Below are positions 1-64,000 of a stretch of 64,000 nt of DNA, in pieces. Made by a program: the position numbers and the translations under genes. The notes beneath the pieces were generated by a model. It was not told where the DNA came from, did not search any database, and saw only the letters and a list, made by a program, of their open reading frames with translations. The stretch spans positions 1 to 64,000 of the forward strand of contig JARLGI010000023.1 of the NCBI GenBank assembly GCA_031296115.1. The letters run 5' to 3'. The first letter of the stretch is position 1. Every line of letters starts with the position of its first letter. Source of the stretch: Acidobacteriota bacterium. GTDB lineage: Bacteria; Acidobacteriota; Terriglobia; Terriglobales; Acidobacteriaceae.

Positions 1-2637
<2,637 letters not shown>

Positions 2638-2638
2638 T

Positions 2639-2673
2639 GGCTAGTTGCCAGCCGCGAGTTGCTAGCTGCTTTC
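2639..2673. repeat. Heptanucleotide-phased degenerate repeat (5 units)
   Basis: Five consecutive 7-mers in phase: ggctagt, tgccagc, cgcgagt, tgctagc, tgctttc. It fills the gap between the permease start and the stop of the GNAT gene, and the last unit overlaps that stop codon. See the other heptad tracts in this window. Confidence 0.6.
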
Positions 2674-3136
2674 ACAGCGGCAGCACGTACCGGTAAAACT
2701 GATCATCGCGCTTCCAACCCAAGCCTTCGTACAGGTGCTGTGCCGGAACATTGTCGCTGGCGGTTTCCAGCGTCAGGCTGTTAGCCCGTGTCGCAATCCC
2801 GAGCTGATGGGCCCGCTCCATCAACAAGCGCCCTGCGCCCAGCTTGCGCGCTTCGGGGACAACATACAGGTCATTCAGAATCCACTGCCGCGTAAGGTTT
2901 ACCGATGAGAAGACCGGATATAGATTCACGAAGCCGACCGCCTGCTTGCCCTGCCGCGCGATGAACAACACCGCCTCGGCTTTGCTCAGCCGCGCGAACA
3001 GAAAGCGGCGGGCCGCCTCCTCATCTGAAGCCTTGCCGTAAAACTGGCGGTAAGCGTCGAACAGCGGTGCGACCTCGCCCACGTCAGCGGGCGTGGCCCG
3101 TACAACCTCGAACGTAATTGCTGAAGAAGAATACAT
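2672..3136 (-). CDS. GNAT-family N-acetyltransferase
   Basis: A 154-residue acetyl-CoA dependent N-acetyltransferase of the small, single-domain GNAT type; the acceptor is unknown. The acetyl-CoA pyrophosphate-binding motif A is seen in the middle as VVPEARKLGAGRLL (R/K-x-x-G-x-G/A pattern), preceded by beta-4 ILNDLYV. It is followed by a C-terminal LYEGLGW block, the usual motif B ending with N-x-x-A-x-x-x-Y-x-x-x-G-F/W. I chose ATG 3136 because the 22 extra residues possible from 3202 are not GNAT-like; neither start has a strong ribosome binding site. It is divergent from the Rieske oxygenase and co-directional with the permease and thiC downstream, with about 35 nt between it and the permease. 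The function is otherwise unpredictable. Confidence 0.85.
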   Translation of the reverse strand: MYSSSAITFEVVRATPADVGEVAPLFDAYRQFYGKASDEEAARRFLFARLSKAEAVLFIARQGKQAVGFVNLYPVFSSVNLTRQWILNDLYVVPEARKLGAGRLLMERAHQLGIATRANSLTLETASDNVPAQHLYEGLGWKRDDQFYRYVLPL

Positions 3137-3303
3137 TGGGACAAGGAAACACGGCGACGGCTGGTCGTCAACTGTTTTGTGCGCGAGCATAGTCGCGAAC
3201 ATGTCTCTGAAGGGGCGCGCTTTCAGGCGTGCCGTAAACTGATGAATGCTGCGCGGCCTTCGCCGCTGAGGTATGCCTGTAAATTTCCTTTGGAGCTCTC
3301 TTG

Positions 3304-4422
3304 ATGACCACTTCCCTTCAGGAACTTATCGCTTGTTATGACGACCAGAGCGCTCTCGATCATGCCTACACCATTCCCGCTTCCTGGTACGTGGACGAGC
3401 GCATAGCCGAAGTCGAACGGCAGTCGGTCTTCGGCGGCACATGGCAGCTGGTGGCGCGCACGGATCAACTTTGCCAGCCGGGAAAGTTCGTAACGGCGCA
3501 TTTGGCTGGCGAGCCGCTGGTCATCGTGCGTGGCGCAGACAATCAGCTGCGCGCTTTCTACAACGTATGCCGGCACCACGCGGCGGCGGTTGTTACCGAA
3601 GACGCAGGCAGCGCCAGCATCTTCCGCTGCCCCTATCACGGCTGGAGCTACGGCCTGGATGGGTCACTCAAAGGCGCACCGGAGTTCGAAGGCGTATGTG
3701 CCTTTGACCGCACGCACCATGGGCTGCTTCCGGTGCAGGTGGAAGAGTGGGAACGGTTCGTTTTCGTCAACCTCGATCCGAAAGCCCCGCCGCTGGCTGA
3801 TTACCTGGGCAGGCTGATTCAGCGTGTGACGCCGCTTGGAATCGGCTCGTTGCATTTCTTCGAGCGTCGCAGCTACAGCCTTAACTGCAACTGGAAGGTC
3901 TTTGTCGACAACTACCTTGACGGCGGCTATCACGTGCCCCACCTGCACAAGGCGCTGAACAGCGTGCTGGACTACAAGCAGTACACCATCGAGAACGAAG
4001 ACCGCTACTGCCTGCAGTCGAGTCCGATGGTCGCTTCCGAAGTGGATGCCGCGACCTCGGCCACCCGCACCGGCGACCGCGCCTGGTATTTTTGGCAGTA
4101 TCCCAACTTCATGATCAATCTCTATGCCGGGTACATGGACACCAACCTCGTGCTGCCCGACAGCGTCGACCGCTGCACTGTCATTTTCGATTTCTACTTC
4201 GCCGACGTCAGCGAGGCGGCGACCGAGCGCAACCGACAGAGCATCACAGTCGGTGAGCGAGTCAACGACGAGGACGTCGGCATCTGCGAAGCGGTGCAGC
4301 GCGGGTTGCACTCACGCGCGTATGGAGCAGGCCGGCTATCGGTGCGCCGTGAAGCGGGAGAACATCTCTTCCACCGGCTGCTGGCGGCTGATTTGAAGCG
4401 AGGAATACACCAGGCACAATAA
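3304..4422 (+). CDS. Rieske non-haem iron oxygenase, alpha subunit
   Basis: A 372-residue ring-hydroxylating-dioxygenase-type alpha subunit, cytoplasmic, needing an external reductase that is not encoded nearby. The Rieske 2Fe-2S site is intact: C89-R-H91 and C109-P-Y-H112. The mononuclear iron site appears as N203, D206, H210 and H215 in the DNYLDGGYHVPHLH block, in the usual SRPBCC domain. Length and the GLHSRAY...GRLSVRREAGEHLFHRLL ending resemble choline/carnitine/glycine-betaine monooxygenase-like members rather than classical aromatic dioxygenases; the substrate is unknown. ATG 3304 has GGAG 8 nt upstream; a TTG one codon earlier is also possible. It stands alone between a divergent GNAT gene and a secreted peptidase. 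The 242 bp that follow hold no recognisable gene. Confidence 0.9.
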   Translation: MTTSLQELIACYDDQSALDHAYTIPASWYVDERIAEVERQSVFGGTWQLVARTDQLCQPGKFVTAHLAGEPLVIVRGADNQLRAFYNVCRHHAAAVVTEDAGSASIFRCPYHGWSYGLDGSLKGAPEFEGVCAFDRTHHGLLPVQVEEWERFVFVNLDPKAPPLADYLGRLIQRVTPLGIGSLHFFERRSYSLNCNWKVFVDNYLDGGYHVPHLHKALNSVLDYKQYTIENEDRYCLQSSPMVASEVDAATSATRTGDRAWYFWQYPNFMINLYAGYMDTNLVLPDSVDRCTVIFDFYFADVSEAATERNRQSITVGERVNDEDVGICEAVQRGLHSRAYGAGRLSVRREAGEHLFHRLLAADLKRGIHQAQ

Positions 4423-4664
4423 CGATCGCCGGTGGCGCTGCAGCGATCGCCATCTCTCGACGAAGTGGGTGCGGGGCAGGCGCGTCACGCTGGAGGCCGG
4501 CGTTCCCTGGCTGATGCTGATTACCGCCCTGTGTTTCGCAGGGGACGCCCCGGGCAAGAGCCATTGCCTTGCAAGAAACTCAGACCCTCCAGGCGCCGGA
4601 AGCAGCAGATTGGCCCTCTGAGGTTTATACTGGCGCGCTCAGGAACTTCTTATCGCGAGGCGCC

Positions 4665-6491
4665 ATGAGAAATGTATTGCGGGTCGTTGTTCTTGTTTTT
4701 CTGCTCTCGTTGTTCACTTCCGCTCAGACCATGAAAGATCCCAAAGCCGCTCAGGCAAATGCGAAGTTTGCCCAGAACTGCGACCAGTTCATCAAAGAAT
4801 CGCTGGTGCTCTCACCCGTCAGCGCGTCGCAAGCTGGATATCACAAGTACAAGGATCCCAAGACGGGCAAGACCGTCGAGCTTGACGCTGAATTGGACGA
4901 CGTAGGCGCACAAGGCGTCGCCGCCCAGGAAAAGTTCTATCGCGCCTGGCAGCAACGCTTCCAGAAGGAGACGCCGATCGCCTCGCTCAACTCCCAGGAC
5001 GCGGCTGACTATCGGCTGCTGAACGACCAGATCGCCCTGAACCTGCTGGAGTTCGAACACATCCAGAGCTACAAGCACAATCCCACGGACTACGTGGAAC
5101 TCCTGGGAAATGCCATGTTCCTGCCGCTCACGCAGGATTATGCCTCCAAGGAAGTTCGCGTCGGCCACGTGGTGGCCCGCATTGGTCAGATCCCAAGGTT
5201 CGTCGACCAGATGAAGTCGCAACTGACGGATTCCGACCCAATCTTCATCTCGACGGCAGTGGACGAGAACGAAGGCAACCTGAATCTGATCGACTCCGTT
5301 GCCGCTGATATCCCGGCCGGCTCGCCGCTCAAGGCGCAGTACGACAAAGTCGCGCCGGCCGCCAAGCAATCTCTCACCAACCTCAACCAATGGATGAAGA
5401 ACGACCTCGCGAAGCGCCCAACCAACGGGCGCACCTGGCGGTTGGGGAAGGAGTGGTATGACCCTAAGTTCCGCTACGTGATGGAGACGTCGGTCACTCC
5501 CGAGCAGTTGCTGGCTGACGCCCAAGCCAAACTGAAAGCTACTCGCGCCGAGATGCTGCAGCTTGCGCTACCGCTGTACAAGCAGATGTTCCCGGGTCAG
5601 GACGACTACAGCAGCCTTCCCGCGAAGCAGCGGGAGAATAAGATCATCGCTGCCGTGCTCAACAAGATTAGCGACGAGCATCCCCAGCGCGACCAGCTAA
5701 TCGAAGCGGTGAAGGCCGATCTCGAAGGCATTAAGCAGTTCATCCGCAATAAGAAGATCGTGGCGCTCAGCAGCCGCGACAACCTGAAGGTGATCCCCAC
5801 GCCGGAGTTTGAGCGGGGCATCTACTCGGTGGCTGGATTTCACGCGCCGCCCCCGCTGGAACCCAACGCCGAGGCGCAGTACTGGGTGACGCCCATCGAC
5901 CCCAAAATGTCGGAAGCCAAAGCCGAGAGCAAGCTGCGCGAGTACAACAACTACGCACTGAAATGGCTCACGATTCACGAAGCCCTGCCCGGACACTACG
6001 TTCAGTTCGAGCACGCTAATGACGTTCAACCGTTGACGCGACGGTTGCTGCGCGCGTTGTTCGGCAACGGCCCGTACGTTGAGGGCTGGGCGGAATACAT
6101 CGCGGATGTCATGACGCAGGAGGGTTATCTGGACCACAGTCCGAAGTTCGGACTTGTCCGGCGCAAGATAACCCTGCGGGCCGTGGCCAACACGATTCTC
6201 GACATCCGCCTGCAAACGATGAACATGACCGACCAGGAAGCTATGGACCTCATGTTGAACGACACTTTCCAGACGCAGGCCGAGGCCGAAGGCAAACTGG
6301 TGCGAGCCAAGCTGAGTTCTACCCAGTTGCCGACCTACTTCCTGGGTCAGCGGCAATGGTGGGAGTTGCGCAAGAAGTACCAGGCAGCGAATGGCAGCGC
6401 CTTCAACCTGGAGCAATTCCACGATGCGGCTCTGGACCAGGGTCCGTTGCCCATCGAGTACCTGGAGAAGATTATTCTGCCGGGTAAGTAA
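4665..6491 (+). CDS. DUF885 family secreted putative metallopeptidase
   Basis: A 608-residue protein starting at ATG 4665 (GAGG just upstream) with a clear Sec signal peptide: basic MRNVLR, then a hydrophobic run ending FTSAQT. The mature part is a DUF885 protein. Near residues 438-444 it has HEALPGH, and about 35 residues later GWAEY; these fit the HExxxH...E zinc pattern proposed for the family. It is probably an exported, periplasmic or cell-surface zinc peptidase, but I know of no defined substrate. An open frame extends upstream to 4569, but the extra 32 residues precede the signal peptide and are not credible. It is convergent with the flavoprotein gene, only 10 bp apart. Confidence 0.88.
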   Translation: MRNVLRVVVLVFLLSLFTSAQTMKDPKAAQANAKFAQNCDQFIKESLVLSPVSASQAGYHKYKDPKTGKTVELDAELDDVGAQGVAAQEKFYRAWQQRFQKETPIASLNSQDAADYRLLNDQIALNLLEFEHIQSYKHNPTDYVELLGNAMFLPLTQDYASKEVRVGHVVARIGQIPRFVDQMKSQLTDSDPIFISTAVDENEGNLNLIDSVAADIPAGSPLKAQYDKVAPAAKQSLTNLNQWMKNDLAKRPTNGRTWRLGKEWYDPKFRYVMETSVTPEQLLADAQAKLKATRAEMLQLALPLYKQMFPGQDDYSSLPAKQRENKIIAAVLNKISDEHPQRDQLIEAVKADLEGIKQFIRNKKIVALSSRDNLKVIPTPEFERGIYSVAGFHAPPPLEPNAEAQYWVTPIDPKMSEAKAESKLREYNNYALKWLTIHEALPGHYVQFEHANDVQPLTRRLLRALFGNGPYVEGWAEYIADVMTQEGYLDHSPKFGLVRRKITLRAVANTILDIRLQTMNMTDQEAMDLMLNDTFQTQAEAEGKLVRAKLSSTQLPTYFLGQRQWWELRKKYQAANGSAFNLEQFHDAALDQGPLPIEYLEKIILPGK

Positions 6492-6501
6492 GCGCTCGCG
6501 A

Positions 6502-7599
6502 CTAATGGGTTCGCCGTGTCTTGCGAATCAGGTAGGGAATCAATCCCGGCAGCCGGAGCATTTCGAAGACGGCGGGCTTGGTGACAGCGGGTAACGAGAA
6601 AAGTGAGCGCACGCGCGCCGCGGAGGCGATGAGTGGCGCGAACTGGCGGTCGTAGGCGCTACGGTAGCTGGCGACTGCCTCTGGGAGTGAATTGCCGCCC
6701 CGAAAATAGTCGACAAGACACCGGACGGCGACCCGGCCGCTGCGCAGGGCGATTGAAATTCCGTCACCGGCGAACGGGTCGATGAAGGCCGCCGCGTCAC
6801 CAGCGAAGATTACGTTTTCGCGCACGGGTTGTGGCTCTCGATAGATCAGCGGCGCAGTGATGACCGCGTCGGTCACGGGCGTCCATCCTGCGGCGCGTTC
6901 CGCCAATCGCGGATGCAGCGCAAACACCTGTTCCAAAGACGTCGCCACGTCGGAACGTACCATGGCGCAAGCGTTCACTACGTCGTGGGAAACCGCCTGG
7001 ACGCCGCAATAGCCGTTCTCGAAGAAATACAGATCAGTGGATGTGGCCAGGCGAAGCTCGCGGAAATGCGCCTTTATGCCGATCCATTTAGGGCCTGGCG
7101 GCAGCGTACGGTCGGCGGTGAATTGTGACCATCTGCCCGCAGCAACGATGAGCGCTCGTCCCGCAAAGCTCCCGGCGGATGTCCGTATGGTGAACGGGCC
7201 TTCACCCTCGATGGTAAACACCTCGCAATTGGAATGGGACTCGACGCCCGCACGCTGGGCGGCATCCCATAAGAGAGCGTCCATGTCGTAGCGGGTGAGG
7301 CTGAGTGCAGCGGCGGAAACAGGCGCCATGATCATGCGCCTGCCGAAAAACAATCGGGTGCGGTCAATCACCGGCGCCACACGAAGCAGCGACGCAGATG
7401 CCGGCACATCCCGGACCAAGTCACTTAGAACGTCGAGTGACTCCGCGGAAACGAACTCTCCGCACACTTTATGTCGGGGGAACTTCTGCGATTCGAAGAG
7501 CGCCACGCTGGCCCCCGAGCGCGCAGCCGTAATCGCCGCGGAGGTGCCCGCAGGTCCACCGCCGACGATCACCAGGTCGAAGATTTTAGTGTCGACCAT
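6502..7599 (-). CDS. FAD-dependent oxidoreductase of the geranylgeranyl-reductase type
   Basis: A 365-residue flavoprotein of the PHBH/geranylgeranyl-reductase fold. The N-terminus has the dinucleotide-binding VIVGGGPAGTSAA (about residues 10-22) and FPRHKVCGEFVS, typical of this family. The second FAD contact FAGDAAAFIDPFAGDGI lies near residues 275-291. It follows the methyltransferase by 12 nt and both lie on the minus strand, so they form an operon. The same flavoprotein-methyltransferase pair is commonly found next to a type III polyketide synthase (chalcone-synthase-like) gene in bacteria, where it acts on alkylated phenolic lipids. No such synthase is present here within the neighbouring genes, so the substrate is unknown. 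Reduction or oxidation of an isoprenoid or polyketide lipid is the best inference. Confidence 0.85.
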   Translation of the reverse strand: MVDTKIFDLVIVGGGPAGTSAAITAARSGASVALFESQKFPRHKVCGEFVSAESLDVLSDLVRDVPASASLLRVAPVIDRTRLFFGRRMIMAPVSAAALSLTRYDMDALLWDAAQRAGVESHSNCEVFTIEGEGPFTIRTSAGSFAGRALIVAAGRWSQFTADRTLPPGPKWIGIKAHFRELRLATSTDLYFFENGYCGVQAVSHDVVNACAMVRSDVATSLEQVFALHPRLAERAAGWTPVTDAVITAPLIYREPQPVRENVIFAGDAAAFIDPFAGDGISIALRSGRVAVRCLVDYFRGGNSLPEAVASYRSAYDRQFAPLIASAARVRSLFSLPAVTKPAVFEMLRLPGLIPYLIRKTRRTH

Positions 7600-7611
7600 C
7601 GGTAACGCCCG

Positions 7612-8277
7612 TCATTTCCACAGCAATATGCCCATGCGGTAAAGATAATGCCTTGAAATATCGACCCTCCTTGCCGGGACATCCGCTAGCAGCCCGGCCA
7701 TCTCATCGCGCGTGTAAGCTTGCTGCACCGATGCGGGTGCGTCGTGCCAGGTGAGACGGCTTCGAAAGAGCGGTAATCCAAGGTAAACCAGCACAAGGTG
7801 CACGGGGCTACGAACCAGGTCGTTGATAAGCACCGCCCGATGGCAGACGCGCAGTCCCTCACGGGAAAATGTCCGCAGCATGTCGGGATCGAAGTGATGC
7901 GCCAGAAGAGAGCAGCTCACGACATCGAATGAGTCATCGCGAAAAGGCAGCCGCAGAGCGTCGCCCGCAACGGCTGGCAGTCCGTTGCTTGGCAGATGTG
8001 AACACATGCGGTCCAGCAACGTAACTTTCAGTCTCAGGCCGTCGCCAGCCAGCACCGTTTGCGCATCGCGCGGAACGTCGCCAGCGCCGGCGCCTACCTC
8101 CAACAGCGAAAGTTCCCTGGATCCAGACTCGCACGCTATCCGGCGCAAGAGCTGGATAGTGGTGCGGGCGCCGCCAAACCACTGATTGATGCGACGCAGA
8201 TCCGCCAGCGAAATGGCTACCTCAGACGCGGTGCCCAGGTCTTGATCCAGCAACTCGGCGATAACCTTGCGTTGCAT
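7612..8277 (-). CDS. Class I SAM-dependent methyltransferase
   Basis: A 221-residue Rossmann-fold methyltransferase starting at ATG 8277. A longer frame to a TTG at 8337 exists, but homologues of this type begin with an ELLD...SLADLRRINQWFGG block, which the shorter form has at its N-terminus. The SAM-binding motif I is LLEVGAGAGDVP, followed by an acidic LLD and later GDALRLPFRDDSFDVV (motif II/III region). The C-terminal region carries hydrophobic stretches (LVLVYLGLPLF), as in methyltransferases acting on lipids or quinones. It is the first gene of a two-gene operon with the flavoprotein, 12 nt apart. Substrate unknown; a hydroxylated polyketide or quinone-like lipid is a guess from the partner gene. 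Confidence 0.85.
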   Translation of the reverse strand: MQRKVIAELLDQDLGTASEVAISLADLRRINQWFGGARTTIQLLRRIACESGSRELSLLEVGAGAGDVPRDAQTVLAGDGLRLKVTLLDRMCSHLPSNGLPAVAGDALRLPFRDDSFDVVSCSLLAHHFDPDMLRTFSREGLRVCHRAVLINDLVRSPVHLVLVYLGLPLFRSRLTWHDAPASVQQAYTRDEMAGLLADVPARRVDISRHYLYRMGILLWK

Positions 8278-8419
8278 CGAGACGGTCTTTCTCAGCCCAT
8301 CACAAACTTTACATCGCCACACCACACCGCGTGTCAAAGACCGTCACTAGCCTAAGCTAGTTTCGGCAAGCTAATGGGGCTGCCTTTTTCTGTTCGGGCC
8401 GGTTTCAAAGCAATTGTTC

Positions 8420-8452
8420 GAAGAATGACCAGCCTGCCGCTGGTCATTCTTC
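8420..8452. other. Strong 14-bp hairpin in divergent intergenic region
   Basis: GAAGAATGACCAGC at 8420-8433 pairs perfectly with 8439-8452 around the 5-nt loop CTGCC. It lies in the 367-bp gap between two divergent genes (8278-8644), so it is not an ordinary terminator of either, and neither strand has a long T-tract after it. The same gap also has a short 8-bp tandem (gcaacgca repeated about three times) near 8551-8574. Otherwise I see nothing in the gap. Confidence 0.6.
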
Positions 8453-8644
8453 CTTGACTGAATTTTGTACGCTTGCCAGGGGGACCGGTCTTGGCGCAAC
8501 ATTTTGCTGAAGGTTTTCGTCGTCTTGAGCGGCAAGGCATCTTGTCGAAAAAAGCAACGCAGCAACGCAGCAACGAGACCGATCGTCTAAATGGTAATAG
8601 TAGTAGTTTGAAACGAAATCATGTGAGCAGTGAGGTGTTCGAGC

Positions 8645-9532
8645 TTGGCAAGTAAACGACAAGTTATTGGACTGATAGGGATCCTGTGGTCTTTCGCCTC
8701 CGGTTATGCGCAGCAGCAACCAGACGTAAACCCGATCGACCTGGTTCGCCGAGCTGCCAAAAACGAAATCCGCGCGAATGAAAATCAGAAGTACTTCTTC
8801 ATGTACAAGGACCATAGCCAGTCCAAGAATCATTCCATTACCAAGGAAGTGCTGGAGACACCGCAGGGAGGGCTCGCGCGTACCATCGCCATTAACGGGA
8901 AGCCGCTTACTGCCGAACAACGGAGCAAGGACGACCAAAAGCTGACGAAGTTTGCCAATGATCCCGAAGCCCGGCGCAAGAAGGAAGAATCCAGCAAGGA
9001 AGAGGACAAACGGGCAGAGCTAATGCTCACCAGCCTGCCGGACGCTTTTCTGTACACCTACGCGGGAACTGAGCGCGGTCGTAACGGCGAACCAATGGTC
9101 CACCTTAAGTTCACTCCCAATCCGAAGTTTGACCCTCCGAACCACGAAACCGCGGTTTACCAGGGCATGCAAGGCGGCATGACCATCGATGAAGAGGCTT
9201 TACGTATCGCCAAGATAGACGGCACCTTGTTCCGCGACGTGGATTTCGGCTGGGGCATCCTTGGGCGGCTCTACAAGGGCGGCAGGTTCATCATTGAACA
9301 GCAGGACGTAGGCAACGGCCGCTGGGAGACGGTGCGACAGGTACTGCAGTTCAACGGCAAAATCCTTCTTGTCAAATCACTCACCATCGATTCCACCGAA
9401 ACCGCGACCGACTTCCGGCCTGTGCCATCAAACATCACGACCGCTGAGGCACTCAACCTGCTGCACAAAAGCACCGATACCGTGGCGGAAAACGGCGGCG
9501 GCGTGAAAGAAGCGGACAGCCCTCACAGATAG
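8645..9532 (+). CDS. Secreted protein of unknown function
   Basis: I do not recognise a named family. The protein is about 295 residues with an N-terminal export signal: ASKRQ, hydrophobic VIGLIGILWSFASG, then YAQQQ, so cleavage near the AQ is likely. The mature part is hydrophilic, has a charged KKEESSKEEDKRAE stretch near residue 120, and ends in a beta-rich region (GRFIIEQQDVGNGRWE, VLQFNGKILL). That ending recalls the LolA-like or outer-membrane lipoprotein carrier fold, but this is weak. I prefer the TTG at 8645, which has GAGG 9 nt upstream; the frame can also start at a GTG at 8630. It stands alone, with the convergent racemase downstream. Such secreted orphan proteins are common in acidobacterial genomes. 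Confidence 0.7.
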   Translation: MASKRQVIGLIGILWSFASGYAQQQPDVNPIDLVRRAAKNEIRANENQKYFFMYKDHSQSKNHSITKEVLETPQGGLARTIAINGKPLTAEQRSKDDQKLTKFANDPEARRKKEESSKEEDKRAELMLTSLPDAFLYTYAGTERGRNGEPMVHLKFTPNPKFDPPNHETAVYQGMQGGMTIDEEALRIAKIDGTLFRDVDFGWGILGRLYKGGRFIIEQQDVGNGRWETVRQVLQFNGKILLVKSLTIDSTETATDFRPVPSNITTAEALNLLHKSTDTVAENGGGVKEADSPHR

Positions 9533-9575
9533 GTTCAACCATACCGCCGCCAGAGTCATTCCCCCTGCATTCTCG

Positions 9576-10685
9576 CTAGGGTCGTAATACCTCCTTGCGC
9601 ACGGTCAGGTTCTCAATTAAGTCCCGGCGCAGTTCATAGCCTCGCCCCGGACGATCGCTTACCGCGATGGTTCCCCGCGGCAAAACCTCGACCTGCGGCT
9701 CGATAATGTCTTCTTTCCAATAGCGCTTTGAGGCCGAGACGTCGCCCGGCAGCTTGAAATTGGCCAGCGTCGAAAGTGCCACATTGTGAGACCGGCCGAC
9801 ACCCGACTCGAGCATGCCTCCGCACCAGACCGGAACGCCGAAACGCTGGGCGACATCGTGGACTGCAATCGCCTCCGAGAAGCCGCCGACGCGCCCAACT
9901 TTTATGTTGACGATGCGACAGGAACCCAGCTCCAGGGCGGCTTCTGTGTCGCGTGCGCTGCGAATGGCCTCATCCAGGCAAAGAGAGGTTTGCAGCTGCT
10001 CTTGCAGCCGCGCATGGAAATAGAAGTCATCGCTCCATAGCGGCTGCTCGATCATCAGCAGGTTAAAGCGGTCGAAGCTCGCCAGATGCTCGGTATCGCT
10101 CAGCGTATACGCGGAATTGGCGTCGCAGCTCAACATGATCTCGGGCCAGCGAGCACGAACCTTCGCCAGAACATCGACGTCCCAGCCGGGTTTGACCTTC
10201 AACTTTATGCGCTGGTATCCGGCAGCCAGCTCAGTTTCGATTTTCTGCAACAGCTGCTCGTGCGAATCCTGGATGCCGATACTTACGCCGCAGGTGATCT
10301 CCCGTTGCGCTCCGCCCAGCAGCTTCCACAGTGGCACCGCCTTCTCCTGCGCTTCCGCATCCCACACCGCATTTTCTATCGCGGCTTTGGCCATGCGATG
10401 TTCGCGAACCCTGGCTAGAAGCGCCGGCACGTCACATCCCGATTGCAACTTCTTGCCCAAGGCCGCCGGAGCCAGGTAACGCACCGTCACGTCCCAAGCG
10501 CCGTCGATGTATTCTTCGCTGTAGAACGGGTCCTCGCCCGCCACACATTCTCCCCAGCCTTCGAGCCCGTCGGAATGCAATGTGACCAGGAAGACACGAC
10601 GAGTGTAGGTGCGTCCGAAACTGGTCTCAAAGAAATGGACGAGTGGAATCTTTAGCTCGCGCAGCGTAATGGCTTCAATCTTCAT
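9576..10685 (-). CDS. menC: o-Succinylbenzoate synthase / N-acylamino acid racemase (enolase superfamily)
   Basis: A 369-residue muconate-lactonising-subgroup enolase. The catalytic residues are in place: K163 and K165 (KLKVK), metal ligands D188 (SCDAN), E213 (IEQPL) and D238 (LCLDEA), and the second base K262 (NIKVGRVGG). The family makes o-succinylbenzoate in menaquinone synthesis, racemises N-succinylamino acids, or does both. The neighbour starting 3 nt before it in the same operon is a GNAT enzyme of the type that pairs with N-succinylamino acid racemases. This favours an amino acid role (acylate, racemise, deacylate) over menaquinone. No other men genes and no M20 desuccinylase are in the window. 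The gene symbol reflects sequence family only. Confidence 0.85.
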   Translation of the reverse strand: MKIEAITLRELKIPLVHFFETSFGRTYTRRVFLVTLHSDGLEGWGECVAGEDPFYSEEYIDGAWDVTVRYLAPAALGKKLQSGCDVPALLARVREHRMAKAAIENAVWDAEAQEKAVPLWKLLGGAQREITCGVSIGIQDSHEQLLQKIETELAAGYQRIKLKVKPGWDVDVLAKVRARWPEIMLSCDANSAYTLSDTEHLASFDRFNLLMIEQPLWSDDFYFHARLQEQLQTSLCLDEAIRSARDTEAALELGSCRIVNIKVGRVGGFSEAIAVHDVAQRFGVPVWCGGMLESGVGRSHNVALSTLANFKLPGDVSASKRYWKEDIIEPQVEVLPRGTIAVSDRPGRGYELRRDLIENLTVRKEVLRP

Positions 10686-10688
10686 GGA

Positions 10689-11456
10689 CTACTTGCTCGT
10701 ATACGACCAGTCTTCGTCCCAGCGTCCCAATAGAAATGCACCGTTGCCACTAGCATCACGCTCATAACCCAGACAGGCCAGCCCGCGGGAAAACGCCGTC
10801 AGAAACTGCCGACGGTTACGCGACTGCAAGTCGACGGCCTTCTGCCGCGTCTCGGGGTTTGCTTTCCACGCGTAGATGTCGCCAGGAACTTCCACCGTCG
10901 TCTCTTCGGATACTGCAGGACGTTTCCCGTCCGTCAGCAATGTCTCCACCCGCTTTGACTTCAGCCACCACTCCGCGACAAGGCGGTCGGTCGGGAGAAA
11001 ACCCTGCAGGGGCGACGAGGTGATTCCGTACTGGTTGATGTTGTAACGCCGCGCGATTGCCCCCAGGCGTTCCAGGTTGAGATAAGCGTTCTTGATCTCC
11101 AGTGGATCGAATGTCCACTCCAGCAATTCGTACCCATGGGCGATGGCGTCCTCGCGCTGAAACAGCTTGATGCGGCGGCCGAGTCCCGTATTCCGGTGGC
11201 TCTCTTTCACGCCGAGCATGTGCGAATGCAGGTAAGGATGGCCGTTGCGTGTGCCGGGAATGGAGAACGCGAAACCCACTAGCGTGTCGCCGTCCCACGC
11301 GCCGATGGTTTGGCCGCCGATCTTTGGCGCCAGCGAGAAGATGCGCAGCGGCACCAGTTCATTGTCGGCGAAACCCCAAACCTCTTTCTGCAGCGTGACA
11401 CAGGCGCGGAATTCCTCGATCTCGGTACAGTTGCGCAACTGGATGTTGCCGGTCAC
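10689..11456 (-). CDS. GNAT-superfamily acyltransferase (COG3375-like)
   Basis: A 255-residue predicted GNAT acyltransferase. Its GTG start at 11456 overlaps the mazG stop (GTGA), with a GAGAAG stretch inside the mazG end serving as ribosome binding site; this is why I prefer it to the upstream ATG at 11486. Visible blocks are LQKEVWGFADNELVPLR, GGQTIGAWDG, LVGFAFSIPG and HSHMLGVKESHRNTGLGRRIK, the last with the acyl-CoA-binding pattern; WTFDPLEIKNAYLNLERLG follows. This architecture is that of the acyltransferases encoded beside N-succinylamino acid racemase. Its probable role is N-acylation of an amino acid for the racemase encoded 3 nt downstream. The acyl donor and the acceptor amino acid are not readable from sequence. 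Confidence 0.82.
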   Translation of the reverse strand: MTGNIQLRNCTEIEEFRACVTLQKEVWGFADNELVPLRIFSLAPKIGGQTIGAWDGDTLVGFAFSIPGTRNGHPYLHSHMLGVKESHRNTGLGRRIKLFQREDAIAHGYELLEWTFDPLEIKNAYLNLERLGAIARRYNINQYGITSSPLQGFLPTDRLVAEWWLKSKRVETLLTDGKRPAVSEETTVEVPGDIYAWKANPETRQKAVDLQSRNRRQFLTAFSRGLACLGYERDASGNGAFLLGRWDEDWSYTSK

Positions 11457-12355
11457 CGCTTCTCTTGTTGCTTCGATTCCTGCCACAACAACTCCATCTC
11501 GCCGAGCGACGCTTCACTGGGCCTGCGGCCCTTCTGCCGAAGCTGGTCTTCCAGGTACTGGAAGCGGCGGCGGAACTTGCGATTGGTCTTGCGCAGCGCC
11601 GACTCCGGATCGAGCGTAAGATAGCGCGCGATGTTCACCAGCACGAACAGCAGATCGCCAACTTCGTCTTCCAGTCGAGCGCGTAACTCATCGGGAGCCT
11701 TGACGCCGCGCGCGCCAGCGACGCCGGCTGCCGATTCAGGGCGCGGGCCCGGTGCGGGATATTCCTCAAGGTCGGCGCGCAGCTCATCGGTCTCCTCGTG
11801 CAGCTTGTCGAAGAGGCCTTCGATGTTGGGCCAGTCGAAACCCACATTGGCGACGCGTGAGCTGATTTTGTAAGCCTCCATCAGCGCGGGCATGGCCGAC
11901 GAAACGCCACCCAGCACAGATTCGGTATGAGCTTTTTCTGCCGCCGCTGGCTCGCCGGTTTCTTCCTGGCGTTTCTTCTTCTCTTCGGCTTTCAGTGCCT
12001 GCCAGTTGCGCAGCACATCCGCCGGCGTATCAGCTTTCGCGTCGCCGAATACATGCGGATGACGATTTACCAGCTTGTCGGAGAGCCGGTCGAGGACCTC
12101 GTCGATGGAGAAGCGCCGCTCTTCCGCCGCCATCTGCGAGTAGAAGAGCACTTGCAGCAGCAGGTCGCCAAGCTCGCCGGGAAGCCCATTCCAGTCGCGC
12201 GCGTCGATCGCCTCCAGCACTTCGTAGGCTTCTTCCAGGGTGTAAGGCTTGATTGTGTCGAAGGTCTGCTCGCGGTCCCATGGACAACCGCCCGGCCCGC
12301 GCAACCGGGCCATGATGGAAACCGCGCGCTCAAATCGTTCGCCTGTGGTTGGCAT
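11453..12355 (-). CDS. mazG: Nucleoside triphosphate pyrophosphohydrolase MazG
   Basis: A 300-residue tandem MazG protein that hydrolyses NTPs and dNTPs to NMP and PPi, cleaning up non-canonical nucleotides. The first domain has CPWDREQTFDTIKPY, then EEAYEVLEAID and GELGDLLLQVLF, giving the EExxE...ExxD magnesium site. The second has EETDELRADLEEY and LEDEVGDLLFVLVNIAR. A Pro/Ala/Gly-rich insert of about 20 residues separates the two helices of the second domain, an unusual linker. I start it at ATG 12355 (MPTTGERF), as the 17 upstream residues are not family-like. It heads the operon with the GNAT and racemase genes by a 4-nt stop/start overlap, so translation is coupled. The reason for linking it to amino acid acylation is not obvious. 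Confidence 0.92.
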   Translation of the reverse strand: MPTTGERFERAVSIMARLRGPGGCPWDREQTFDTIKPYTLEEAYEVLEAIDARDWNGLPGELGDLLLQVLFYSQMAAEERRFSIDEVLDRLSDKLVNRHPHVFGDAKADTPADVLRNWQALKAEEKKKRQEETGEPAAAEKAHTESVLGGVSSAMPALMEAYKISSRVANVGFDWPNIEGLFDKLHEETDELRADLEEYPAPGPRPESAAGVAGARGVKAPDELRARLEDEVGDLLFVLVNIARYLTLDPESALRKTNRKFRRRFQYLEDQLRQKGRRPSEASLGEMELLWQESKQQEKR

Positions 12356-12429
12356 CACGACCAATCTAAATGACGGCGGATGAGCGGCGCAAAACCTGCA
12401 AGTCATTGACGGGAGCTGGAACTCCCGGG

Positions 12430-12464
12430 AAGTTTCGAGTCTCGAGTTGTGAGTTTCAAGCTAA
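12430..12464. repeat. Heptanucleotide-phased repeat, AGTTTC class
   Basis: Five in-phase 7-mers: aagtttc, gagtctc, gagttgt, gagtttc, aagctaa. They lie in the 240-bp gap between mazG and the zinc-ribbon gene. The gap otherwise holds nothing recognisable apart from a second, weaker heptad run further on. Confidence 0.6.
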
Positions 12465-12565
12465 TGCCGAATCATCCGATTCGCTCTTCAACAGAAAAAA
12501 CTCAGCACGCAATGGCACTGAACTCCATGGACGAGAACAGGAAGCAAGGGTGCCGCTGTTAACCG

Positions 12566-12593
12566 GTGACTGACACGGAAAACTCGAAACTGC
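12566..12593. repeat. Heptanucleotide-phased repeat, weak (4 units)
   Basis: Units gtgactg, acacgga, aaactcg, aaactgc are in 7-nt phase and stop just before the end of the zinc-ribbon gene. The units are more divergent than in the other tracts, so this call is tentative. Confidence 0.35.
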
Positions 12594-12596
12594 CTC

Positions 12597-12905
12597 TTAG
12601 TCGAGATCGAAATCGCGCAGCGGCTTGCCAGTGTCCGGCGTTTCCTTGGCGCGCCTGAGGGCTTCCTGGAATTTTTTCTCCAGCAGGTCGCCCGAGTGCT
12701 TCTGCGCCTCCACCGACTGCCGGAAGATGGATTCCTTGCGGCTGTCTTGGTCTTTCATGGCCCGCGCCGCCGATTCCAGGTCCTCGAAGGTCTTGGGAAC
12801 GGCCTTGGGCGTGTGCGCAATCACCGCCTTGGTGGCGCTATCGACCTTGAGCACGGCGCCGCAGCAGGGGCAGGCGACCTCGAATTGCGGAGACGTCTTT
12901 GACAT
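12597..12905 (-). CDS. Small zinc-ribbon-like protein of unknown function
   Basis: A 102-residue protein from ATG 12905 (MSKTSPQFEV). Near the N-terminus it has CPCCGAVLKVD, a half zinc-ribbon or rubredoxin-knuckle, with no second cysteine pair later. The rest is a charged, probably helical segment (KTFEDLESAARAMKDQ, LLEKKFQEALRRAKE) that could form a coiled coil, with a short acidic tail ending DFDLD. The frame is open upstream to 13154, but that part is Pro/Arg-rich and lies outside any family pattern, so I leave it out. I cannot assign a function. The 400 bp upstream to the korB terminator hold a C-rich inverted repeat near 13045-13070 and no gene I can support. Confidence 0.7.
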   Translation of the reverse strand: MSKTSPQFEVACPCCGAVLKVDSATKAVIAHTPKAVPKTFEDLESAARAMKDQDSRKESIFRQSVEAQKHSGDLLEKKFQEALRRAKETPDTGKPLRDFDLD

Positions 12906-13306
12906 ACCCACGATGGTACCGTACCGGCGGTAGCGATGACTACGTGGAGCGCGCGCCGCGAGCGGGGCTGCAGTTGGTGAAGGGTGTGGCGGCGCGGTTT
13001 TCGGCAAGAATTCAGGATAAGCACCTAGTACATACCCCACCATCCCCCTCCCACCCTCGAGGGGGTAGCATAAGAGATTGAAAAACAATGGGTTGCTCCT
13101 GGGTACTCTCGCGAAATCCGGGTAAAATATTCCGTCCATTGGGCTTACAGCCATAGTATTCCGTGCAAAGGGCTTAACAGGGCAAGTTGAGCGGCCTTTT
13201 CCTCGGCATCTTTACAAGTCAAACTCGCGAATTTAACCAAGTAATAACTATGGTTTCCGCGCTCTGCCAATCGGGGCCGGGACGGCGAGCTAATCGGCCA
13301 TAGAAA

Positions 13307-13328
13307 GACCCTCCTGAACCGGAGGGTC
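13307..13328 (-). terminator. Rho-independent terminator after korAB
   Basis: A perfect 8-bp stem, GACCCTCC / GGAGGGTC, with a 6-nt loop lies 19 nt past the korB stop. In minus-strand sense it is followed by TTTCTAT, a short T-rich stretch. Confidence 0.65.
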
Positions 13329-13347
13329 ATGGTGGTTACACGAAGAT

Positions 13348-14391
13348 TTAGCGCAACGCTTCCATGCACTCTTCCAGCACCTCGCGCGAAGGCCGGGTAA
13401 CGGTCTCCGGGAGAGTGGCGAGCGTCTGGTCGGTCATGTTGATCATGTCAATGAAGTTCGGCGCGGTGGTGTTCAGATAGAGCACGCCGGTGAGTACTTC
13501 CTCCGCTTCGTGCGATTCCATCACTCGCTTGATGGCGCCCACCTTGTTCGTCGGGTCGTAATCGTGCTCCAGTTTGCGCAGGCGCAGCGACGAGCCGTCG
13601 TGCATGGTGACGTTGATGCTGGAGCCCTCGTCGTATTCAATGTCAATCTCGTTGAAGTGCGGCACGAAGTTCAGATCGTGCAGCGGCTCCTCATGGTCTT
13701 TGACAAACTTGTACGATTTGGTCGAGCCTTCGTGGTCGTTGAAGGTGGTGCAGGGCGAGATCACGTCGAGCAGCACCGTGCCGCGATGGGCCAGCGCCGC
13801 CTTCAGAATGGTGTGCAACTGCTTCTTGTCGCCGGAAAACGAACGACCGACGAAGGTTGCACCCAGCATGATCGCCAGCGCGCAGGTGTCGATGGGCGGC
13901 AGGTCATTGATGACGCCGGTCTTCAGTTTGGAACCCAGGTCGGCGGTGGCGGAAAACTGGCCCTTGGTGAGCCCATACACGCCGTTGTCCTCGATAATGT
14001 AGATGATGGGTAGATTGCGCCGCATGAGATGTACGAACTGGCCGATGCCGATGGAGGCTGTGTCGCCGTCGCCGCTGACGCCCAGCGCGATGATTTTCGA
14101 GTTAGCCAGCACCGCGCCGGTCGCAACTGACGGCATGCGCCCGTGCACCGAGTTGAAGCTGTGTGAACGGCTCATGAAGTAGGCCGGGCTTTTGGACGAG
14201 CAGCCGATGCCCGACATCTTGATAACGCGCTCGGGCGCGATACCCATCTCGTAGAAGGCGTCAATGATGCGCTCGGAGATGGCGTTGTGCCCGCATCCCG
14301 CGCACAGGGTCGTCTTGCCACCGCGATAGTCGAGCACCTGCAGCCCGATGCGGTTGGTCTTCGGTGGCGGCGATGTGGCTGTGGTCGCCAT
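13348..14391 (-). CDS. korB: 2-oxoacid:ferredoxin oxidoreductase, beta subunit
   Basis: A 347-residue TPP-binding beta subunit of a ferredoxin-dependent 2-oxoacid (probably 2-oxoglutarate) oxidoreductase, cytoplasmic. It shows CAGCGHNAISERI near residue 31 and the TPP/Mg motif GDGDTASIGIGQF with a following RN (about residues 107-125). GVYGLTKGQFS follows, as in KorB/PorB. The start ATG directly follows the korA stop codon (TAAATG), so translation is coupled and the pair forms one complex. KorAB replaces or complements the 2-oxoglutarate dehydrogenase step of the TCA cycle, passing electrons to ferredoxin. Specificity for 2-oxoglutarate rather than pyruvate is inferred from the two-subunit arrangement with a fused gamma-alpha subunit. 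A terminator hairpin follows. Confidence 0.93.
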   Translation of the reverse strand: MATTATSPPPKTNRIGLQVLDYRGGKTTLCAGCGHNAISERIIDAFYEMGIAPERVIKMSGIGCSSKSPAYFMSRSHSFNSVHGRMPSVATGAVLANSKIIALGVSGDGDTASIGIGQFVHLMRRNLPIIYIIEDNGVYGLTKGQFSATADLGSKLKTGVINDLPPIDTCALAIMLGATFVGRSFSGDKKQLHTILKAALAHRGTVLLDVISPCTTFNDHEGSTKSYKFVKDHEEPLHDLNFVPHFNEIDIEYDEGSSINVTMHDGSSLRLRKLEHDYDPTNKVGAIKRVMESHEAEEVLTGVLYLNTTAPNFIDMINMTDQTLATLPETVTRPSREVLEECMEALR

Positions 14392-16230
14392 TTACTTGCC
14401 CTCCTGGGTCATGATGTCGTCGGTAATGGAGCGCGCGTCAATCGGCAGCCCGTTGTAATGCCGGACGCTGCGCAGACGGATGATGTCCTCGATCTTGATG
14501 TCCAGCTTCAGCAACTGCAGCATCTGTCCGTCACGGTTCTGGTCCACAATGTAGACCCGAGGGTGCGCCGCGATGAACTCATGGACTTCCGTGGTGAACG
14601 GATAAGCGCGCAGCCGCAGGTAGTCGGCCTTGACAGCGTACTCGGCTCCCAACTGCTCGAGCGTTTCCACCACGGCGTGATGCGAAGTACCGTAAGCGAT
14701 GATGCCGACCTGGTTGCCGTCATTGCGAACGATTTCCGGCTTGGGCACCAGCGCGCGCGCAGTATCGAACTTGCGCGCCAGGCGGTCCATGTTGTTGGCG
14801 TAGTCGTCAGGCCGCTCGCTGTACTGGGACTTCTCGTTGTGACCGCTGCCGCGCGCAAACCACGCCGCCCCGGGATGGTCGGTGCCGGGCAGCGTGCGAT
14901 AGCCGATGGCGTCGCCGTCCACATCTTTGTAACGCGCGAAACCGCCCAGCCGCTCGAGGTCTTCCGCGGTCAGAACCTTGCCGCGGTTCTGCGGCTTCTC
15001 GGGATATTGAAACGGTTCCGACATCCAGTTGTTCATGCCCAGGTCGAGGTCGGACATGACGAAGACCGGGGTCTGCAGCTGCTCAGCAAGATCAAAGGCA
15101 TCGGTCGCCATGCTGAAACACTCGCTGACGCTGCACGGGATCAGCATGGGATGGCACGTGTCTCCATGCGAGAGCTTCGCAACAAATTCAATGTCACCTT
15201 GCGCGGTGCGCGTCGGCAAGCCGGTGGACGGACCTACCCGCTGGATGTCCCAGATGACGCCGGGGATTTCCACGTAGTAGCCGAGACCGGCGAACTCCGA
15301 CATTAGCGAGATGCCGGGGCCGGCAGTGGCCGTCATGGAGCGCGCGCCTGCCCATCCGGCGCCCAGCACCATGCCGATAGCAGCGAGCTCGTCCTCAGCT
15401 TGGACAATCGCAAAAGTAGCCTTTCCGTCAGCTCCTACGCGGTATTCCTTCATGTAATCGATGAGAGTTTCCACCAGTGAGGAAGACGGCGTGATCGGGT
15501 ACCAAGTCACCACCGTCACACCAGCAAACATCGAGCCCATGGCAGCGGCCGCGTTGCCGTCAATGATGATCATGCCGGCGGTTTTGTCCATGCGCTCGAC
15601 GCTGAACGGGTCAGCCTTAGTGAGCGATGAGGCAGCGTAATCGTAGCCAGCCTTGGCAGCGTTCCAGTTGAGCTCGGCGGCCTTCACTTTCTTGGCGAAC
15701 TGCTTGTGTAATGCTTTCTCGACCTCGGTCATGTCGAGGTTGAGCAGCTGCGCCACCACCCCGACGTAAACCATGTTCTTGACCAGCTTGCGTAGCTTGG
15801 ATTCGGGACAGTTGGCGGCGGTAATTTTGTCGAACGGTACCGGGTAAAACGTCAGGTCGGAGCGCAATTCGTTGAGCTTCAGCGGCTCGTCATACAACGC
15901 CACGGCGCCGGGCGCGAGCGAGAGAACGTCTTCCTTCGCCGTCTCCGGGTTCATCGCCACCACGAAGTCGATTTCCTTCTTACGCGCGATGTAACCCTTC
16001 TTGCTGGCGCGGATGGTGTACCAGGTAGGCAGACCGGCAATGTTGGACGGGAACATGTTCTTGCCGGAGACGGGCACCCCCATCTGGAAGATGGTGCGCA
16101 GCAGCACGGTGTTGGCACTCTGCGATCCGGAACCGTTTACCGTCGCGACCTGGATGCTGAAGTCGTTGACGACAGGCTGGCGCTGGGCGTCGCGCTCGGC
16201 GCCATGTACTGCAATCTCAGTTGTGGCCAT
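14392..16230 (-). CDS. korA: 2-oxoacid:ferredoxin oxidoreductase, fused gamma-alpha subunit
   Basis: A 612-residue subunit with the gamma (oxidoreductase) domain fused in front of the alpha (pyrimidine-binding) domain. The N-terminal third has GSGSQSANTVLLRTIFQMG and the gamma-domain PVSGKNMFPSNIAGLPTW. The alpha part starts near residue 220, with GNAAAAMGSMFAGV and WYPITPSSSLVETL, then AEDELAAIGMVLGAGWAGAR and TATAGPGISLMSEF, which contact TPP. The C-terminal domain (VGIIAYGTSHHAVVETL) is also typical. Start ATG 16230 has AAGGGG 6 nt ahead; a TTG one codon earlier is ignored. Its stop abuts the korB start. A TATAAT promoter element lies about 46 bp upstream. Confidence 0.93.
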   Translation of the reverse strand: MATTEIAVHGAERDAQRQPVVNDFSIQVATVNGSGSQSANTVLLRTIFQMGVPVSGKNMFPSNIAGLPTWYTIRASKKGYIARKKEIDFVVAMNPETAKEDVLSLAPGAVALYDEPLKLNELRSDLTFYPVPFDKITAANCPESKLRKLVKNMVYVGVVAQLLNLDMTEVEKALHKQFAKKVKAAELNWNAAKAGYDYAASSLTKADPFSVERMDKTAGMIIIDGNAAAAMGSMFAGVTVVTWYPITPSSSLVETLIDYMKEYRVGADGKATFAIVQAEDELAAIGMVLGAGWAGARSMTATAGPGISLMSEFAGLGYYVEIPGVIWDIQRVGPSTGLPTRTAQGDIEFVAKLSHGDTCHPMLIPCSVSECFSMATDAFDLAEQLQTPVFVMSDLDLGMNNWMSEPFQYPEKPQNRGKVLTAEDLERLGGFARYKDVDGDAIGYRTLPGTDHPGAAWFARGSGHNEKSQYSERPDDYANNMDRLARKFDTARALVPKPEIVRNDGNQVGIIAYGTSHHAVVETLEQLGAEYAVKADYLRLRAYPFTTEVHEFIAAHPRVYIVDQNRDGQMLQLLKLDIKIEDIIRLRSVRHYNGLPIDARSITDDIMTQEGK

Positions 16231-16275
16231 CAATACCCCTTACTCGATGGATGACGAAGGTAGGACGAACATTTC

Positions 16276-16281
16276 ATTATA
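16276..16281 (-). promoter_or_regulatory. Putative -10 box of korAB promoter
   Basis: Minus-strand TATAAT preceded by a C-rich spacer and only a poor -35. It would start transcription near 16269, leaving a 5' leader of about 39 nt before korA with its AAGGGG ribosome binding site. Confidence 0.45.
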
Positions 16282-16396
16282 GGGCACAAGACAAGGCGAT
16301 GTTGAGCTTGGTTCTGCTGGAAGAGCCAATCTGCTTTTTTGCCAAACGGGGCGACGCCTTCAACCTTTACCAAGTCGAGCCGGCAGGTCGGAGCGA

Positions 16397-18060
16397 TCAC
16401 TTCTTGAAGTAATAAGTCCAGCTCAGGCTCACGTATGACTTCAGCGGAACGCCTACCACGCGTTCGAACGGCTCCGGTTTATTGGGCAGTGAAAGGGTCT
16501 CGGTTGTCTGGCTGGTGTAACCGTTGGCGATCAGAAAATTGGCGGCGATGGACATGCGGTTTTCCAGGAACGGCCGAAGAATGGCACCGCGGATCTCGGT
16601 GACCGGGACGCCGGTGAATCCGTCGCCCAGGGGCCTGGCCTTCACGAACTCAAACTCACCGCGGGCTTGCAGGCGAAAAGGCAGCCGATAATACGAGCCC
16701 ACCGCGTCTACGATCATGCACGGTGCTTCCGGCAACGGCTCGCCAGTCTGCCGGTCCCGCGCGTCCGCCTGCGCGTAGGAGAGGTAGAGACTGCCGCGCG
16801 AAAAATTCCTCTGCACGGAAACCGCAAGCACCTTATTGAGCGACGGCCCGACAACCTGCTGCAAGCCGGTATCGGGGTCAATCTTGGCCAACTCCAGCGA
16901 ATTCGAGACGCGCCGCAGGGTGACGTAAGACTGAGTTTGTTTGAGCACCTTCGAAAGCACGAGTTGATAAGCGCGCGACGGCGCTATCAGCGAAGGGGCG
17001 CAGGTTCCCGTTCCGATGCGAGGATCGTGGTGTGGAACGCATAGCCGTAGCTGAAGGCAAGCGTCGGCAGGTACCAGCGATCGGGCGGCAGAATGGTCAG
17101 CGTTCCCTTGGGCGGCGTGAGCGTGGCGAGCTTGTTGAACGAGTTCTGAGGATTGATCTGGTCCTGGTTGTCCATCCAGACTTCTTCCTGGCGGACTCCC
17201 AGGTTGTAGTGCAGATGGCGACCGACCGGGCCGTCGACCGAGACAAAGGGCTCGACAAACGACAAAGTCAGATTGTTGCTGGTGACGGGCTGAAATCCGC
17301 CGCTGCTGTCCACGTACTTCAGGTCGACATTGCGGGGCGCGTCGCGGCGAATGTCCACTCCGGCCAGCAGCGCCAGCCAGCGACGAACGCTCTGCACGTA
17401 TGTCGTTTCGCCCCCCAAACACGTTGCGGTTTTCGCTTTGCTGGATCAACCCGTCGCCGAAGTTCGAACGCAACGTCAGCGCATAGTTACGGTAGAAACC
17501 GGAGAAGGAAAACTGGCGCTGCTCGCTTAACTTCCAGGTATCGGTGGCCATCGCGAGGAACGTGTAGGTGTTGTCCAGTTGCCGGTTGTCGATGGTGTCG
17601 CCCTGCACCGGAACGTTTATCGGATCCAGGCCAGGAATGTAGGAGAATCCGTAATAGCCTACGCCAAACAGCGTGAGCTGATGGCGTCCGAGATTGAACT
17701 GCCGGAAGCCGTTCAATTTGTATTGCTGGCGATACTCCGGACGATCCAGGAAGCCATTGCCGAAAACTCCCCGGCAATCCAGGCGTCGGTTTGCGGATTC
17801 GCCGAGCCCCATCCGGCCATCACGTCCCCATCGCGATAATCTCCAGTGAGTTGGAGAAAGCTGGTCACCCGCTGCCGGGGAAGATAGGAAGCGGCGACAT
17901 CGATGGAGTTGTTGCCCTCGCGGACATTGAAGGCAGCGCCATCTACCCGGACGCCTTCGATCGTCGGTGCGATCAGGAAATTGTGCCACGATCCGAGGGG
18001 CAGCCGGCGCAAACGAGCCTCCGCCGCACCGGCCAGGCCGGTATGGGCTGCGCTATAGTG
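16397..18060 (-). pseudogene. TonB-dependent receptor, 5'-truncated and with three frameshifts
   Basis: The beta-barrel part of an outer-membrane TonB-dependent receptor. Read across three frames it gives one continuous barrel: [53 protein letters not shown], then YGFSYIPGLDPINVP, FGG/ETTYVQSV, LHYNLGVRQEEVW, FHT(N)DPRIGTG and a terminal WTYYFKK ending in an aromatic-rich strand. The frame changes near 17760 (one base missing), 17411-17416 (one extra G in a G-run) and 17028 (one base missing). The signal peptide, TonB box and plug are absent: recognisable sequence stops about 30 bp before nikR. The neighbouring nikR suggests a nickel-uptake receptor. Conservation apart from the indels is good, so the shifts may be sequencing errors, but the missing 5' part cannot be. 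Confidence 0.8.
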
Positions 18061-18089
18061 TTGTGAAATCAACCAGTAAAGGATGCGCA

Positions 18090-18506
18090 ATGGCGGAGCT
18101 GACCAGGACCGGGGTTTCCATCGAAGAGGATCTGCTAACCCAGTTCGACCGCGTGATCCGCAAGCGGGGCTACAAGAACCGCTCCGAGGCCATACGCGAC
18201 CTGATCCGCGAGAGCCTGGTGTCTGATGCGGTTGACCTCAACGAACCGGTGGTCGCAACACTTTCCATGGTCTACGACATCATCGTCCCAATCTGTCCAA
18301 CAAGCTGAATGAATTGCGACACCACTCGCACGGCAACGTGCTGGCCGCCACCCACGTGCATCTTGACGCCGACAACTGCCTGGAAGTCGTGATTATGCGA
18401 GGCCCGCAGCGGTGACGTGCGCCATCTCGCCGACCACATGCTGGCCATGAGCGGCGTCAAGCACGGCAAACTCGTGCTGACTACCACGGGCAAGCCACTG
18501 AAGTAG
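18090..18506 (+). pseudogene. nikR: NikR nickel-responsive regulator, two compensating frameshifts
   Basis: The N-terminus is a ribbon-helix-helix domain ([38 protein letters not shown]) of a nickel-responsive repressor. After one missing base near 18278 the frame gives [29 protein letters not shown] and CLEVVIMRG, the ACT-like nickel-binding domain with its His/His/Cys ligands. An extra C near 18403-18405 shifts back to SGDVRHLADHMLAMSGVKHGKL and a stop at 18506. The corrected protein is about 138 residues, the usual NikR length, so both indels may be sequence errors. The annotated 73-residue frame would lack the metal domain. A ribosome binding site AAAGGA sits 7 nt before the ATG. It points away from the TonB receptor remnant, its likely target. 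Confidence 0.82.
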
Positions 18507-18677
18507 ATTGGGCCGCGGAGTGTGTTGCTCCGTCCCTACGCATGTATGTAAGTCACACAGACTGCGGTTGTCCGTCACAGCCTTGGCGGGCGTAAACGCC
18601 GTTTAATACATAGCAGGGCCGAGACCCCTAAACCTATGGCGCGCGATCGCAAGCGGCACGACAAGCCGGAGACCACC

Positions 18678-20270
18678 ATGCCCAGCCCAAGGGACGGCAA
18701 TTCCTTCTCCTGGGGGGACGCGCTTTTCCTTTACATCGAGCGCGAGGGGCAGCCGCTGAACATTGCCGGGGTAAGCGTGTTCGAGGGTAAGATGAAACGC
18801 GCCGACGTCATGAAATTCATCACCGCGAAGCTACCGCGGATTCCCCGCTTCTGCCAGCGTGTGGTGTTCCCTCCCCTTGATCTCGGCCTCCCCAGATGGG
18901 AGATGGACCCCAATTTCGACATCCGCAACCACATTCGGGAGGTGAAGCTCAAGCACGGAACCGAGCAAGAGCTGAAGGCCCTGGCGGGGAAGATCGTGAG
19001 CGCCCGGCTGGACCGTCAACGGCCGCTGTGGGATTTCACTCTGGTCCGATTACAGGGGAACCGCACCGGCATGGTCGCCCGCATGCATCACTGCCTGACC
19101 GACGGCATTGCCGGCGTGGGCTCGATGAACGTCATCATGGATACCACTCCCACCCCCGCGCCGCAGCCCCTACCGCACAAACCCGCGCGGGTCGAGCCGC
19201 CGACGCCGAAGGATGCCGGCGCGGTGTTGCTGAATGGCCTGCTTAAGTCGTATTCCTCACTGGTTGAAGGAGCGCTGACATTGCACTCCGGCCTGCTCAA
19301 CATGGCGCAGGAAGCGGTGGCTCATCCCGCCGCTCCTCCGGCAGAGATGATCCGCATGGTGTCGGAACTGGCTGCGCCGGCAGAACGCCTGCCGTTTAAT
19401 ATCGTCTGCCAAGGACCGCAGAAGTTTGCCTGGGCTGAGTTGCGGCTCGACGAGATTAAGGCGGTCAAGAACGCCTGTGAAACGACCGTAAACGATGTTG
19501 TGCTTGCGGTCGTCACTTCGGCCTTCGCGCGTTATGCCTCTCTCCGCGGAGTACAACTGAAGGGACGTTCGCTGCGAATTGTGATTCCGGTCAACGTGCG
19601 CGGCGATGGCAGCACCCACGAGATGGGCAACCAGATATCCTTCGTGCCGGTCGCTGTGCCCCTCGATATTGATGATCCAGTGAAGCTGCTTGCCGAGGTG
19701 CATCAACGAGTGGAGTTCCTCAAGCGGTCGCACGCCGCAGAGCTGGTGGGGATGTTTGGCGGCGCGCTTTCGACTCTGCCCAGCGCTTTCTGGTCCCATA
19801 TTGGACCGGTGGCGAGCCAGTTGCCGCTGAGCCTCTGCAATACCATCTGCACCAATGTTCCCGGCCCGCAAGTCCCGCTGTACTTGATGGGCCACAAGAT
19901 GCTGGCGTGGTATCCCTGGGTGCCGATCGGTGGTCTCATGGGCATCAACTGCGCCATCCTCACCTATAACGGCACGGCATTCTTCGGCTTCACTGGCGAT
20001 GTGCACGCCGCGCCCGACCTGGAGCGCCTGGAGAAATTCGTCGACGTCAGCTTCGAGGAACTGAAGAAGGCCGTTGCATCCGGAGCGGCGGCACCCCAAC
20101 CGCGCAAACGCGAGCGGCCGAATGCCAGGATTCCGCTGTCTAAGACCCCTGCCAAGTCGCGGCGGCGGAAAGCGCCGGTGAAGGTAGCACCTGCAACGAC
20201 GGAAGCGGCCGCCGTTCAAGAGCAACCGACCGAAGAGCAGGAGCGGCAGACGATGGCGGTCAGCGCCTGA
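18678..20270 (+). CDS. Wax ester synthase / diacylglycerol acyltransferase (WS/DGAT)
   Basis: A bifunctional acyl-CoA:alcohol/diacylglycerol O-acyltransferase that makes wax esters or triacylglycerol storage lipid at the inner membrane. The catalytic HHxxxDG motif is present as MHHCLTDGIAG (about residue 136 of this form). The N-terminal FSWGDALFLYIE, the PLWDFTLVRL block, and NVPGPQVPLYLMG near the C-terminus are family-typical. ATG 18678 has GGAG 6 nt upstream; 18636 is an alternative adding 14 residues. The protein carries an unusual tail of about 60 residues after the last family block, rich in Lys, Arg, Pro and Ala (PQPRKRERPNARI, KTPAKSRRRKAPVK), then an acidic Gln/Glu end. That tail is not part of the catalytic fold and might bind membrane or nucleic acid. 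It stands alone. Confidence 0.9.
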   Translation: MPSPRDGNSFSWGDALFLYIEREGQPLNIAGVSVFEGKMKRADVMKFITAKLPRIPRFCQRVVFPPLDLGLPRWEMDPNFDIRNHIREVKLKHGTEQELKALAGKIVSARLDRQRPLWDFTLVRLQGNRTGMVARMHHCLTDGIAGVGSMNVIMDTTPTPAPQPLPHKPARVEPPTPKDAGAVLLNGLLKSYSSLVEGALTLHSGLLNMAQEAVAHPAAPPAEMIRMVSELAAPAERLPFNIVCQGPQKFAWAELRLDEIKAVKNACETTVNDVVLAVVTSAFARYASLRGVQLKGRSLRIVIPVNVRGDGSTHEMGNQISFVPVAVPLDIDDPVKLLAEVHQRVEFLKRSHAAELVGMFGGALSTLPSAFWSHIGPVASQLPLSLCNTICTNVPGPQVPLYLMGHKMLAWYPWVPIGGLMGINCAILTYNGTAFFGFTGDVHAAPDLERLEKFVDVSFEELKKAVASGAAAPQPRKRERPNARIPLSKTPAKSRRRKAPVKVAPATTEAAAVQEQPTEEQERQTMAVSA

Positions 20271-20473
20271 TGTACCGTCCGTAGTTTCGGACCTCTGAAC
20301 CTTCCTCTGGGTTATCGGTCACAGACAAACCGGTTGCACAGAGCAATCATGAAGTTGAAGCAGCCTCGCCGCGAGACGGCACGGGCGCGTGGCTGCAGTC
20401 AGGTCGCGCCAAGGCTTCTGCCTCAGTTCACTTCGTCCCGAGGCTGCGTAGGTGTTCTTCCAACGAGGTGCTT

Positions 20474-20809
20474 ATGCGAAAAGCAATCTTCTTCCTCTGT
20501 TTCCTGGCTGCACTTCCACTCATCGCGCAGGACAAGTCTTCGGTCACGGTCAAGGGCAGCGAGGTGAACAACGGAGTCGTGATTGTCACCGTTCACCAGG
20601 CAACCGCCACCGAGGGCAAGACCACGTTCGCACTGCAGTGCAACAAGGGAGCGTCCCTCTGCACGGTCCTCGAGCCGGGAAACTACGTGATGGTTCGCCT
20701 GCCCAAGAACTACGGCATGTACGACTGCGACAATGTGGATGTCTACGCGGCGGGAGCGGACCCGGAAACCGGCAAGAAGCTTGGGCAGTATTGCCTGACT
20801 GAGAAGTAG
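20474..20809 (+). CDS. Small secreted protein of unknown function
   Basis: A 111-residue protein from ATG 20474 with GAGG 6 nt upstream. The N-terminus MRKAIFFLCFLAALPLIAQ is a clear Sec signal peptide cut before Q or D. The mature part is short, beta-rich (VTVKGSEVNNGVVIVTVHQ) and has four cysteines (residues near 57, 63, 81 and 107), enough for two disulphides. I do not recognise a family. The 200 bp between the acyltransferase and this gene contain a weak 5-bp hairpin at 20277-20292 and nothing else I can name. It is convergent with the aceE downstream fragment. Confidence 0.72.
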   Translation: MRKAIFFLCFLAALPLIAQDKSSVTVKGSEVNNGVVIVTVHQATATEGKTTFALQCNKGASLCTVLEPGNYVMVRLPKNYGMYDCDNVDVYAAGADPETGKKLGQYCLTEK

Positions 20810-20920
20810 ATCTGCGGCTCGGCCGCGGATGCGAACGCCGACCTATGCGGCTGGCGCACGGGCGGTCTATACAATTTGACGCGCCGGAGCTGGCTGTGAT
20901 CTCGTGGCGCAAAAAAAGTC

Positions 20921-20944
20921 GGGGCACCCTTAACACGGTGCCCC
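20921..20944 (-). terminator. Rho-independent terminator, minus strand
   Basis: GGGGCACC and GGTGCCCC form an 8-bp stem around an 8-nt loop. In minus-strand sense the stem is followed by GAC and seven T residues, a good intrinsic terminator for the aceE transcript and the fragment behind it. Confidence 0.8.
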
Positions 20945-21014
20945 ATGTTTCAGCTTGCTTCACTGCCGGTCACATCTTTGCGAGTCTTACGCTACCCGAA
21001 GAGCTTTCCGCCAG

Positions 21015-21269
21015 CTAGTTGCAGTTCGAGAACTTCACCGAAGCAATCTGCGTGCTCCAGTCGAAGCGCTGGGTCACTGTGTAGTACTCCTGGGTGTACC
21101 AGAAGGTGCAGCCATGCATGCCGTCGTTAGTGTCAATGCGCATGGAGCTGTAGTCGCCCCAGCAGTTCGAAGTGTCAGGTTGCGAACCGCTGCCGCCGAC
21201 CACCTGGACTTCAGCTTCCAGGTTGCGTGCTCCGGCTTCTTTCTTTGCGGGATTCCGAAGTAATTTGAC
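21015..21269 (-). pseudogene. C-terminal fragment of a surface/exported protein behind aceE
   Basis: Directly after the aceE stop the same reading frame stays open for 84 codons to a TAG at 21015. There is no good start codon early in it (a GTG at 21203 is possible). The last 45 residues read DYSSMRIDTNDG, CTFWYTQEYY, FDWSTQIASVKFSNCN, a motif I associate with the C-terminal ends of large acidobacterial exported proteins. The first part (LLRNPAKKEAGARNLEAE) is not recognisable. It is probably the 3' end of a lost gene brought next to aceE by a deletion. A terminator follows about 70 nt later. Confidence 0.55.
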
Positions 21270-23963
21270 TTAGGTGATGGCGGGATCCACCTTCTCGCTG
21301 TCCACCCCGAGTTCCTCGAAGGCCTTCTGCGCGCGCTGCACATCAAACTTTCCGTCGCGGGCGAGCCGTGACAGCGCAGCTACTGCGATCGACTCGGCAT
21401 TGACCTCGAAGTGCCGCCGCAGGTGCTCACGATTGTCACTGCGTCCAAAGCCATCCGTACCCAGCGTGACCAGCCGTTTGCCCAGCCACGGCGAAAGCTG
21501 GTCGGGCACCGCCTTCATGTAATCGGTTGCGGCGATGATCGGGCCTTCTACCCCGTCAAGCACGGTCGCGATGTACGGCCGTTTTTCGGGTTGTGCAGGA
21601 TGCAGCCGGTTCCAGCGCTCGACGGCCAACGCGTCGCGTCGCAACTCGTTGTAGCTGGTGACACTCCAGACGTCGGCCTGAACGCCGTACTTCTCAGCCA
21701 GTATCTGCTGCGCGCGCAGCGCTTCGTTGAGGATGGGACCGCTGCCAAAGAGCTGGACGACAGACTTGCCTTCCGCCGCCGACTTATAGCGATAGATGCC
21801 GCGCAGAATGCCTTCTTCACAGCCGGCCGGCATTTCCGGCATCGCATAGTCCTCGTTGTAGATGGTGATGTAGTAGAAGCGATCTTCCATCTCTGCGTAC
21901 ATGCGGCGCATGCCATCCTGCACAATGACAGCGATCTCGTACACGTAGGCGGGATCGTAGCTGTGGCAAGTGGGGACGGTGCTGGACAGCACGAGGCTGT
22001 GGCCGTCCTGGTGCTGCAAGCCTTCGCCGGCGAGAGTCGTACGTCCGGCCGTACCGCCCATCATGAAGCCTTTGCCGCGCGAATCGGCAAACGCCCAGAC
22101 CATGTCGCCGATACGCTGGAAGCCAAACATCGAGTAGTACGTAAAGAACGGGACCATCGGCACGCCGCAGTTGGCATAGGCAGTGCCCGCCGCCGTGAAG
22201 GACGCCATCGAGCCAGCTTCGGTGATTCCCTCTTCCAGAATCTGCCCGTTCTTCTCTTCGCGGTAATACAACAGCATGTCCTGATCGTGCGGGGTGTAAA
22301 GCTGCCCCTTGCTTGCGTAAATGCCTACCTGGCGAATGATCGACTCCATGCCAAACGTGCGGCCTTCGTCAGGAATGATGGGCACGATGAGCTTACCGAC
22401 CTGAGGATTTTTCATCAGCCGACGCAACATGCTAACGAAGCCCATGGTGGTCGAGACCGCCCGGCCTTTGGAGCCGGCCAGTGATTCGGAGAACTCGGTC
22501 AGCGGAGGAGCCTGGAAGTGCATGGCAGGAACTTCGCGCTTCAGCAAGAACCCGCCAAGGGCCTCACGCCGCTGCTTTGCATAGACAATCTCGGGGCTGT
22601 CATCGGGCGGACGATACAGCCGCCCTTCCTTCGCCGCCAGCTCCGGAATCGGAATCGCAAACCGCGAGCGGAAAGCAGTCAGTGACTGATCAGCGAGTTT
22701 CTTTTCCTGGTGAGTGGCGTTGCGCGCCTCGGCCGAACCGAGACCGTAGCCTTTTACCGTGTGCGCCAGGATTACCGTGGGTGAGCCCTGGTGCTCCACT
22801 GCGCGCTTGTAGGCGTTGTAAACCTTCTGCGGATCATGGCCGCCGCGGGTGAGGCGATGCAGTTCCTCATCGCTCATGTCGGAGACCATTTCCAGCAACT
22901 CGGGATACTTGCCAAAGAAGTGGGTGCGGATGTATGCGCCGCCCTTAACCTTGTAGGTCTGGTATTCGCCGTCCACTACTTCGCCCAGGCGCTTCACCAG
23001 CAAGCCTGACTTGTCGCGCGCAAACAGCGGGTCCCAATCAGAGCCCCACAGAACCTTTATGACGTTCCAGCCGGCACCCCGGAAGGCCGCTTCCAGTTCC
23101 TTGATGATGTTTCCGTTGCCGCGCACGGGCCCGTCGAGACGCTGGAGATTGCAGTTCACGACGAAGATGAGGTTATCGAGTTGCTCGCGGGAAGCGAGCG
23201 TAAGCGAGCCCATGGACTCGGGCTCATCGGTCTCGCCGTCCCCTACAAATGCCCAGACCTTCCTGGGAGTTGCGGGAATAATCTCCCGGTTCTCCAGGTA
23301 CCGCATGAAGCGCGCCTGGTAAATCGCGTTCAGTGGTCCAAGCCCCATGGACACCGTGGGGAATCTCCAGAAATCGGGCATCAGCCAGGGATGCGGATAG
23401 GACGACAATGCAGGCTCGCCGCGCAGCTCATGACGAAAATTCTTTACCTGCTCCTCGGTGATCCGCCCCAAGAGGTAGGCCCGCGCGTAAACGCCGGGCG
23501 AAGAGTGCCCTTGAAAATAGACGAAATCGCCCGGCTGGTCGCCGTAACGGGCGTGGAAGAAATGATTGAAACCAACTTCCAGCAGCGTCGCCAGGGACGA
23601 ATACGTCGAGATATGGCCGCCGATGCCGGGGTCCTTTTTGTTCTGCCGGTGCACCATGGCCATCGCGTTCCAGCGCGTCAGACTCTTCAGCCGCCGCTCC
23701 AGTTGGCGGTCTCCGGGATATGGCACTTCCTCTTCGACGGGAATTGTATTGACGTAAGGGGTGTTGAGCTGGAGCGGAACTTCCACCCCGAACTGATGGG
23801 CCCTATTGATCAGGGCGGCGAGAAGATCGCAGCCGCGGTTCGTGCCCTCTTCCTCGACCACCTGGTCGAAGGCCTCAAGCCATTCCGCGACTTCCTCTTC
23901 CGTGTCCATCTCCGGCCTGGCCGGAAATTCGATGATCCGCTTCTTGACTTCGTAGGTTGCCAC
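21270..23963 (-). CDS. aceE: Pyruvate dehydrogenase E1 component, homodimeric type
   Basis: An 897-residue single-chain E1 that decarboxylates pyruvate with TPP and passes the acetyl group to the lipoyl E2. The TPP/Mg motif is GDGETDEPESMGSLT ending in VVNCN (about residues 230-260). GGHISTYSSLATLLEVG and YFQGHSSPGVYARAYL near residues 115-165 are the usual substrate-channel blocks. The pyrimidine domain has EGITEAGSMASFTAAGT. Length matches the E. coli enzyme (887). The start is GTG at 23963 with GAGG 6 nt ahead. No E2 or E3 gene is next to it, so the complex partners must be elsewhere. A -10 box lies about 80 bp upstream, and a structured element precedes that. Confidence 0.95.
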   Translation of the reverse strand: MATYEVKKRIIEFPARPEMDTEEEVAEWLEAFDQVVEEEGTNRGCDLLAALINRAHQFGVEVPLQLNTPYVNTIPVEEEVPYPGDRQLERRLKSLTRWNAMAMVHRQNKKDPGIGGHISTYSSLATLLEVGFNHFFHARYGDQPGDFVYFQGHSSPGVYARAYLLGRITEEQVKNFRHELRGEPALSSYPHPWLMPDFWRFPTVSMGLGPLNAIYQARFMRYLENREIIPATPRKVWAFVGDGETDEPESMGSLTLASREQLDNLIFVVNCNLQRLDGPVRGNGNIIKELEAAFRGAGWNVIKVLWGSDWDPLFARDKSGLLVKRLGEVVDGEYQTYKVKGGAYIRTHFFGKYPELLEMVSDMSDEELHRLTRGGHDPQKVYNAYKRAVEHQGSPTVILAHTVKGYGLGSAEARNATHQEKKLADQSLTAFRSRFAIPIPELAAKEGRLYRPPDDSPEIVYAKQRREALGGFLLKREVPAMHFQAPPLTEFSESLAGSKGRAVSTTMGFVSMLRRLMKNPQVGKLIVPIIPDEGRTFGMESIIRQVGIYASKGQLYTPHDQDMLLYYREEKNGQILEEGITEAGSMASFTAAGTAYANCGVPMVPFFTYYSMFGFQRIGDMVWAFADSRGKGFMMGGTAGRTTLAGEGLQHQDGHSLVLSSTVPTCHSYDPAYVYEIAVIVQDGMRRMYAEMEDRFYYITIYNEDYAMPEMPAGCEEGILRGIYRYKSAAEGKSVVQLFGSGPILNEALRAQQILAEKYGVQADVWSVTSYNELRRDALAVERWNRLHPAQPEKRPYIATVLDGVEGPIIAATDYMKAVPDQLSPWLGKRLVTLGTDGFGRSDNREHLRRHFEVNAESIAVAALSRLARDGKFDVQRAQKAFEELGVDSEKVDPAIT

Positions 23964-24043
23964 GATTACCTCAATAATCTGCCTAATCTAGGCGGCACGA
24001 CGGGCCTGCCTACATGCTGCGCCTCAGGAATGAATTCTTCGTC

Positions 24044-24049
24044 ACTATA
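24044..24049 (-). promoter_or_regulatory. Putative -10 box of aceE promoter
   Basis: Minus-strand TATAGT (context CCTACTATAGTG), no good -35. It would give a leader of about 75 nt before aceE. Confidence 0.35.
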
Positions 24050-24096
24050 GTAGGGATGCACACGAAGAAAAATCGCTTCTTGTTGTTGTGGCCGCA

Positions 24097-24166
24097 GCCG
24101 ACATTGCTGATTGCGCGGTGCAAGACACCCGAGGGCCACAGCAGGTGGCCAAACTCGGAAATCGGC
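24097..24166. ncRNA. Candidate structured RNA or regulatory element upstream of aceE
   Basis: CCGAG-GGCCAC at 24129-24139 pairs with GTGGCC-aaa-CTCGG at 24145-24158 (11 bp, one 3-nt bulge, 5-nt loop). That hairpin is enclosed by GCCGA (24097-24101) pairing with TCGGC (24162-24166). On the minus strand an extended -10-like TGCTAAAAT (complement at 24191-24199) lies just upstream, so a transcript starting near 24183 would carry it. The 390-bp gap has no open frame I can support. The strand is not certain, and no known RNA family was recognised. Confidence 0.3.
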
Positions 24167-24353
24167 GTTCCATCCTCACGAATGTTGTCTTGATTTTAGC
24201 AGAGAGAAGCAGCAGTCAGGACCGTGCAGTGTGGGAAGTGCGGGCAGCATCAAACGCGAAACGCGCACCGCCCGATGCGCGCTTCCTGCTTAGGCAAACT
24301 TATGTATGCAGACCCCAGTCCGGAGATGAGAACTCTTCCTAGGTGTCGGTCAG

Positions 24354-24626
24354 CTACTGCGGCGTGTTGATTTGTTGCCAGACCGCCATGCCGGCAATCA
24401 CCAGAATCAGCACACCTGACAGGACCCCCAGAACACGCACGTAAGGCGCAACTTTTCGCATCCGAAGCTGGAGTTGTTCCTGCTCGACTCGGAGGCTGGC
24501 ACTTGCATCGTCCAGGAAGAGTTGATCGTCTTCGTGCAGGGTCAAAGTGCTGCGGTAGATCAGAAGCAGGATCAGCACCACGGTCAGCGCGCCCCACACG
24601 ATCAGCAACATCATGATCAAAGACAT
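24354..24626 (-). CDS. Small two-helix membrane protein of unknown function
   Basis: A 90-residue protein with two predicted membrane helices: MMLLIVWGALTVVLILLLIY at the N-terminus and VLGVLSGVLILVIAGMAVW near the C-terminus. Between them is a charged, amphipathic segment of about 40 residues (LHEDDQLFLDDASASLRVE). A good ribosome binding site, GAGG 7 nt before ATG 24626, supports it as a real gene. It ends QQINTPQ. No family recognised. It is upstream of aceE on the same strand, but 390 bp away, so an operon is unlikely. Confidence 0.7.
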   Translation of the reverse strand: MSLIMMLLIVWGALTVVLILLLIYRSTLTLHEDDQLFLDDASASLRVEQEQLQLRMRKVAPYVRVLGVLSGVLILVIAGMAVWQQINTPQ

Positions 24627-24866
24627 TAGCCACCTCGGCTCGAAGGAACCGGCCCCGCGGCCGCCAGTTTGACGCCGCGGAGGATCGGAGCCCTCACGGG
24701 CACATATTATATCCTCAGGGCAGTTTACAACCAGTGCAATTTGGGCGACTGCCGTAGCAAGCCACGGGGACGGCCCGCGGGCCTATCGAAAACCAAGTCA
24801 CGCAATGCCAAGTTCTGCGACCTCATTCAGTTAGCGCGCATCCAAATGTTGTAGCCGCCAAGCCAG

Positions 24867-24894
24867 TTGGCGGCGAGACGCAGTTTGCTATAAT
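24867..24894 (+). promoter_or_regulatory. Promoter of the A-type Fe-S carrier gene
   Basis: -35 TTGGCG (24867-24872), 16-nt spacer with an extended TG, and -10 TATAAT (24889-24894). The start site would be near 24901, about 19 nt before the ATG, with GAGGAGAGAGG between. One of the best sigma-70-like promoters in the window. Confidence 0.7.
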
Positions 24895-24919
24895 CGCGCT
24901 AGTTTCTGAGGAGAGAGGC

Positions 24920-25297
24920 ATGGCAACCACAACTACCACACCGACCACCACGACCCCAACTGTAGACACTCGGCCGCTTAATTTCACCGGCACAGCAATC
25001 GCCAAGGTGAAAGAGATCATGGCGCAGCAGAATCCCGTACCGGCAGGACTGCGCGTGGGCGTGGTCGGGGGAGGATGCTCCGGCTTCTCCTACTCAATGT
25101 CTTTCGAGAATGGCGCAGGGATGATGGACAAGACATTCGATTTCGAGGGGCTGAAGGTCTATGTTGACGCGACCTCACTGATGTACCTGAAGGGCGTCAA
25201 TGTTGATTACATCGAGACGCTCGAGGGCGCCGGCTTCAAGTTTGACAACCCCAACGTGAAGAGCACTTGCGGTTGCGGATCGTCCTTCAGCGTGTAA
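24920..25297 (+). CDS. erpA: A-type iron-sulfur carrier (ErpA/IscA family)
   Basis: A 125-residue HesB/IscA-type protein that binds and hands over Fe-S clusters to apoenzymes. The three cluster ligands are in place: C53 (GGGCSGFSY) and C117 and C119 (STCGCGSSF). The N-terminus has an odd Thr/Pro tract of about 16 residues (MATTTTTPTTTTPT) before the folded part begins, which is not usual for the family. It has a strong promoter and ribosome binding site and a clear terminator, so it is a single-gene unit. Many Fe-S enzymes nearby (KorAB partner ferredoxin, Rieske oxygenase, ThiC) would be clients, but no direct link is shown. ErpA versus IscA cannot be told apart from this alone. Confidence 0.9.
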   Translation: MATTTTTPTTTTPTVDTRPLNFTGTAIAKVKEIMAQQNPVPAGLRVGVVGGGCSGFSYSMSFENGAGMMDKTFDFEGLKVYVDATSLMYLKGVNVDYIETLEGAGFKFDNPNVKSTCGCGSSFSV

Positions 25298-25321
25298 TTA
25301 GAACAAGATAACGAGTGCAAG

Positions 25322-25353
25322 GCCCCGTCGCGAAGGGACGGGGCTTTTTCTTT
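25322..25353 (+). terminator. Rho-independent terminator after the Fe-S carrier
   Basis: GCCCCGTC / GACGGGGC 8-bp stem, 7-nt loop, followed by TTTTTCTTT. It lies 25 nt after the stop codon. Confidence 0.88.
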
Positions 25354-25537
25354 GTCCGGAGTCCGCACTTACAGAACGATTCGCGACCTCCGGGTTCGTC
25401 CTGCAGCGCGCAACCAATGTTTCGCTGCCGGGTTGGAACAGACTGTTGTGCCCTATACCGTACCGCTTACACCCTATACAATGTATTTTCCTGCTTGCGT
25501 TCTGAATAAGGTCGGTACTTCACTGTCGAGAGTGTGG

Positions 25538-26794
25538 ATGATATCTTTTCGCCAGACCGGTTTCATACTGTCAATTATTTTCGTGTTGCTGCTTGAGTTG
25601 GGCTGTGGAGACCAGTACCGGCCAGTGGCGAATCCTATCATCGGGCCCGGTGGCCAGCCTCAATCCACCCATTACGCCTACGTGGTCAATTACAACCCCA
25701 GCGGTCCAGGCTCAACCTACAAGATTGACGTTTCCGGAGATACCATCAGCCAAGCTCAGACGGTGGGATTGGGCTCGGTCGCCGAGTCTCTGTTCCTCAA
25801 CAGCACTCTCTTCGTGGCCAACCGGGATGGAGACAGCGTAATGTCTTACACGGTCTATCTCAGCGGCCCGCCGATCACCACCACCAATCTTCTACCAGGC
25901 TCTCATCCGGTAGCGCTGGCGTCCACCGAGAATGACGCGATGTTCGTGCTCAACCAGGGGCCGAACTCCGCATGCCCGAATACCGGATCGATCAGCACCA
26001 TCAGCACCACAACACTGACCGTCACCAATACCGTGTGCGTCGGGGTACACCCCACGCAAATGATTCAGCTGCCCAATGGCGGCGAGATTTATGTGACCAA
26101 CCAGGGTGACAATAGCGTGTCGATTTTTGTTCCATCCAGCCAGACCGTGACCGCCACAATCACCACGGCGCAGGGGCTGGGACTCAATCCCACCGCCCTG
26201 GCGTCGAGCCTGGACGGCAGTTTCATATTCGTTGTGACCGCCGGCGACGGCACCAACCCTGGCGCGCTTGACATTCTGCCGAGATACTCTGGGACGATTG
26301 CTGCGTCGGTTCCCTTGGGAGTTGCACCGAGCTTCGAGATACTCGATCCGAACCTCAATCGGTTATACGTGGCCAACACCGGCAGCAACACCGTAAACGT
26401 GTTTGATGCTTCGAAGGTGAACGTCGCAAACAACCCGGCAATACCCCTGCTGGGGACCGCCAATGTAGGCACCGCGCCGGTGAGCATCACTCCGCTGCCT
26501 AACGGCACGCAGTTCTATGTCGCTGACTCCGTCTCGAACGATGTGACGGTGGTTAGTGCAGGCAGCTTCCTGCCCTTGAAGACCATTCCTCTAGCCGCTA
26601 ACGCCAACCCGGTATGGATCGCCTCGGAGCCAACATCCACCAAGGTTTACGTTGCCAACCCCGGAACTGGAACGATTTCCATCATCCAAACGGTCGACAA
26701 CACCATCGCGACCAACATAGCGGCGCCTCCACAGGTTGCAGGTTGCGTCAGCTACTGCGCGCTCCAGCAGCCGGTCATGATAGGTACCAACTAG
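25538..26794 (+). CDS. YVTN-type beta-propeller lipoprotein
   Basis: A 418-residue exported protein. From ATG 25538 the N-terminus is MISFRQTGFILSIIFVLLLE followed by LGC, a lipobox, so it is probably a lipoprotein anchored at the outer membrane or periplasmic face. The rest is a run of about seven imperfect 40-45-residue repeats of the YVTN/surface-propeller type, each with a core such as LFVANRDGDSVMSY, IYVTNQGDNSVSIF, LYVANTGSNTVNVF, FYVADSVSNDVTVV and VYVANPGTGTISII. The fold is a beta-propeller, a binding scaffold rather than a known enzyme. The frame is open to 25352, but the extra 62 residues lie before the signal. The last repeat is followed by a VAGCVSYCALQQP tail with two cysteines. 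Confidence 0.82.
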   Translation: MISFRQTGFILSIIFVLLLELGCGDQYRPVANPIIGPGGQPQSTHYAYVVNYNPSGPGSTYKIDVSGDTISQAQTVGLGSVAESLFLNSTLFVANRDGDSVMSYTVYLSGPPITTTNLLPGSHPVALASTENDAMFVLNQGPNSACPNTGSISTISTTTLTVTNTVCVGVHPTQMIQLPNGGEIYVTNQGDNSVSIFVPSSQTVTATITTAQGLGLNPTALASSLDGSFIFVVTAGDGTNPGALDILPRYSGTIAASVPLGVAPSFEILDPNLNRLYVANTGSNTVNVFDASKVNVANNPAIPLLGTANVGTAPVSITPLPNGTQFYVADSVSNDVTVVSAGSFLPLKTIPLAANANPVWIASEPTSTKVYVANPGTGTISIIQTVDNTIATNIAAPPQVAGCVSYCALQQPVMIGTN

Positions 26795-26896
26795 AGGTAG
26801 TTTCGCGCCCCGCAAACTGTCCAATGCTCTCTGGATTCGTTGCGGCACGGCTTCGCAGCTGTCGGGCGATTGGGGTTCCTGTCATGAATGCCGTGC

Positions 26897-26929
26897 TGAC
26901 AACCGACAACTGGCCACTGACGACTGCTT

Positions 26930-26931
<2 letters not shown>
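26897..26931. repeat. Heptanucleotide-phased repeat (5 units)
   Basis: Units tgacaac, cgacaac, tggccac, tgacgac, tgctttc in 7-nt phase, ending over the uvrB stop codon. The last unit, tgctttc, is the same as the last unit of the tract at 2639-2673, which also ends over a stop codon. Confidence 0.55.
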
Positions 26932-28918
<1,987 letters not shown>

Positions 28919-28974
28919 AATTCCCTGGTCCTCGCACCGTACAGAAAGGAATTTCGTCGGGTGGGTATCTCTCT

Positions 28975-28980
28975 ATTATA
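28975..28980 (-). promoter_or_regulatory. Putative -10 box of uvrB promoter
   Basis: Minus-strand TATAAT about 57 bp before the uvrB start; the -35 region is poor. No LexA-type palindrome is obvious here. Confidence 0.35.
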
Positions 28981-29149
28981 CGATGCCACGAACGCCGGCT
29001 TTAATGATGACGACCATGGCGGCGCGGTGGGTTACAGGGCCGTTTCGGGAAAGGTCGGGGTCTGATTTATCCTATCTATACTGTCCTTGAAGCGATGGCT
29101 ACGGGCATTTTTTGGCGATTCATAATTCTTGCTTTTGAAGAAGGTCATC

Positions 29150-30343
29150 ATGAGAATCCTGGTTATTGGCGCCGGCATGATGGGTTGGGCTGCCGCGTTT
29201 GACATGGCACGCAACGAAAGCGTGGCAGCAATCACCTTGGCAGACAGTGACGAGCGGCGGGCGACCGAGGCGGCCGCTCGCATCAACAAGCTGACCGGCA
29301 GCCACAACGTCACCCCAGCCAAGCTCGATGCCGCCGAAACAGAGGTCGTGACCGAGGTCCTGCGCGGGCATGACGGTGTGCTGTCTGCTGTTCCCTACTT
29401 TCTGAACGTTGGATTGGCGAAAGCAGCCATCGAAGCGAAGTGTCATTTTGCCGATCTGGGCGGCAACAACAAAATCGTGAGCCAAGAGTATGCGCTCGAG
29501 TCCCAAGCCCTGCAGGCAGGCATTGCCATCGCGCCTGATTGCGGTCTGTCGCCGGGCCTGGCTTCAATCCTTGCTGGCGAACTGCTTCGCCGGGTGGGGG
29601 GCAGAGCTGACGCGCTCAAGATTTATGTCGGCGGTTTGCCGCAAACCCCGCAGCCGCCGTTCAACTACCAGTTGGTCTTTTCGGTTGAGGGCCTCATCAA
29701 TGAGTACAGCGAACCGGCGAAGGTTTTGCGCAATGGCAAGATGGTCACTGTGGAGCCGCTGACCGAAGTTGAACCTTTCGTGATGGCGGGCTTTCCGGAG
29801 CTTGAGGCATTCCATACCTCCGGTGGGACGTCGACCCTTCCCGAGACTTTTCAAGGCCGTGTGGGGGAGTGCTTTGAAAAAACGCTCCGCTATCCCGGTC
29901 ACTTTCGCATGCTGCGCTCGCTGTATGACTTAGGCCTGTTCTCTAGCCGGAAGCGGCGCGTAGACGGAACCGAAGTTGCACCCCGGCAGGTCACTTCGCG
30001 ACTCTTCGAAGAAAAATTTGCCAGTACCGCGCCCGAGGTCACCATCCTCCGCGTTGATGCCCATCACCGAGACACCGTCGCCTCTTTCAGCCTGATCGAC
30101 TACACCGACCCACTGACGGGCCTGACTTCCATGGCGAGGACTACAGCCTGGCCAGCGTCGATCGTTTTACAAATGTTGATCAGCGGTGCGATTGGAAAAC
30201 GGGGCGGAATTCGGCAGGAAATCGATATTCCCGTCGCGACGTTCCTCAACGAATTGGCCGTGCGAAACATCAGCATCAACTACCACATCGAGTCAGGACA
30301 CGAAACTTCGCAGCCGGTCCTGGTGGGCGCGCGGGAGGACTGA
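29150..30343 (+). CDS. Saccharopine-dehydrogenase-like oxidoreductase (lysine dehydrogenase type)
   Basis: A 397-residue NAD(P)-dependent oxidoreductase of the saccharopine dehydrogenase superfamily. The N-terminal dinucleotide site is MRILVIGAGMMGWAAAFD. Later blocks HFADLGGNN, GIAIAPDCGLSPGLASILAG and FHTSGGTSTLPETF match the lysine 6-dehydrogenase-like group, which forms allysine from lysine. It could instead act on another amino acid or amine. ATG 29150 has AAGAAGG 6 nt before it. Immediately downstream, 0 nt apart with the stop TGA then TTG, is a DoxX-type gene, so the two are an operon. No partner lysine catabolic genes are in the window apart from an aldehyde dehydrogenase 9 kb away, and that link is speculative. 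Confidence 0.8.
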   Translation: MRILVIGAGMMGWAAAFDMARNESVAAITLADSDERRATEAAARINKLTGSHNVTPAKLDAAETEVVTEVLRGHDGVLSAVPYFLNVGLAKAAIEAKCHFADLGGNNKIVSQEYALESQALQAGIAIAPDCGLSPGLASILAGELLRRVGGRADALKIYVGGLPQTPQPPFNYQLVFSVEGLINEYSEPAKVLRNGKMVTVEPLTEVEPFVMAGFPELEAFHTSGGTSTLPETFQGRVGECFEKTLRYPGHFRMLRSLYDLGLFSSRKRRVDGTEVAPRQVTSRLFEEKFASTAPEVTILRVDAHHRDTVASFSLIDYTDPLTGLTSMARTTAWPASIVLQMLISGAIGKRGGIRQEIDIPVATFLNELAVRNISINYHIESGHETSQPVLVGARED

Positions 30344-30750
30344 TTGAGCTTTCTGAATCGCTTGCAACCCTTAGGCCTACTCGTTTTGCGGCTCGCCTTG
30401 GGCGCGGTCATGATCGCCCACGGCTGGCAGAAAGTTTACGGCGGCATGCCGCAGTTCATGGAGATGTTGCGGCACATGGGAATTCCCGGCTGGATGGGCT
30501 ATCTCACGGCGGCTGCGGAATTCGGCGGCGGCATCCTGCTGGTCATCGGATTTCTGACCCGCTGGCGGCGCTCGCTATCTTCATCGACATGCTAGTGGCG
30601 ATTGTAAAAGTCCATCTGCCGCACGGCTTCTTCGCCAAGAACGGCGGCTATGAGTTCCCGCTGGTGTGTGCGGCGGTGGCGTTTTCCCTGATTTGGAGCG
30701 GAGCCGGACCGATGGCCATCGATTGGCTGTGGCGCAGCAAGGTACGATAA
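30344..30750 (+). pseudogene. DoxX-family membrane protein, single-base frameshift
   Basis: DoxX/DoxD-family inner-membrane protein of about 135 residues when one missing base is restored near 30558-30562. The first part reads MSFLNRLQPLGLLVLRLALG, HGWQKVYGG, GYLTAAAEFGGGILLVIGFLTR. After the shift, the +1 frame gives LAALAIFIDMLVAIVKVHL, GFFAKNGGYEFPLVCAAV and DWLWRSKVR. Four hydrophobic segments result, as expected for DoxX. The uncorrected frame stops at codon 83. The TTG start at 30344 follows the upstream stop directly, with GGAGG inside the preceding gene. Whether the indel is real or a read error cannot be told from this sequence. The function of most DoxX proteins is unknown. Confidence 0.8.
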
Positions 30751-30788
30751 CAAACAACTGCCGACAAGTCGACCTTGGCGGCGTGAAC

Positions 30789-32993
30789 TTAGTACTCCGC
30801 CAGTTCTGCCATCGCGTTATACAAATCCTCCGCCTGCGGCAGAATCTCGTCCTCCAACAGCGGCTGATAAGCCACAAACGTGTCCTTCGCACCTACACGT
30901 TTGACAGGCGCATCCAGCTGGTCGAACAGTTCATCGGCGATGCGGGCCGCAATCTCGGCGCCATAGCCCCAACTCAACATGTCTTCATGGGCCACCAACA
31001 CCCGGCTGGTCTTGGTCACGGAAGTTGCAATTGCCTCCCAGTCATACGGGCTCAGGGTGCGCAAATCGATCAACTCAACGCTAACCCCGTGCTCGCGCTC
31101 GAGCCGCTGGGCGGCTTGCAGAGCGCGCGGCACAACGGCACCGTAGGTAACGACCGTCAGGTCATGACCGGGACGAACGATCTTGGCCTTGCCGAACGGG
31201 ATCATGTAGTCCGGCCCGGGATAGGGTGCGCGTCCAAAGGTCTCACGATACAGGCGCTTGTGTTCCAGGAACAGCACCGGATCATCGCAACGGATGGCGG
31301 TGCGCAGCAGTCCATTTGCATCCAGAGCATTCGACGGGAAAACCACGCGCATCCCCGGCGTATGGGTAAACAGCACCTCGCCGCTTTGCGAGTGATACAC
31401 CGAGCCGCCGGTGAGGTAGCCGCCAATCGCAACCCGCACCACGGCAGGCGATGAAAAAGCATTGTTGGAGCGCCAACGCATTAGCGGCAGCTCGTTACGC
31501 AGTTGATGAAAGGCGGGCCAGATGTAATCGAAAAACTGGATTTCAACCACCGGCTTGAGCCCGCGCGTGGCCATGCCGACGGCGCGGCCAACGATGTTCG
31601 CCTCCGCCAGCGGCGAATTGAACACGCGCTCACATCCATACTCGCCCTGCAGTCCTGCGGTGAGTTTGAAGACCCCGCCCTTGCCTTTCACCTGCTTGTC
31701 TTTCAGATATTCTTCGCGGCTGCAATCGGCTACGTCCTCGCCGAACATCACAATGCGAGGATCGTGCGCCATTTCGTCTTTCAGACAGGCGTTGATGAGA
31801 TCGGCCATCGTTCTTTCCGGGCTGGCCGTGCCACGCTGCGACGGCACCGGATGCACCGCCTCGGTCTCAAAGGCGCTCGCTGCAGGATCGAGGTCAGGCG
31901 AGTAAACAAAGTGCAGGTAGGAACCGGGCGCGGGCAGCGCCGCCGCCACAGCGCGATCGGCTGCGTCCTGCACTTCCGCCTCGACGTCCTTTTCCAGGTT
32001 GTCAATGCCCTTCTCGTCGAGGATGCCCTCGCGAATCAGGAACAACTGGAAGCGCGTGATTGGGTCGCGTTCAACTTCTGATTTCCGCTCCGACTCCGGG
32101 CGATAGAGTTTCTCGTCGTCCGAGAGCGAGTGCGAATACGGCCGGATCACGTGTCCGTGCACAAAGGCGGGGCCATTGCCGGCGCGAATATAGTCAACCG
32201 CGGCCTTCAGAGCGGCATAGCTGGCCAGCGGATCGGTCCCGTCCACCTCGGCGAAGTAGAAGTTGGGAAAGCCTTTCACCAGCTTGCTGATGTTACCGCC
32301 GGCGGTGCCGACTTCGACCGGAACTGAAATGGCGTATTCGTTGTCTTCGATGAGGTACAACACCGGCAGCTTGAGGTTCGATGCCGAGTTCAGAGATTCC
32401 CAGAATTCGCCCTCGCTGGTGGTGCCGTCACCCGAGGAAACATAGACGACTTCGTCGCCGTGGAACGTGACGTCCTTAAACTGGCGATAGTCGCCCGCGG
32501 CCTTTTCCGCGGCTTCGGGATGGCGGGCGAAGTAGCGGCCGGCTTCGGCGCAGCCGACGGCTTGCAGGAACTGTGTTCCGGTCGGCGAAGATTGCGTCAC
32601 GATGTTCAGCTTCTTGTGTCCCCAGTGCGACGGCATCTGCCGGCCACCGGAATTCGGGTCGTCGGCCGCTCCGACCGCTTCCAGCATTTGCTCGTACGGT
32701 GTCATGCCAATCGTCAGGCAGAGCGCACGATCGCGATAGTAGGGATAGAACCAGTCGTAACTCGGCCGCAGAACCATACCGGCTGCCACCAGCAGCGCTT
32801 CGTGCCCGGCGCCTGAAATCTGAAAGAAAATTTTCTGCTGCCGTTTCAGCAGGATCTCGCGGTCGTCGAGCTTACGCGACAAATACATCAGCCGGTACAT
32901 TTCGATCAGTTGCTGCCGGGTGAGCCCCTCGTAATTTGCTTCGCGGACCGCCTGCTCGGCTGCAGCCGTCGGCTCTGCTTTAGTGGTTGCCAT
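30789..32993 (-). CDS. Fused E1 alpha-beta branched-chain 2-oxoacid dehydrogenase
   Basis: A 734-residue protein in which E1 alpha and E1 beta of a branched-chain 2-oxoacid (or similar) dehydrogenase complex are joined. The alpha half holds the TPP/Mg motif [15 protein letters not shown] ending near [11 protein letters not shown] (about residues 188-220). The beta half starts near residue 393 with [16 protein letters not shown] and has [31 protein letters not shown]-type and [14 protein letters not shown]. Such fusions are known in several phyla; most textbook E1 proteins are two genes. ATG 32993 has GAGG 6 nt ahead. No E2 or E3 lies nearby, so lipoyl partners are elsewhere. Substrate preference is not determined by sequence alone. 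Confidence 0.92.
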
Positions 32994-33133
32994 CCCTTAC
33001 CTCAGAAGTGAGATACCGGTTCCAGTCACGGCTCGACACGTTTTTGTATTGTAAATGCCCCCGCCGCGGGCCTGCGAAGTCGGCACCGCCCAGGAGCGAT
33101 TGCGGCTCACCTGGGTGGCTATACTGGAGGGAG

Positions 33134-33856
33134 ATGATACGCACGTTCCGCCCCATTCCGCTGGACAAAATCAAGCTCGTCATTTTTGATCTCGACGGCA
33201 CGCTGATCGATTCAGAACTCGACCTGGCAGCCTCCGTCAACGCCATGTTGCGCCATCATGGCCGCAAAGAATTGCCGTTGGCCGTAATCGATTCCTACAT
33301 CGGTGACGGGGCTCCCACACTCATCCGCCGGGCGCTCGGCGATCCGTCCGATCGAGAGTTTCTGCAGGACGCGCTGAATTACTTCCTCGCCTATTATCGC
33401 GATCACAAGCTGGATAATACCCGCTCCTACGAAGGCATGAAGGAAGTCTTGCAGAAGTCCGCCAATCTCGATGGCACCCCGCGGAAACTGGCGGTATTAA
33501 CCAATAAACCGGTCCGGGCGTCGCAACACATCCTTGCTGGTTTGGGTTTGGCGGACCACTTCATGCAGGTTTATGGTGGGAACAGCTTCGACACTAAGAA
33601 GCCCGACCCGTTCGGCGCGAACCAATTGATGACCGAAGCCGGCGCCCAGCCGGAGGAAACAATCATGGTAGGCGACTCCGCGGTGGACATACTCACCGCG
33701 CGCAATGCCGGTATGTGGAGCGTAGGCGTGACCTACGGTTTCGCCCCGCAGACCCTAGAGCAGGTGCCGCCCGACGTGCTGGTAGATACTCCCGCGGAGT
33801 TGGCAATCGCTCTCACTGTGGCTGCCGTACCCAGCGAAGCCGTTCAGCCAAAGTAA
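33134..33856 (+). CDS. gph: HAD-family phosphatase, phosphoglycolate phosphatase type
   Basis: A 240-residue haloacid-dehalogenase-type hydrolase, probably phosphoglycolate phosphatase, which removes 2-phosphoglycolate. Motif I is FDLDGTLIDSELDL (catalytic Asp near residues 21-23), motif II VLTNKP, and motif IV VGDSAVDILTARNAG. The helical cap between motifs I and II is intact. GGAGG sits only 3 nt before ATG 33134, which is close but acceptable. The open frame continues to 32987, but the first 49 residues are not family-like. It is the first of two plus-strand genes, 23 nt apart from the membrane protein. A related sugar-phosphate activity is possible. Confidence 0.85.
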   Translation: MIRTFRPIPLDKIKLVIFDLDGTLIDSELDLAASVNAMLRHHGRKELPLAVIDSYIGDGAPTLIRRALGDPSDREFLQDALNYFLAYYRDHKLDNTRSYEGMKEVLQKSANLDGTPRKLAVLTNKPVRASQHILAGLGLADHFMQVYGGNSFDTKKPDPFGANQLMTEAGAQPEETIMVGDSAVDILTARNAGMWSVGVTYGFAPQTLEQVPPDVLVDTPAELAIALTVAAVPSEAVQPK

Positions 33857-33879
33857 TTGGCTGCTGCTATTCTGATCGC

Positions 33880-34875
33880 ATGTCGCAGCCCGCTCGCAGG
33901 CATTCCGCGTTCCAGGACGGCTTTGCTGCTCTCTGGCATGACCCTGCCCTGTTACTGGCGGAGCTCACCTGGCGATGGTGCTTCGGATTCTCGGCGTGGG
34001 CCCTGGCGATCATTTCCGCTGCACTATTCCTCGACAGCCTGAAAATCTCTCACGGCGACGAGTTCCTGCTGGGCACGCTGCAGCCCCTGCTCATCAGCAG
34101 CGCCGTGCGCCACATTCTTCATGGCAGCGCCACGCGCTTTCTGGCACAACAGGTCGCACTTTTCCTCGGCCTCACCTTGCTATGGTCTCTCGCCGCAACC
34201 GCTGGTCGAGCCGCCACGCTTGGCCGCCTGGTTGCGATGTTCAGCGCCGACGAAGAGCCGGAAACCTTGCGCTGGGAATTTGGCCCAATCTTCGTTCTGC
34301 AATTACTGCGCGCCATATGGTCCCTGATCGCGCTCACTGTGATGATCCTGTTGCTGGCACTCGGGACCATCATGGCCGCTGACGCCCGTCCAATGCGGGC
34401 CGCGCTTTTGCTGTCATTCGGCGTCGGACTAGCGTGGGCCTTCGGAGCAGTACTGAATTGGTTTTTCGCGGTGACCCCCTTGTTCTGCATCCGAACCAGC
34501 GCCGGTGCAATGGACGCCCTGGCTCAATGCGTGAATTTTGCTGCCCGCCAGTCCGGGCGGTTGTTCGGACTAGGCCTGGGATTCGGCGCACTGCGTTTGG
34601 TATGGGCGGGCACGATGTTCTTTGTGGTGCTGGCGCCAATCAATTGGGCCCGTCACATTGCGCCCGGGTGGGTAATCGTTGCAATGGTGTTGCTCGCACT
34701 TATCTACTTCGCCGGAGCCGACCTGTTATATCTCGCCCGCCTGGGCGCGTACGCCTCCCTGGCAGAAGACGATTCCCGGCCCGCCGAGGAGGAAGCCGTT
34801 CAGCCGGCGGTTTCCCCCATCCCTGCGACTGAGTCGCATGAAGTTCCACAGATTCCTGAGACTGCGACTGGCTAA
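33880..34875 (+). CDS. Multi-spanning membrane protein of unknown function
   Basis: A 331-residue inner-membrane protein with about six hydrophobic segments (AWALAIISAALFL, LFLGLTLLWSLAAT, LIALTVMILLLALGTIM, WAFGAVLNWFFAV, MFFVVLAPINW, VIVAMVLLALIYFAG). Between them, short charged loops hold AMDALAQCVNFAARQ. The C-terminus is a hydrophilic tail rich in Glu and Pro (EDDSRPAEEEAVQP). I do not recognise a named family; it resembles membrane proteins of the glycerophosphoryl diester or exporter-accessory type only loosely. It starts at ATG 33880, 23 nt after the phosphatase, so the two probably share a transcript. A terminator hairpin follows on the shared convergent end with transketolase. Confidence 0.75.
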   Translation: MSQPARRHSAFQDGFAALWHDPALLLAELTWRWCFGFSAWALAIISAALFLDSLKISHGDEFLLGTLQPLLISSAVRHILHGSATRFLAQQVALFLGLTLLWSLAATAGRAATLGRLVAMFSADEEPETLRWEFGPIFVLQLLRAIWSLIALTVMILLLALGTIMAADARPMRAALLLSFGVGLAWAFGAVLNWFFAVTPLFCIRTSAGAMDALAQCVNFAARQSGRLFGLGLGFGALRLVWAGTMFFVVLAPINWARHIAPGWVIVAMVLLALIYFAGADLLYLARLGAYASLAEDDSRPAEEEAVQPAVSPIPATESHEVPQIPETATG

Positions 34876-34892
34876 ACCTCCTCCCGCGCAAA

Positions 34893-34914
34893 AGCCCCGC
34901 CGTTTGGCGGGGCT
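34893..34914 (-). terminator. Rho-independent terminator after transketolase
   Basis: AGCCCCGCC / GGCGGGGCT 9-bp stem with GTTT loop. In minus-strand sense it is followed by TTTTGC, and lies about 20 nt past the transketolase stop. It may also serve the convergent membrane-protein gene. Confidence 0.75.
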
Positions 34915-34934
34915 CGATCGGCTTGATGTTCGGC

Positions 34935-36998
34935 TTAATGTGTTAACTGGAAGCGCTCTTCAGTTTTCTTGGCGCTCTTTGCTTTTGCTATGCTTAGCAC
35001 TTCCACTGCTTTCTGGGCGATGTGCTCGGCGCTGACCTCGAACTCCTTGATCAGTTCCCATGGCGCGCCGGAATCGCCGAAGCGGTCTTTCACGCCAATT
35101 GCGCCGGTAATCACCGGGGTGCCGTACAACTCAGGACTCTCGGTAAGGATGCCGCTCACCCGCCACGCAAGGGCGCCGATCTGGTGCTCCTCCGCGGTGA
35201 CGATCACTCCCGTTTCCTTCGCCGCCCGAATGATGGCGGTCTCGTCGATGGGCTTCATGGTGTGAATATTGATGACGCGAGCTTCGTATCCGAACTCCTG
35301 CTTGAGGATCCAGGCCGCCCGCATGGCTTCCGGCACCATCGGCCCGCAGGCGATGATGCTGAGGTCTTCGTTTTCGTTGTCACAGTTAGGCGCCAGCACG
35401 GTGTCGAACGCGTCGATCATCTCCGGCGCTTCCCGCCGCAGCCGGATGACGTTCGCCATCCCAAACACAAACGGCGTCTCCTCACGGGTAACAACCGGAG
35501 TGGCCTCGCGCGCGAAGCGGATGAATTTTGGCCCGACATGCTGCAGCAGCAGGTAGTCGGTCGCCTTGCGGGTTTCCACGGCATCGCACGGCACGACCAC
35601 CGACATGTTGGGCAGGCCGCACATGGCGAATAGATCTTCCAGCGCCTGGTGAGTGGCGCCGTCAGGGCCTACCGAAACTCCGCCGTGCGCTCCCGCAATC
35701 ATCACATTGAAGTTTCCATAACAGATGGAGACGCGGATCTGGTCGAGATTGCGCGCGGCCGCGAAGGTGCCGTAGGTTCCGAACACGGGCAGCTTTCCAT
35801 CCCTCGCCAGCCCCACCGCAGCCGCTGTAGCTGACTGCTCGGCTATACCCATGCTGATCCAACGGTTCTTGCGCTCCGGCTTGCCGCTGTAAAAATCGCT
35901 GATGGTGATCGAACCCGAGATGTCCAGCCCAAGACAGACAATGCGCTCGTCGTCGCCGTTGTTCTGTAGCGACTGGCCGAAGCCCTTGCGCGTCGGCTCC
36001 ATCTTGACCTTCATCTGCGTGCCGCGGTTCCACCAGTAGTCGCGAGAGAAACTGGGTGTCTTGGCAGCGAGCGTGACCTCGACTTCCTTCTGATACTCCT
36101 TCGCCTTCGCCAGGAGCGCGTCGTAGGCGATCGTTTCCTTCAGACCGAGCTCGTCGAGGGCCTTCACCAGTTCGTCATAGTTCGGCGCCTTGCCGTGCCA
36201 GCCGGCAACATTTTCCATGAAGCTGACGCCCTTGCCCTTCACCGTGTTGGCGATGATTACTGTAGGTTTGCCGGCCGCCGGAATACTCTTTGCCTTCTGC
36301 AGGCCGTCCACCACCTGGGTCATGTCGTGTCCATCCACCACGATGACTTCCCAGCCGAAGCTGCGATAGCGCTCCTCCAGCGGCTCGACGTTCATCACGT
36401 CTTTCACCCAGCCGTCAATCTGCAGGCGGTTACGGTCGATGATGCCGACGAGGTTGTCGAGCTTGAAGTGTGAGGCTTCCATCACGGCTTCCCAGATGTT
36501 GCCTTCCTGCTGCTCGCCGTCGCCCATGATGCAGAACACCGTGTGCTTGTCGTTATCGAGCTTGCCGGCGAGCGCCATGCCCACCGCGATGCTCAGGCCC
36601 TGCCCCAGCGAGCCGCTGGAGACCTCGACGCCGGGCAGCTTCAAACGGTGCGGATGTCCCTGAAACGGAGAATAGAGCTTACGCAGGGTAACGATGTCCT
36701 CGATGGGAAAATAGCCGGCGAAGCCGAGTCCCAGGTAAAGCGCGGGCGCCTTGTGCCCAGCGGACCAGATGATACGGTCGCGCTTGTCCCAGTCGGGATT
36801 GTTCGGATCGTGATTGGCCACCTTGAGGTAGAGGGCCGCAACAATCTCCATCATGGAGAGCGTGCCTCCGGAATGTCCGGAGCCGGCGGCGCATAGGGCG
36901 ACGAGGTCGTAGCCGCGCATCAAGCGGGCGGCCTGTTCGAGTTCTGTAAGGGAAAAATCGCGGACAACGGCTTTCGAAAAAGCGTTGACGATCGGCAT
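34935..36998 (-). CDS. tkt: Transketolase
   Basis: A 687-residue transketolase that moves two-carbon units between sugar phosphates in the pentose phosphate and Calvin-type pathways, cytoplasmic. The TPP-binding parts are GSGHSGGTLSMMEIVAA near residue 40 and the Mg motif GDGEQQEGNIWEAVMEASH with N near residue 190 (IIDRNRLQIDG). The pyrimidine domain has FGTYGTFAAARNLDQIR and GAHGGVSVGPDGATHQALED. The length is that of full-size transketolase rather than the split forms. ATG 36998 has AAAGGA 7 nt before it; a TTG two codons earlier is ignored. A perfect GTGA-N6-TCAC site lies about 115 bp upstream. It is a single gene with its own terminator. Confidence 0.95.
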   Translation of the reverse strand: MPIVNAFSKAVVRDFSLTELEQAARLMRGYDLVALCAAGSGHSGGTLSMMEIVAALYLKVANHDPNNPDWDKRDRIIWSAGHKAPALYLGLGFAGYFPIEDIVTLRKLYSPFQGHPHRLKLPGVEVSSGSLGQGLSIAVGMALAGKLDNDKHTVFCIMGDGEQQEGNIWEAVMEASHFKLDNLVGIIDRNRLQIDGWVKDVMNVEPLEERYRSFGWEVIVVDGHDMTQVVDGLQKAKSIPAAGKPTVIIANTVKGKGVSFMENVAGWHGKAPNYDELVKALDELGLKETIAYDALLAKAKEYQKEVEVTLAAKTPSFSRDYWWNRGTQMKVKMEPTRKGFGQSLQNNGDDERIVCLGLDISGSITISDFYSGKPERKNRWISMGIAEQSATAAAVGLARDGKLPVFGTYGTFAAARNLDQIRVSICYGNFNVMIAGAHGGVSVGPDGATHQALEDLFAMCGLPNMSVVVPCDAVETRKATDYLLLQHVGPKFIRFAREATPVVTREETPFVFGMANVIRLRREAPEMIDAFDTVLAPNCDNENEDLSIIACGPMVPEAMRAAWILKQEFGYEARVINIHTMKPIDETAIIRAAKETGVIVTAEEHQIGALAWRVSGILTESPELYGTPVITGAIGVKDRFGDSGAPWELIKEFEVSAEHIAQKAVEVLSIAKAKSAKKTEERFQLTH

Positions 36999-37113
36999 GA
37001 CCAATCCTTTGTGCGGGTGAGGGCAAATGCGCTCGGGCGCGCGCCTTCAGAAGAACCCGCGATATGTGGGACCCCGGTAAAACTTAGGCTAGGCTGACAA
37101 GAACATAGGGTCA

Positions 37114-37127
37114 GTGAGGTAAATCAC
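37114..37127. promoter_or_regulatory. Crp/Fnr-like inverted repeat upstream of transketolase
   Basis: GTGA-ggtaaa-TCAC, a symmetric 4-6-4 site of the Crp/Fnr half-site spacing. It lies 115 bp upstream of tkt in the gap between tkt and the DUF2721 gene. No Crp/Fnr regulator gene is in the window. Confidence 0.35.
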
Positions 37128-37165
37128 GTGGGTCTGTGACGTGGGTCGCCGGCGACTCGCGCCCC

Positions 37166-37615
37166 TTACCGCGGCTTTCCGCTGCCGAGTTCCAACTCCA
37201 GGGCGGCCAGCGAGACACTGATGTCGCGAATGGAGTAATAAATGGAAACCACCAGGGCCAGCAGGCACAAGGCGAAGAACGGCAATGCCACTAAGTCAAG
37301 GTGCAGCCCGAGCACGCCTTCGGCGAAGAGCGACAGAATGGTCAGCGACACAAAGAAGATGCTCCACGAGGCATAGATCATGGAGGAACGCAGCAAACGC
37401 GCGCGCTGATGGGTGTGTTGCAGCTGCTCTTCCAGATGCTTAACGCGGGCGTGGCCAGGCTCGCTCTCGTCGAGGTCGCGCTTCAGCAAGCGCGCCCGGT
37501 CGATGGCGCGTCCATAACGGTTGGTGATGCTGAGCAGCAGCAGGCCAACGCCGGAGATGACGATGACCGGGGCGATGGCGCCCGTCAGGATTTGCACGAC
37601 TGTGGATGTGGGCAT
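37166..37615 (-). CDS. DUF2721 family membrane protein
   Basis: A 149-residue protein from ATG 37615 with GAGAG just upstream. Three hydrophobic segments: VVQILTGAIAPVIVISGVGLL, then IFFVSLTILSLFAEGVL and FFALCLLALVVSIYY. Between the first two is a charged helical stretch (RYGRAIDRARLLKRDLDE, HLEEQLQHTHQRARLLR), the arrangement of the DUF2721 family, whose role is not known. It ends LELELGSGKPR. It is divergent from the flavoprotein gene on the plus strand. The frame extends far upstream to 37906, but that part is a Ser/Pro-rich antisense-type run inside the flavoprotein, so I leave it out. Confidence 0.85.
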   Translation of the reverse strand: MPTSTVVQILTGAIAPVIVISGVGLLLLSITNRYGRAIDRARLLKRDLDESEPGHARVKHLEEQLQHTHQRARLLRSSMIYASWSIFFVSLTILSLFAEGVLGLHLDLVALPFFALCLLALVVSIYYSIRDISVSLAALELELGSGKPR

Positions 37616-37724
37616 GTGTCTCTCGACGCTACCTATCATGCACGATTTGGGCACGATATTGCCATCACTGCGGCCGCCCCCCGCGGGGAATACAATGCTG
37701 GGTTCGGTCGAGGCCTGAAACAAT

Positions 37725-38885
37725 ATGCAAACCGCAGAGGTGGTAATTGTCGGTGGCGGCATCGTGGGCACCAGCATTGCCTGGCATCTGGCAGACGCGG
37801 GCTGCCATGACGCGCTCATCGTCGAGCGCGAATCGCACCAGGGCAAAGGTTCCACCGGCAAGAGCATGGGAGGCGTTCGCGCGCAGTTCGCGACCGCGCC
37901 CAACATCCAGATGTCGCTTTACTCGATCCCCTTCTATGCCGCCTTCGAAGAGCGGCTAGGCCTGCCTTCGGAATATCGCGGGCAGGGTTATCTGTTCGTG
38001 GCGACGAAGCAGGCCCATCTCGACTACCTCGAAACCAACCAGCGCCTCCAGAAATCGCTGGGGTTGCAACAGGTGAGGATGCTGACACGCGAAGAGATCA
38101 TCGCGACGGTCCCGCAACTGCGCTCCGACGATATCCTCGGCGGCAGCTTTTGTCCGACCGATGGATTCGTCGATCCCTACAGCGTCATGGTGGGATTCAC
38201 CACACGAGCGTGCGAACAGGGTGCGAAGCTGTGGCGATCGACCGAAGTCACCGGAATCACGGTCGAAGACGGCAAGCTCAGCAGCGTAGCAACTTCCCGC
38301 GGTCCGGTCAGCACCCGCGTTGTGGTCAACGCCGCCGGCCCCTGGGCGGCGCAAGTTGCGGCCCTCGCGGGAATCGACCTCCCAGTGGAACCGTTGCGCC
38401 GGCAGTTGATTCCCACCGAGCCCTTCGACGGGGTCTCTCATGCCATCCCCATGGTCATCGACATGACCAATGGCTTTCACTTCCGCCCGGAGAGCCTGGG
38501 ATTTCTGCTGGCCTGGAATGATCCGGAAGAAACAACGGGATACAAAACGGATTTCGAGCCTTCGTTCATTGAGAAGGTCCTGGTGCGCGCGGCCGACCGC
38601 GTTCCCTGCTTCGAAAATCTTGCGGTCAACCCAAAACGCGCGTGGGCTGGCCTCTACGAGATGTCGCCCGACCATCACGCCATCATCGGCGAAACTCCGG
38701 AGGTGCAGGGCTTCTTCTGCGCCAATGGCTTCAGCGGACACGGCGTGATGCACGCGCCCGCATCCGGCAAGATCGTTGCTGACTTGATCGTGCACGGCAA
38801 GACAGAGGTTGTAAGCGAAGTCGAAGCGCTAGGCCCGGCGCGTTTCGCGAGGGGCGCGTTGCTGCACGAGACAGCCGTATTGTGA
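37725..38885 (+). CDS. DAO-family FAD-dependent oxidoreductase
   Basis: A 386-residue flavoprotein of the DAO fold (sarcosine oxidase beta / D-amino-acid dehydrogenase-like). The N-terminus VVIVGGGIVGTSIAWHLADAG binds FAD. GKSMGGVRAQFATAPNIQM lies near residue 46, and VVVNAAGPWAAQVAAL near residue 205. The C-terminus has GLYEMSPDHHAIIGE and FFCANGFSGHGVMHAPA, which close the FAD site. It probably oxidises an N-methyl amino acid or another secondary amine; no substrate can be read. It is convergent with an aldehyde dehydrogenase that could process aldehydes released by such amine oxidation, but the two are not in one operon. No strong ribosome binding site is seen before the ATG at 37725. Confidence 0.85.
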   Translation: MQTAEVVIVGGGIVGTSIAWHLADAGCHDALIVERESHQGKGSTGKSMGGVRAQFATAPNIQMSLYSIPFYAAFEERLGLPSEYRGQGYLFVATKQAHLDYLETNQRLQKSLGLQQVRMLTREEIIATVPQLRSDDILGGSFCPTDGFVDPYSVMVGFTTRACEQGAKLWRSTEVTGITVEDGKLSSVATSRGPVSTRVVVNAAGPWAAQVAALAGIDLPVEPLRRQLIPTEPFDGVSHAIPMVIDMTNGFHFRPESLGFLLAWNDPEETTGYKTDFEPSFIEKVLVRAADRVPCFENLAVNPKRAWAGLYEMSPDHHAIIGETPEVQGFFCANGFSGHGVMHAPASGKIVADLIVHGKTEVVSEVEALGPARFARGALLHETAVL

Positions 38886-38906
38886 TTCCGCCCTAAAGCG
38901 ATAAAG

Positions 38907-38930
38907 GGCCGCGGCGACAGTGCCGCAGCC
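38907..38930 (-). terminator. Rho-independent terminator after aldehyde dehydrogenase
   Basis: GGCCGCGGC / GCCGCAGCC, a 9-bp stem with one wobble pair and a 6-nt loop, 25 nt past the minus-strand gene stop. It is followed by CTTTATCGCTTT in that sense. Confidence 0.65.
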
Positions 38931-38954
38931 CCAACCAGCTTCGCTCGCAGCGGA

Positions 38955-40442
38955 TTAAAGCTGCGCGCAGACGGTTTTCACTTCTGTGTAAAGCTCAAGC
39001 GACTCGTGGCCCATCTCGCGGCCCCAGCCCGACTGCTTGTATCCGCCAAAGGGCAGCGACGCATCGAAGACGTTGTAGCAGTTGATCCACACCGTTCCAG
39101 CGCGCAGCTTCTCGGCCACACGATGCGCCTTGCTGATATCGCGCGTCCACACCGCGCCGGCCAAGCCGTATTCGCTCTGGTTGGCTTCGGCAATCAACTT
39201 GTCGATGTCGGTGAACGGCATGGCACAGACCACCGGACCAAAGATCTCCTCGCGGACGACCTTCATGCTGGGATTGGTCTTCACCATCACCGTGGGCTCC
39301 ACGAAGTAGCCCGAGCCGGCGCGCTTATGGCCGCCGACCACGGCCTCAGCGCCTTCGCTGAATCCGCTCTCCAGATAGTTGCAAACGCGGTTGAGCTGTT
39401 CCTCGGAAACCAACGGACCCATGGAGGTGTCGGGATCGAAGCCCGGTCCGATCTTGATTTTCTTGGCTTCATCGGCGACGCCGCTCACCACCTTATCGAA
39501 CATGCTCTGCTCGATGTACAGGCGCGAACCGGCGCAGCAGCATTGGCCGTGATTGAAGAAGATGGCGCTGGAGGCTCCGGCAATCGTGGACGAGATATCG
39601 GCGTCAGCAAAAACAATGTTGGGCGACTTGCCACCCAATTCGAGCGTGACCTTCTTCAGATTGCCCGCCGCGGCCTGCACAATCAGTTTGCCGACTTCGG
39701 TCGAGCCGGTGAAGGCAATCTTGTCGACGTCGGGATGCGCGGCCAGCGCAGCGCCCGCGGTTTCGCCGTAGCCGGTTACGACATTGACCACGCCGGCCGG
39801 GAAGCCAGCTTCCGCGATGAGTTCAGCCAGCAGCAGCGCGCTCAACGGAGTCTGCTCAGCCGGTTTCAGGACCACGGTGCAACCGGTCGCCAGGGCCGGC
39901 CCTAGCTTCCACGCCGCCATCAATAGAGGGAAATTCCATGGGATGATCTGGCCGACCACGCCGATCGGCTCGCGCCGCGTATAAGCGAAGTACTTCGGCG
40001 AAAACGGAATGGTGTTGCCTTCGATCTTGGTCGCCCAACCCGCCATGTAGTGGAACAGGTCCGCCGCCAGGGGAACATCGGCGACACGGGCGACCGCGAG
40101 CGGCTTGCCGTTGTCGAGGCTCTCCAGCTGCGCCAGTTCCTCCAAGTGCTCTTCGATGAGGTCGCCGAGCTTCCAGATGAGACGGCCGCGCTGCGACGCC
40201 GACATGCTCGGCCACGCGCCGGTCTCGAAGGCGGCGCGCGCTGCCTTTACCGCGCGATTGATGTCTTCGCGATCACCTTCGGCGACCTGCGCCATCACCT
40301 CGCCGGTCGCGGGATTATAGGAGGGAAAGGTCTTACCAGACGCCGCCTCCACCCACTTGCCGTTGATAAACATTTTCCGGGGCCTGCCGACAAAGTCTGC
40401 GACCCGGCTGTGCATTTGCGCTGTGCTCACTGCGGTAGACAT
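38955..40442 (-). CDS. NAD(P)-dependent aldehyde dehydrogenase
   Basis: A 495-residue class-1/2-type aldehyde dehydrogenase (betaine/retinal/phenylacetaldehyde group), cytoplasmic, oxidising an aldehyde to its acid. IPWNFPLLMAAWKLGPALA and FTGSTEVGKLI bind the cofactor, and LELGGKSPNIVFADAD carries the general base Glu. The active-site Cys is in FFNHGQCCCAGSRLY, which has three cysteines in a row rather than the usual one or two. GYKQSGWGREMG near the end is typical. I prefer ATG 40442 (GGGAGG 6 nt upstream); the ATG just before it is also possible. It is a single gene with a terminator. The substrate is not determined. Confidence 0.93.
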   Translation of the reverse strand: MSTAVSTAQMHSRVADFVGRPRKMFINGKWVEAASGKTFPSYNPATGEVMAQVAEGDREDINRAVKAARAAFETGAWPSMSASQRGRLIWKLGDLIEEHLEELAQLESLDNGKPLAVARVADVPLAADLFHYMAGWATKIEGNTIPFSPKYFAYTRREPIGVVGQIIPWNFPLLMAAWKLGPALATGCTVVLKPAEQTPLSALLLAELIAEAGFPAGVVNVVTGYGETAGAALAAHPDVDKIAFTGSTEVGKLIVQAAAGNLKKVTLELGGKSPNIVFADADISSTIAGASSAIFFNHGQCCCAGSRLYIEQSMFDKVVSGVADEAKKIKIGPGFDPDTSMGPLVSEEQLNRVCNYLESGFSEGAEAVVGGHKRAGSGYFVEPTVMVKTNPSMKVVREEIFGPVVCAMPFTDIDKLIAEANQSEYGLAGAVWTRDISKAHRVAEKLRAGTVWINCYNVFDASLPFGGYKQSGWGREMGHESLELYTEVKTVCAQL

Positions 40443-40655
40443 CATGGACCTCCCAGGCAAAGTGCTCCACACTTTGCATGCAATGTTGAAGTGAAAAGAC
40501 CCTTAGTAATGACGGCCGCGGAGATGGTCAACGCCGGCACGCGCAGCCCCCACATCCACGCGCCAAAGTCTACCAGAGGAACCGGGCTGCGCGTCACATT
40601 GGGCCGTCATGGTCCGAGGTTCGCTGCCGGCCCCACCTGTTACTATCTGCGTCAA

Positions 40656-41438
40656 ATGACCCCCAAAACTATTCAAGACGTCATTTCGGCTCTCGATGCA
40701 ATCGTGCAACAGGCTCACGAGAATGCCAGCCGGCTGGGATATTTTGCCGCATTGTACCGGCGCGTGACCTGCGCGGTGCGTGATGGGATCGCCAATGGAC
40801 AATTCCAGAACGGGCCGCTGATGGAACAGCTCGATGTTAATTTCGCCAACCGCTATCTCGACGCGCTGGCGACGTACCAGTCGGGTGGGACTCCGCCGCG
40901 CAGCTGGCTGGCGGCCTTCAAAGCGTGTGATGACGGCAGACGCCTCATTTTGCAACAGCTCCTAGCCGGCATGAATGCACACATCAACCTCGACCTGGGC
41001 ATCGCCGCCGCGCAAACCCGCCCTGGCAAGCGTCTTCCCGAACTGAAGCCGGATTTTGACCAGATCAATGGCGTACTGGGAGACTTGATCGGTACGGTAG
41101 CAGCGGAAATTGCGGCCGTGTCGCCGCTCATCGGCAATCTGGAGGCGATAGGCTTGCGGGACGAAACTACAATCGTTAACTTCGATATGACGGCGGCGCG
41201 GAATAATGCCTGGTGCACCGCCCAGCGTTTGGCCATCGAACCGTCGGCGCTGCACCCGCTCACCATCGACGGGCTCGACCTCGCCGTCTCGGTCGCGGGA
41301 AACGCCATTCTCTACCCGCTTGAAGGTGAGGTGGGCCTGGCGGTCATTGGGAGCGCCGAGGTCAGCGATGTGCGCCAGGTGATCGAGGTGCTGTCGCAGA
41401 CCGACGACGCCGTTGGGCAAACGGCGGGCGCCAATTGA
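40656..41438 (+). CDS. DUF5995 family protein
   Basis: A 260-residue soluble protein from ATG 40656. The frame is open far upstream, but that extension overlaps the aldehyde dehydrogenase on the other strand and is not credible. Family-type blocks include SRLGYFAALYRRVTCAVRDG near residue 28, FANRYLDAL, PRSWLAAFKACD, and LLAGMNAHINLDLGIAAA near residue 102, the most conserved stretch of DUF5995. The last residues (AVGQTAGAN) are low in complexity. No enzyme activity is known. The protein is helical by appearance and lacks a signal peptide. The gene is isolated between ALDH and the STAS protein. Confidence 0.82.
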   Translation: MTPKTIQDVISALDAIVQQAHENASRLGYFAALYRRVTCAVRDGIANGQFQNGPLMEQLDVNFANRYLDALATYQSGGTPPRSWLAAFKACDDGRRLILQQLLAGMNAHINLDLGIAAAQTRPGKRLPELKPDFDQINGVLGDLIGTVAAEIAAVSPLIGNLEAIGLRDETTIVNFDMTAARNNAWCTAQRLAIEPSALHPLTIDGLDLAVSVAGNAILYPLEGEVGLAVIGSAEVSDVRQVIEVLSQTDDAVGQTAGAN

Positions 41439-41498
41439 AAGATCTCGACGGGTAGAAGGGCGAGGCTCGTCGCCCAAGTGCAATCTAAGATTCGTCCT

Positions 41499-41840
41499 TT
41501 AGATTGCGCGAGCTTCCTCGACGGTAGCTGCGAAGGTGAAGAGATTGTCGACCTTGGTCACTTGTAACGATGTCCGCAGCCGCTCGTTGACCCCCACAAT
41601 CACCAGCTTCCGGCCGGAATGCTGCCGCGAAACATGCGCCCCCACCAGGCAGCCGATGCCTGCAGAATCGATGTAGGGCATGTCCGCTACGTCAATGATA
41701 AGCAACCTGCTCGTGTCCGAGCGAACCATGGATTGCAGTGGGAAGAAGTTACCCAGCAGCAGCGGTCCATGCAGGCGAAGCACCATGTAGGCTCCCCCGC
41801 CATCCTCGACTTTCTCTATCTCCAGAGGTTTCTCTTGCAT
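41499..41840 (-). CDS. STAS-domain anti-sigma factor antagonist
   Basis: A 113-residue single STAS-domain protein of the SpoIIAA/RsbV type. S59 in PYIDSAGIGCLVG sits at the site that is phosphorylated by a cognate anti-sigma kinase. Preceding LLIIDVADM and later GRKLVIVGVN fit the STAS beta-alpha fold. In this family the non-phosphorylated form frees a sigma factor by binding its anti-sigma partner. No kinase or sigma factor is in the window, so the target is unknown. The first residues (MQEKPLEIEKVED) are a little longer than usual. It is a lone gene, divergent from the serine hydrolase, with no clear terminator. Confidence 0.85.
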   Translation of the reverse strand: MQEKPLEIEKVEDGGGAYMVLRLHGPLLLGNFFPLQSMVRSDTSRLLIIDVADMPYIDSAGIGCLVGAHVSRQHSGRKLVIVGVNERLRTSLQVTKVDNLFTFAATVEEARAI

Positions 41841-41970
41841 AAACGATGATTGTATAACGGCGGCCGCAAGACCATGTGTTAATTTCCCGTTACGGCAGCC
41901 TCTCTGTTAGGCATGACCATCAATGGCCTCAATTCGTACAACTTGACCCTGGTAGTAGTCTGATGCTCGC

Positions 41971-43965
41971 ATGGTGACCACCTTGAAACGATCTAGTTTT
42001 CGCGTTCTCGTCTTGTTCCCTATTGTCATCTGTATCGGACTTTCCTCCCTGGCGCAGAAACCCCAGATCCTGCCGCCGAGAACCAAGGCGCAAGCTGCTC
42101 CGGCGATTGCCCAGGCGCCATCACCCACACCGCAACTTACCAGGGAAGACGTAGAGGCCTTCCTCGACGGACTCCTACCGATCCAGTTGCAGCGCGATGA
42201 CATCGCCGGCGCGGTGGTCATGATCGTCAAAGACGGGAAAGTGCTCTTCGCCAAAGGCTACGGCTATGCCGAAGTGAGGACCAAGAAGCCGGTGACGGTC
42301 GATGCCACTTTGTTCCGCCCCGGCTCGATTTCGAAGACCTTCACCTGGACCGCGGTCATGCAGTTGGTCGAGCAGGGCAAACTGGATCTGAACCGCGACG
42401 TCAATGACTATCTCGACTTCAAAATTCCCGCCACTTTCGGCAAGCCGCTCACGCTGAAGGACATCATGACCCACACGCCGGGCTTCGAGGAGACGCTGAA
42501 AGACCTGTTTGTGGCCGACGCTTCCAGGATGCGGCCGCTCGACCAATACATGAAGACGCATCTGCCGGAAGAAATCTTTCCGCCCGGTACCACGCCGGCC
42601 TATTCCAACTACGGGGCCTCGCTCGCCGGCTATATCGTTCAGCGCGTCTCAGGCATGCCCTTCGACGACTACGTCGAGCAGAACATTTTGAAGCCGCTGG
42701 GCATGCAGCATTCCACCTTCCGCCAGCCTCTGCCTGGCAACCTGAAGCCGCTGATGTCCGAGGGCTACGACAAGGCCTCGCAGGTGCCGAAGAGTTTCGA
42801 GTTTGTGCAAGCTTGGCCGGCGGGCAGCATGTCGGTCTCCGCCGACGACATGTCGCACTGGATGATGGCGCACTTACAGAACGGCGAGTACAACGGCGCT
42901 CACGTTCTGAAACCGGAAACCGCGCAGCTGATGCATTCGCGCGTGTTCGGCCTGGTACCGTCACTGAACGGCATGGCGTACGGGTTCTACGAGGAATCGC
43001 GCAACGGCCATCGTATCATCGGACACGGTGGTGACACCCAGTGGTTCCACAGCGACATGCACCTCATGCTCGACGACCGCATTGGATTTTTCCTCTCCTA
43101 CAACAGCGCCGGCAAAGGAGGCTATTCTCCGCGCTCGGCATTGTGGCAGACCTTCCTCGACCGCTACTTCCCGTACACTCCGCCCGCGGGAGAACAAGTG
43201 GCCAATGCCGCGCAGGACGCGAAGTCGGTGACTGGTGGCTACTGGTCCAGCCGCCGATCCGCAACCAATATTGCGGCCGTGCTGTCAGCAATCGATCAAA
43301 ACAAGGTCACGACGAATTCGGACGGCACCATCAGCCTCGATGCTGCCAAAGATTTTGCGGGCAATCCCAAGCATTTTAAGGAAATTGCACCGCTGCTCTT
43401 CCGCGATGTGAACGGCCAAAGCCACCTGGCGTTCATCAAGGACTACGCAGGCCAGCAGATCATCGTCACCGACGTCCCGATCGCCGTGGACCAACCGGTT
43501 CCCGCGCTGAAAAGTCAGATTTTGAACCTGTCGCTGGTGGTGTCGGCTATCGTGGTTATTGTGTTGACCTTGCTTTTCTGGCCGGTCAACGCGATGCTGC
43601 GCTCACACTATCAATACCGCACCGACTTGAGCCCGCAGTACCTGCGTGGACGGATGATGATGAGATTGTTCAGTATCCTCAACGTAGCATTTGTTGGTTC
43701 CTTCGGAGCGTGGGGCCTCTCGGTGGATGACAACATCGGCCTCATCAGCAGCCAATTTGACTTGCGATTGCATTTGTTGCAGGTGCTCGGTGTTTTGGGA
43801 GCGATCGGCGCAGTGTTCTCCGTCGTTTACTGCGTGCGCACCTGGAAGGACGATTCGCTGTGGTTCTGGGCCAAGCTCTGGAATACGCTGCTGATGATGG
43901 CTTGCGTTAGCTATGCCTTCTTCCTGTGGAACTGGCATCTGCTCAACTTCAACTTGAATTATTGA
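41971..43965 (+). CDS. Beta-lactamase-fold serine hydrolase with C-terminal membrane domain
   Basis: A 664-residue penicillin-binding-protein-like or class C beta-lactamase-type serine hydrolase. The N-terminus (KRSSFRVLVLFPIVICIGLSS) is a signal peptide or anchor, followed by a Pro/Ala-rich linker. The catalytic motifs are S119-I-S-K122 (nucleophile and lysine), Y211-S-N213, and HGG (GHGGDTQWF near residue 352). After residue 515 there are about four hydrophobic segments (LSLVVSAIVVIVLTLLFW, FSILNVAFVGSFGAWG, LLQVLGVLGAIGAVFSVVY, LLMMACVSYAFFLW), so the enzyme is membrane-held with the active site outside. This architecture is frequent in acidobacteria and may act on peptidoglycan or other peptides; antibiotic resistance is not implied. 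Monocistronic. Confidence 0.85.
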   Translation: MVTTLKRSSFRVLVLFPIVICIGLSSLAQKPQILPPRTKAQAAPAIAQAPSPTPQLTREDVEAFLDGLLPIQLQRDDIAGAVVMIVKDGKVLFAKGYGYAEVRTKKPVTVDATLFRPGSISKTFTWTAVMQLVEQGKLDLNRDVNDYLDFKIPATFGKPLTLKDIMTHTPGFEETLKDLFVADASRMRPLDQYMKTHLPEEIFPPGTTPAYSNYGASLAGYIVQRVSGMPFDDYVEQNILKPLGMQHSTFRQPLPGNLKPLMSEGYDKASQVPKSFEFVQAWPAGSMSVSADDMSHWMMAHLQNGEYNGAHVLKPETAQLMHSRVFGLVPSLNGMAYGFYEESRNGHRIIGHGGDTQWFHSDMHLMLDDRIGFFLSYNSAGKGGYSPRSALWQTFLDRYFPYTPPAGEQVANAAQDAKSVTGGYWSSRRSATNIAAVLSAIDQNKVTTNSDGTISLDAAKDFAGNPKHFKEIAPLLFRDVNGQSHLAFIKDYAGQQIIVTDVPIAVDQPVPALKSQILNLSLVVSAIVVIVLTLLFWPVNAMLRSHYQYRTDLSPQYLRGRMMMRLFSILNVAFVGSFGAWGLSVDDNIGLISSQFDLRLHLLQVLGVLGAIGAVFSVVYCVRTWKDDSLWFWAKLWNTLLMMACVSYAFFLWNWHLLNFNLNY

Positions 43966-44013
43966 GGAAGGTTGTCGCGACTGTTGTCTCGGAAAGTAAC
44001 TCAGGGCTTAAAA

Positions 44014-44310
44014 CTATTGGGGCTGGCGCTCGCCTGGAATTGGAATCGCTGCGTTTTTCGAAGCCGAAGAACTGCTGCTGGAAGAGCTTTGATTACTGGC
44101 GGGATTGTTACGCCCAGAACCATTAGCAGCGGTCGTGGAACTCGCCTGATGCACGTGCGACGTGCTGCCCTGGGAAGGCGATTGCTTGGTTTGTAGCGGC
44201 GGGTGATAAACGTGATGGTCGCGTCCCTGATATCGTTGCGCAGAAAGCGGACCAGCAACCAGCACGGTTGCAACGACAGCTATCAATCGGACTCGCCCCA
44301 CGGTAACCAT
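44014..44310 (-). CDS. Putative secreted Ser-rich small protein
   Basis: A 98-residue frame whose N-terminus MVTVGRVRLIAVVATVLVAG is a signal peptide ending near LSAQR. The mature part is hydrophilic with His-rich (GRDHHVYHPPL) and Ser-rich (NQSSSSSSSSASKN) stretches of low complexity. No family recognised, and no clear ribosome binding site precedes the ATG at 44310. It lies between the serine hydrolase end and the alkyltransferase-like gene, co-directional with the latter and 32 nt downstream of it. It may be a real extracytoplasmic protein or a chance frame; I give it medium confidence because of the signal peptide. Confidence 0.5.
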   Translation of the reverse strand: MVTVGRVRLIAVVATVLVAGPLSAQRYQGRDHHVYHPPLQTKQSPSQGSTSHVHQASSTTAANGSGRNNPASNQSSSSSSSSASKNAAIPIPGERQPQ

Positions 44311-44342
44311 ATTCAGATCAATACACCTGTCGTTATTCTACT

Positions 44343-44729
44343 TCATCCCCTATTCTTGCTAGCGCAAAGTCGCCCCTCATCTGCTACTTTCCGGGTAATC
44401 GCCTTTCGGGATCCCCCTCGGAAGTGGTGCTCAAAACGCTTCATGTCCACCCGCTTCCCTTTGAAGCGCACCCCCTCTGCCTCCAGCAGGAACCGCTGCT
44501 CCATCGCCGATTCCCCGCGAAGGGAAATGCGGCCACCCGAGCCCAAAACGCGCTGCCAGGGCAAACCTTGTACCTGCCCGAGGACCCGCCCAACGTGGCG
44601 CGCGCAGCGCGGATACCCGGCCGCCTTGGCGATGGCACCGTAAGTGCTCACTCGCCCGCGCGGAATGCTCCGGATACTGTTACTGATGGCTGCAACGAGC
44701 GGCGGTTTGCCTGTGCGCGGCGGTGTCAT
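44343..44729 (-). CDS. Alkyltransferase-like (ATL) MGMT-fold DNA-binding protein
   Basis: A 128-residue protein with the helix-turn-helix DNA-binding half of O6-alkylguanine-DNA alkyltransferase. IPRGRVSTYGAIAKAAGYP (about residues 22-40) is the recognition and arginine-finger region. The position of the reactive Cys (PCHR) is P57-W58-Q59-R60, so the protein cannot accept alkyl groups. ATL proteins, which carry PWHR, flag alkylated bases for nucleotide excision repair. Here His is also replaced by Gln, a departure from the usual PWHR. UvrB is in this window 16 kb away. The N-terminal alkyltransferase domain is absent, as in other ATLs. It is divergent from the methyltransferase, 22 bp apart, with no room for two normal promoters between the two starts. 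Confidence 0.85.
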   Translation of the reverse strand: MTPPRTGKPPLVAAISNSIRSIPRGRVSTYGAIAKAAGYPRCARHVGRVLGQVQGLPWQRVLGSGGRISLRGESAMEQRFLLEAEGVRFKGKRVDMKRFEHHFRGGSRKAITRKVADEGRLCASKNRG

Positions 44730-44751
44730 GGGTCACGTTAAGATAGCATCC

Positions 44752-45528
44752 ATGTCTCTCCCAGATCGCGATCCCGCAGCGCGTTTCTCTGACCGCGCAG
44801 AGGACTATGCCAAGTATCGCCCTCACTACTCGCCCGAGGTCGTCCAAGCCCTGAAGGAGGCTTGTGGGTTGCGCCCCGATCACCTTGTAGCCGACGTCGG
44901 CTGCGGCCCTGGGCTTCTCGCCGAGATATTTCTCGACCATGGCAATCGCGTCATCGGGGTCGAACCGAACCGCGAGATGCTTATTGCCGGCGAGAGATAT
45001 CTGTCGCGCTACCCTAACTTCCGCATGGTAGATGGCAGCGCTGAAGCTACTACTCTGCCTGAGACGAGCTTGGACTTCGTCGTCTCCGGACAAGCCTTTC
45101 ACTGGTTTCGGCCCACCGAGACGCGGACCGAGTTCGCGCGCATTGTAAAGCCGGAAGGCTGGACCGTGCTGGTCTGGCACGACCGCAACACCGAGGCGAG
45201 CACGTTCCTGCGCGCCTATGAAGACTTCATACGGCGCTACTCAATTGACTACGAGCAGGTGACCCACAAGTACGTCGCCAGCTACCATGCCCTGCAAAGC
45301 TTCTTCTCTCCCGATGAGATGAAGATCATCCAGCAGCACAATCGACAAGAGCTTGATTACGACGGTCTGCGCGGTCGCCTGTTGTCCTCGTCTTACGTCC
45401 CAAAGTCGGGCGGACGCTACGATGCCATGATGCGCACGCTGCCGGACCTCTTTGCCGAGCATGCTCGGGAGGAGCGCGTTCTTCTGGAATACGACACCAA
45501 GATCTATTACGGGCACCTCACGCCATGA
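44752..45528 (+). CDS. Class I SAM-dependent methyltransferase
   Basis: A 258-residue methyltransferase (Methyltransf_11 type). ARFSDRAEDYAKYRPHYSPEV near residue 7 precedes the SAM motif I VADVGCGPGLLAEIF, acidic VEPN, then motif II/III (GSAEATTLPETSLDFVVSGQ). AFHWF after it is typical of ubiquinone/menaquinone or small-molecule methyltransferases of this group. I start at ATG 44752, which follows a weak AAGATAG; an open frame to 44644 overlaps the divergent ATL gene. The stop overlaps the ATG of fetA (ATGA), so it is the first gene of a three-gene operon with an iron-type exporter. Its substrate is unknown and its link to the exporter is not obvious. Confidence 0.85.
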   Translation: MSLPDRDPAARFSDRAEDYAKYRPHYSPEVVQALKEACGLRPDHLVADVGCGPGLLAEIFLDHGNRVIGVEPNREMLIAGERYLSRYPNFRMVDGSAEATTLPETSLDFVVSGQAFHWFRPTETRTEFARIVKPEGWTVLVWHDRNTEASTFLRAYEDFIRRYSIDYEQVTHKYVASYHALQSFFSPDEMKIIQQHNRQELDYDGLRGRLLSSSYVPKSGGRYDAMMRTLPDLFAEHAREERVLLEYDTKIYYGHLTP

Positions 45529-46226
45529 GCGCGGACACTGTGCCTGCACCTATGGCGGTTGTCCTGCGCACCGAGCACCTCGGCCGTCGCATGGGCGACA
45601 CAGAAATTGTCAAAGATATTTCCCTTCAAGTGGAACGCGGTGAGTTGTTGGGGGTTGTAGGCCCCAGTGGCTCCGGCAAGAGCTCGTTCCTTCGACTGCT
45701 CAACCGTCTGGACGAGCCGACTAGCGGCACGGTTTATCTCGACGGCCAGGATTACCGCCAGCTTGCCCCTCGCGAGCTTCGCCGGCGTGTGGGCATGGTG
45801 ACGCAGCGACCGTTCCTGTTTCCCGGCGATGTGGCGCTCAATGTGCGTTTTGGTCCAACGCAGCGCGGCGAGACGCTGCCCGATACCGAAGTCAATCGCC
45901 TGCTGGAGCGCGTCGGCCTGTCCGGATTCGCCAGCCGCGATGTGACTAATCTCTCCGGCGGAGAGCAGCAGCGTGTTTCATTGGCGCGTGCGCTGGCCAA
46001 CGGTCCGGAGGCCTTGCTGCTGGACGAGCCAACGTCTGCATTGGATGACGAAGCCAAGGAAGGGGTCGAGGAACTGATCTGCGAAGTAGTTCGCGGAACC
46101 TCGCTCACCTGTGTGCTGGTGACCCACGACCGCAACCAGGCGCGCCGCATGTGCACCCGTGTCGCGATCTTGGAAAAGGGACGCCTCGTCCAAACCGGAA
46201 CTCCTGCGGAGGTGCTGAGTGCTTAA
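45525..46226 (+). CDS. fetA: ABC transporter ATPase, FetA type
   Basis: A 233-residue ATPase of a two-component exporter related to E. coli FetAB, which moves iron out of the cell and helps in oxidative stress. Walker A is GPSGSGKSS (about residues 45-53), Q-loop TQRPFLFPG, signature LSGGEQQRVSLARAL, Walker B LLLDEPTSALDD. It starts with ATG overlapping the methyltransferase stop by 4 nt; a second Met ten residues in is possible. It overlaps the permease gene by 8 nt, so the three genes are translationally coupled. The metal transported by this pair in acidobacteria has not, to my knowledge, been shown, so the symbol rests on homology with the pair. Confidence 0.85.
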   Translation: MSADTVPAPMAVVLRTEHLGRRMGDTEIVKDISLQVERGELLGVVGPSGSGKSSFLRLLNRLDEPTSGTVYLDGQDYRQLAPRELRRRVGMVTQRPFLFPGDVALNVRFGPTQRGETLPDTEVNRLLERVGLSGFASRDVTNLSGGEQQRVSLARALANGPEALLLDEPTSALDDEAKEGVEELICEVVRGTSLTCVLVTHDRNQARRMCTRVAILEKGRLVQTGTPAEVLSA

Positions 46227-47007
46227 ATCGCTGTTTCACTCACAAGTTTCCCTGGGCTTCGCCCAGGCGGCCATCGCCTCGGTGCTCGCCTTGCTCGTGG
46301 TACTCCTCGCGCGCCGCCGCAGCATTCACCTGGAAAGCGACGCCGCCATCGCGCTGTTGCGCGGCATCGTGCAGATCGTGGCGGTCGGCTCCATCCTCAT
46401 GCTGCTGCTGAAAGGACCGCGTTGGACCAGCGTCCTGCTGCTGACCGGAATGATTCTGGCGGCTGGCTCCATCTCCGCCAAGCGCGCGAAGAACATTCCC
46501 GGCGCGTTGAAGGTTTCCACCTACTCCATCGCTGCCGGCGCCGGAGTGGTGACGGCAATCATGACTTGGGCGGGAGTCATCGATACCGCCATCACGTCGC
46601 TCATTCCTGTCGGCAGCATGATCATCGCCAACGCCATGAACACCAACGGTCTCGCATTAAACCGCTTCCGCTCGGAGGTCTTGTCGCATGTCGGGGAAGT
46701 CGAGACCGCGCTTGCGCTGGGCGCCGCGCCCGAAGAAACTGTCGCTCGCTATGCCGAGTCGAGCATCCATTCATCGCTAATCCCGGCAATCGACAATTTG
46801 CGGTCGTTGGGGATTGTCTGGATACCGGGACTCATGACGGGCATGTTGCTCTCCGGCTCAAGCCCGCTCTACGCCGCCATCTATCAGTTTGTGGTGATCG
46901 CCATGATCCTAGCGTCGTCAGGGCTCACTTCCCTGCTGAGCACGATGATGATCCGTTCCCACGTGTTCTCGCCGGCGGAACAGCTTCTATTGAGGGGCGC
47001 AGAATGA
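46219..47007 (+). CDS. fetB: ABC transporter permease, FetB type
   Basis: A 262-residue permease of the UPF0014/FetB family with about seven hydrophobic segments (ASVLALLVVLLARRR, LLRGIVQIVAVGSILML, VLLLTGMILAAGSIS, TYSIAAGAGVVTAIMTW, AITSLIPVGSMIIANAMNT and others). NAMNTNGLALNRF and ALALGAAPEETVARY are typical. The starting GTG at 46219 lies inside the ATPase gene, 8 nt before its stop. FetB is the membrane channel of the exporter with FetA; it has no separate binding protein, which fits export. It ends VFSPAEQLLLRGAE and is convergent with the next operon, about 40 bp apart, without a clear terminator. Confidence 0.88.
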   Translation: MLKSLFHSQVSLGFAQAAIASVLALLVVLLARRRSIHLESDAAIALLRGIVQIVAVGSILMLLLKGPRWTSVLLLTGMILAAGSISAKRAKNIPGALKVSTYSIAAGAGVVTAIMTWAGVIDTAITSLIPVGSMIIANAMNTNGLALNRFRSEVLSHVGEVETALALGAAPEETVARYAESSIHSSLIPAIDNLRSLGIVWIPGLMTGMLLSGSSPLYAAIYQFVVIAMILASSGLTSLLSTMMIRSHVFSPAEQLLLRGAE

Positions 47008-47049
47008 AGTTTTCCATTGCAGGTGTTCGCGATTCACTATCGACTGACT

Positions 47050-48804
47050 TTACGTATCCAACGTGTAGCGCGTCGCGGCCAGCCGGTACATCCGCCGCCA
47101 GACGAGCCGGTTCACCGTCACCACCACGATGGCCATGACGATGGTGGAGGCCAGAAGCAGGTCAAAATTGCCGGTGTCGGTGGCGTGCGAGATGGTCGCG
47201 CCCAGGCCGACCGTGGTGTAGGTCTTGTCCTTAAGGTGGAAGTATTCCGCAACAATGCTGGCGTTCCAAGCGCCGCCGGAGGCTGTGACCATTCCCGTGA
47301 TCAAGTAAGGAAAAATGCCGGGCAGTATGAGCTTGCGCCAGCGCTGGCCGCGAGTGAACTTGAACAGCGCGGAAGCTTCCTTGAGGTCGGTCGGAATCGC
47401 CATAGCACCGGCAATCACGTTGAACAGGATGTACCACTGCGTGCCCAGCAACAGTAGTACGATCGACCCAAAGCCCAGCCCGCCACCAATCCGGATCAGC
47501 ATGAACAGCACAATCGGGAACAATGCGGTCGCCGGCACTGACGCAGCGATCTGCGCCAGCGGTTGCGCAATGCGCGCCAGCTTGGGATTGAATCCAATCA
47601 CAACGCCTGCCGGAATCGTCCAGGCTGCTCCGATAACGAGCGCTGCCAGCACTCGAAGGAATGTCGCGCCCGCGCCGGTCAGCAGTTCGCGATACTCCAT
47701 GCCATTCAAACCGGTCAACATGGCGATCGCCCGCGAGACGGCATACAACACCGCCAGCACGGCTATCGTAGCAATGGCGCGGCCAGTCCATACCTTCCAG
47801 GCCGCCGGCGGAGCGTCCTCGTCCACTGCATGATGCTGATGGGCAAAGTGCATCGCCAGCCGCTCGCCCAAGGGCCGTAGCATCCGCTTGCGCAGTTTGA
47901 TGAGTCCTCTTGAATGCTCGACGACGTTGAGGAACCAGGAGCGCGGGGCGTCGGCGCTCTCCACTTGTTCCATCTTGAACTTCTCAGCCCACGCGATCAC
48001 CGGTCGCCAGACGATCTGATCGAGCAGCACGATCACGGCGATCATCACGCCAATGCCCCACAGAATCGCTTGGGTGTCGCCGGCGCTGGCGGCCGTTTGC
48101 AGATACGAACCCAGTCCCGGCAAACGGAAGTCGCGATCGCCCAGCACGAACATCTCGCAGGCCATAAGGAAGAACCAGCCGCCGGCAACCGACATCATGG
48201 AGTTCCAAACCAGTCCGATCGCCGCGTAAGGCAACTCAAACTGGGTAAAGCGCTGATACCAGTTGAAGCGGTAAATTTGGGCGGCCTCGCGCATGTCGCG
48301 CGGAATGCTCTTCAGCGACGAGTAGAAGCTGAACGCCATGTTCCATACCTGGCCGGTGAAGATAAGCAGGATGGCGCCCAACTCGACACCAATCTGGTGG
48401 CGCGGGAACAACGCCACCATGGCCAGCATGACGCCCGGCAGAAAACTCAGCACCGGAATCGATTGCAGGATGTCGAGCAGCGGAATCATGATGCGCTCGG
48501 CCGTCGCGTTATACGCCGCGACATAGCCGTACACCAGGGTGAAAGCCAACGAAAGTATGTAAGCGACCGTAATCCGCAGAAGCGAATACGCCGCGTACAT
48601 GGGAAGCTTGGTGGGATCCCGCGAAATTTCGACGTGTGGGTTGAACGGCCCGAACCAGGTGCGCGCCAGCACCACGATCACGTAGAAGACCGAGAGCCCG
48701 CCGGCAAAGATGACGAAGTCGGTCAGCACCGACCATGTCTGCGCAGGGAGTAACGACCATGGGCCTTTCCCCAGGATTCGAGTGGGTTGCCAGGTACGTG
48801 CCAT
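47050..48804 (-). CDS. NitT/TauT-type ABC transporter permease, two fused domains
   Basis: A 584-residue permease made of two BPD-transporter domains in one chain (the common form is one domain per polypeptide). The two EAA loops are visible: MREAAQIYRFNWYQRFTQFELP near residue 172 and LKEASALFKFTRGQRWRKLILPG near residue 482, each followed by hydrophobic helices. A hydrophilic linker of about 100 residues joins the halves (SADAPRSWFLNVVEHSRGL, FAHQHHAVDEDAP). It starts by a TGATG overlap with the ATPase gene, so both form an importer-like core of the nitrate/sulfonate/taurine class. No periplasmic binding protein gene is next to it, so the substrate is unknown, and the missing component may be elsewhere. 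Confidence 0.9.
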   Translation of the reverse strand: MARTWQPTRILGKGPWSLLPAQTWSVLTDFVIFAGGLSVFYVIVVLARTWFGPFNPHVEISRDPTKLPMYAAYSLLRITVAYILSLAFTLVYGYVAAYNATAERIMIPLLDILQSIPVLSFLPGVMLAMVALFPRHQIGVELGAILLIFTGQVWNMAFSFYSSLKSIPRDMREAAQIYRFNWYQRFTQFELPYAAIGLVWNSMMSVAGGWFFLMACEMFVLGDRDFRLPGLGSYLQTAASAGDTQAILWGIGVMIAVIVLLDQIVWRPVIAWAEKFKMEQVESADAPRSWFLNVVEHSRGLIKLRKRMLRPLGERLAMHFAHQHHAVDEDAPPAAWKVWTGRAIATIAVLAVLYAVSRAIAMLTGLNGMEYRELLTGAGATFLRVLAALVIGAAWTIPAGVVIGFNPKLARIAQPLAQIAASVPATALFPIVLFMLIRIGGGLGFGSIVLLLLGTQWYILFNVIAGAMAIPTDLKEASALFKFTRGQRWRKLILPGIFPYLITGMVTASGGAWNASIVAEYFHLKDKTYTTVGLGATISHATDTGNFDLLLASTIVMAIVVVTVNRLVWRRMYRLAATRYTLDT

Positions 48805-50147
48805 CAGGCCTCGCCCAGAATAGATACCGCATCGGCATCGGCTTCTTCGCGATGGAACAGCCGCCCGCTCCCCGAGTCGTAGTCGAAGATCTCGCCGTAG
48901 CGTCCCCAGTTGAGCGCAGTCTCAAACTGGCGCTCGACTTCGTCCTTACTGAAGTGCTCATCGAGGATATCGCGGAAGAACTCCTCGCCGATGGCGTGGT
49001 CGCGCTTGGCGTGCAGGGTGTTCTCGATCAGGCGCAGGATGGCGACGTTCTTCAGCGCGGCCTCGCGGAAGATCTGCTTCTGCATCTGGATGTCGGCCTC
49101 GCCGAACTTGCGACCCTCCGGCGTGATCTCCACGTCGCCCTCATGCAGCACAGCGAAGCCGAGCATCACTGAGGCGTCCACAATGGGCAGCAGGTCGTCC
49201 ACATCCATGGCAAGTTCGTCCGCGAGCTTGTAGAGGTCATCGCGACCGCCGCGGTCGGCCAGCAGTTCCATGAAGCCGGCGATGCCCCCGGGCCGGGCGT
49301 GCGGCAGCATCTGGAACTTGGTGCGCTCGCGTTGCTTGGCATCGCCGGGCTGCGCCGCCTTCCCCGGAACCGAGGCCTCTTCGTCCGGCCGGGTCAGCGT
49401 TTTGTAGATGTAGTCCACATACGCCAGAAAACGCGGCGACTTACGGTCGCGGAATTGCGGAATATCAATTTCGAAGTCGGAGCGAATGCGCCCCGGATTA
49501 CGGCCCAGCACGATGACACGGTCGGCGAGCAGCACCGCCTCTTCAATATTGTGGGTCACGACGAAGATGGCGGTGGTCGGCATCTTCTTGTTCATCCACA
49601 ATTCCAGCAGTTCGGAGCGCAGGTTCTCCGCGGTAAGCACGTCGAGCGCGGAAAACGGTTCGTCCATGAACAGGACCTCGGGTTCCACCACCAGCGCTCG
49701 CGCAAAACCGACGCGCTGCTTCATGCCGCCCGAGAGTTCCTTAGGATAAGCCGTCTCGAAGCCGTCGAGACCGACGGTGTCGATCATCTTCAGTGCCCGT
49801 TTGTGGCGCTCGATGGCCCCCATGCCGCGGGCGACCATGGGCGCCTCGACATTCTCAAGCACGGTCAACCACGGAAACAGCGCGAAACTCTGGAAGACGA
49901 TCGAGACATGCGGAATCTGTCCATCCATTGGTTTGCCATGCCACAGGACTTCTCCCGACGATGGCTTCGACAGGCCTGTGAGCATCCGCAGCAGCGTGGA
50001 TTTTCCCGAACCGGACGGGCCGAGCAAGGCAACAATCTTTCCCGGACAGACGTCCAGGTCGGTCGGTGCGATGACTTCAATCTTGTTGCCGTCGGGTTGC
50101 GGATAGTATTTCTCGACCGCCCGGGCCTGGATGATGGAATCGGACAA
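48804..50147 (-). CDS. NitT/TauT-type ABC ATPase with AAA-associated C-terminal domain
   Basis: A 447-residue ATPase. Walker A GPSGSGKST (about residue 43), Q-loop FQSFALFPWLTVLEN, signature LSGGMKQRVGFARAL, Walker B VLFMDEPFSALD, and H-loop FVVTHNIEEAVLLADRV make the ABC domain, residues 1-265. From about residue 290 there is an additional domain (FQMLPHARPGGIAGFMELL, KLADELAMDVDDLLPIVDA, LRLIENTLHAKRDHAIGEE) of the AAA-associated type often fused to such ATPases. It may sense the cell state or control assembly. The permease starts on its stop codon. A start at the ATG at 50147 gives a normal N-terminus. No obvious promoter seen in the short upstream gap. Confidence 0.9.
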   Translation of the reverse strand: MSDSIIQARAVEKYYPQPDGNKIEVIAPTDLDVCPGKIVALLGPSGSGKSTLLRMLTGLSKPSSGEVLWHGKPMDGQIPHVSIVFQSFALFPWLTVLENVEAPMVARGMGAIERHKRALKMIDTVGLDGFETAYPKELSGGMKQRVGFARALVVEPEVLFMDEPFSALDVLTAENLRSELLELWMNKKMPTTAIFVVTHNIEEAVLLADRVIVLGRNPGRIRSDFEIDIPQFRDRKSPRFLAYVDYIYKTLTRPDEEASVPGKAAQPGDAKQRERTKFQMLPHARPGGIAGFMELLADRGGRDDLYKLADELAMDVDDLLPIVDASVMLGFAVLHEGDVEITPEGRKFGEADIQMQKQIFREAALKNVAILRLIENTLHAKRDHAIGEEFFRDILDEHFSKDEVERQFETALNWGRYGEIFDYDSGSGRLFHREEADADAVSILGEA

Positions 50148-50279
50148 TTTCAGCTCCCCAGTTTGACTGTCCTAGTCTATGGGCTGACGTGCTCAGCGAC
50201 AATGATGCGCCCGCACGAAGTATGAAAGGAGTGTGAATTCAACGCGAACAGGACTACCGGGCGTTCTTCGGGCTCACGT

Positions 50280-50510
50280 TTACTTCATCGCCATCTTCTT
50301 CATCTTCATCTGATCGAGCGCCAGGTTTACCTCGAGCACATTCACTCGCGGCTCGCCCAGAAAGCCGATCTGCCTTCCGGAAGTATGCTGCTGAATCACT
50401 TGCCGGACCTGCGCTTCGCTCAAGCCTCGTTCCCGCGCGATACGCGGCACCTGAAATTCGGCGCCGGCGATGGTGATGTCGGGATCGAGGCGGGGCCCGG
50501 AGTTTGAATT
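50280..50510 (-). pseudogene. kdpC: C-terminal remnant of KdpC (K+-ATPase subunit C)
   Basis: The last 70 codons of an otherwise unrecognisable frame read like the end of Kdp[61 protein letters not shown], then a short [10 protein letters not shown] tail. KdpC is the periplasmic-side subunit of the high-affinity KdpFABC potassium pump and is normally about 190 residues, with an N-terminal membrane anchor missing here. No kdpA, kdpB or kdpF is in the window. The stretch upstream (to 50582) is basic and Ser-rich and not KdpC. It is a fragment left by a deletion, so potassium uptake by Kdp must be encoded elsewhere or be lost. Confidence 0.75.
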
Positions 50511-50591
50511 TGATTCGCGAGACTCACAGCCCCAACCGTCACTCGCACGCCCCGTCGGCGAGCGCCTTTTGCGCAATCGCAAATGAATGGG

Positions 50592-51235
50592 CTACTTGGT
50601 CTTCTGCGCCTTGCCACCCGAGGAACTCACCACGCGCAGGTTGTTGGTGACCTGGAATATCCCCGCACCTGGTTGGCGCGCAGGGTGGCTAGATTCTTGT
50701 CCGCCTCGCTGTCCACCACGCCGTCCAGGGTAACGCGCGCGTTCTTCACGATGATGTGGATTGGAGGCACCGCCATGTTGGCGTACTTAAACAGCGGACC
50801 GTAGCTGTAAATGGACTTGTAAACCTGCCGGCGGATGCGGTCGTCCATCGGGCTTGGTGGCAGAACTTCGATATTGTTGACCACTTTCTCCACGCCTTCG
50901 ATGCGCTTCACCGCATTCTCGGCGTCGGACTTGGTGACCGGCTTCACCACCTGGCCCTCTAGGGTCACGGTGCGGCCATCGACCCGAAACGCCAGGTTGT
51001 CGAACACTCCATACCACGGCAGCATGATCAATTCATGCCGGACCTCGCGGATCAGCTTGTCCTCGGCCTCGGGACTCAGCGTCTCGTTCGCCTCGTTGGC
51101 GGGCGATTGCGAAGACAGGTTCTGCTGCGATTGCGCCGGCTGATTGTTTTGCGCGGCCGACTGGGCGCCAGCGGCGAGCACCAGGATCGCCATGACCAAG
51201 AAAGCCATGGCGTATATTCTAAGGCTCTTTTTCAT
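50592..51235 (-). pseudogene. BON-domain secreted protein, frameshift near 3' end
   Basis: A secreted protein of about 212 residues with two BON repeats, which bind lipid or surfaces in envelope-stress proteins. MKKSLRIYAMAFLVMAILVLA is a signal peptide. The repeats are LIREVRHELIMLPWYGVFDN, VDGRTVTLEGQVVKPV, then QVYKSIYSYGPLFKYANMAV and VTLDGVVDSEADKNLATLRANQ. One missing base near 50665 shifts the frame; restoring it gives QVPGIFQVTNNLRVVSSSGGK and a TAG at 50592-50594, as expected for the family, while the raw frame ends at 50627 with a random tail. It is divergent from PPK2. A frameshift as a read error is likely, since the gene is intact otherwise. Confidence 0.8.
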
Positions 51236-51270
51236 GGCTCCTCACAATTCATCCGGAAAACACTACCCCA

Positions 51271-51291
51271 GGATCGGCAAGCTGCCAATCC
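51271..51291. other. Inverted repeat between BON and PPK2 genes
   Basis: GGAT-c-GGCA-agc-TGCC-a-ATCC, an 8-bp imperfect palindrome in the 154-bp gap between the divergent BON and PPK2 starts. It could be an operator for either; no regulator gene is nearby. Confidence 0.25.
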
Positions 51292-51389
51292 GCTGGTTGG
51301 ATGCCGAATCGGCTGGAATCGTTGCTGGCCGCCCATCTGCGGCACCTCCCGCAGCGCGGCCTCGGCAAACGGGCTGCCTTGCGCGTATC

Positions 51390-52268
51390 ATGTCCAATCG
51401 TATGCAGACAAAATCGTTTCAGGCCAGGCCGGGCAAGCGTTTTCGCCTCGAGGATTTTGATCCGGCGGACACAGGCAAGTACAAATCGGAACCCCAGGCC
51501 CAGGCCAAGTTGCAAGAGAACGTGCAGCGCCTGGCCACGTACCAAGACCTGCTGTACGCCGACCGCAGTTACGCCCTGCTCGTCATTCTGCAAGCCATGG
51601 ACGCCGCCGGCAAAGACGGCACCGTCAAGCACGTCATGTCAGGCGTGAACCCGGCAGGGTGCAGTGTTTGCAGTTTCAAACAGCCATCGCAGCAGGAACT
51701 TGACCACGACTTCCTCTGGCGGAGCTGGCGCGATTTGGCCGGATGCGGCCGTATCGGCATCTTCAACCGTTCCTACTACGAGGAGGTGCTGGTAGTGCGA
51801 GTTCACCCCGAACTGCTGGCCAACGAACATCTACCCAGCTTGAAGAAGCCCGACGAAAAATTCTGGGAGCATCGCTTTCAGTCCATCAATGATGTCGAGC
51901 GACACCTGGTGCGCAATGGCACCGTCATCCTGAAGTTCTTTCTCCACCTGTCCAAGGATGAGCAAAAGAGGCGATTGCTGGCCAGGCTCGACGATCCCGA
52001 AAAGAACTGGAAGTTTTCCGAGGCCGACCTCCACGAACGGCTCCTCTGGGACGACTACATGCATGCCTATGAAGACATGATCAACCACACCAGCACCAGA
52101 CACGCTCCGTGGTACATCGTCCCCGCCGATCACAAGTGGTTTGCCCACTTGACCGTCTCGGACATTATTGTGGATACGCTGAAGAAGATGGACCTGAAGT
52201 ACCCATCCGTCACCGCCGAGCAGAAGGCGCAGCTGACAGAAGCGCGAAAAGTGTTGGAGAAAAAGTAA
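51390..52268 (+). CDS. ppk2: Polyphosphate kinase 2 family (polyphosphate:nucleotide phosphotransferase)
   Basis: A 292-residue PPK2-type kinase moving phosphate between polyphosphate and AMP/ADP or GDP. The Walker A-like loop is MDAAGKDGTVKHVM near residue 71, with lid residues FNRSYYEEVLVVRVHPE near residue 128 and RLLARLDDPEKNWKFSEADL near residue 192, ending LWDDYMHAYEDMINHT and WYIVPADHKWF, all family-typical. The first 20 residues (MSNRMQTKSFQARPGKRFR) are short and basic. ATG 51390 is an internal start; the frame extends upstream over the BON region, which I reject. PPK2 with the Usp protein and KirBac nearby suggests an energy- or stress-linked neighbourhood. The class (ADP- or AMP-forming) cannot be read. 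Confidence 0.88.
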   Translation: MSNRMQTKSFQARPGKRFRLEDFDPADTGKYKSEPQAQAKLQENVQRLATYQDLLYADRSYALLVILQAMDAAGKDGTVKHVMSGVNPAGCSVCSFKQPSQQELDHDFLWRSWRDLAGCGRIGIFNRSYYEEVLVVRVHPELLANEHLPSLKKPDEKFWEHRFQSINDVERHLVRNGTVILKFFLHLSKDEQKRRLLARLDDPEKNWKFSEADLHERLLWDDYMHAYEDMINHTSTRHAPWYIVPADHKWFAHLTVSDIIVDTLKKMDLKYPSVTAEQKAQLTEARKVLEKK

Positions 52269-52369
52269 GCGGAGCCAGTTCACTCTGCCCGTAACGGGAC
52301 GCGCCGCGCGGCCTGGCAAGCGCGCAATAGCCAGCTAGCACGGGTCGCCGGTTTCCTCCCAGGCTCCGG

Positions 52370-53275
52370 TTAACCCTGCACAGCGTCGCTGCGGACGGTC
52401 ACCACGGGACACGCGGCCGCGCGTATAACCTGGTAGGTATGCGGGCACTTCAAGCGGTCAATCACTTTCACCTGCGACCGCGCACCCATCACCACGAGGT
52501 CGGCCTCGATGCCATTCGCGGTGTAGAGAATGGTATCGGCCACGCCGCCTACTTCGACGCGGAAACTGCAGCGCAATCCCTGCCCTTCTTCCTGGACCAG
52601 CGCCGCAATCTTCTCCTTCAGCCCTTGCATCATGCATGCGCAGTCGCCTGCGGCCTCCGCTGGCCAGTGCTCGATCACGTGCAGCAGGGTCAGCTTGGCG
52701 TCGTGTTGCCGGGCCAGAGCGACGGCGAACGTGATCGCGCGCTCCGTGTTGGCCGTGAAATCGAACGCCAGCAGAACGTTCCGTGGCGCGGTGGCCCCGG
52801 CTGTCCGCTGCACCTGCGGACCGACGGTCAGCACCGGCACCGGCGATTGCCGGAAGATGCGCTCCGCCACCGATCCCAGCACCGCCTTGCCCAAACCGCC
52901 GCGGCCGTGGCTGCCAACCACAATCAGGTCGATTTCTTTCTCCCGCGCAAAGTTCAGGATTGCCTGCGTGACGTCTCCTTCCAGCAGCGCCAGCTGGTAG
53001 TCCTTGTCCTCGAGATAGGGGTATTTGGTGTGCAATTCGTCTTTCAGCTCCAGCAGATCGCGTTGCGCCGCGTCGCGGGCGGCAACGTAGGCCTCCGGGC
53101 CGGCCAGCATAAACTCATCGCTGGGCACCACGAAAACCACGTAGGCCGCGGCGTGATAGCAGTGGCTGAGTTCCAGTCCCAGGCTGAGAGCTGCGTTGGA
53201 ATAGCGGGAAAAGTCTGTCGCGATGAGCACGTTTCGGATGCCCACCCCGACTGGTGTGAGCTGTGCCGTAGCCAT
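52370..53275 (-). CDS. Two-domain universal stress protein
   Basis: A 301-residue protein with two tandem UspA domains. Domain 1: NVLIATDFSRYSNAALSLGLE near residue 14 and, near residue 118, VGSHGRGGLGKAVLGSVAER, the ATP-binding G-x2-G-x9-G-S pattern. Domain 2 starts with NVLLAFDFTANTERAITFAV and ends DLVVMGARSQVKVIDRL; its ATP motif is degenerate, so only domain 1 may bind ATP. It is thought to help cells survive starvation or low energy. I use ATG 53275 (MATAQLTPVG); the frame up to 53347 has 24 residues that do not look like Usp. A palindrome 126 bp upstream is a possible control site. Confidence 0.88.
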   Translation of the reverse strand: MATAQLTPVGVGIRNVLIATDFSRYSNAALSLGLELSHCYHAAAYVVFVVPSDEFMLAGPEAYVAARDAAQRDLLELKDELHTKYPYLEDKDYQLALLEGDVTQAILNFAREKEIDLIVVGSHGRGGLGKAVLGSVAERIFRQSPVPVLTVGPQVQRTAGATAPRNVLLAFDFTANTERAITFAVALARQHDAKLTLLHVIEHWPAEAAGDCACMMQGLKEKIAALVQEEGQGLRCSFRVEVGGVADTILYTANGIEADLVVMGARSQVKVIDRLKCPHTYQVIRAAACPVVTVRSDAVQG

Positions 53276-53400
53276 CTTGCGCGACCATTCTCCCCACGCG
53301 GTGGGGTCACTGCCGGGAGCCTTCTTTGCCGGCCACAGCGCCGGCAACGCGCTCCCGTTTTCTCTGACTTACTTGTACCGCAGATCGAACAGAAATGCTG

Positions 53401-53412
53401 TGACGTACGTCA
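53401..53412. promoter_or_regulatory. Crp/Fnr-type palindrome upstream of Usp gene
   Basis: TGACGTACGTCA, a perfect 12-bp palindrome in context TGTGACGTACGTCAATC, similar to Crp/Fnr/Dnr half-sites. It is 126 bp before the Usp start and could control it or the divergent small secreted protein gene. Confidence 0.35.
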
Positions 53413-53523
53413 ATCGGCTGAGTGACATGTGATATGGGCTCGACTTCGCCTCTTTGGCGATATGGCAGGCCAGTTGGACCTCTCCGCGTGCGGGGTGATT
53501 TCCAGATCGCGCCGTAGATTGAG

Positions 53524-53606
53524 AGTCGCGCCCCGCGCGACGTAAGGTGATAGCCCGGCCTTCAGGCCGGGGTTGGCTTTGAAAGAGGACCCAGTGCCCC
53601 GGGCAC
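53524..53606. repeat. Dispersed repeat R1 with hairpins, copy 1
   Basis: Contains three stacked hairpins: GTCGCGC-ccc-GCGCGAC (53525-53541), CCCGGCC-ttca-GGCCGGG (53554-53571), GTGCC-ccg-GGCAC (53594-53606). The first 37 bases match, on the other strand, positions 62670-62707 with two differences. Confidence 0.7.
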
Positions 53607-53667
53607 GGTACAAATTTCCTCTCCGGCTGCCAATACCTCGTTGTACAATGCCTCTCGTGGAGAGCTT

Positions 53668-53916
53668 GTGAGAAAAGCGATAGCTTGCCTTCTGCTCGGC
53701 CTTCTCGTTTTGGCGCTTGGCGCGCCGGCTTATGCCGACACGCCTCCTGCCAGCAGCACCGTTCACGATAACAGCAAGACCTTAGAGCAGTACGAGAAGC
53801 AGAAGAAGAAAGAGCTGAAGAAGGCGCAGAAATCACAGGACAAGGCCATGAAGGCGTGGAAGAAACAGCACCCCACCTACCAGGCGTCCCCTGAAACCAT
53901 CCACGACAGGAAATAA
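53668..53916 (+). CDS. Small secreted Lys-rich protein of unknown function
   Basis: An 82-residue protein starting at GTG 53668, with GGAG 5 nt upstream. RKAIACLLLGLLVLALGAPAYA is a signal peptide ending with an AYA-type cleavage site. The mature peptide is very basic: EKQKKKELKKAQKSQDKAMKA, a helical, coiled-coil-like run, then WKKQHPTYQASPETIHDRK. No family recognised. A -10-like TACAAT lies 20 bp before the GTG, so the transcript may have a short leader. It could bind a polyanion such as polyphosphate or nucleic acid, given the neighbouring PPK2, but this is a guess. Confidence 0.65.
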   Translation: MRKAIACLLLGLLVLALGAPAYADTPPASSTVHDNSKTLEQYEKQKKKELKKAQKSQDKAMKAWKKQHPTYQASPETIHDRK

Positions 53917-54061
53917 CTCCGCCCCGTTCGTTGTCCCACATTGGGACGAAGCATCGCATTTTCCGCCTCCAACCGAACCCTGGCTTGGGTGCCGGCGCAG
54001 CGCATACACTGTTGCCATGAACGACAAGGCGCAAGACGCCGGTCGCACGCGGAGCAATGAA

Positions 54062-54103
54062 CATTACCAAAACCGCGGCGGCGATATGGTTACTTTGGTA
54101 ATG
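54062..54103. other. 10-bp inverted repeat upstream of Imm-like gene
   Basis: CATTACCAAA at 54062-54071 and TTTGGTAATG at 54094-54103 are exact inverted copies, 22 bp apart. They lie about 75 bp before the -35 of the promoter at 54175. Between 53917 and 54279 I see this pair, a GTCCCA-cat-TGGGAC hairpin near 53934, the promoter, and no supported gene. Confidence 0.4.
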
Positions 54104-54174
54104 GCCCAGCCCAGCTTTCTAGTCGCGCACGGTTGTGACATTGAGCAAAGAGCAGGTTGGCCTTGGAGCTACAC

Positions 54175-54202
54175 TTGGCCATTTTGGGATTACTTGTATA
54201 AT
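54175..54202 (+). promoter_or_regulatory. Promoter for the superinfection-immunity-like gene
   Basis: -35 TTGGCC (54175-54180), 16-nt spacer, -10 TATAAT (54197-54202). The start site would be near 54209, 70 nt before the ATG at 54279. It excludes the earlier start at 54135. Confidence 0.65.
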
Positions 54203-54278
54203 CGGCAGTTCTGTAGCCCATGGATACTATGGGTTGCCCTTCTATATAAAAAGCAGATATTCTCCGCACGTTGCCATC

Positions 54279-54560
54279 ATGCGGATCATTGCCACCTCGC
54301 TCGCCCAAGCCCTCGCCATCGTGCTCGGCGCTGAACTCTGCTGGTCCCTGTTCGTCTATTTCGTCGAGGCCTACCCCGATTTCGGGCCGCTGGCGGTCCT
54401 TTTGCTGTACCCTCTGCCCATCGGAGTGGCGGCGCTACGCAAACACAATGCCCTGCTGGACATCCTGATCGCCAACCTTTGGCTGGGCTGGACCGTAATC
54501 GGCTGGTTCGTGGTTCTGATCTGGGCCTGCAACTGGGATGTGGAACCGGCCGCCGAATGA
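54279..54560 (+). CDS. Superinfection-immunity-like small membrane protein
   Basis: A 93-residue membrane protein from ATG 54279. Three hydrophobic segments: ALAIVLGAELCWSLFVYFV, FGPLAVLLLYPLPIGVAAL, and NLWLGWTVIGWFVVLIWAC. The last one is the signature of the Imm_superinfect (PF14373-type) domain, N-x-x-L-G-W-T-x-x-G-W. Such genes occur in many bacterial chromosomes far from phages, and their real role is not known. A longer frame from 54135 crosses the promoter, so I reject it. No ribosome binding site is clear. It is not next to other phage genes in this window. Confidence 0.72.
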   Translation: MRIIATSLAQALAIVLGAELCWSLFVYFVEAYPDFGPLAVLLLYPLPIGVAALRKHNALLDILIANLWLGWTVIGWFVVLIWACNWDVEPAAE

Positions 54561-54609
54561 ACCTTCCCGTCCCTGGCCTTGCCTCTGTCACTCGCCCCTC
54601 CGGCAGAGG

Positions 54610-54861
54610 TCACTCACAACCCCCTGCCCTAAGAGTGAAACTCTGCTTGGCTATGTGGATTCGTTCGCAGAGGTTGTGAGACGCTTCGTACTCGGAGCCA
54701 TGCTTTTTCACCTGCTGTTGGTTGCACAATCCTTCTGCCAATCGGGGGCCGTAGTTCCCCAGGGCGGCGCTGGTCACGCAGACAAAGCTGGCTGCCTGAT
54801 CCTCAAGCGTATGTGACATGCCGAACAGATCGCGAGCCGGCTGTACTCTTTCGACGTCCAT
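54610..54861 (-). CDS. Possible small ORF of unknown function
   Basis: An 83-residue frame (starts MDVERVQPARDLFGMSH, then LEDQAASFVCVTSAALGNY). The first 50 residues look protein-like, with regular hydrophobic spacing, but the second half (HGSEYEASHNLCERIHIAKQ) does not. No signal, no membrane segment and no family recognised. It lies next to an IS110 remnant in a region of debris, so it may be a fragment of a former gene. Low confidence. Confidence 0.25.
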   Translation of the reverse strand: MDVERVQPARDLFGMSHTLEDQAASFVCVTSAALGNYGPRLAEGLCNQQQVKKHGSEYEASHNLCERIHIAKQSFTLRAGGCE

Positions 54862-54875
54862 TGAAAACAGTTTGA

Positions 54876-55016
54876 GTACGTCGAAGGCAGATCGGAGAGA
54901 GCCGGCGCAAGGATGATCGGCTGGATGCCCGGACGCTGGCGCGGCTGGCCCGAATCGATCCGCAGTTGCTGTCTCCGGTGAAGCATCGCAGCGCCCAGGC
55001 CCAGGCCGACCTATAG
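54876..55016 (+). pseudogene. IS110-family transposase remnant
   Basis: 46 codons read RRKDDRLDARTLARLARIDP then QLLSPVKHRSAQAQADL, followed by a stop; this is the DEDD-domain region of IS110-type transposases near the D-A-R-T-L-A motif. The start and the whole C-terminal half are missing. No flanking ends can be seen. A short decayed piece of an insertion sequence. Confidence 0.65.
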
Positions 55017-55023
55017 GGGTCCT

Positions 55024-55060
55024 CCGACTCCTCGCTGCGCTCGTCGCTCAGGATGACAGA
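55024..55060. repeat. Dispersed GTCATC-CTGAGCG-type repeat fragment
   Basis: On the minus strand it reads TGTCATCCTGAGCGACGAG then CGCAGCGAGGAGTCGG. The same GTCATC...GAGCG...GAGGATC style recurs at 56266-56445. Such sequences are widely dispersed in soil bacterial genomes. Confidence 0.45.
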
Positions 55061-55139
55061 ACGGTTGTCACGTGCAACTCTGTGTAACTCTGCCCTTCAT
55101 CTTCTTGCGACTCCGCCCGGCCTGCGGCATCGAACATCC

Positions 55140-56135
55140 ATGGTTTCCCGCGCCCAGCCTTTGACTGACCAGGACCTGCGCGATCTGGGCTTCGGCGCGG
55201 TCGTCTCGCGCGAAAGCCAGCAGCGCCTGCTCAACCGCGACGGCAGCTTCAACGTGACACGCCGCGGCTTGAGCTTCTGGTCCTCGTTCAGCCTGTACCA
55301 CACCCTGCTCACCATGTCGTGGTGGCGGTTCGTGCTCTTCGGCGCCGGCTGGTACCTAGGCGCCAACCTCATCTTTGCCCTCATCTACGTGGCGCTGGGC
55401 CCCGATGCCCTGGTCACCACCACGCCTGCCCTGGCGGACCACACCTTCCTGCGCGCCTTCTTCTTCAGCGTCGAGACCGTGTCCACCATCGGTTATGGGA
55501 ACATCGTACCCACCACCGTTGCCGCCAATACCGTGGTCACCGTGGAGGCGCTGTTCGGCTTGATGGGCCTGGCGGTAGTCACCGGCTTTCTGTTTGCGCG
55601 CTTCTCGCGCCCGGTGGCCAAGGTGCTGTTCAGCCGGCACGCGGTGATTGCGCCCTACCGCGGCATCCAGGCCTTCGAGTTCCGCGTGGCCAACGCGCTC
55701 TCCAACGAGCTGATAGAAATTTCCTGCAAGCTGATGCTGAGCCGCTTTGAAGAAGTGGACGGCATCCGTACCCGCCGCTACTATCCCCTGGCGCTGGAGC
55801 GTGACAGCGTGGTGTTTCTGCCGCTCACCTGGACGGTGGTGCATCCCATCGACGAAACCAGCCCGCTGCGCGGCGAAACACCCGAGTCCTTGCGCGACTC
55901 GCTCGCCGAGTTCCTCGTCCTGCTGAAGGCCTTCGACGAGACGTTCTCTACCATTGTGCAGACCCGCACCTCCTATACGCCGGATGAGATTATTCCCGGC
56001 GCGCGCTTTGCCAGCGCCTTCATGACCGATGCCGCGGCGAGGTTTGCCGACGGCGCCGGCGCCGGCCAGAAGGTCTCGGTGGACATGCGCTTGTTCGATA
56101 AAATCGAGCCCGCTACCGAGCTATTAAATCGTTGA
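55140..56135 (+). CDS. KirBac-type inward-rectifier potassium channel
   Basis: A 331-residue bacterial Kir channel. Transmembrane 1 lies near residue 65 (MSWWRFVLFGAGWYLGANLIF), the pore helix and selectivity filter near residue 113 (VETVSTIGYGNIVP, with TIGYG), transmembrane 2 near residue 142 (ALFGLMGLAVVTGFLFARFS). The remainder is the cytoplasmic beta-rich domain (IQAFEFRVANALSNELIEI, RRYYPLALERDSVVFLPLTW), as in Kir channels. It would conduct K+ with the gradient under membrane potential. ATG 55140 is chosen because the 29 upstream residues are not Kir-like. It is in the same neighbourhood as a dead kdpC piece, so this strain may rely on other potassium routes. Confidence 0.92.
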   Translation: MVSRAQPLTDQDLRDLGFGAVVSRESQQRLLNRDGSFNVTRRGLSFWSSFSLYHTLLTMSWWRFVLFGAGWYLGANLIFALIYVALGPDALVTTTPALADHTFLRAFFFSVETVSTIGYGNIVPTTVAANTVVTVEALFGLMGLAVVTGFLFARFSRPVAKVLFSRHAVIAPYRGIQAFEFRVANALSNELIEISCKLMLSRFEEVDGIRTRRYYPLALERDSVVFLPLTWTVVHPIDETSPLRGETPESLRDSLAEFLVLLKAFDETFSTIVQTRTSYTPDEIIPGARFASAFMTDAAARFADGAGAGQKVSVDMRLFDKIEPATELLNR

Positions 56136-56170
56136 TTTCTTCCCCCCGCCACGTGCACAATGTCTCGGGC

Positions 56171-56268
56171 TCAAATTCGAGTTTCCGAATTCAGCTTCGA
56201 GTTTTTGAACTTCAGTTTCAAGTTTCGGGTTTCAAGTTTCCAGTTGTAACTTTCAAACTTTGGAGTTG
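56171..56268. repeat. Heptanucleotide-phased tract, 14 units, AGTTTC class
   Basis: Fourteen consecutive 7-mers keep strict phase over 98 bp: tcaaatt, cgagttt, ccgaatt, cagcttc, gagtttt, tgaactt, cagtttc, aagtttc, gggtttc, aagtttc, cagttgt, aactttc, aaacttt, ggagttg. The consensus is close to nAGTTTC, as in the tract at 12430-12464. It begins 36 bp after the KirBac stop. Between 56136 and 56520 the DNA holds this tract, the palindromic element and a second heptad run, and no gene. Confidence 0.75.
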
Positions 56269-56445
56269 TCATCACGAGCGCGGCGAAGGATCTGCTCTTG
56301 GAATTGTCATCACGAGCGAATCCGGTGTCCCCAGCGACGCGTCGTTTTTGCGCTCGCTGGGGTGGAGAAGCGAGGATCTGCTTTTGTGAGTCAACCGAAA
56401 CAGCAGATGCCTCGTGCCAAACCCAGGCGCTCGTCATGACAATTC
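56266..56445. repeat. Imperfect palindromic element with GTCATCACGAGCG copies
   Basis: Two direct copies of TTGTCATCACGAGCG (near 56266 and 56304) and an inverted one: GAATTGTCATCACGAGCG at 56301-56318 matches the complement of 56428-56445 at 17 of 18 bases. An inner hairpin CCCCAGCGA / TCGCTGGGG (56329-56337 and 56354-56362) and two outward GAGGATCTGCTTTT / CAGCAGATGCCTCG arms lie inside. The total inverted span from 56301 to 56445 is about 145 bp, like a MITE or BIME. Confidence 0.65.
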
Positions 56446-56461
56446 TTGAGAGCATTTGAAG

Positions 56462-56510
56462 AAGCAGCCTGAGTGCTGAGTGCTGAGCGCTAATTGCTAA
56501 TTGCTATTCT
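56462..56510. repeat. Heptanucleotide-phased tract, TAATTGC class
   Basis: Units agcagcc, tgagtgc, tgagtgc, tgagcgc, taattgc, taattgc, tattctg in 7-nt phase, ending at the ribosome binding site of the HdeD gene (GGAGG). Confidence 0.7.
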
Positions 56511-56520
56511 GGAGGAACAA

Positions 56521-57066
56521 ATGGCTGAAGCGGTTGTGAAAAGAGTCTCCACGTTCTCGATCGTGATCGCCGTCCTGATGATCATCCTCGGCTTCATCGC
56601 CATGCTGGCGCCGTGGGAGTTCGGCATCGTGATCGCGCTCATCATCGGATGGTCGGCCATCTTTAACGGCGTGGCGCAGATTGTCTATGGCATCCGTACC
56701 CATAGCGGCGCACACACCGTGCTGGAAGTCATCCTGGGGCTAGTTTACATCGTTGCCGGCGTCTATCTGCTCATGCACCCCGTCGGCGGACTGCTGGCGC
56801 TGACCCTGCTGCTGGCCTGCCTCCTGCTGGTCTATGGCGTGTTCGCGCTGGTGCTGGCCTTCCGCATGAAGCCGCTCCAGGGCTGGGGATGGGTGCTGTT
56901 CGATGCCATCATCACCATCCTGCTGGGAATTCTGATCTGGGCACACTGGCCCCTCAACTCGGAGTGGGTCGTGGGTACCCTGTTCGGGATCAGCATCCTG
57001 ATCTCCGGCATTACCCGCCTGATGATGTCGCTGGCGCTGCGGCGCGTCACCAGCGCGGTGGCGTGA
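56521..57066 (+). CDS. hdeD: HdeD-family acid-resistance membrane protein
   Basis: A 181-residue inner-membrane protein with about six hydrophobic helices (FSIVIAVLMIILGFIAML, IVIALIIGWSAIFNGVAQIVY, VILGLVYIVAGVYLLMHPV, LTLLLACLLLVYGVFALVLA, VLFDAIITILLGILIWAHW, TLFGISILISGITRLMM). In E. coli HdeD supports acid resistance at high cell density. GGAGG sits 6 nt before ATG 56521, just after a heptad tract. Its place next to KirBac, Usp and PPK2 fits a stress role. The last residues are RRVTSAVA. Family name is safe; physiological role in this organism is not tested. Confidence 0.88.
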   Translation: MAEAVVKRVSTFSIVIAVLMIILGFIAMLAPWEFGIVIALIIGWSAIFNGVAQIVYGIRTHSGAHTVLEVILGLVYIVAGVYLLMHPVGGLLALTLLLACLLLVYGVFALVLAFRMKPLQGWGWVLFDAIITILLGILIWAHWPLNSEWVVGTLFGISILISGITRLMMSLALRRVTSAVA

Positions 57067-57068
57067 CA

Positions 57069-57086
57069 GCGAACGGCAGCGTTCGC
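57069..57086 (+). terminator. Hairpin after hdeD, no T-tract
   Basis: GCGAACG / CGTTCGC with a GCAG loop, 2 nt past the hdeD stop. The 7-bp stem is strong but not followed by T residues, so termination is uncertain. Confidence 0.35.
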
Positions 57087-57328
57087 CTCGGGCACGGATC
57101 GGTTTGAGTAAGTTGGGTTTCGTCGTAACCAGGCGTTGCTGACCGCCGCCGGGCGTCGGTATTTCCTGAAATGGGCTGGATTCGGTCGCTCGCTGGCGGC
57201 TTCTGCCGAACCGGGGATGTTGCAATTTGCAATGTCAATAGGGCAGAGTTCATTGCCTATAGCTATCTATATGAAAATAAGGCGTCTAAATCTGCCACGC
57301 GTACCAAACAGCACCCTCTTGGATATGC

Positions 57329-57416
57329 TATAGTTTAGTCAATAGTGACGCTCCGGGGGGTTCTCTCGAAGCTTCGCCCTGACAGCCCCAGCCGAAAGGC
57401 TGGGATTTCTTATTTC
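57329..57416 (+). ncRNA. Candidate small RNA with its own promoter and terminator
   Basis: An extended -10 (TGC then TATAGT at 57329-57334) and, 52 bp later, a hairpin CCCAGCC-gaaa-GGCTGGG (57387-57404) followed by ATTTCTTATTTC define a transcript of about 75 nt from about 57341. No -35 and no open frame are seen. The 820-bp gap between hdeD and the RND operon otherwise holds an imperfect GTTCCG-ttt-CGGAAC hairpin near 57559, a weak heptad-like run near 57633-57660 and no gene. Confidence 0.35.
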
Positions 57417-57859
57417 TGAAGGTTTTTGCCACTGGGAGGCAATTTGGAATCGTAAGTTGTGGGCTGGAGGTTCAAACAAGCTTGGCCTTGTTGTTTTTTC
57501 CCACTTTGGCTTTAGGTCGACTGGATTCCGCCAGCCGAGCTCATCGCGGCATCGGCAGTTCCGTTTCGGAACGGTTGATACCGCTCGGCCGCCCCGCTGA
57601 ATTTGCTGGCGGAGCTATTGCTTTTTAGACCGGGAATTGCCGATTTGGAATTGCAAACTATTTTGCTCGCCGTCGCAGCTCTCGAGTCCGGTTCGTAGCT
57701 CGCAATTCACGAACGAAAAATCCTTTGTCGCTGCGACTCGTCTCGTCGCTTCGCCGTGCGCGTCTCATTTGTTGCGCCGTTCGCTCAACAATGGAGTCCG
57801 GCAAGGTAAAATGGCGTGATTCGAGTCGTGAGCCGCACGCAACTTCTTTGTGCATCATT

Positions 57860-57872
57860 CTGACAACGTCAG
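57860..57872. promoter_or_regulatory. Possible operator before RND operon
   Basis: CTGAC-aac-GTCAG, a 5-3-5 palindrome 17 nt before the RND periplasmic adaptor start. A TetR-like repressor site is imaginable; no repressor gene is nearby. Confidence 0.25.
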
Positions 57873-57888
57873 GTATCTCAGGTTACTT

Positions 57889-59013
57889 ATGGATTACTCC
57901 TATCAAAGCATTCGCCGCGGCGCTGTCCCGCCGCTGGCAGCGCTCGCCATTTTCGCCCTCGTGCTGCTAGCAGCACTCGGCCTAGCAGCTTGCGGACGGA
58001 GCACGGCAGCCGGTCCGCAAGGCATGCCGCCGGCGCCGGTCAAGGTCCATCAGGTCGAGAACAGCGAAGTCGGCAACACCTCGGAGTACGTGGCGACCAT
58101 CAAGTCGCGGAACTCGGCGACCATCATGTCCGATGTCGAAGGCTGGATCTTCGGCATCCACGTTCACTCCGGCGACTTCGTCAAGCGCGGGCAGACGCTG
58201 ATGGAGATTGACCCGCGGCGTCAGCAGGCCAGTGTCTCCAGCCAGGAATCGCAGCGCGCCTCCAAGCAGGCTGCCTTGGACTGGGCCAAGTTTCAGCTCA
58301 CTCGCTCCAAAACGCTGTACGAGTCGGGAGTCGTCAGCAAGCAGGACTTGGACCAGGCGCAGACGACCTATGACTCTGCCGTCGCCGACGTCAAGTCCAT
58401 GGACGCGCAGGTCAACCAGCAGCAGGTGCAGCTGAAGTACTACAGCGTGTTTGCGCCCACCGACGGCATCGTGGGCGACATCCCGGTGCATGTGGGCGAT
58501 CGCGTCACCAACACCACGCCGCTCACGACGATTGACGAGCGCAGCGGCCTAGAAGTTTACATCTCCATCCCATCGGAGCGCGCGCACGAAATCAAGATGG
58601 GCGCTCCGGTGGACGTGCTCGACAACAGCGGCAAGGTGCTGCTGCAGACGCAGGTATATTTCATCTCGCCGCAGATTGAAACTTCGACACAGTCGGTGCT
58701 GGCTAAGGCGCCGGCCGACAAGGCCGCCAACGTGCTGCGGGCCATGCAGCTGGTGCGGGCGCGCATCACCTGGAGCACGCACTCTGGGATCACAGTACCC
58801 GTGGTGGCGGTCGCGCGCGTCAGCGGACAGTTCTTTGCCTTCGTCGCCGAGCAGGACAACGGCAAGATCGTAGCGCGCCAGCGTCCGCTGCAATTGGGCG
58901 AGATTGTCGGCAACGACTACGTCGTGCTGAGCGGCTTGCAGCCCGGGGACAACGTCATCGTCGCCGGCACGCAAAGCCTCGCCGACGGCGCGCCCGTCGC
59001 CATCCAGCAATGA
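57889..59013 (+). CDS. RND efflux periplasmic adaptor lipoprotein (AcrA/MexA type)
   Basis: A 374-residue membrane fusion protein of a tripartite efflux pump. The N-terminus MDYSYQSIRRGAVPPL leads into a hydrophobic run and the lipobox LGLAAC, so it is a lipoprotein. The lipoyl-like half-motif VEGWIFGIHVHSGDFVKRGQTL near residue 85 is followed by a coiled-coil helical hairpin (ASVSSQESQRASKQAALDWA, YDSAVADVKSMDAQVNQQQ), and the second half VFAPTDGIVGDIPVHVGDRV. Beta-barrel and membrane-proximal domains follow (ITVPVVAVARVSGQFFAFVA). ATG 57889 has CAGG 6 nt upstream. The pump gene starts 22 nt later. No TolC-type outer-membrane channel gene is in the window. Confidence 0.93.
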   Translation: MDYSYQSIRRGAVPPLAALAIFALVLLAALGLAACGRSTAAGPQGMPPAPVKVHQVENSEVGNTSEYVATIKSRNSATIMSDVEGWIFGIHVHSGDFVKRGQTLMEIDPRRQQASVSSQESQRASKQAALDWAKFQLTRSKTLYESGVVSKQDLDQAQTTYDSAVADVKSMDAQVNQQQVQLKYYSVFAPTDGIVGDIPVHVGDRVTNTTPLTTIDERSGLEVYISIPSERAHEIKMGAPVDVLDNSGKVLLQTQVYFISPQIETSTQSVLAKAPADKAANVLRAMQLVRARITWSTHSGITVPVVAVARVSGQFFAFVAEQDNGKIVARQRPLQLGEIVGNDYVVLSGLQPGDNVIVAGTQSLADGAPVAIQQ

Positions 59014-59034
59014 CCAGCCTGAGAGGGACTTCCT

Positions 59035-62000
59035 GTGTTTGCTGATTTTTTTATCAAGCGTCCGGTTTTTTCCACGGTCACTTCGCTGTTCATCGTGATC
59101 GCGGGCGCGGTGTGCATTCCGTTTCTGCCGATCGCGCAGTTCCCCGAGCTGGCGCCGCCGCAAATTTCGGTGAACAGTTTTTACACCGGCGCCAACGCGC
59201 AGGCGGTGGAGTCCTCGGTCACCATCCTGCTGGAAGAGGCCATCAATGGCGTGGAAGGCATGCGCTACATGACTTCCAGCAGCGGCAACGACGGCAGCAG
59301 CAGCATCACTGTGGTCTTCGAGTTGACGCGGCCGCTCGACATCGCGGCGGTCGACGTGCAGAACCGCGTCTCCGCCGTGCTGGGACGCCTGCCCAACGAA
59401 GTCAAGAACACCGGCGTCACCGTCAACAAAGTGTCGACTTCGTTCGTAATGGCCGCCGGCTTCTACAGCCTGAACAATCGCTACGACAACGAGTTCATTA
59501 GCAACTACATCGACATTTACGTCAAGGACGCGCTGAAGCGTATCAAGGGCGTCGGCGACGTAGATATTTTCGGCGAGCGCAAATACTCCATGCGCTTGTG
59601 GCTTGATCCGGCGAGGCTCGCGGCGCGAGGTCTGACAGCGTCAGACGTGGTCCAAGCGCTGTCGCAGCAGAACGTGCAGATCGCTTCCGGCCAGGTGGGC
59701 GCGCAACCGGCGGCCAAAAACCAGATGTACCAGATCAGCGTGCGCGCGCTCGGACGTCTCACCGAGGTGGCGCAATTCAACAACATCGTGTTGAAGCCGG
59801 GGAGCAATGGCGCGCTGGTGCGGCTGATTGATGTCGGCTACGCCGAACTGGGCGCCGAAGACTACAGCGCGCGGCTGCGCTTCAACGGCTATGAGGGCGT
59901 AGGCATCGGCGTCACGCAGTTGCCTACCGCCAACGCGCTCGACGTCGACAAAGCGGTCCGCGCCGAGCTGGCGCGGCTCTCCAAGCGATTCCCTCCCGGC
60001 CTGGAGTATCAGATCGCCTTCGACACCACGACGTTCGTTGGCGATTCCATCCGCGAAGTGCTGAAGACGCTGGCGGAAGCCATTTTCTTCGTCATGCTGG
60101 TGATGCTGATTTTCCTGCAGGACTGGCGCAGTACGCTGATTCCCGCAGTGGCAATTCCGGTCTCGCTGGTCGGCACGTTCGCGTTCATCAAGCTGCTGGG
60201 ATTTTCCATCAACACTCTCACGCTGTTCGGCATCGTGCTGGCGACCGGGCTGGTGGTGGACGACGCCATCGTGGTCATCGAGAACATTCAGCGCCACATG
60301 AGCCAGGAGCACAGCGATTCGCACGTGGCGGCGTCGGTGGCCATGGGCGAAGTAACCGGCGCGGTGGTCGCGACTTCGCTGGTGCTGGTCGCGGTGTTCG
60401 TGCCGGTGGCATTTTTCCCGGGCACCACCGGACTGCTCTACAAACAATTTTCGCTGACGATTGCCTTCTCCATCGCCATCTCGGCTTTCAACTCGTTGAC
60501 CTTCACACCCTCGCTCTCTGCGCTGCTGCTGCGTCCGGAAAGCAGCCACAAGAATTTTTTCTTCCGCGGCGTGGAGCACGTCATCCATCGCACCACCGCG
60601 CGCTACGTGGTCAGCGCCAAGCGGGCGATGAAGTTTCGCTACCTGATCCTGCTGGTGTTTTTTGCCGGACTGGCGACCACTTACTTCGTGTACAAGATGG
60701 TGCCCACCGGCTTCGTTCCCGATGAGGACCAGGGCTGGTTCATGATCACGGTGCAGGCGCCGCAGGGCGCTTCGGTGGAATACACCGCCAACGCAATCCG
60801 CCAGGTGGAGGCCATCGTCAGCCGCGAGAAAGACGTTATCGGCGCATTCAGCGTGGTGGGCTTCAGCTTTACCGGCAACGGCCCGAACAAGGCGATGGTC
60901 TTTCTCAACCTCGCCAACATCGATCAACGCAAGGGCGAGCAGCACTCTGCCGCGGCGGTCGTCGGACGCCTGCGCGGCCCGCTGATGGGGCTCACCGACG
61001 TGCAGGCGTTTCCATTTTTGCCGCCGGCCATCGCCGGCGTCAGCAGCCTGGGCGGCTTCACCTTCGAGGTGCAGGACGAGGGCGGCAACACGGTGCAACA
61101 GCTGTTTGACGTCACGCAGAAGCTGGCGCGCGACGGCAGCAGCAATCCCGTGTTGAGCGGCCTGTTCAGTCCCTTCACCGCCAACGATCCGCAGTTCGTG
61201 GTGAAAATTGACCGCGAAAAAGCGCGCAGCATGCAGGTGCCGATACAGCAAATCAGCGATGCCCTGCAGGTTTACATGGGGTCGGCCTACGTCAATGATT
61301 TCGATTTCAACAATCGTGCCTACCGTGTGTACGTGCAGGCCGACCAGCCGTTCCGCCGCAAGCCCAACGACATCCGCAATCTGTACGTGCGCTCCGACAC
61401 CGGCGCCATGGTCCCGCTGGACAACGTGGTGGACATCAGCGAGGGCACTTCGCCGCAGGTAATTACCCACTACAACATTTTCCGCTCGGCGGAAATCGAT
61501 GGGTCCGCTGCGCCCGGCTATAGTTCCGGGCAGGCCATCGCCGCCATGGATGCGCTGGCAAGAAAAGACCTGCCGGCCGGCTTCAACTACTCGTGGTCCG
61601 GACTGTCGCTGGAAGAAATCAAGTCGGGCGGGCAGTCGGCCATGCTGTTTGCGCTGGGCCTGTTGCTGGTTTACCTGACGCTGTCGGCGCAGTACGAAAG
61701 CTTCATCCTGCCGTTTATCATCATGCTGGCCGTGCCCATGGCCATGCTGGGCGCTCTGCTGGCGCAGTTGGCGCGCGGCCAGTTGAACGACGTGTACTGC
61801 CAGATCGGACTGGTGATGCTGATTGGTTTGGCCAGCAAGAACGCCATCCTGATTGTGGAGTTCGCCGAGCAGTTGCGGCACAAGGGCCTGTCAATCAAGG
61901 AGGCGGCGGTGGAGGCGGCACGCATTCGCCTGCGGCCGATTCTGATGACATCCTTCGCTTTCATCCTGGGCGTGTTGCCGCTGGTGTTCGCCAGCGGCGC

Positions 62001-62145
62001 GGGAGCGCAGAGCCGCCACTCGGTGGGGACGACGGTCTTCGGCGGCATGATCTTTTCGACCGTGCTGAACCTGTTCTTCATTCCCGTGCTGTACGTGATC
62101 GTGAAGTCGCTGACGGACAGGGAGAAGGCGGAGACGGGCGGTTAG
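59035..62145 (+). CDS. RND multidrug efflux pump, HAE1 (AcrB/MexB type)
   Basis: A 1036-residue inner-membrane proton-driven pump. The first segment MFADFFIKRPVFSTVTSLFI is typical, followed by QFPELAPPQISVNSFYTGA. The proton-relay aspartates are in GLVVDDAIVVIENIQRH of transmembrane 4, and transmembrane 10-11 has QIGLVMLIGLASKNAILIVE with a Lys. Two large periplasmic domains follow transmembranes 1 and 7. It ends DREKAETGG. GTG 59035 has GAGAGGG upstream. It is the second gene after the adaptor and would pump lipophilic compounds or drugs. Substrates cannot be predicted. The long antisense frame on the other strand is a GC-rich artefact. Confidence 0.95.
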   Translation: MFADFFIKRPVFSTVTSLFIVIAGAVCIPFLPIAQFPELAPPQISVNSFYTGANAQAVESSVTILLEEAINGVEGMRYMTSSSGNDGSSSITVVFELTRPLDIAAVDVQNRVSAVLGRLPNEVKNTGVTVNKVSTSFVMAAGFYSLNNRYDNEFISNYIDIYVKDALKRIKGVGDVDIFGERKYSMRLWLDPARLAARGLTASDVVQALSQQNVQIASGQVGAQPAAKNQMYQISVRALGRLTEVAQFNNIVLKPGSNGALVRLIDVGYAELGAEDYSARLRFNGYEGVGIGVTQLPTANALDVDKAVRAELARLSKRFPPGLEYQIAFDTTTFVGDSIREVLKTLAEAIFFVMLVMLIFLQDWRSTLIPAVAIPVSLVGTFAFIKLLGFSINTLTLFGIVLATGLVVDDAIVVIENIQRHMSQEHSDSHVAASVAMGEVTGAVVATSLVLVAVFVPVAFFPGTTGLLYKQFSLTIAFSIAISAFNSLTFTPSLSALLLRPESSHKNFFFRGVEHVIHRTTARYVVSAKRAMKFRYLILLVFFAGLATTYFVYKMVPTGFVPDEDQGWFMITVQAPQGASVEYTANAIRQVEAIVSREKDVIGAFSVVGFSFTGNGPNKAMVFLNLANIDQRKGEQHSAAAVVGRLRGPLMGLTDVQAFPFLPPAIAGVSSLGGFTFEVQDEGGNTVQQLFDVTQKLARDGSSNPVLSGLFSPFTANDPQFVVKIDREKARSMQVPIQQISDALQVYMGSAYVNDFDFNNRAYRVYVQADQPFRRKPNDIRNLYVRSDTGAMVPLDNVVDISEGTSPQVITHYNIFRSAEIDGSAAPGYSSGQAIAAMDALARKDLPAGFNYSWSGLSLEEIKSGGQSAMLFALGLLLVYLTLSAQYESFILPFIIMLAVPMAMLGALLAQLARGQLNDVYCQIGLVMLIGLASKNAILIVEFAEQLRHKGLSIKEAAVEAARIRLRPILMTSFAFILGVLPLVFASGAGAQSRHSVGTTVFGGMIFSTVLNLFFIPVLYVIVKSLTDREKAETGG

Positions 62146-62203
62146 CTATTGGTAGTTGGCAATTGGCAATTAGCAACTGGCCAGCAGCATTCAGCAATCA
62201 GAA
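62141..62203. repeat. Heptanucleotide-phased tract, 9 units, after RND pump
   Basis: Units gttagct, attggta, gttggca, attggca, attagca, actggcc, agcagca, ttcagca, atcagaa keep 7-nt phase over 63 bp, starting inside the pump stop codon. Confidence 0.7.
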
Positions 62204-62254
62204 AAGCGATGCGGGCGAGGGTCTACCCTGTCCGCTATTTGGTCGCGGCTTGTA

Positions 62255-62618
62255 TCAGGGCACGACTTTAACCAGTCCGCGTTTTACGAGATTCCGGTGA
62301 AGGTAGCGTAATTTCACGCCGAATCCCGCGCATCCCGTACATGGCGGTCGTAGTAGCGTTTTTGCCAGAAGGATCCCTGTTTTCCTGACCCCAAGTTAGC
62401 CCAACGGAGGGGCGAACTTGGGGCACCAATTTTTCGGCTGCGCAGCCGTTTTGCGAACGACAACGTCAGGTAATGCATGGCCTCGGCCAGCGTGCTATGT
62501 TCCGGCTCACTCAGCAGCAGGTGAACGTGTTCGGGCATCGCGACGTATCCGTAGACGCGCATGTCGAAGCGGCGACGCATGTCCCCCAGGCAAATGGGGA
62601 ACAGGTCGTAAACTGCGG
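62255..62618 (-). pseudogene. REP-associated tyrosine transposase (RAYT) remnant
   Basis: Fragment of a Y1/IS200-like transposase of the RAYT type. The core reads RVYGYVAMPEHVHLLLSEP (HxH motif with the catalytic His pair), LAEAMHYLTLSFAKRLRS, FWQKRYYDRHV and, after one missing base near 62322, FGVKLRYLHRNLVKRGLV. The N-terminal part and the C-terminal arm are missing. Between RLRSRK and GSFWQKRYYD a REP-like palindrome sits in frame (GAPSSPLRWANLG). It is probably dead, with the tyrosine region beyond the known fragment unresolved. A second palindrome flanks its 5' side. Confidence 0.7.
62389..62423. repeat. REP-like palindrome 1, inside RAYT remnant
   Basis: CCCCAAGTT (62389-62397) pairs with AACTTGGGG (62415-62423); one A/G mismatch; GCCC (62399-62402) with GGGC (62410-62413). 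Loop AACGGAG. The stem changes relative to palindrome 2 compensate one another. Confidence 0.7.
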
Positions 62619-62625
62619 CAGCGAT

Positions 62626-62662
62626 CCCAGGTTAGCGTCCAACGGATGGACGCGAACCTGGG
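62626..62662. repeat. REP-like palindrome 2, upstream of RAYT remnant
   Basis: CCCAGGTT (62626-62633) pairs with AACCTGGG (62655-62662); the same A/G mismatch; GCGTCC (62635-62640) with GGACGC (62648-62653). Loop AACGGAT. Both palindromes are followed by GGCACCAA on the plus strand. Confidence 0.7.
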
Positions 62663-62669
62663 GCACCAA

Positions 62670-62707
62670 GGCCGGGGCTATCACCTTGCGTCGCGCGGGG
62701 CGCGACT
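62670..62707. repeat. Dispersed repeat R1, copy 2
   Basis: GGCCGGGGCTATCACCTTGC then a GTCGCGC-ggg-GCGCGAC hairpin; complement of the first 37 bases of the copy at 53524 with two differences. It lies 8 bp after REP-like palindrome 2. Confidence 0.7.
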
Positions 62708-62803
62708 GGAGTTGTGGCACGATACGCGGTCCGCGAGAATTTTGGTTTCTTGGGGGGACGGACAACGAGGTTGGCCGACGGGTACACGGCGCCCAGCCCA
62801 GGC

Positions 62804-63379
62804 TCACGCCCTCCCCGCGAATTCCCGCGTCTCGGTCGAGACTTTGACTTTCTCACCCTCTTTGATGAAGAGCGGGACGCGGATTTCCAGGCCGGTTTCC
62901 AGCCGCACGACCTTGGTCACGCTGCCGCCTGCCGAATCGCCCTTCGCGCCGGGCTCCGCGTAGACGACGCCCAGTTTCACCTGCATCGGCAGTTCCAGGC
63001 CGATGGGATTGCCGTTGTACTTGTGCAGCTCGATCAGGCTGCCCTCCACCAGGAAGTCGAGCGCCTTGCCGATCATCTCCTCGCTCAGGGTGAGGGTCTC
63101 GAAGGTCTCCTGGTCGAGGAAGTGCGTGCCGTCGCGGTCGCTGTACAGGTAGGAGGCCGGGCCCATCTGCAGGTCGGGCTCCTTGAACTTGTCGCTCGCT
63201 TTGAAGGTCTTCTCGAAGACGGCGCTGGTAAGCAGGTTGCGCATTTTCAGGTGCACCAGGGTCTGGCCGCCGCGCGCGGTGGGGGTGCTGACCTCCGCTT
63301 CGAGGCAGCAGTACGGGGTATTTTCAAACTCGAAGAACATCTTGCGCTTGACGCTGATGGCGTCGATGAGTGCGGCCAT
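62804..63379 (-). CDS. efp: Divergent elongation factor P
   Basis: A 191-residue EF-P, the factor that helps ribosomes pass polyproline stretches by entering the E site. All three beta domains are present: VKRKMFFEFENTPYCCLEAE, MRNLLTSAVFEKTFKASDKF, LDFLVEGSLIELHKYNGNPI, GDSAGGSVTKVVRLETGLEI and VPLFIKEGEKVKVSTETREF. The tip loop, where E. coli has PGKGQ with the modified Lys34, reads TPTARGGQ, putting Arg36 at or near that place and losing the PG. This is unlike the common PGKGG form and recalls arginine-type EF-P. The start ATG 63379 has AAGGGG-type sequence upstream. It is a single gene between the RAYT debris and a CDF transporter. Confidence 0.88.
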   Translation of the reverse strand: MAALIDAISVKRKMFFEFENTPYCCLEAEVSTPTARGGQTLVHLKMRNLLTSAVFEKTFKASDKFKEPDLQMGPASYLYSDRDGTHFLDQETFETLTLSEEMIGKALDFLVEGSLIELHKYNGNPIGLELPMQVKLGVVYAEPGAKGDSAGGSVTKVVRLETGLEIRVPLFIKEGEKVKVSTETREFAGRA

Positions 63380-63500
63380 GAACTCCTCAAGGGGAAAGTC
63401 GGCGGGAAACTCGTGAGCCGAACCTGGGTCCCAGTTGCCTGTTGATTATAAAGTGAAAGGCCTCCCGGAAGAGATCGCGCGCAGCCTTGCGGCCGGCGGA

Positions 63501-63549
63501 GCAAATCGAGTTGCTAATCGCTAATTGCTAGTCGCTAATTGCTCGTTGC
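63501..63549. repeat. Heptanucleotide-phased tract, TAATTGC class
   Basis: Units gcaaatc, gagttgc, taatcgc, taattgc, tagtcgc, taattgc, tcgttgc in 7-nt phase in the gap between efp and the CDF gene. It is the same class as 56462-56510. Confidence 0.75.
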
Positions 63550-63558
63550 TCCCGCTCC

Positions 63559-64000
63559 TCACCGCCGATTGTCGGTCTGCGGCTCGGGGTGGATGAGGAC
63601 CTTGAACAGCTCGGGCACTTCCTGGCGGAAGCGGCCTTCCAGCGCGGTCTGGATGTCGTGCACGCGGGAGAGCGGCAGGTCGTCCTGCATGGTGCAATGC
63701 AGCGACAGGTACAGCCGGCCGCCGACGCGCTTGAACATCAGGTCGTGCATGTCCACGACCTCGGGAAAATTCTGGGTGACGGTCAGCAGCCGCTGCTCGA
63801 AGCTGGGCGCGGGTACCGGGCCGTCGCTGGCCTCGATGGTGGCGGGCTCGCTTTCGATGTGGGTCAGGATGCGGGAGATTTCGCCGATGTCGTGCCGCAT
63901 CTCCGCTTCCAGCCGGGTGACGCGATCGTGGGCTTCTTTCAGGCTGAGCCGCTCGTCGAGCTCGACATGCTGCTCGACATGCAGGCTGCCTCCCACGTCC
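63559..64000 (-). CDS. Cation diffusion facilitator, C-terminal part (cut by window edge)
   Basis: The visible 146 codons are the cytoplasmic dimerisation region of a CDF metal/H+ antiporter. GGSLHVEQHVELDERLSLKEA, VTRLEAEMRHDIGEISRILT and THIESEPATIE fit the ZT-dimer fold of the family. A second, unusual domain follows, QNFPEVVDMHDLMFKRVGG, YLSLHCTMQDDLPLSRVHD and LEGRFRQEVPELFKVLIHPEP, which repeats the same pattern, so the protein has a duplicated dimer domain. The transmembrane part lies outside the window. The metal (zinc, iron or manganese) is not readable here. A heptad tract lies just downstream of its stop. Confidence 0.8.
   Translation of the reverse strand, partial: DVGGSLHVEQHVELDERLSLKEAHDRVTRLEAEMRHDIGEISRILTHIESEPATIEASDGPVPAPSFEQRLLTVTQNFPEVVDMHDLMFKRVGGRLYLSLHCTMQDDLPLSRVHDIQTALEGRFRQEVPELFKVLIHPEPQTDNRR

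Follow-up and report, generated by a model that had tools for sequence, protein, structure and literature searches.

TonB receptors with a CarboxypepD_reg domain are common in Acidobacteria, and, to our knowledge, the many TonB receptors of soil and peat Acidobacteriota are mostly without a known ligand. A literature search that covered few subscription journals, and so is weak evidence of novelty, returned no paper evidently on NikR-linked TonB receptors of Acidobacteria. One paper places the nickel TonB receptors FrpB4 and FecA3 of Helicobacter pylori among the known nickel transporters, and a title in its reference list names NikR repression (PMC11247825). The receptors considered here resemble FrpB4 and FecA3 in being TonB-type outer membrane receptors that are probably under NikR, and differ from them in being found here in Acidobacteriota and in carrying an N-terminal CarboxypepD_reg domain, which was present in all 32 aligned members of the subfamily. 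The reversed NikR operator of D. psychrophila, GTAACAC-N13/14-GTGTTAC, is placed upstream of nickel transport and nikK genes in PMC545781.

The window, that is, the whole stretch of 64,000 nucleotides that was analysed, carries on its minus strand (17982 to 16397) a 5'-truncated TonB receptor that retains the C-terminal two thirds and ends at a stop at 16397. The remnant aligns to residues 237-765 of a 765-aa TonB receptor that is intact in a genome of the same genus (G001, L016:4158-6455; named record L206, MAG Acidobacteriaceae bacterium isolate bog_169) with 64-73% identity by piece, and 371 of 503 compared residues are identical to this nearest relative, far beyond chance. The features of the locus are as follows.

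17758..17982, minus strand: remnant piece 1, G001 receptor residues ~237-311, plug end and barrel start (tblastn/blastp, 64-65% identity)
17450..17757, minus strand: remnant piece 2, residues ~314-415, in a frame that differs from piece 1 (77% identity over 102 aa)
17026..17400, minus strand: remnant piece 3, residues 432-555 (77% identity over 124 aa)
16397..17010, minus strand: remnant piece 4 including the stop codon, residues 563-765 (73% identity over 203 aa)
17984..18089, no strand: spacer between receptor homology and nikR, with no above-shuffle similarity to the receptor 5' part and no NikR-type operator
18090..18278, plus strand: first piece of nikR, ribbon-helix-helix DNA-binding part (Pfam RHH_1, E 1.1e-8; NCBIfam PRK04460, E 3e-20; TIGR02793 positions 2-60)
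18278..18406, plus strand: second piece of nikR, metal-binding part, in another frame (TIGR02793 positions 61-103, E 3.3e-8)
18407..18506, plus strand: last piece of nikR, after a further frame change (by eye from the three-frame translation)

The original prediction treated the remnant as a single receptor coding sequence. We found instead that the homology is split over four in-frame pieces, with residues 237-311, 307-445, 417-556 and 556-765 of the G001 receptor covered at 64, 72, 71 and 73% identity in alternating frames. The three frame changes lie near 17770, 17420 and 17030, and no stop occurs inside any of the four pieces. The 530-aa open frame at 16397-17989, which passes through long wrong-frame stretches of the remnant, is therefore not one coding sequence. 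Absent are residues 1-236, and with them the signal peptide, the CarboxypepD_reg domain (which spans residues 52-131) and almost the entire plug. The proposal that only the barrel remained, with plug and signal peptide gone, thus stands as to the 5' truncation and the lost signal peptide, but on our reading of the structural model the last plug strand (residues 244-250 of the G001 receptor) appears to be kept together with the barrel. Receptor homology stops at about 17983, which leaves about 107 bp, rather than the ~30 bp given before, to the nikR start at 18090. When the spacer was compared with receptor 5' and upstream DNA of two relatives, 54, 75, 70 and 189 of 200 shuffles reached the score in the four comparisons, and we rejected its origin as degraded DNA of that kind.

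The nikR gene itself (18090-18506, plus strand) is split by two frame breaks. TIGR02793 positions 2-60 match at 18105-18278 and positions 61-103 at 18278-18406 in another frame, so that no NikR profile is matched over its full length in one frame; the first piece scores 72.7 bits against a PRK04460 cut-off of 105. Matches to nikR were present in 32 of 200 family genomes, the genome of the window included, and no second nikR was found in that genome beside the window copy. Since both the remnant and nikR carry frame breaks, neither gene would give a working product as assembled, and the locus records the loss (or mis-assembly) of the pair rather than a clean fusion beside a working nikR.

The intact relatives have the order signal peptide, CarboxypepD_reg, plug and barrel, as do other TonB receptors with this domain, from which the subfamily is set apart by its nickel neighbourhood and by a nearly invariant plug stretch at residues 149-236. 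In the alignment of 32 relatives this stretch was the most conserved part (mean top-residue frequency 0.82, vs 0.67 for 237-310 and 0.65 for 311-765), and 43 of the 118 invariant columns fell in residues 1-236, 40 of those 43 in 149-236. Pfam TonB_dep_Rec_b-barrel matched 6 of the 32 members at E 0.001, and no Pfam barrel or plug model matched the G001 receptor. The AlphaFold model of this receptor (L206; mean pLDDT 76.8) was compared with the PDB, and all 50 matches listed were TonB-type transporters (best E 3.4e-24, 10-14% identity). Judged from these PDB matches rather than from a strand count, the intact relatives are predicted to adopt the plug and 22-strand-type barrel fold. BtuB entries were among the matches listed, so the subfamily probably shares the TonB transporter fold with BtuB-type cobalamin receptors, a likeness that does not tell the ligand. 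One subfamily receptor (L249:5983-8397) comes from a record titled Betaproteobacteria and falls inside the Acidobacteriota rows on the tree, which points to a mislabelled bin or a transfer.

We then asked what accompanies the receptor, using 80 loci of 93 from the named collection, with flanks fetched up to 6 kb and many of them ending at contig ends. Within the fetched flanks, nikR was present at 23 of the 80 listed loci, and nikR or a NiCoT, UreH-like or CbiM homologue at 34, with none of these at the other 46. Where 3 kb was available on both sides, 22 of 45 loci held nikR or a nickel permease homologue. In the 22 readable pairs, nikR was upstream and co-directional in 12, head to head with the receptor in 6 (L212, L214, L215, L216, L218 and L226), convergent in 3 and downstream in 1. 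A HupE/UreJ gene adjoins the receptor of L207, which is closely related to the remnant, and HypB- and HypF-type genes are found near that of L168. In the seven nearest relatives (60-74% identity) the fetched flanks, which were short in some cases, showed no nikR; L212, eighth in similarity at 57% identity, carries nikR head to head with the receptor, together with an operator. In G001, nikR is on a different contig from the receptor. Across the genus, nikR was found in 3 of 9 genomes and the receptor in 2 of the 9 surveyed, which indicates that the module is accessory.

Two receptor trees grouped the remnant with L206, L207 and L208 (support 99); for lack of rows for 24 and 21 of the 80 named loci, L212 included, which the motif filter had missed, they served for placing the remnant alone. 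On these trees linkage to nikR was unclustered (291 and 183 of 500 shuffles as low), and linkage to a nickel permease only was clustered (8 and 1 of 500). By the counts over the 80 loci, the subfamily is linked at family level to nikR or nickel permeases. Four distantly similar CarboxypepD_reg receptors (L036, L037, L049 and L109) also adjoin nikR in family genomes and have the same operator type.

A palindrome, TAACACGAAT-N5-ATTCGTGYTA, lies upstream of nikR in three relatives, and with its outer bases the best site reads GTAACAC-N13-GTGTTAC. The best sites thus share half-sites and spacing with the reversed operator of D. psychrophila as given in PMC545781, with the difference that they occur here at TonB receptors, nikR and nickel permeases. 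We built a matrix from the three sites and counted matches of at least 14 bits in a zone from -400 to +150 of the receptor start. Two of the 80 loci were dropped for want of a receptor frame, and one of those kept (L218) contains a seed site. A match was present at the receptor start in 26 of the 78 loci (27 matches in 41.9 kb of zone vs 5 in 838.5 kb elsewhere), and four of the five off-zone matches immediately preceded a nikR. In 899 kb of first-order Markov sequence there were 2 matches. An earlier control had used a plain shuffle over loci chosen partly for nikR, and the 78-locus test is the fairer one. Positional enrichment of the putative NikR operator at the receptor promoter is thus strong at family level. 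At the window locus (16.0-18.7 kb) the matrix scan found no operator left, the best site there reaching 2.4 bits. The original prediction that the receptor probably belonged to the nickel system was borne out for the subfamily, through both its nickel genes and its NikR-type operator; for the subfamily, nickel is well supported as the probable substrate, and for the remnant itself mainly through its own neighbour nikR.

We consider it somewhat probable that the locus was once a divergent nikR/receptor pair from which about 236 receptor codons and the operator were lost, and that both genes broke. In the ancestor, a plus-strand nikR and a minus-strand TonB receptor of the CarboxypepD_reg type would have flanked a NikR operator. 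With nickel available, nickel-loaded NikR would have sat on the operator and shut the receptor off; without nickel, the receptor would have been made and would have carried nickel, probably chelated, across the outer membrane. A single deletion reaching from the intergenic region into the receptor is proposed to explain the missing part, having removed the first ~236 codons and the operator, and the frame breaks in the remnant and in nikR may have followed. Given the head-to-head pairs among the relatives, the deletion originally put forward remains the simplest account of the junction. Counting against the account are the nikR-free flanks of the seven nearest relatives, the 46 of 80 loci that had none of the tested nickel genes and the lack of clustering of the nikR label on the trees, as well as three observations taken up below: the setting of the nearest intact relative among cobalamin genes, constraint on the remnant that is not relaxed (42 vs 43 amino-acid changes), and a further frame break in an unrelated gene that hints at indel errors in the assembly.

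The last two of these observations also bear on the alternative that assembly or sequencing is at fault, with local indel errors, with or without a mis-join, in an organism whose receptor and nikR are intact. The assembly is a draft of 125 contigs, 93.6% complete and 3.8% contaminated, and the segment at 16.2-21.3 kb (16233-21273) is flanked on either side by a block that keeps synteny with genus relatives, which makes a mis-join conceivable. Over 486 codons, with G305 as third sequence, the remnant branch has 42 amino-acid changes and the G001 branch 43; split by codon position, their nucleotide changes number 39:27:96 and 44:28:96, respectively. Constraint on the remnant branch is not relaxed, and decay would therefore be very recent, or the breaks are errors of the draft assembly. 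Their clustering argues for decay. Five breaks fell in 2.0 kb (three in the remnant, two in nikR), whereas the other coding DNA compared showed one in 20.4 kb; the Poisson P is 7e-8, rising to 1e-4 if the upper 95% rate is used. The comparison set, assessed against genus relatives, consisted of 15 hand-picked intact genes and one broken small gene; excluded from it were matches below 50% identity and a handful of small or overlapping matches, in none of which a break had been flagged. The broken gene (30344-30741, plus strand), the sole other break among the genes compared, encodes a 136-aa product kept in genus relatives (DoxX-like by eye) and lies in two frames; it allows that the assembly holds indel errors. 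Also weighing against a fault, the receptor 5' part was found nowhere else in the assembly. Queried with receptor residues 1-239, the genome returned 23 matches up to E 1, all at 20-39% identity (best 1.5e-11 at 31%), 12 of them in open frames of at least 999 aa; these appear paralogue-like rather than the lost receptor part, and we rejected a displaced 5' part within the assembly. Finally, the adjacency of receptor and nikR is native in relatives, so the chimeric assembly once offered as its cause is unnecessary, even though a mis-join could still have occurred. Overall we regard a fault as unlikely, though well worth keeping in mind.

We think it quite improbable that the remnant stems from a cobalamin rather than a nickel receptor and stands beside nikR by accident. 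Such an origin draws on G001, whose receptor, the closest intact relative, is surrounded by genes encoding cobalamin-synthesis and periplasmic-binding domains, a setting unlike that of the nickel-linked relatives, and whose locus holds three cobalamin riboswitches (L016:551-712 and 3650-3820 on the minus strand, 7865-8059 on the plus strand). Unlike in BtuB-type receptors, however, the G001 receptor is not directly preceded by a riboswitch. The window at 14900-19489 and the next seven loci scanned gave none, and the test for a riboswitch directly upstream was negative at 20 further receptor loci and at 8 named loci. The second nearest relative adjoins a HupE/UreJ gene, L212 has its head-to-head nikR with operator, and the subfamily, taken as a whole, is linked to nikR and to the NikR operator. 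More remote still, and in our view scarcely credible, is a working short protein in the form of a plugless barrel: the 530-aa frame is open, but it is out of register over long stretches and has no receptor signal peptide, and a barrel would require three frame changes.

Returning to the loss of a divergent nikR/receptor pair, the damage as such is ordinary, whether as gene decay or as assembly fault. More useful is a receptor subfamily of soil and peat Acidobacteriota with links to nikR, to nickel permeases and to a NikR-type operator, which provides a concrete candidate ligand. If the breaks are real, a whole nickel-uptake module was lost while a [NiFe] hydrogenase, a nickel enzyme, was kept. 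Going further, we suggest tentatively, and with some doubt, that Acidobacteriota hold a distinct NikR-controlled family of TonB receptors (~765 aa, CarboxypepD_reg, near-invariant plug stretch) that imports nickel through the outer membrane, and that this genome has just lost receptor, operator and regulator together, keeps its [NiFe] hydrogenase and must get nickel otherwise.

Upstream of the gene at 14392-16233, the neighbours are different ones in G001, G005 and G008, and the block from 21.3 kb onward is conserved in the same three genomes. From these flanking blocks, the segment between them was inserted or rearranged, or else contigs were misjoined; besides the receptor remnant and nikR it holds a wax ester synthase-like gene (by eye). 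A NicO permease had no match in the genome of the window and was present in 1 of 9 genus genomes. Urease alpha likewise had no match there, and urease as a source of nickel demand was rejected, with no match in 9 of 9 genus genomes. The [NiFe] hydrogenase large subunit gave a strong match on contig C63 (158223-159779, L121; E 1.5e-238), in a genome whose one found nikR is broken.

Follow-up and report, generated by a model that had tools for sequence, protein, structure and literature searches.

Outward-reading heptanucleotide arrays of changing unit type at gene edges in Acidobacteriaceae

The closest described precedent for tandem heptanucleotides at gene borders comes from Xanthomonas and Nostoc, where units of the form GGGNATC or GGGGA(C/T)T have been interpreted as quadruplex formers (Rehm et al. 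2015, PMC4692102). Past the stop codon, which they may overlap, these repeats lie on the coding strand; ahead of the start codon they lie on the non-coding one. They occur as single arrays or inverted pairs, show a preference for four units, and vary strongly among close species (PMC4692102). Direct repeats of another heptamer, TAACTGA, are known from marine Beggiatoaceae, cyanobacteria and Bacteroidetes (MacGregor 2015, PMC4679880), and three heptanucleotides of the cyanobacterial STRR type occur in Calothrix, as cited in PMC4692102. The survey of Mrazek 2007, as cited in PMC4679880 and PMC4692102, found heptanucleotides to be the commonest long SSR unit in most genomes and ascribed them to polymerase slippage, which provides a precedent for slippage by 7 nt. 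Polymerase contact length, quadruplexes and regulation are among the causes that have been put forward.

The DNA analysed here, called the window, is a stretch of 64,000 nt corresponding to contig 82 of an acidobacterial genome (G000; 3.75 Mb, 125 contigs). A sequence-only reading of it had pointed to degenerate nAGTTTC heptamers between a KirBac and an HdeD gene, with cyanobacterial heptamer repeats as the nearest analogue. The analogy is relevant, the close precedent being the Xanthomonas and Nostoc repeats (PMC4692102). The KirBac-hdeD spacer, its neighbours and the other arrays of the window are as follows.

2636..2670, plus strand: array TAGTTGC CAGCCGC GAGTTGC TAGCTGC (plus-strand reading), taking up a short spacer flanked by two minus-strand genes
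12430..12464, plus strand: short array AAGTTTC GAGTCTC GAGTTGT GAGTTTC, with an nAGTTTC unit like that of the left arm
26896..26926, minus strand: array CAGTCGT CAGTGGC CAGTTGT CGGTTGT, 3 nt off the stop-codon edge of a minus-strand gene
55053..56135, plus strand: left neighbour, inward-rectifier KirBac-type potassium channel (Pfam PF17655/PF01007)
56171..56260, plus strand: left arm, degenerate (N)AGTTTC heptamers reading away from the KirBac gene, core 56214-56260
56263..56445, no strand assigned: palindromic interspersed element GTCATCACGAGCG...CGCTCGTCATGAC with core GTCATCNNGAGCGNNGCGAAGGATCTGC, between both arms
56469..56508, minus strand: right arm, heptamers lying upstream of hdeD, score 20.9
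56521..57066, plus strand: right neighbour, HdeD family (DUF308, by Pfam), ATG near 56521
62149..62181, plus strand: array TGGTAGT TGGCAAT TGGCAAT TAGCAAC, beginning 3 nt past a stop codon
63507..63551, minus strand: array GAGCAAC GAGCAAT TAGCGAC TAGCAAT TAGCGAT TAGCAAC, 7 nt off the stop-codon edge of a minus-strand gene

The left arm is a real, non-coding period-7 array, and the claim of a degenerate heptamer tract in this spacer was borne out: lag-7 identity over 56171-56268 amounted to 46 of 91 positions, against 24.6±4.5 after exact dinucleotide shuffling, and none of 1000 shuffles reached it. The tract is overlapped by no credible gene, begins 35 nt past the KirBac stop, and ends well short of hdeD. 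Its best lag-7 segment, 56214-56260, exceeded all 2000 shuffles made for segments, and among 98-nt windows across the 64 kb the tract ranked third at lag 7, behind those at 62137 and 63486. The strict register without phase slip that had been reported does not hold, since successive AGTTTC-like hexamers start at spacings of 7, 13, 7, 8, 6, 7, 7, 7, 7, 7, 8 and 7 nt, and the TRF alignment likewise requires an indel. From the 14 units counted over 98 bp, about 10 are convincing (56178-56247); positions 56171-56213 are weak, with no lag-7 segment of their own, and 56248-56268 are degenerate. The short relative at 12430-12464 is likewise genuine, with 0 of 2000 shuffles reaching its value. The sequence-only reading had overlooked the best array of the spacer, at 56469-56508, as well as those at 2636, 26896, 62149 and 63507. 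It had also overlooked the placement at ORF edges, the strand polarity, the inverted second arms and the Xanthomonas and Nostoc precedent.

The two arms of the KirBac-hdeD spacer differ in unit type, the right arm reading TAGCAAT TAGCAAT TAGCGCT CAGCACT CAGCACT away from hdeD, and a Shine-Dalgarno-like ggagga lies between this arm and the hdeD ATG. In the orthologous spacer of one congener (G001) the arrays are absent, and in that of another (G003) two AGTTTC arms flank a related palindromic element. The core of the element, GTCATCNNGAGCGNNGCGAAGGATCTGC, has 16 copies in the host genome at up to 3 mismatches, and copies related to 56263-56445 are inserted in spacers of the congener G002 that carry no heptamers. 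Elsewhere in the window, 24187-24291 is a weak lag-7 spacer segment of AAACGCG-type units, outside the YAGYNNY family described below, and 54135-54560, directly upstream of the KirBac gene, encodes a small membrane protein with an Imm_superinfect match (PF14373).

The autocorrelation check that had been proposed was run on spacers and coding DNA of five genomes. The array survey covered about 1.8 Mb: 845 kb of G000, 160-240 kb each of G005 and G026, about 200 kb of G002 and about 375 kb of G008. Two of these genomes, G002 and G008, are public MAGs (palsa_354 and palsa_340, respectively), both labelled Acidobacteriaceae. In all five, lags 7 and 14 were the sole peaks among non-triplet lags for local segments in spacers, while coding DNA gave essentially the triplet series alone, without a lag-7 peak. 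Lag-7 segments numbered 19, 84 and 26 per 100 kb of spacer in G000, G005 and G026, whose contigs were picked mostly by size, each with at least one AGTTTC hit; the rates of 140 and 100 in G002 and G008 are inflated because these genomes were sampled around AGTTTC hits. Lags 4, 5, 8, 10 and 11 gave at most about 10 per 100 kb. An intergenic heptamer family, as had been suspected, thus exists genome-wide. As all these genomes are draft MAGs, arrays may be collapsed in length.

With up to 1 mismatch allowed, AGTTTC triples occurred in 9 of 9 genomes from the genus, in 26 of 37 from the family and in 1 of 14 from a sister family, whereas a reversed-pattern control had almost no matches. One family member, G014, has scarce AGTTTC but is rich in heptamers of other kinds (66 per 100 kb), and in the sister-family genome G038 the lag-k analysis of spacers gave no specific 7-nt peak. 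The nAGTTTC unit is also present in scattered phyla. In another family of the class, locus L031 (G055:C4:77381-80400) bears long (GAGTTTC)n arrays without imperfections, each some 16 units in length, in a genome that has neither a Ku nor an RVT_1 match.

Arrays are not placed evenly within spacers. Compared with uniform placement within the same spacers, 89 of 227 arrays lay within 10 nt of a stop-codon edge where 28 were expected. Within 10 nt of a start edge there were 40 of 205 against 24 expected, a less certain excess, since start positions were taken from the longest ORF, which introduces a bias. Read outward from the nearest ORF edge, whatever the gene direction, units fit YAGYNNY, with A at position 2 in 88% and G at position 3 (after the AG phase was chosen). 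When the phase was chosen equally on both strands, 145 arrays favoured the outward strand and 22 the inward one, with 10 ties; at array-free gene edges, the same strand comparison was near-balanced (270:244 and 312:250). The idea that arrays provide the TAG stop codon was set aside, TAG being no more than mildly enriched (46/96 versus 471/1334). An outward YAGYNNY reading is possible for the arrays of the window, both arms of the KirBac-hdeD spacer included, except for the one at 2636, which lies a few nucleotides from both gene edges and therefore does not test the strand rule.

Outside the phylum, AGTTTC arrays of Gammaproteobacteria have an outward bias of 17:1, but Desulfonema reverses the polarity, with 1 outward and 8 inward arrays within 40 nt among all 15 Desulfonema loci, so that the outward rule is not universal. 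Long nAGTTTC arrays in opposite orientation are present in Desulfonema magnum (L193, L194, L198, L226, L246, L259). In these soil Acidobacteriaceae, arrays abut ORF edges, stop codons above all, and their units nearly always read YAGYNNY outward.

Among 160 array-bearing spacers, 106 have a single array and 54 have two or more. Paired arms are typically inverted, and share the same unit type in 30 of 40 typable pairs where 11 are expected by permutation. Such inverted arms are predicted to fold into strong stems. RNA-folding z-scores were weak, being based on crude shuffles, and arm complementarity with swapped-partner controls was used instead: in 13 of 116 spacers the arms aligned with their own complementary partner at a score of at least 40, against 1 when partners were swapped and 0 among 359 spacers without arrays. 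The order of the units is hardly mirrored (483 versus 441 of 560 positions after the best register had been picked). This argues that arms expand separately after sharing a type, and against one arm being copied whole onto the other. The interiors between arms are mostly single-copy in the surveyed DNA and mutually unrelated. A multi-copy element containing CACCACAGAGGCACAGAGA was seen in several spacers of G002 and G008 (L222, L305, L332).

The pair G002 and G008, with about 93% gene identity, allowed the turnover of arrays to be followed. In their orthologous spacers arrays were present in both genomes 18 times, in one 4 times and in neither 48 times. Between G000 and the more distant congeners G002, G005 and G008, no orthologous spacer had arrays in both and 19 had them in one only. 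Some of the arrays shared by G002 and G008 are identical, and several have switched unit type: AGGGGNT versus AGTGGNT in both arms of one spacer with unchanged boundaries, TAGTGGN versus CAGTAGN between conserved flanks in another, and CAGCNNT versus TAGCNNT in two spacers, where the interiors were replaced entirely. In three spacers with both arms readable, the type changed jointly in both arms. In one orthologous spacer the DNA between the arms is inverted; L307:8180-8337 against L332:13880-14219, with inverted DNA between AGTTTC/GAAACT arms, is a candidate invertible segment.

Mean unit identity was 0.77 inside an array; for orthologous arms it was 0.69, for the paired arms of one spacer 0.68, and for unrelated arms 0.53. 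Lag-7 mismatches within arrays were transitions in 55% of cases, versus 33% for unrelated bases, and 193 distinct heptamers were counted across arrays. A spacer of 20 nt in G000 measures 192 and 117 nt in G002 and G008, with different hairpins. Median identity was 0.61 for array spacers and 0.79 for other spacers of these genomes, which on small numbers is no clear sign of lower overall conservation. Arrays change far faster than genes, both in the type and number of their units and in the DNA that they enclose.

In the open-licence literature, we found no description of such arrays in Acidobacteria. They share all tested features of the Xanthomonas and Nostoc heptamers except the G-rich unit: a tandem 7-nt unit over-represented in non-coding DNA, placement at ORF edges with an outward strand rule, and occurrence as singles or inverted pairs that vary between close species. 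Unlike those, AGTTTC, AGTTG and AGC units without GGG predominate, a minor AGGGG type alone having G-runs, and several unit types coexist in one acidobacterial genome, switch between sister species, and enclose interiors that can invert. As most units lack G-runs, quadruplexes cannot be the common cause. With the TAACTGA repeats (PMC4679880) they share the intergenic position and, less certainly, nearness to start codons; further points of comparison are indels of 7 nt among strains and relatives whose spacers are shorter and free of repeats. Judging from that text, TAACTGA read outward would be TCAGTTA, which in the phase CAGTTAT matches YAGYNNY, so that the polarity appears to agree. However, TAACTGA is one fixed unit, nearly always direct (with one indirect set) and mainly upstream of starts. 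It is not found in the window, whose units are of AGTTTC and TAGCAAT/CAGCACT types, and the exact tandem 14-mers listed for G000 include none of its class. The STRR are alike by description, as cited, in being tandem heptamers of several types per genome. In the survey of Mrazek 2007, as far as it is cited, placement, polarity, inverted arms and degenerate units are not described.

REP sequences are built on a conserved palindromic unit of 20-40 bp. The arrays resemble REP, BIME and REPIN, with their RAYT, in being intergenic, hairpin-forming and of fast turnover, but have no shared unit, and RAYT is missing from one array-rich genome. A RAYT-driven REP system is ruled out for that genome, G008 (61 AGTTTC hits, 99% complete, no PF01797 match); the host G000 has 4 weak Y1_Tnp matches.

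The account we favour, with about even confidence for and against, is slippage-driven concerted evolution with occasional exchange across arms. Replication slippage by 7 nt would create and turn over arrays in little-constrained DNA, a variant unit would spread across its array, and most survivors would keep the AG anchor. Occasional exchange between arms, by fold-back or inverted-repeat recombination, would keep them alike and would also invert the DNA they enclose. Arrays would then be mainly mutational products, any hairpin effect, in RNA or DNA, being secondary at most. This agrees with the period of 7 alone, confined to spacers, and with the rewriting of arrays in place between conserved flanks. 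The shared unit type and complementarity of paired arms, the inverted interior, and the position at ORF edges are also counted in its favour. Unequal copying of a 7-mer, one of the origins suggested at the outset, likewise fits the higher identity within arrays than between orthologous ones (0.77 versus 0.69) and the transition bias. The outward polarity and the AG anchor do not follow from slippage alone, and for arms to switch type together, either exchange between them must be frequent or the entire element must be replaced. Also against it are the complete replacement of interiors in two spacers and the different types of the two arms in the window.

Several other explanations were weighed. 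Chance low complexity or an assembly artefact could be invoked for degenerate units in draft MAGs, but its probability is virtually nil: shuffles reached the array values in 0 of 1000-2000 cases, eight related congeners have 32-95 AGTTTC triples per genome against 0-1 for the reversed pattern, and the nAGTTTC unit is also found in complete isolate genomes such as those of Desulfonema magnum and Catenovulum sediminis. These controls rule it out. Foldback and Galileo are fold-back elements of Drosophila. If arrays were the terminal inverted repeats of a mobile element of this kind, intergenic insertion would set the AG strand inward from the element ends, and both polarity and inverted pairs would be accounted for. 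The spacer of 20 nt in G000 and 192/117 nt in G002/G008 looks like an empty and a filled site, though too diverged for exact boundaries, and so does the KirBac-HdeD spacer, array-free in G001 and with two arms and a palindrome in G003. We nevertheless consider such an element unlikely, since interiors are mostly unrelated single-copy DNA in the survey and ends share YAGYNNY alone, unit types are many and switch in place within conserved boundaries, two thirds of array-bearing spacers (106/160) have one array, and a Y1/RAYT transposase is missing from the array-rich, 99%-complete G008. It could also be that arrays are scars of repair, in which the 3' ends of a break point off the genes, a stuttering polymerase adds heptamers, and the ends are joined. 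Outward polarity at both start and stop edges in any gene direction is then predicted, as are one-armed cases and arms alike in type and hardly in unit order; between G000 and G002/G008 the old spacer, Shine-Dalgarno included, seems replaced. Such scars are distinctly unlikely as the source, because they leave in-place rewriting with intact flanks unexplained, and because Ku is missing from G029 and G055, which are rich in arrays, but present in the sister family, which is poor in them, so that end joining by Ku is not required and would not be enough. RVT_1 is also missing from five array-rich genomes that are 98-100% complete (G018, G026, G031, G033, G055). A telomerase-like reverse transcriptase of the DRT10 type, an idea taken from PMC12632851, has no support given these five genomes, although very divergent RTs could escape; the host G000 does have RVT_1 matches.

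A selected RNA function, with stem-loops or binding sites insulating neighbour genes and selection fixing polarity and position, would suit arrays that sit at stop and start edges and the strong stems predicted from inverted arms, and the Beggiatoaceae repeats just 5' of start codons were proposed to be regulatory (PMC4679880). We hold it very doubtful. Two-armed spacers have no preference for any gene direction, which counts against a promoter- or terminator-specific role; unit sequences vary by locus and species; presence is not conserved (0 shared versus 19 one-only between G000 and G002/G005/G008). The arms of the window coincide with no intrinsic terminator: the sole sense-strand Rho-independent candidate within 56050-56600 lies between them, at 56325-56340. 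An Rfam search gave no match near gathering score. In gene direction, Rfam and the window terminator, no selected function is supported. The earlier suggestion of selection for spacing fares no better, as nothing tested indicates helical phasing and other periods give no support to it, while protein-binding spacing is at odds with units that change between loci and sister species, unlike one fixed binding site. With 193 heptamers and unit switching, an array of a single binding site is ruled out.

What was already known from other bacteria is the placement, the strand rule and the inverted pairing; new are the non-G-rich, rapidly switching units, which remove quadruplexes as the common explanation of heptamer placement. 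One tentative and rather improbable proposal is that the ORF-edge heptamers of Xanthomonas, Nostoc, Beggiatoaceae and Terriglobales all reflect one unit-agnostic process writing 7-mers on gene-averted ends or strands, paired arms being hypervariable hairpins that edit spacers. If this were true, placement would not be due to quadruplex formation. The outward YAGYNNY rule is a constraint that any mechanism has to explain, and the fast rewriting in place between sister species makes the process open to testing.
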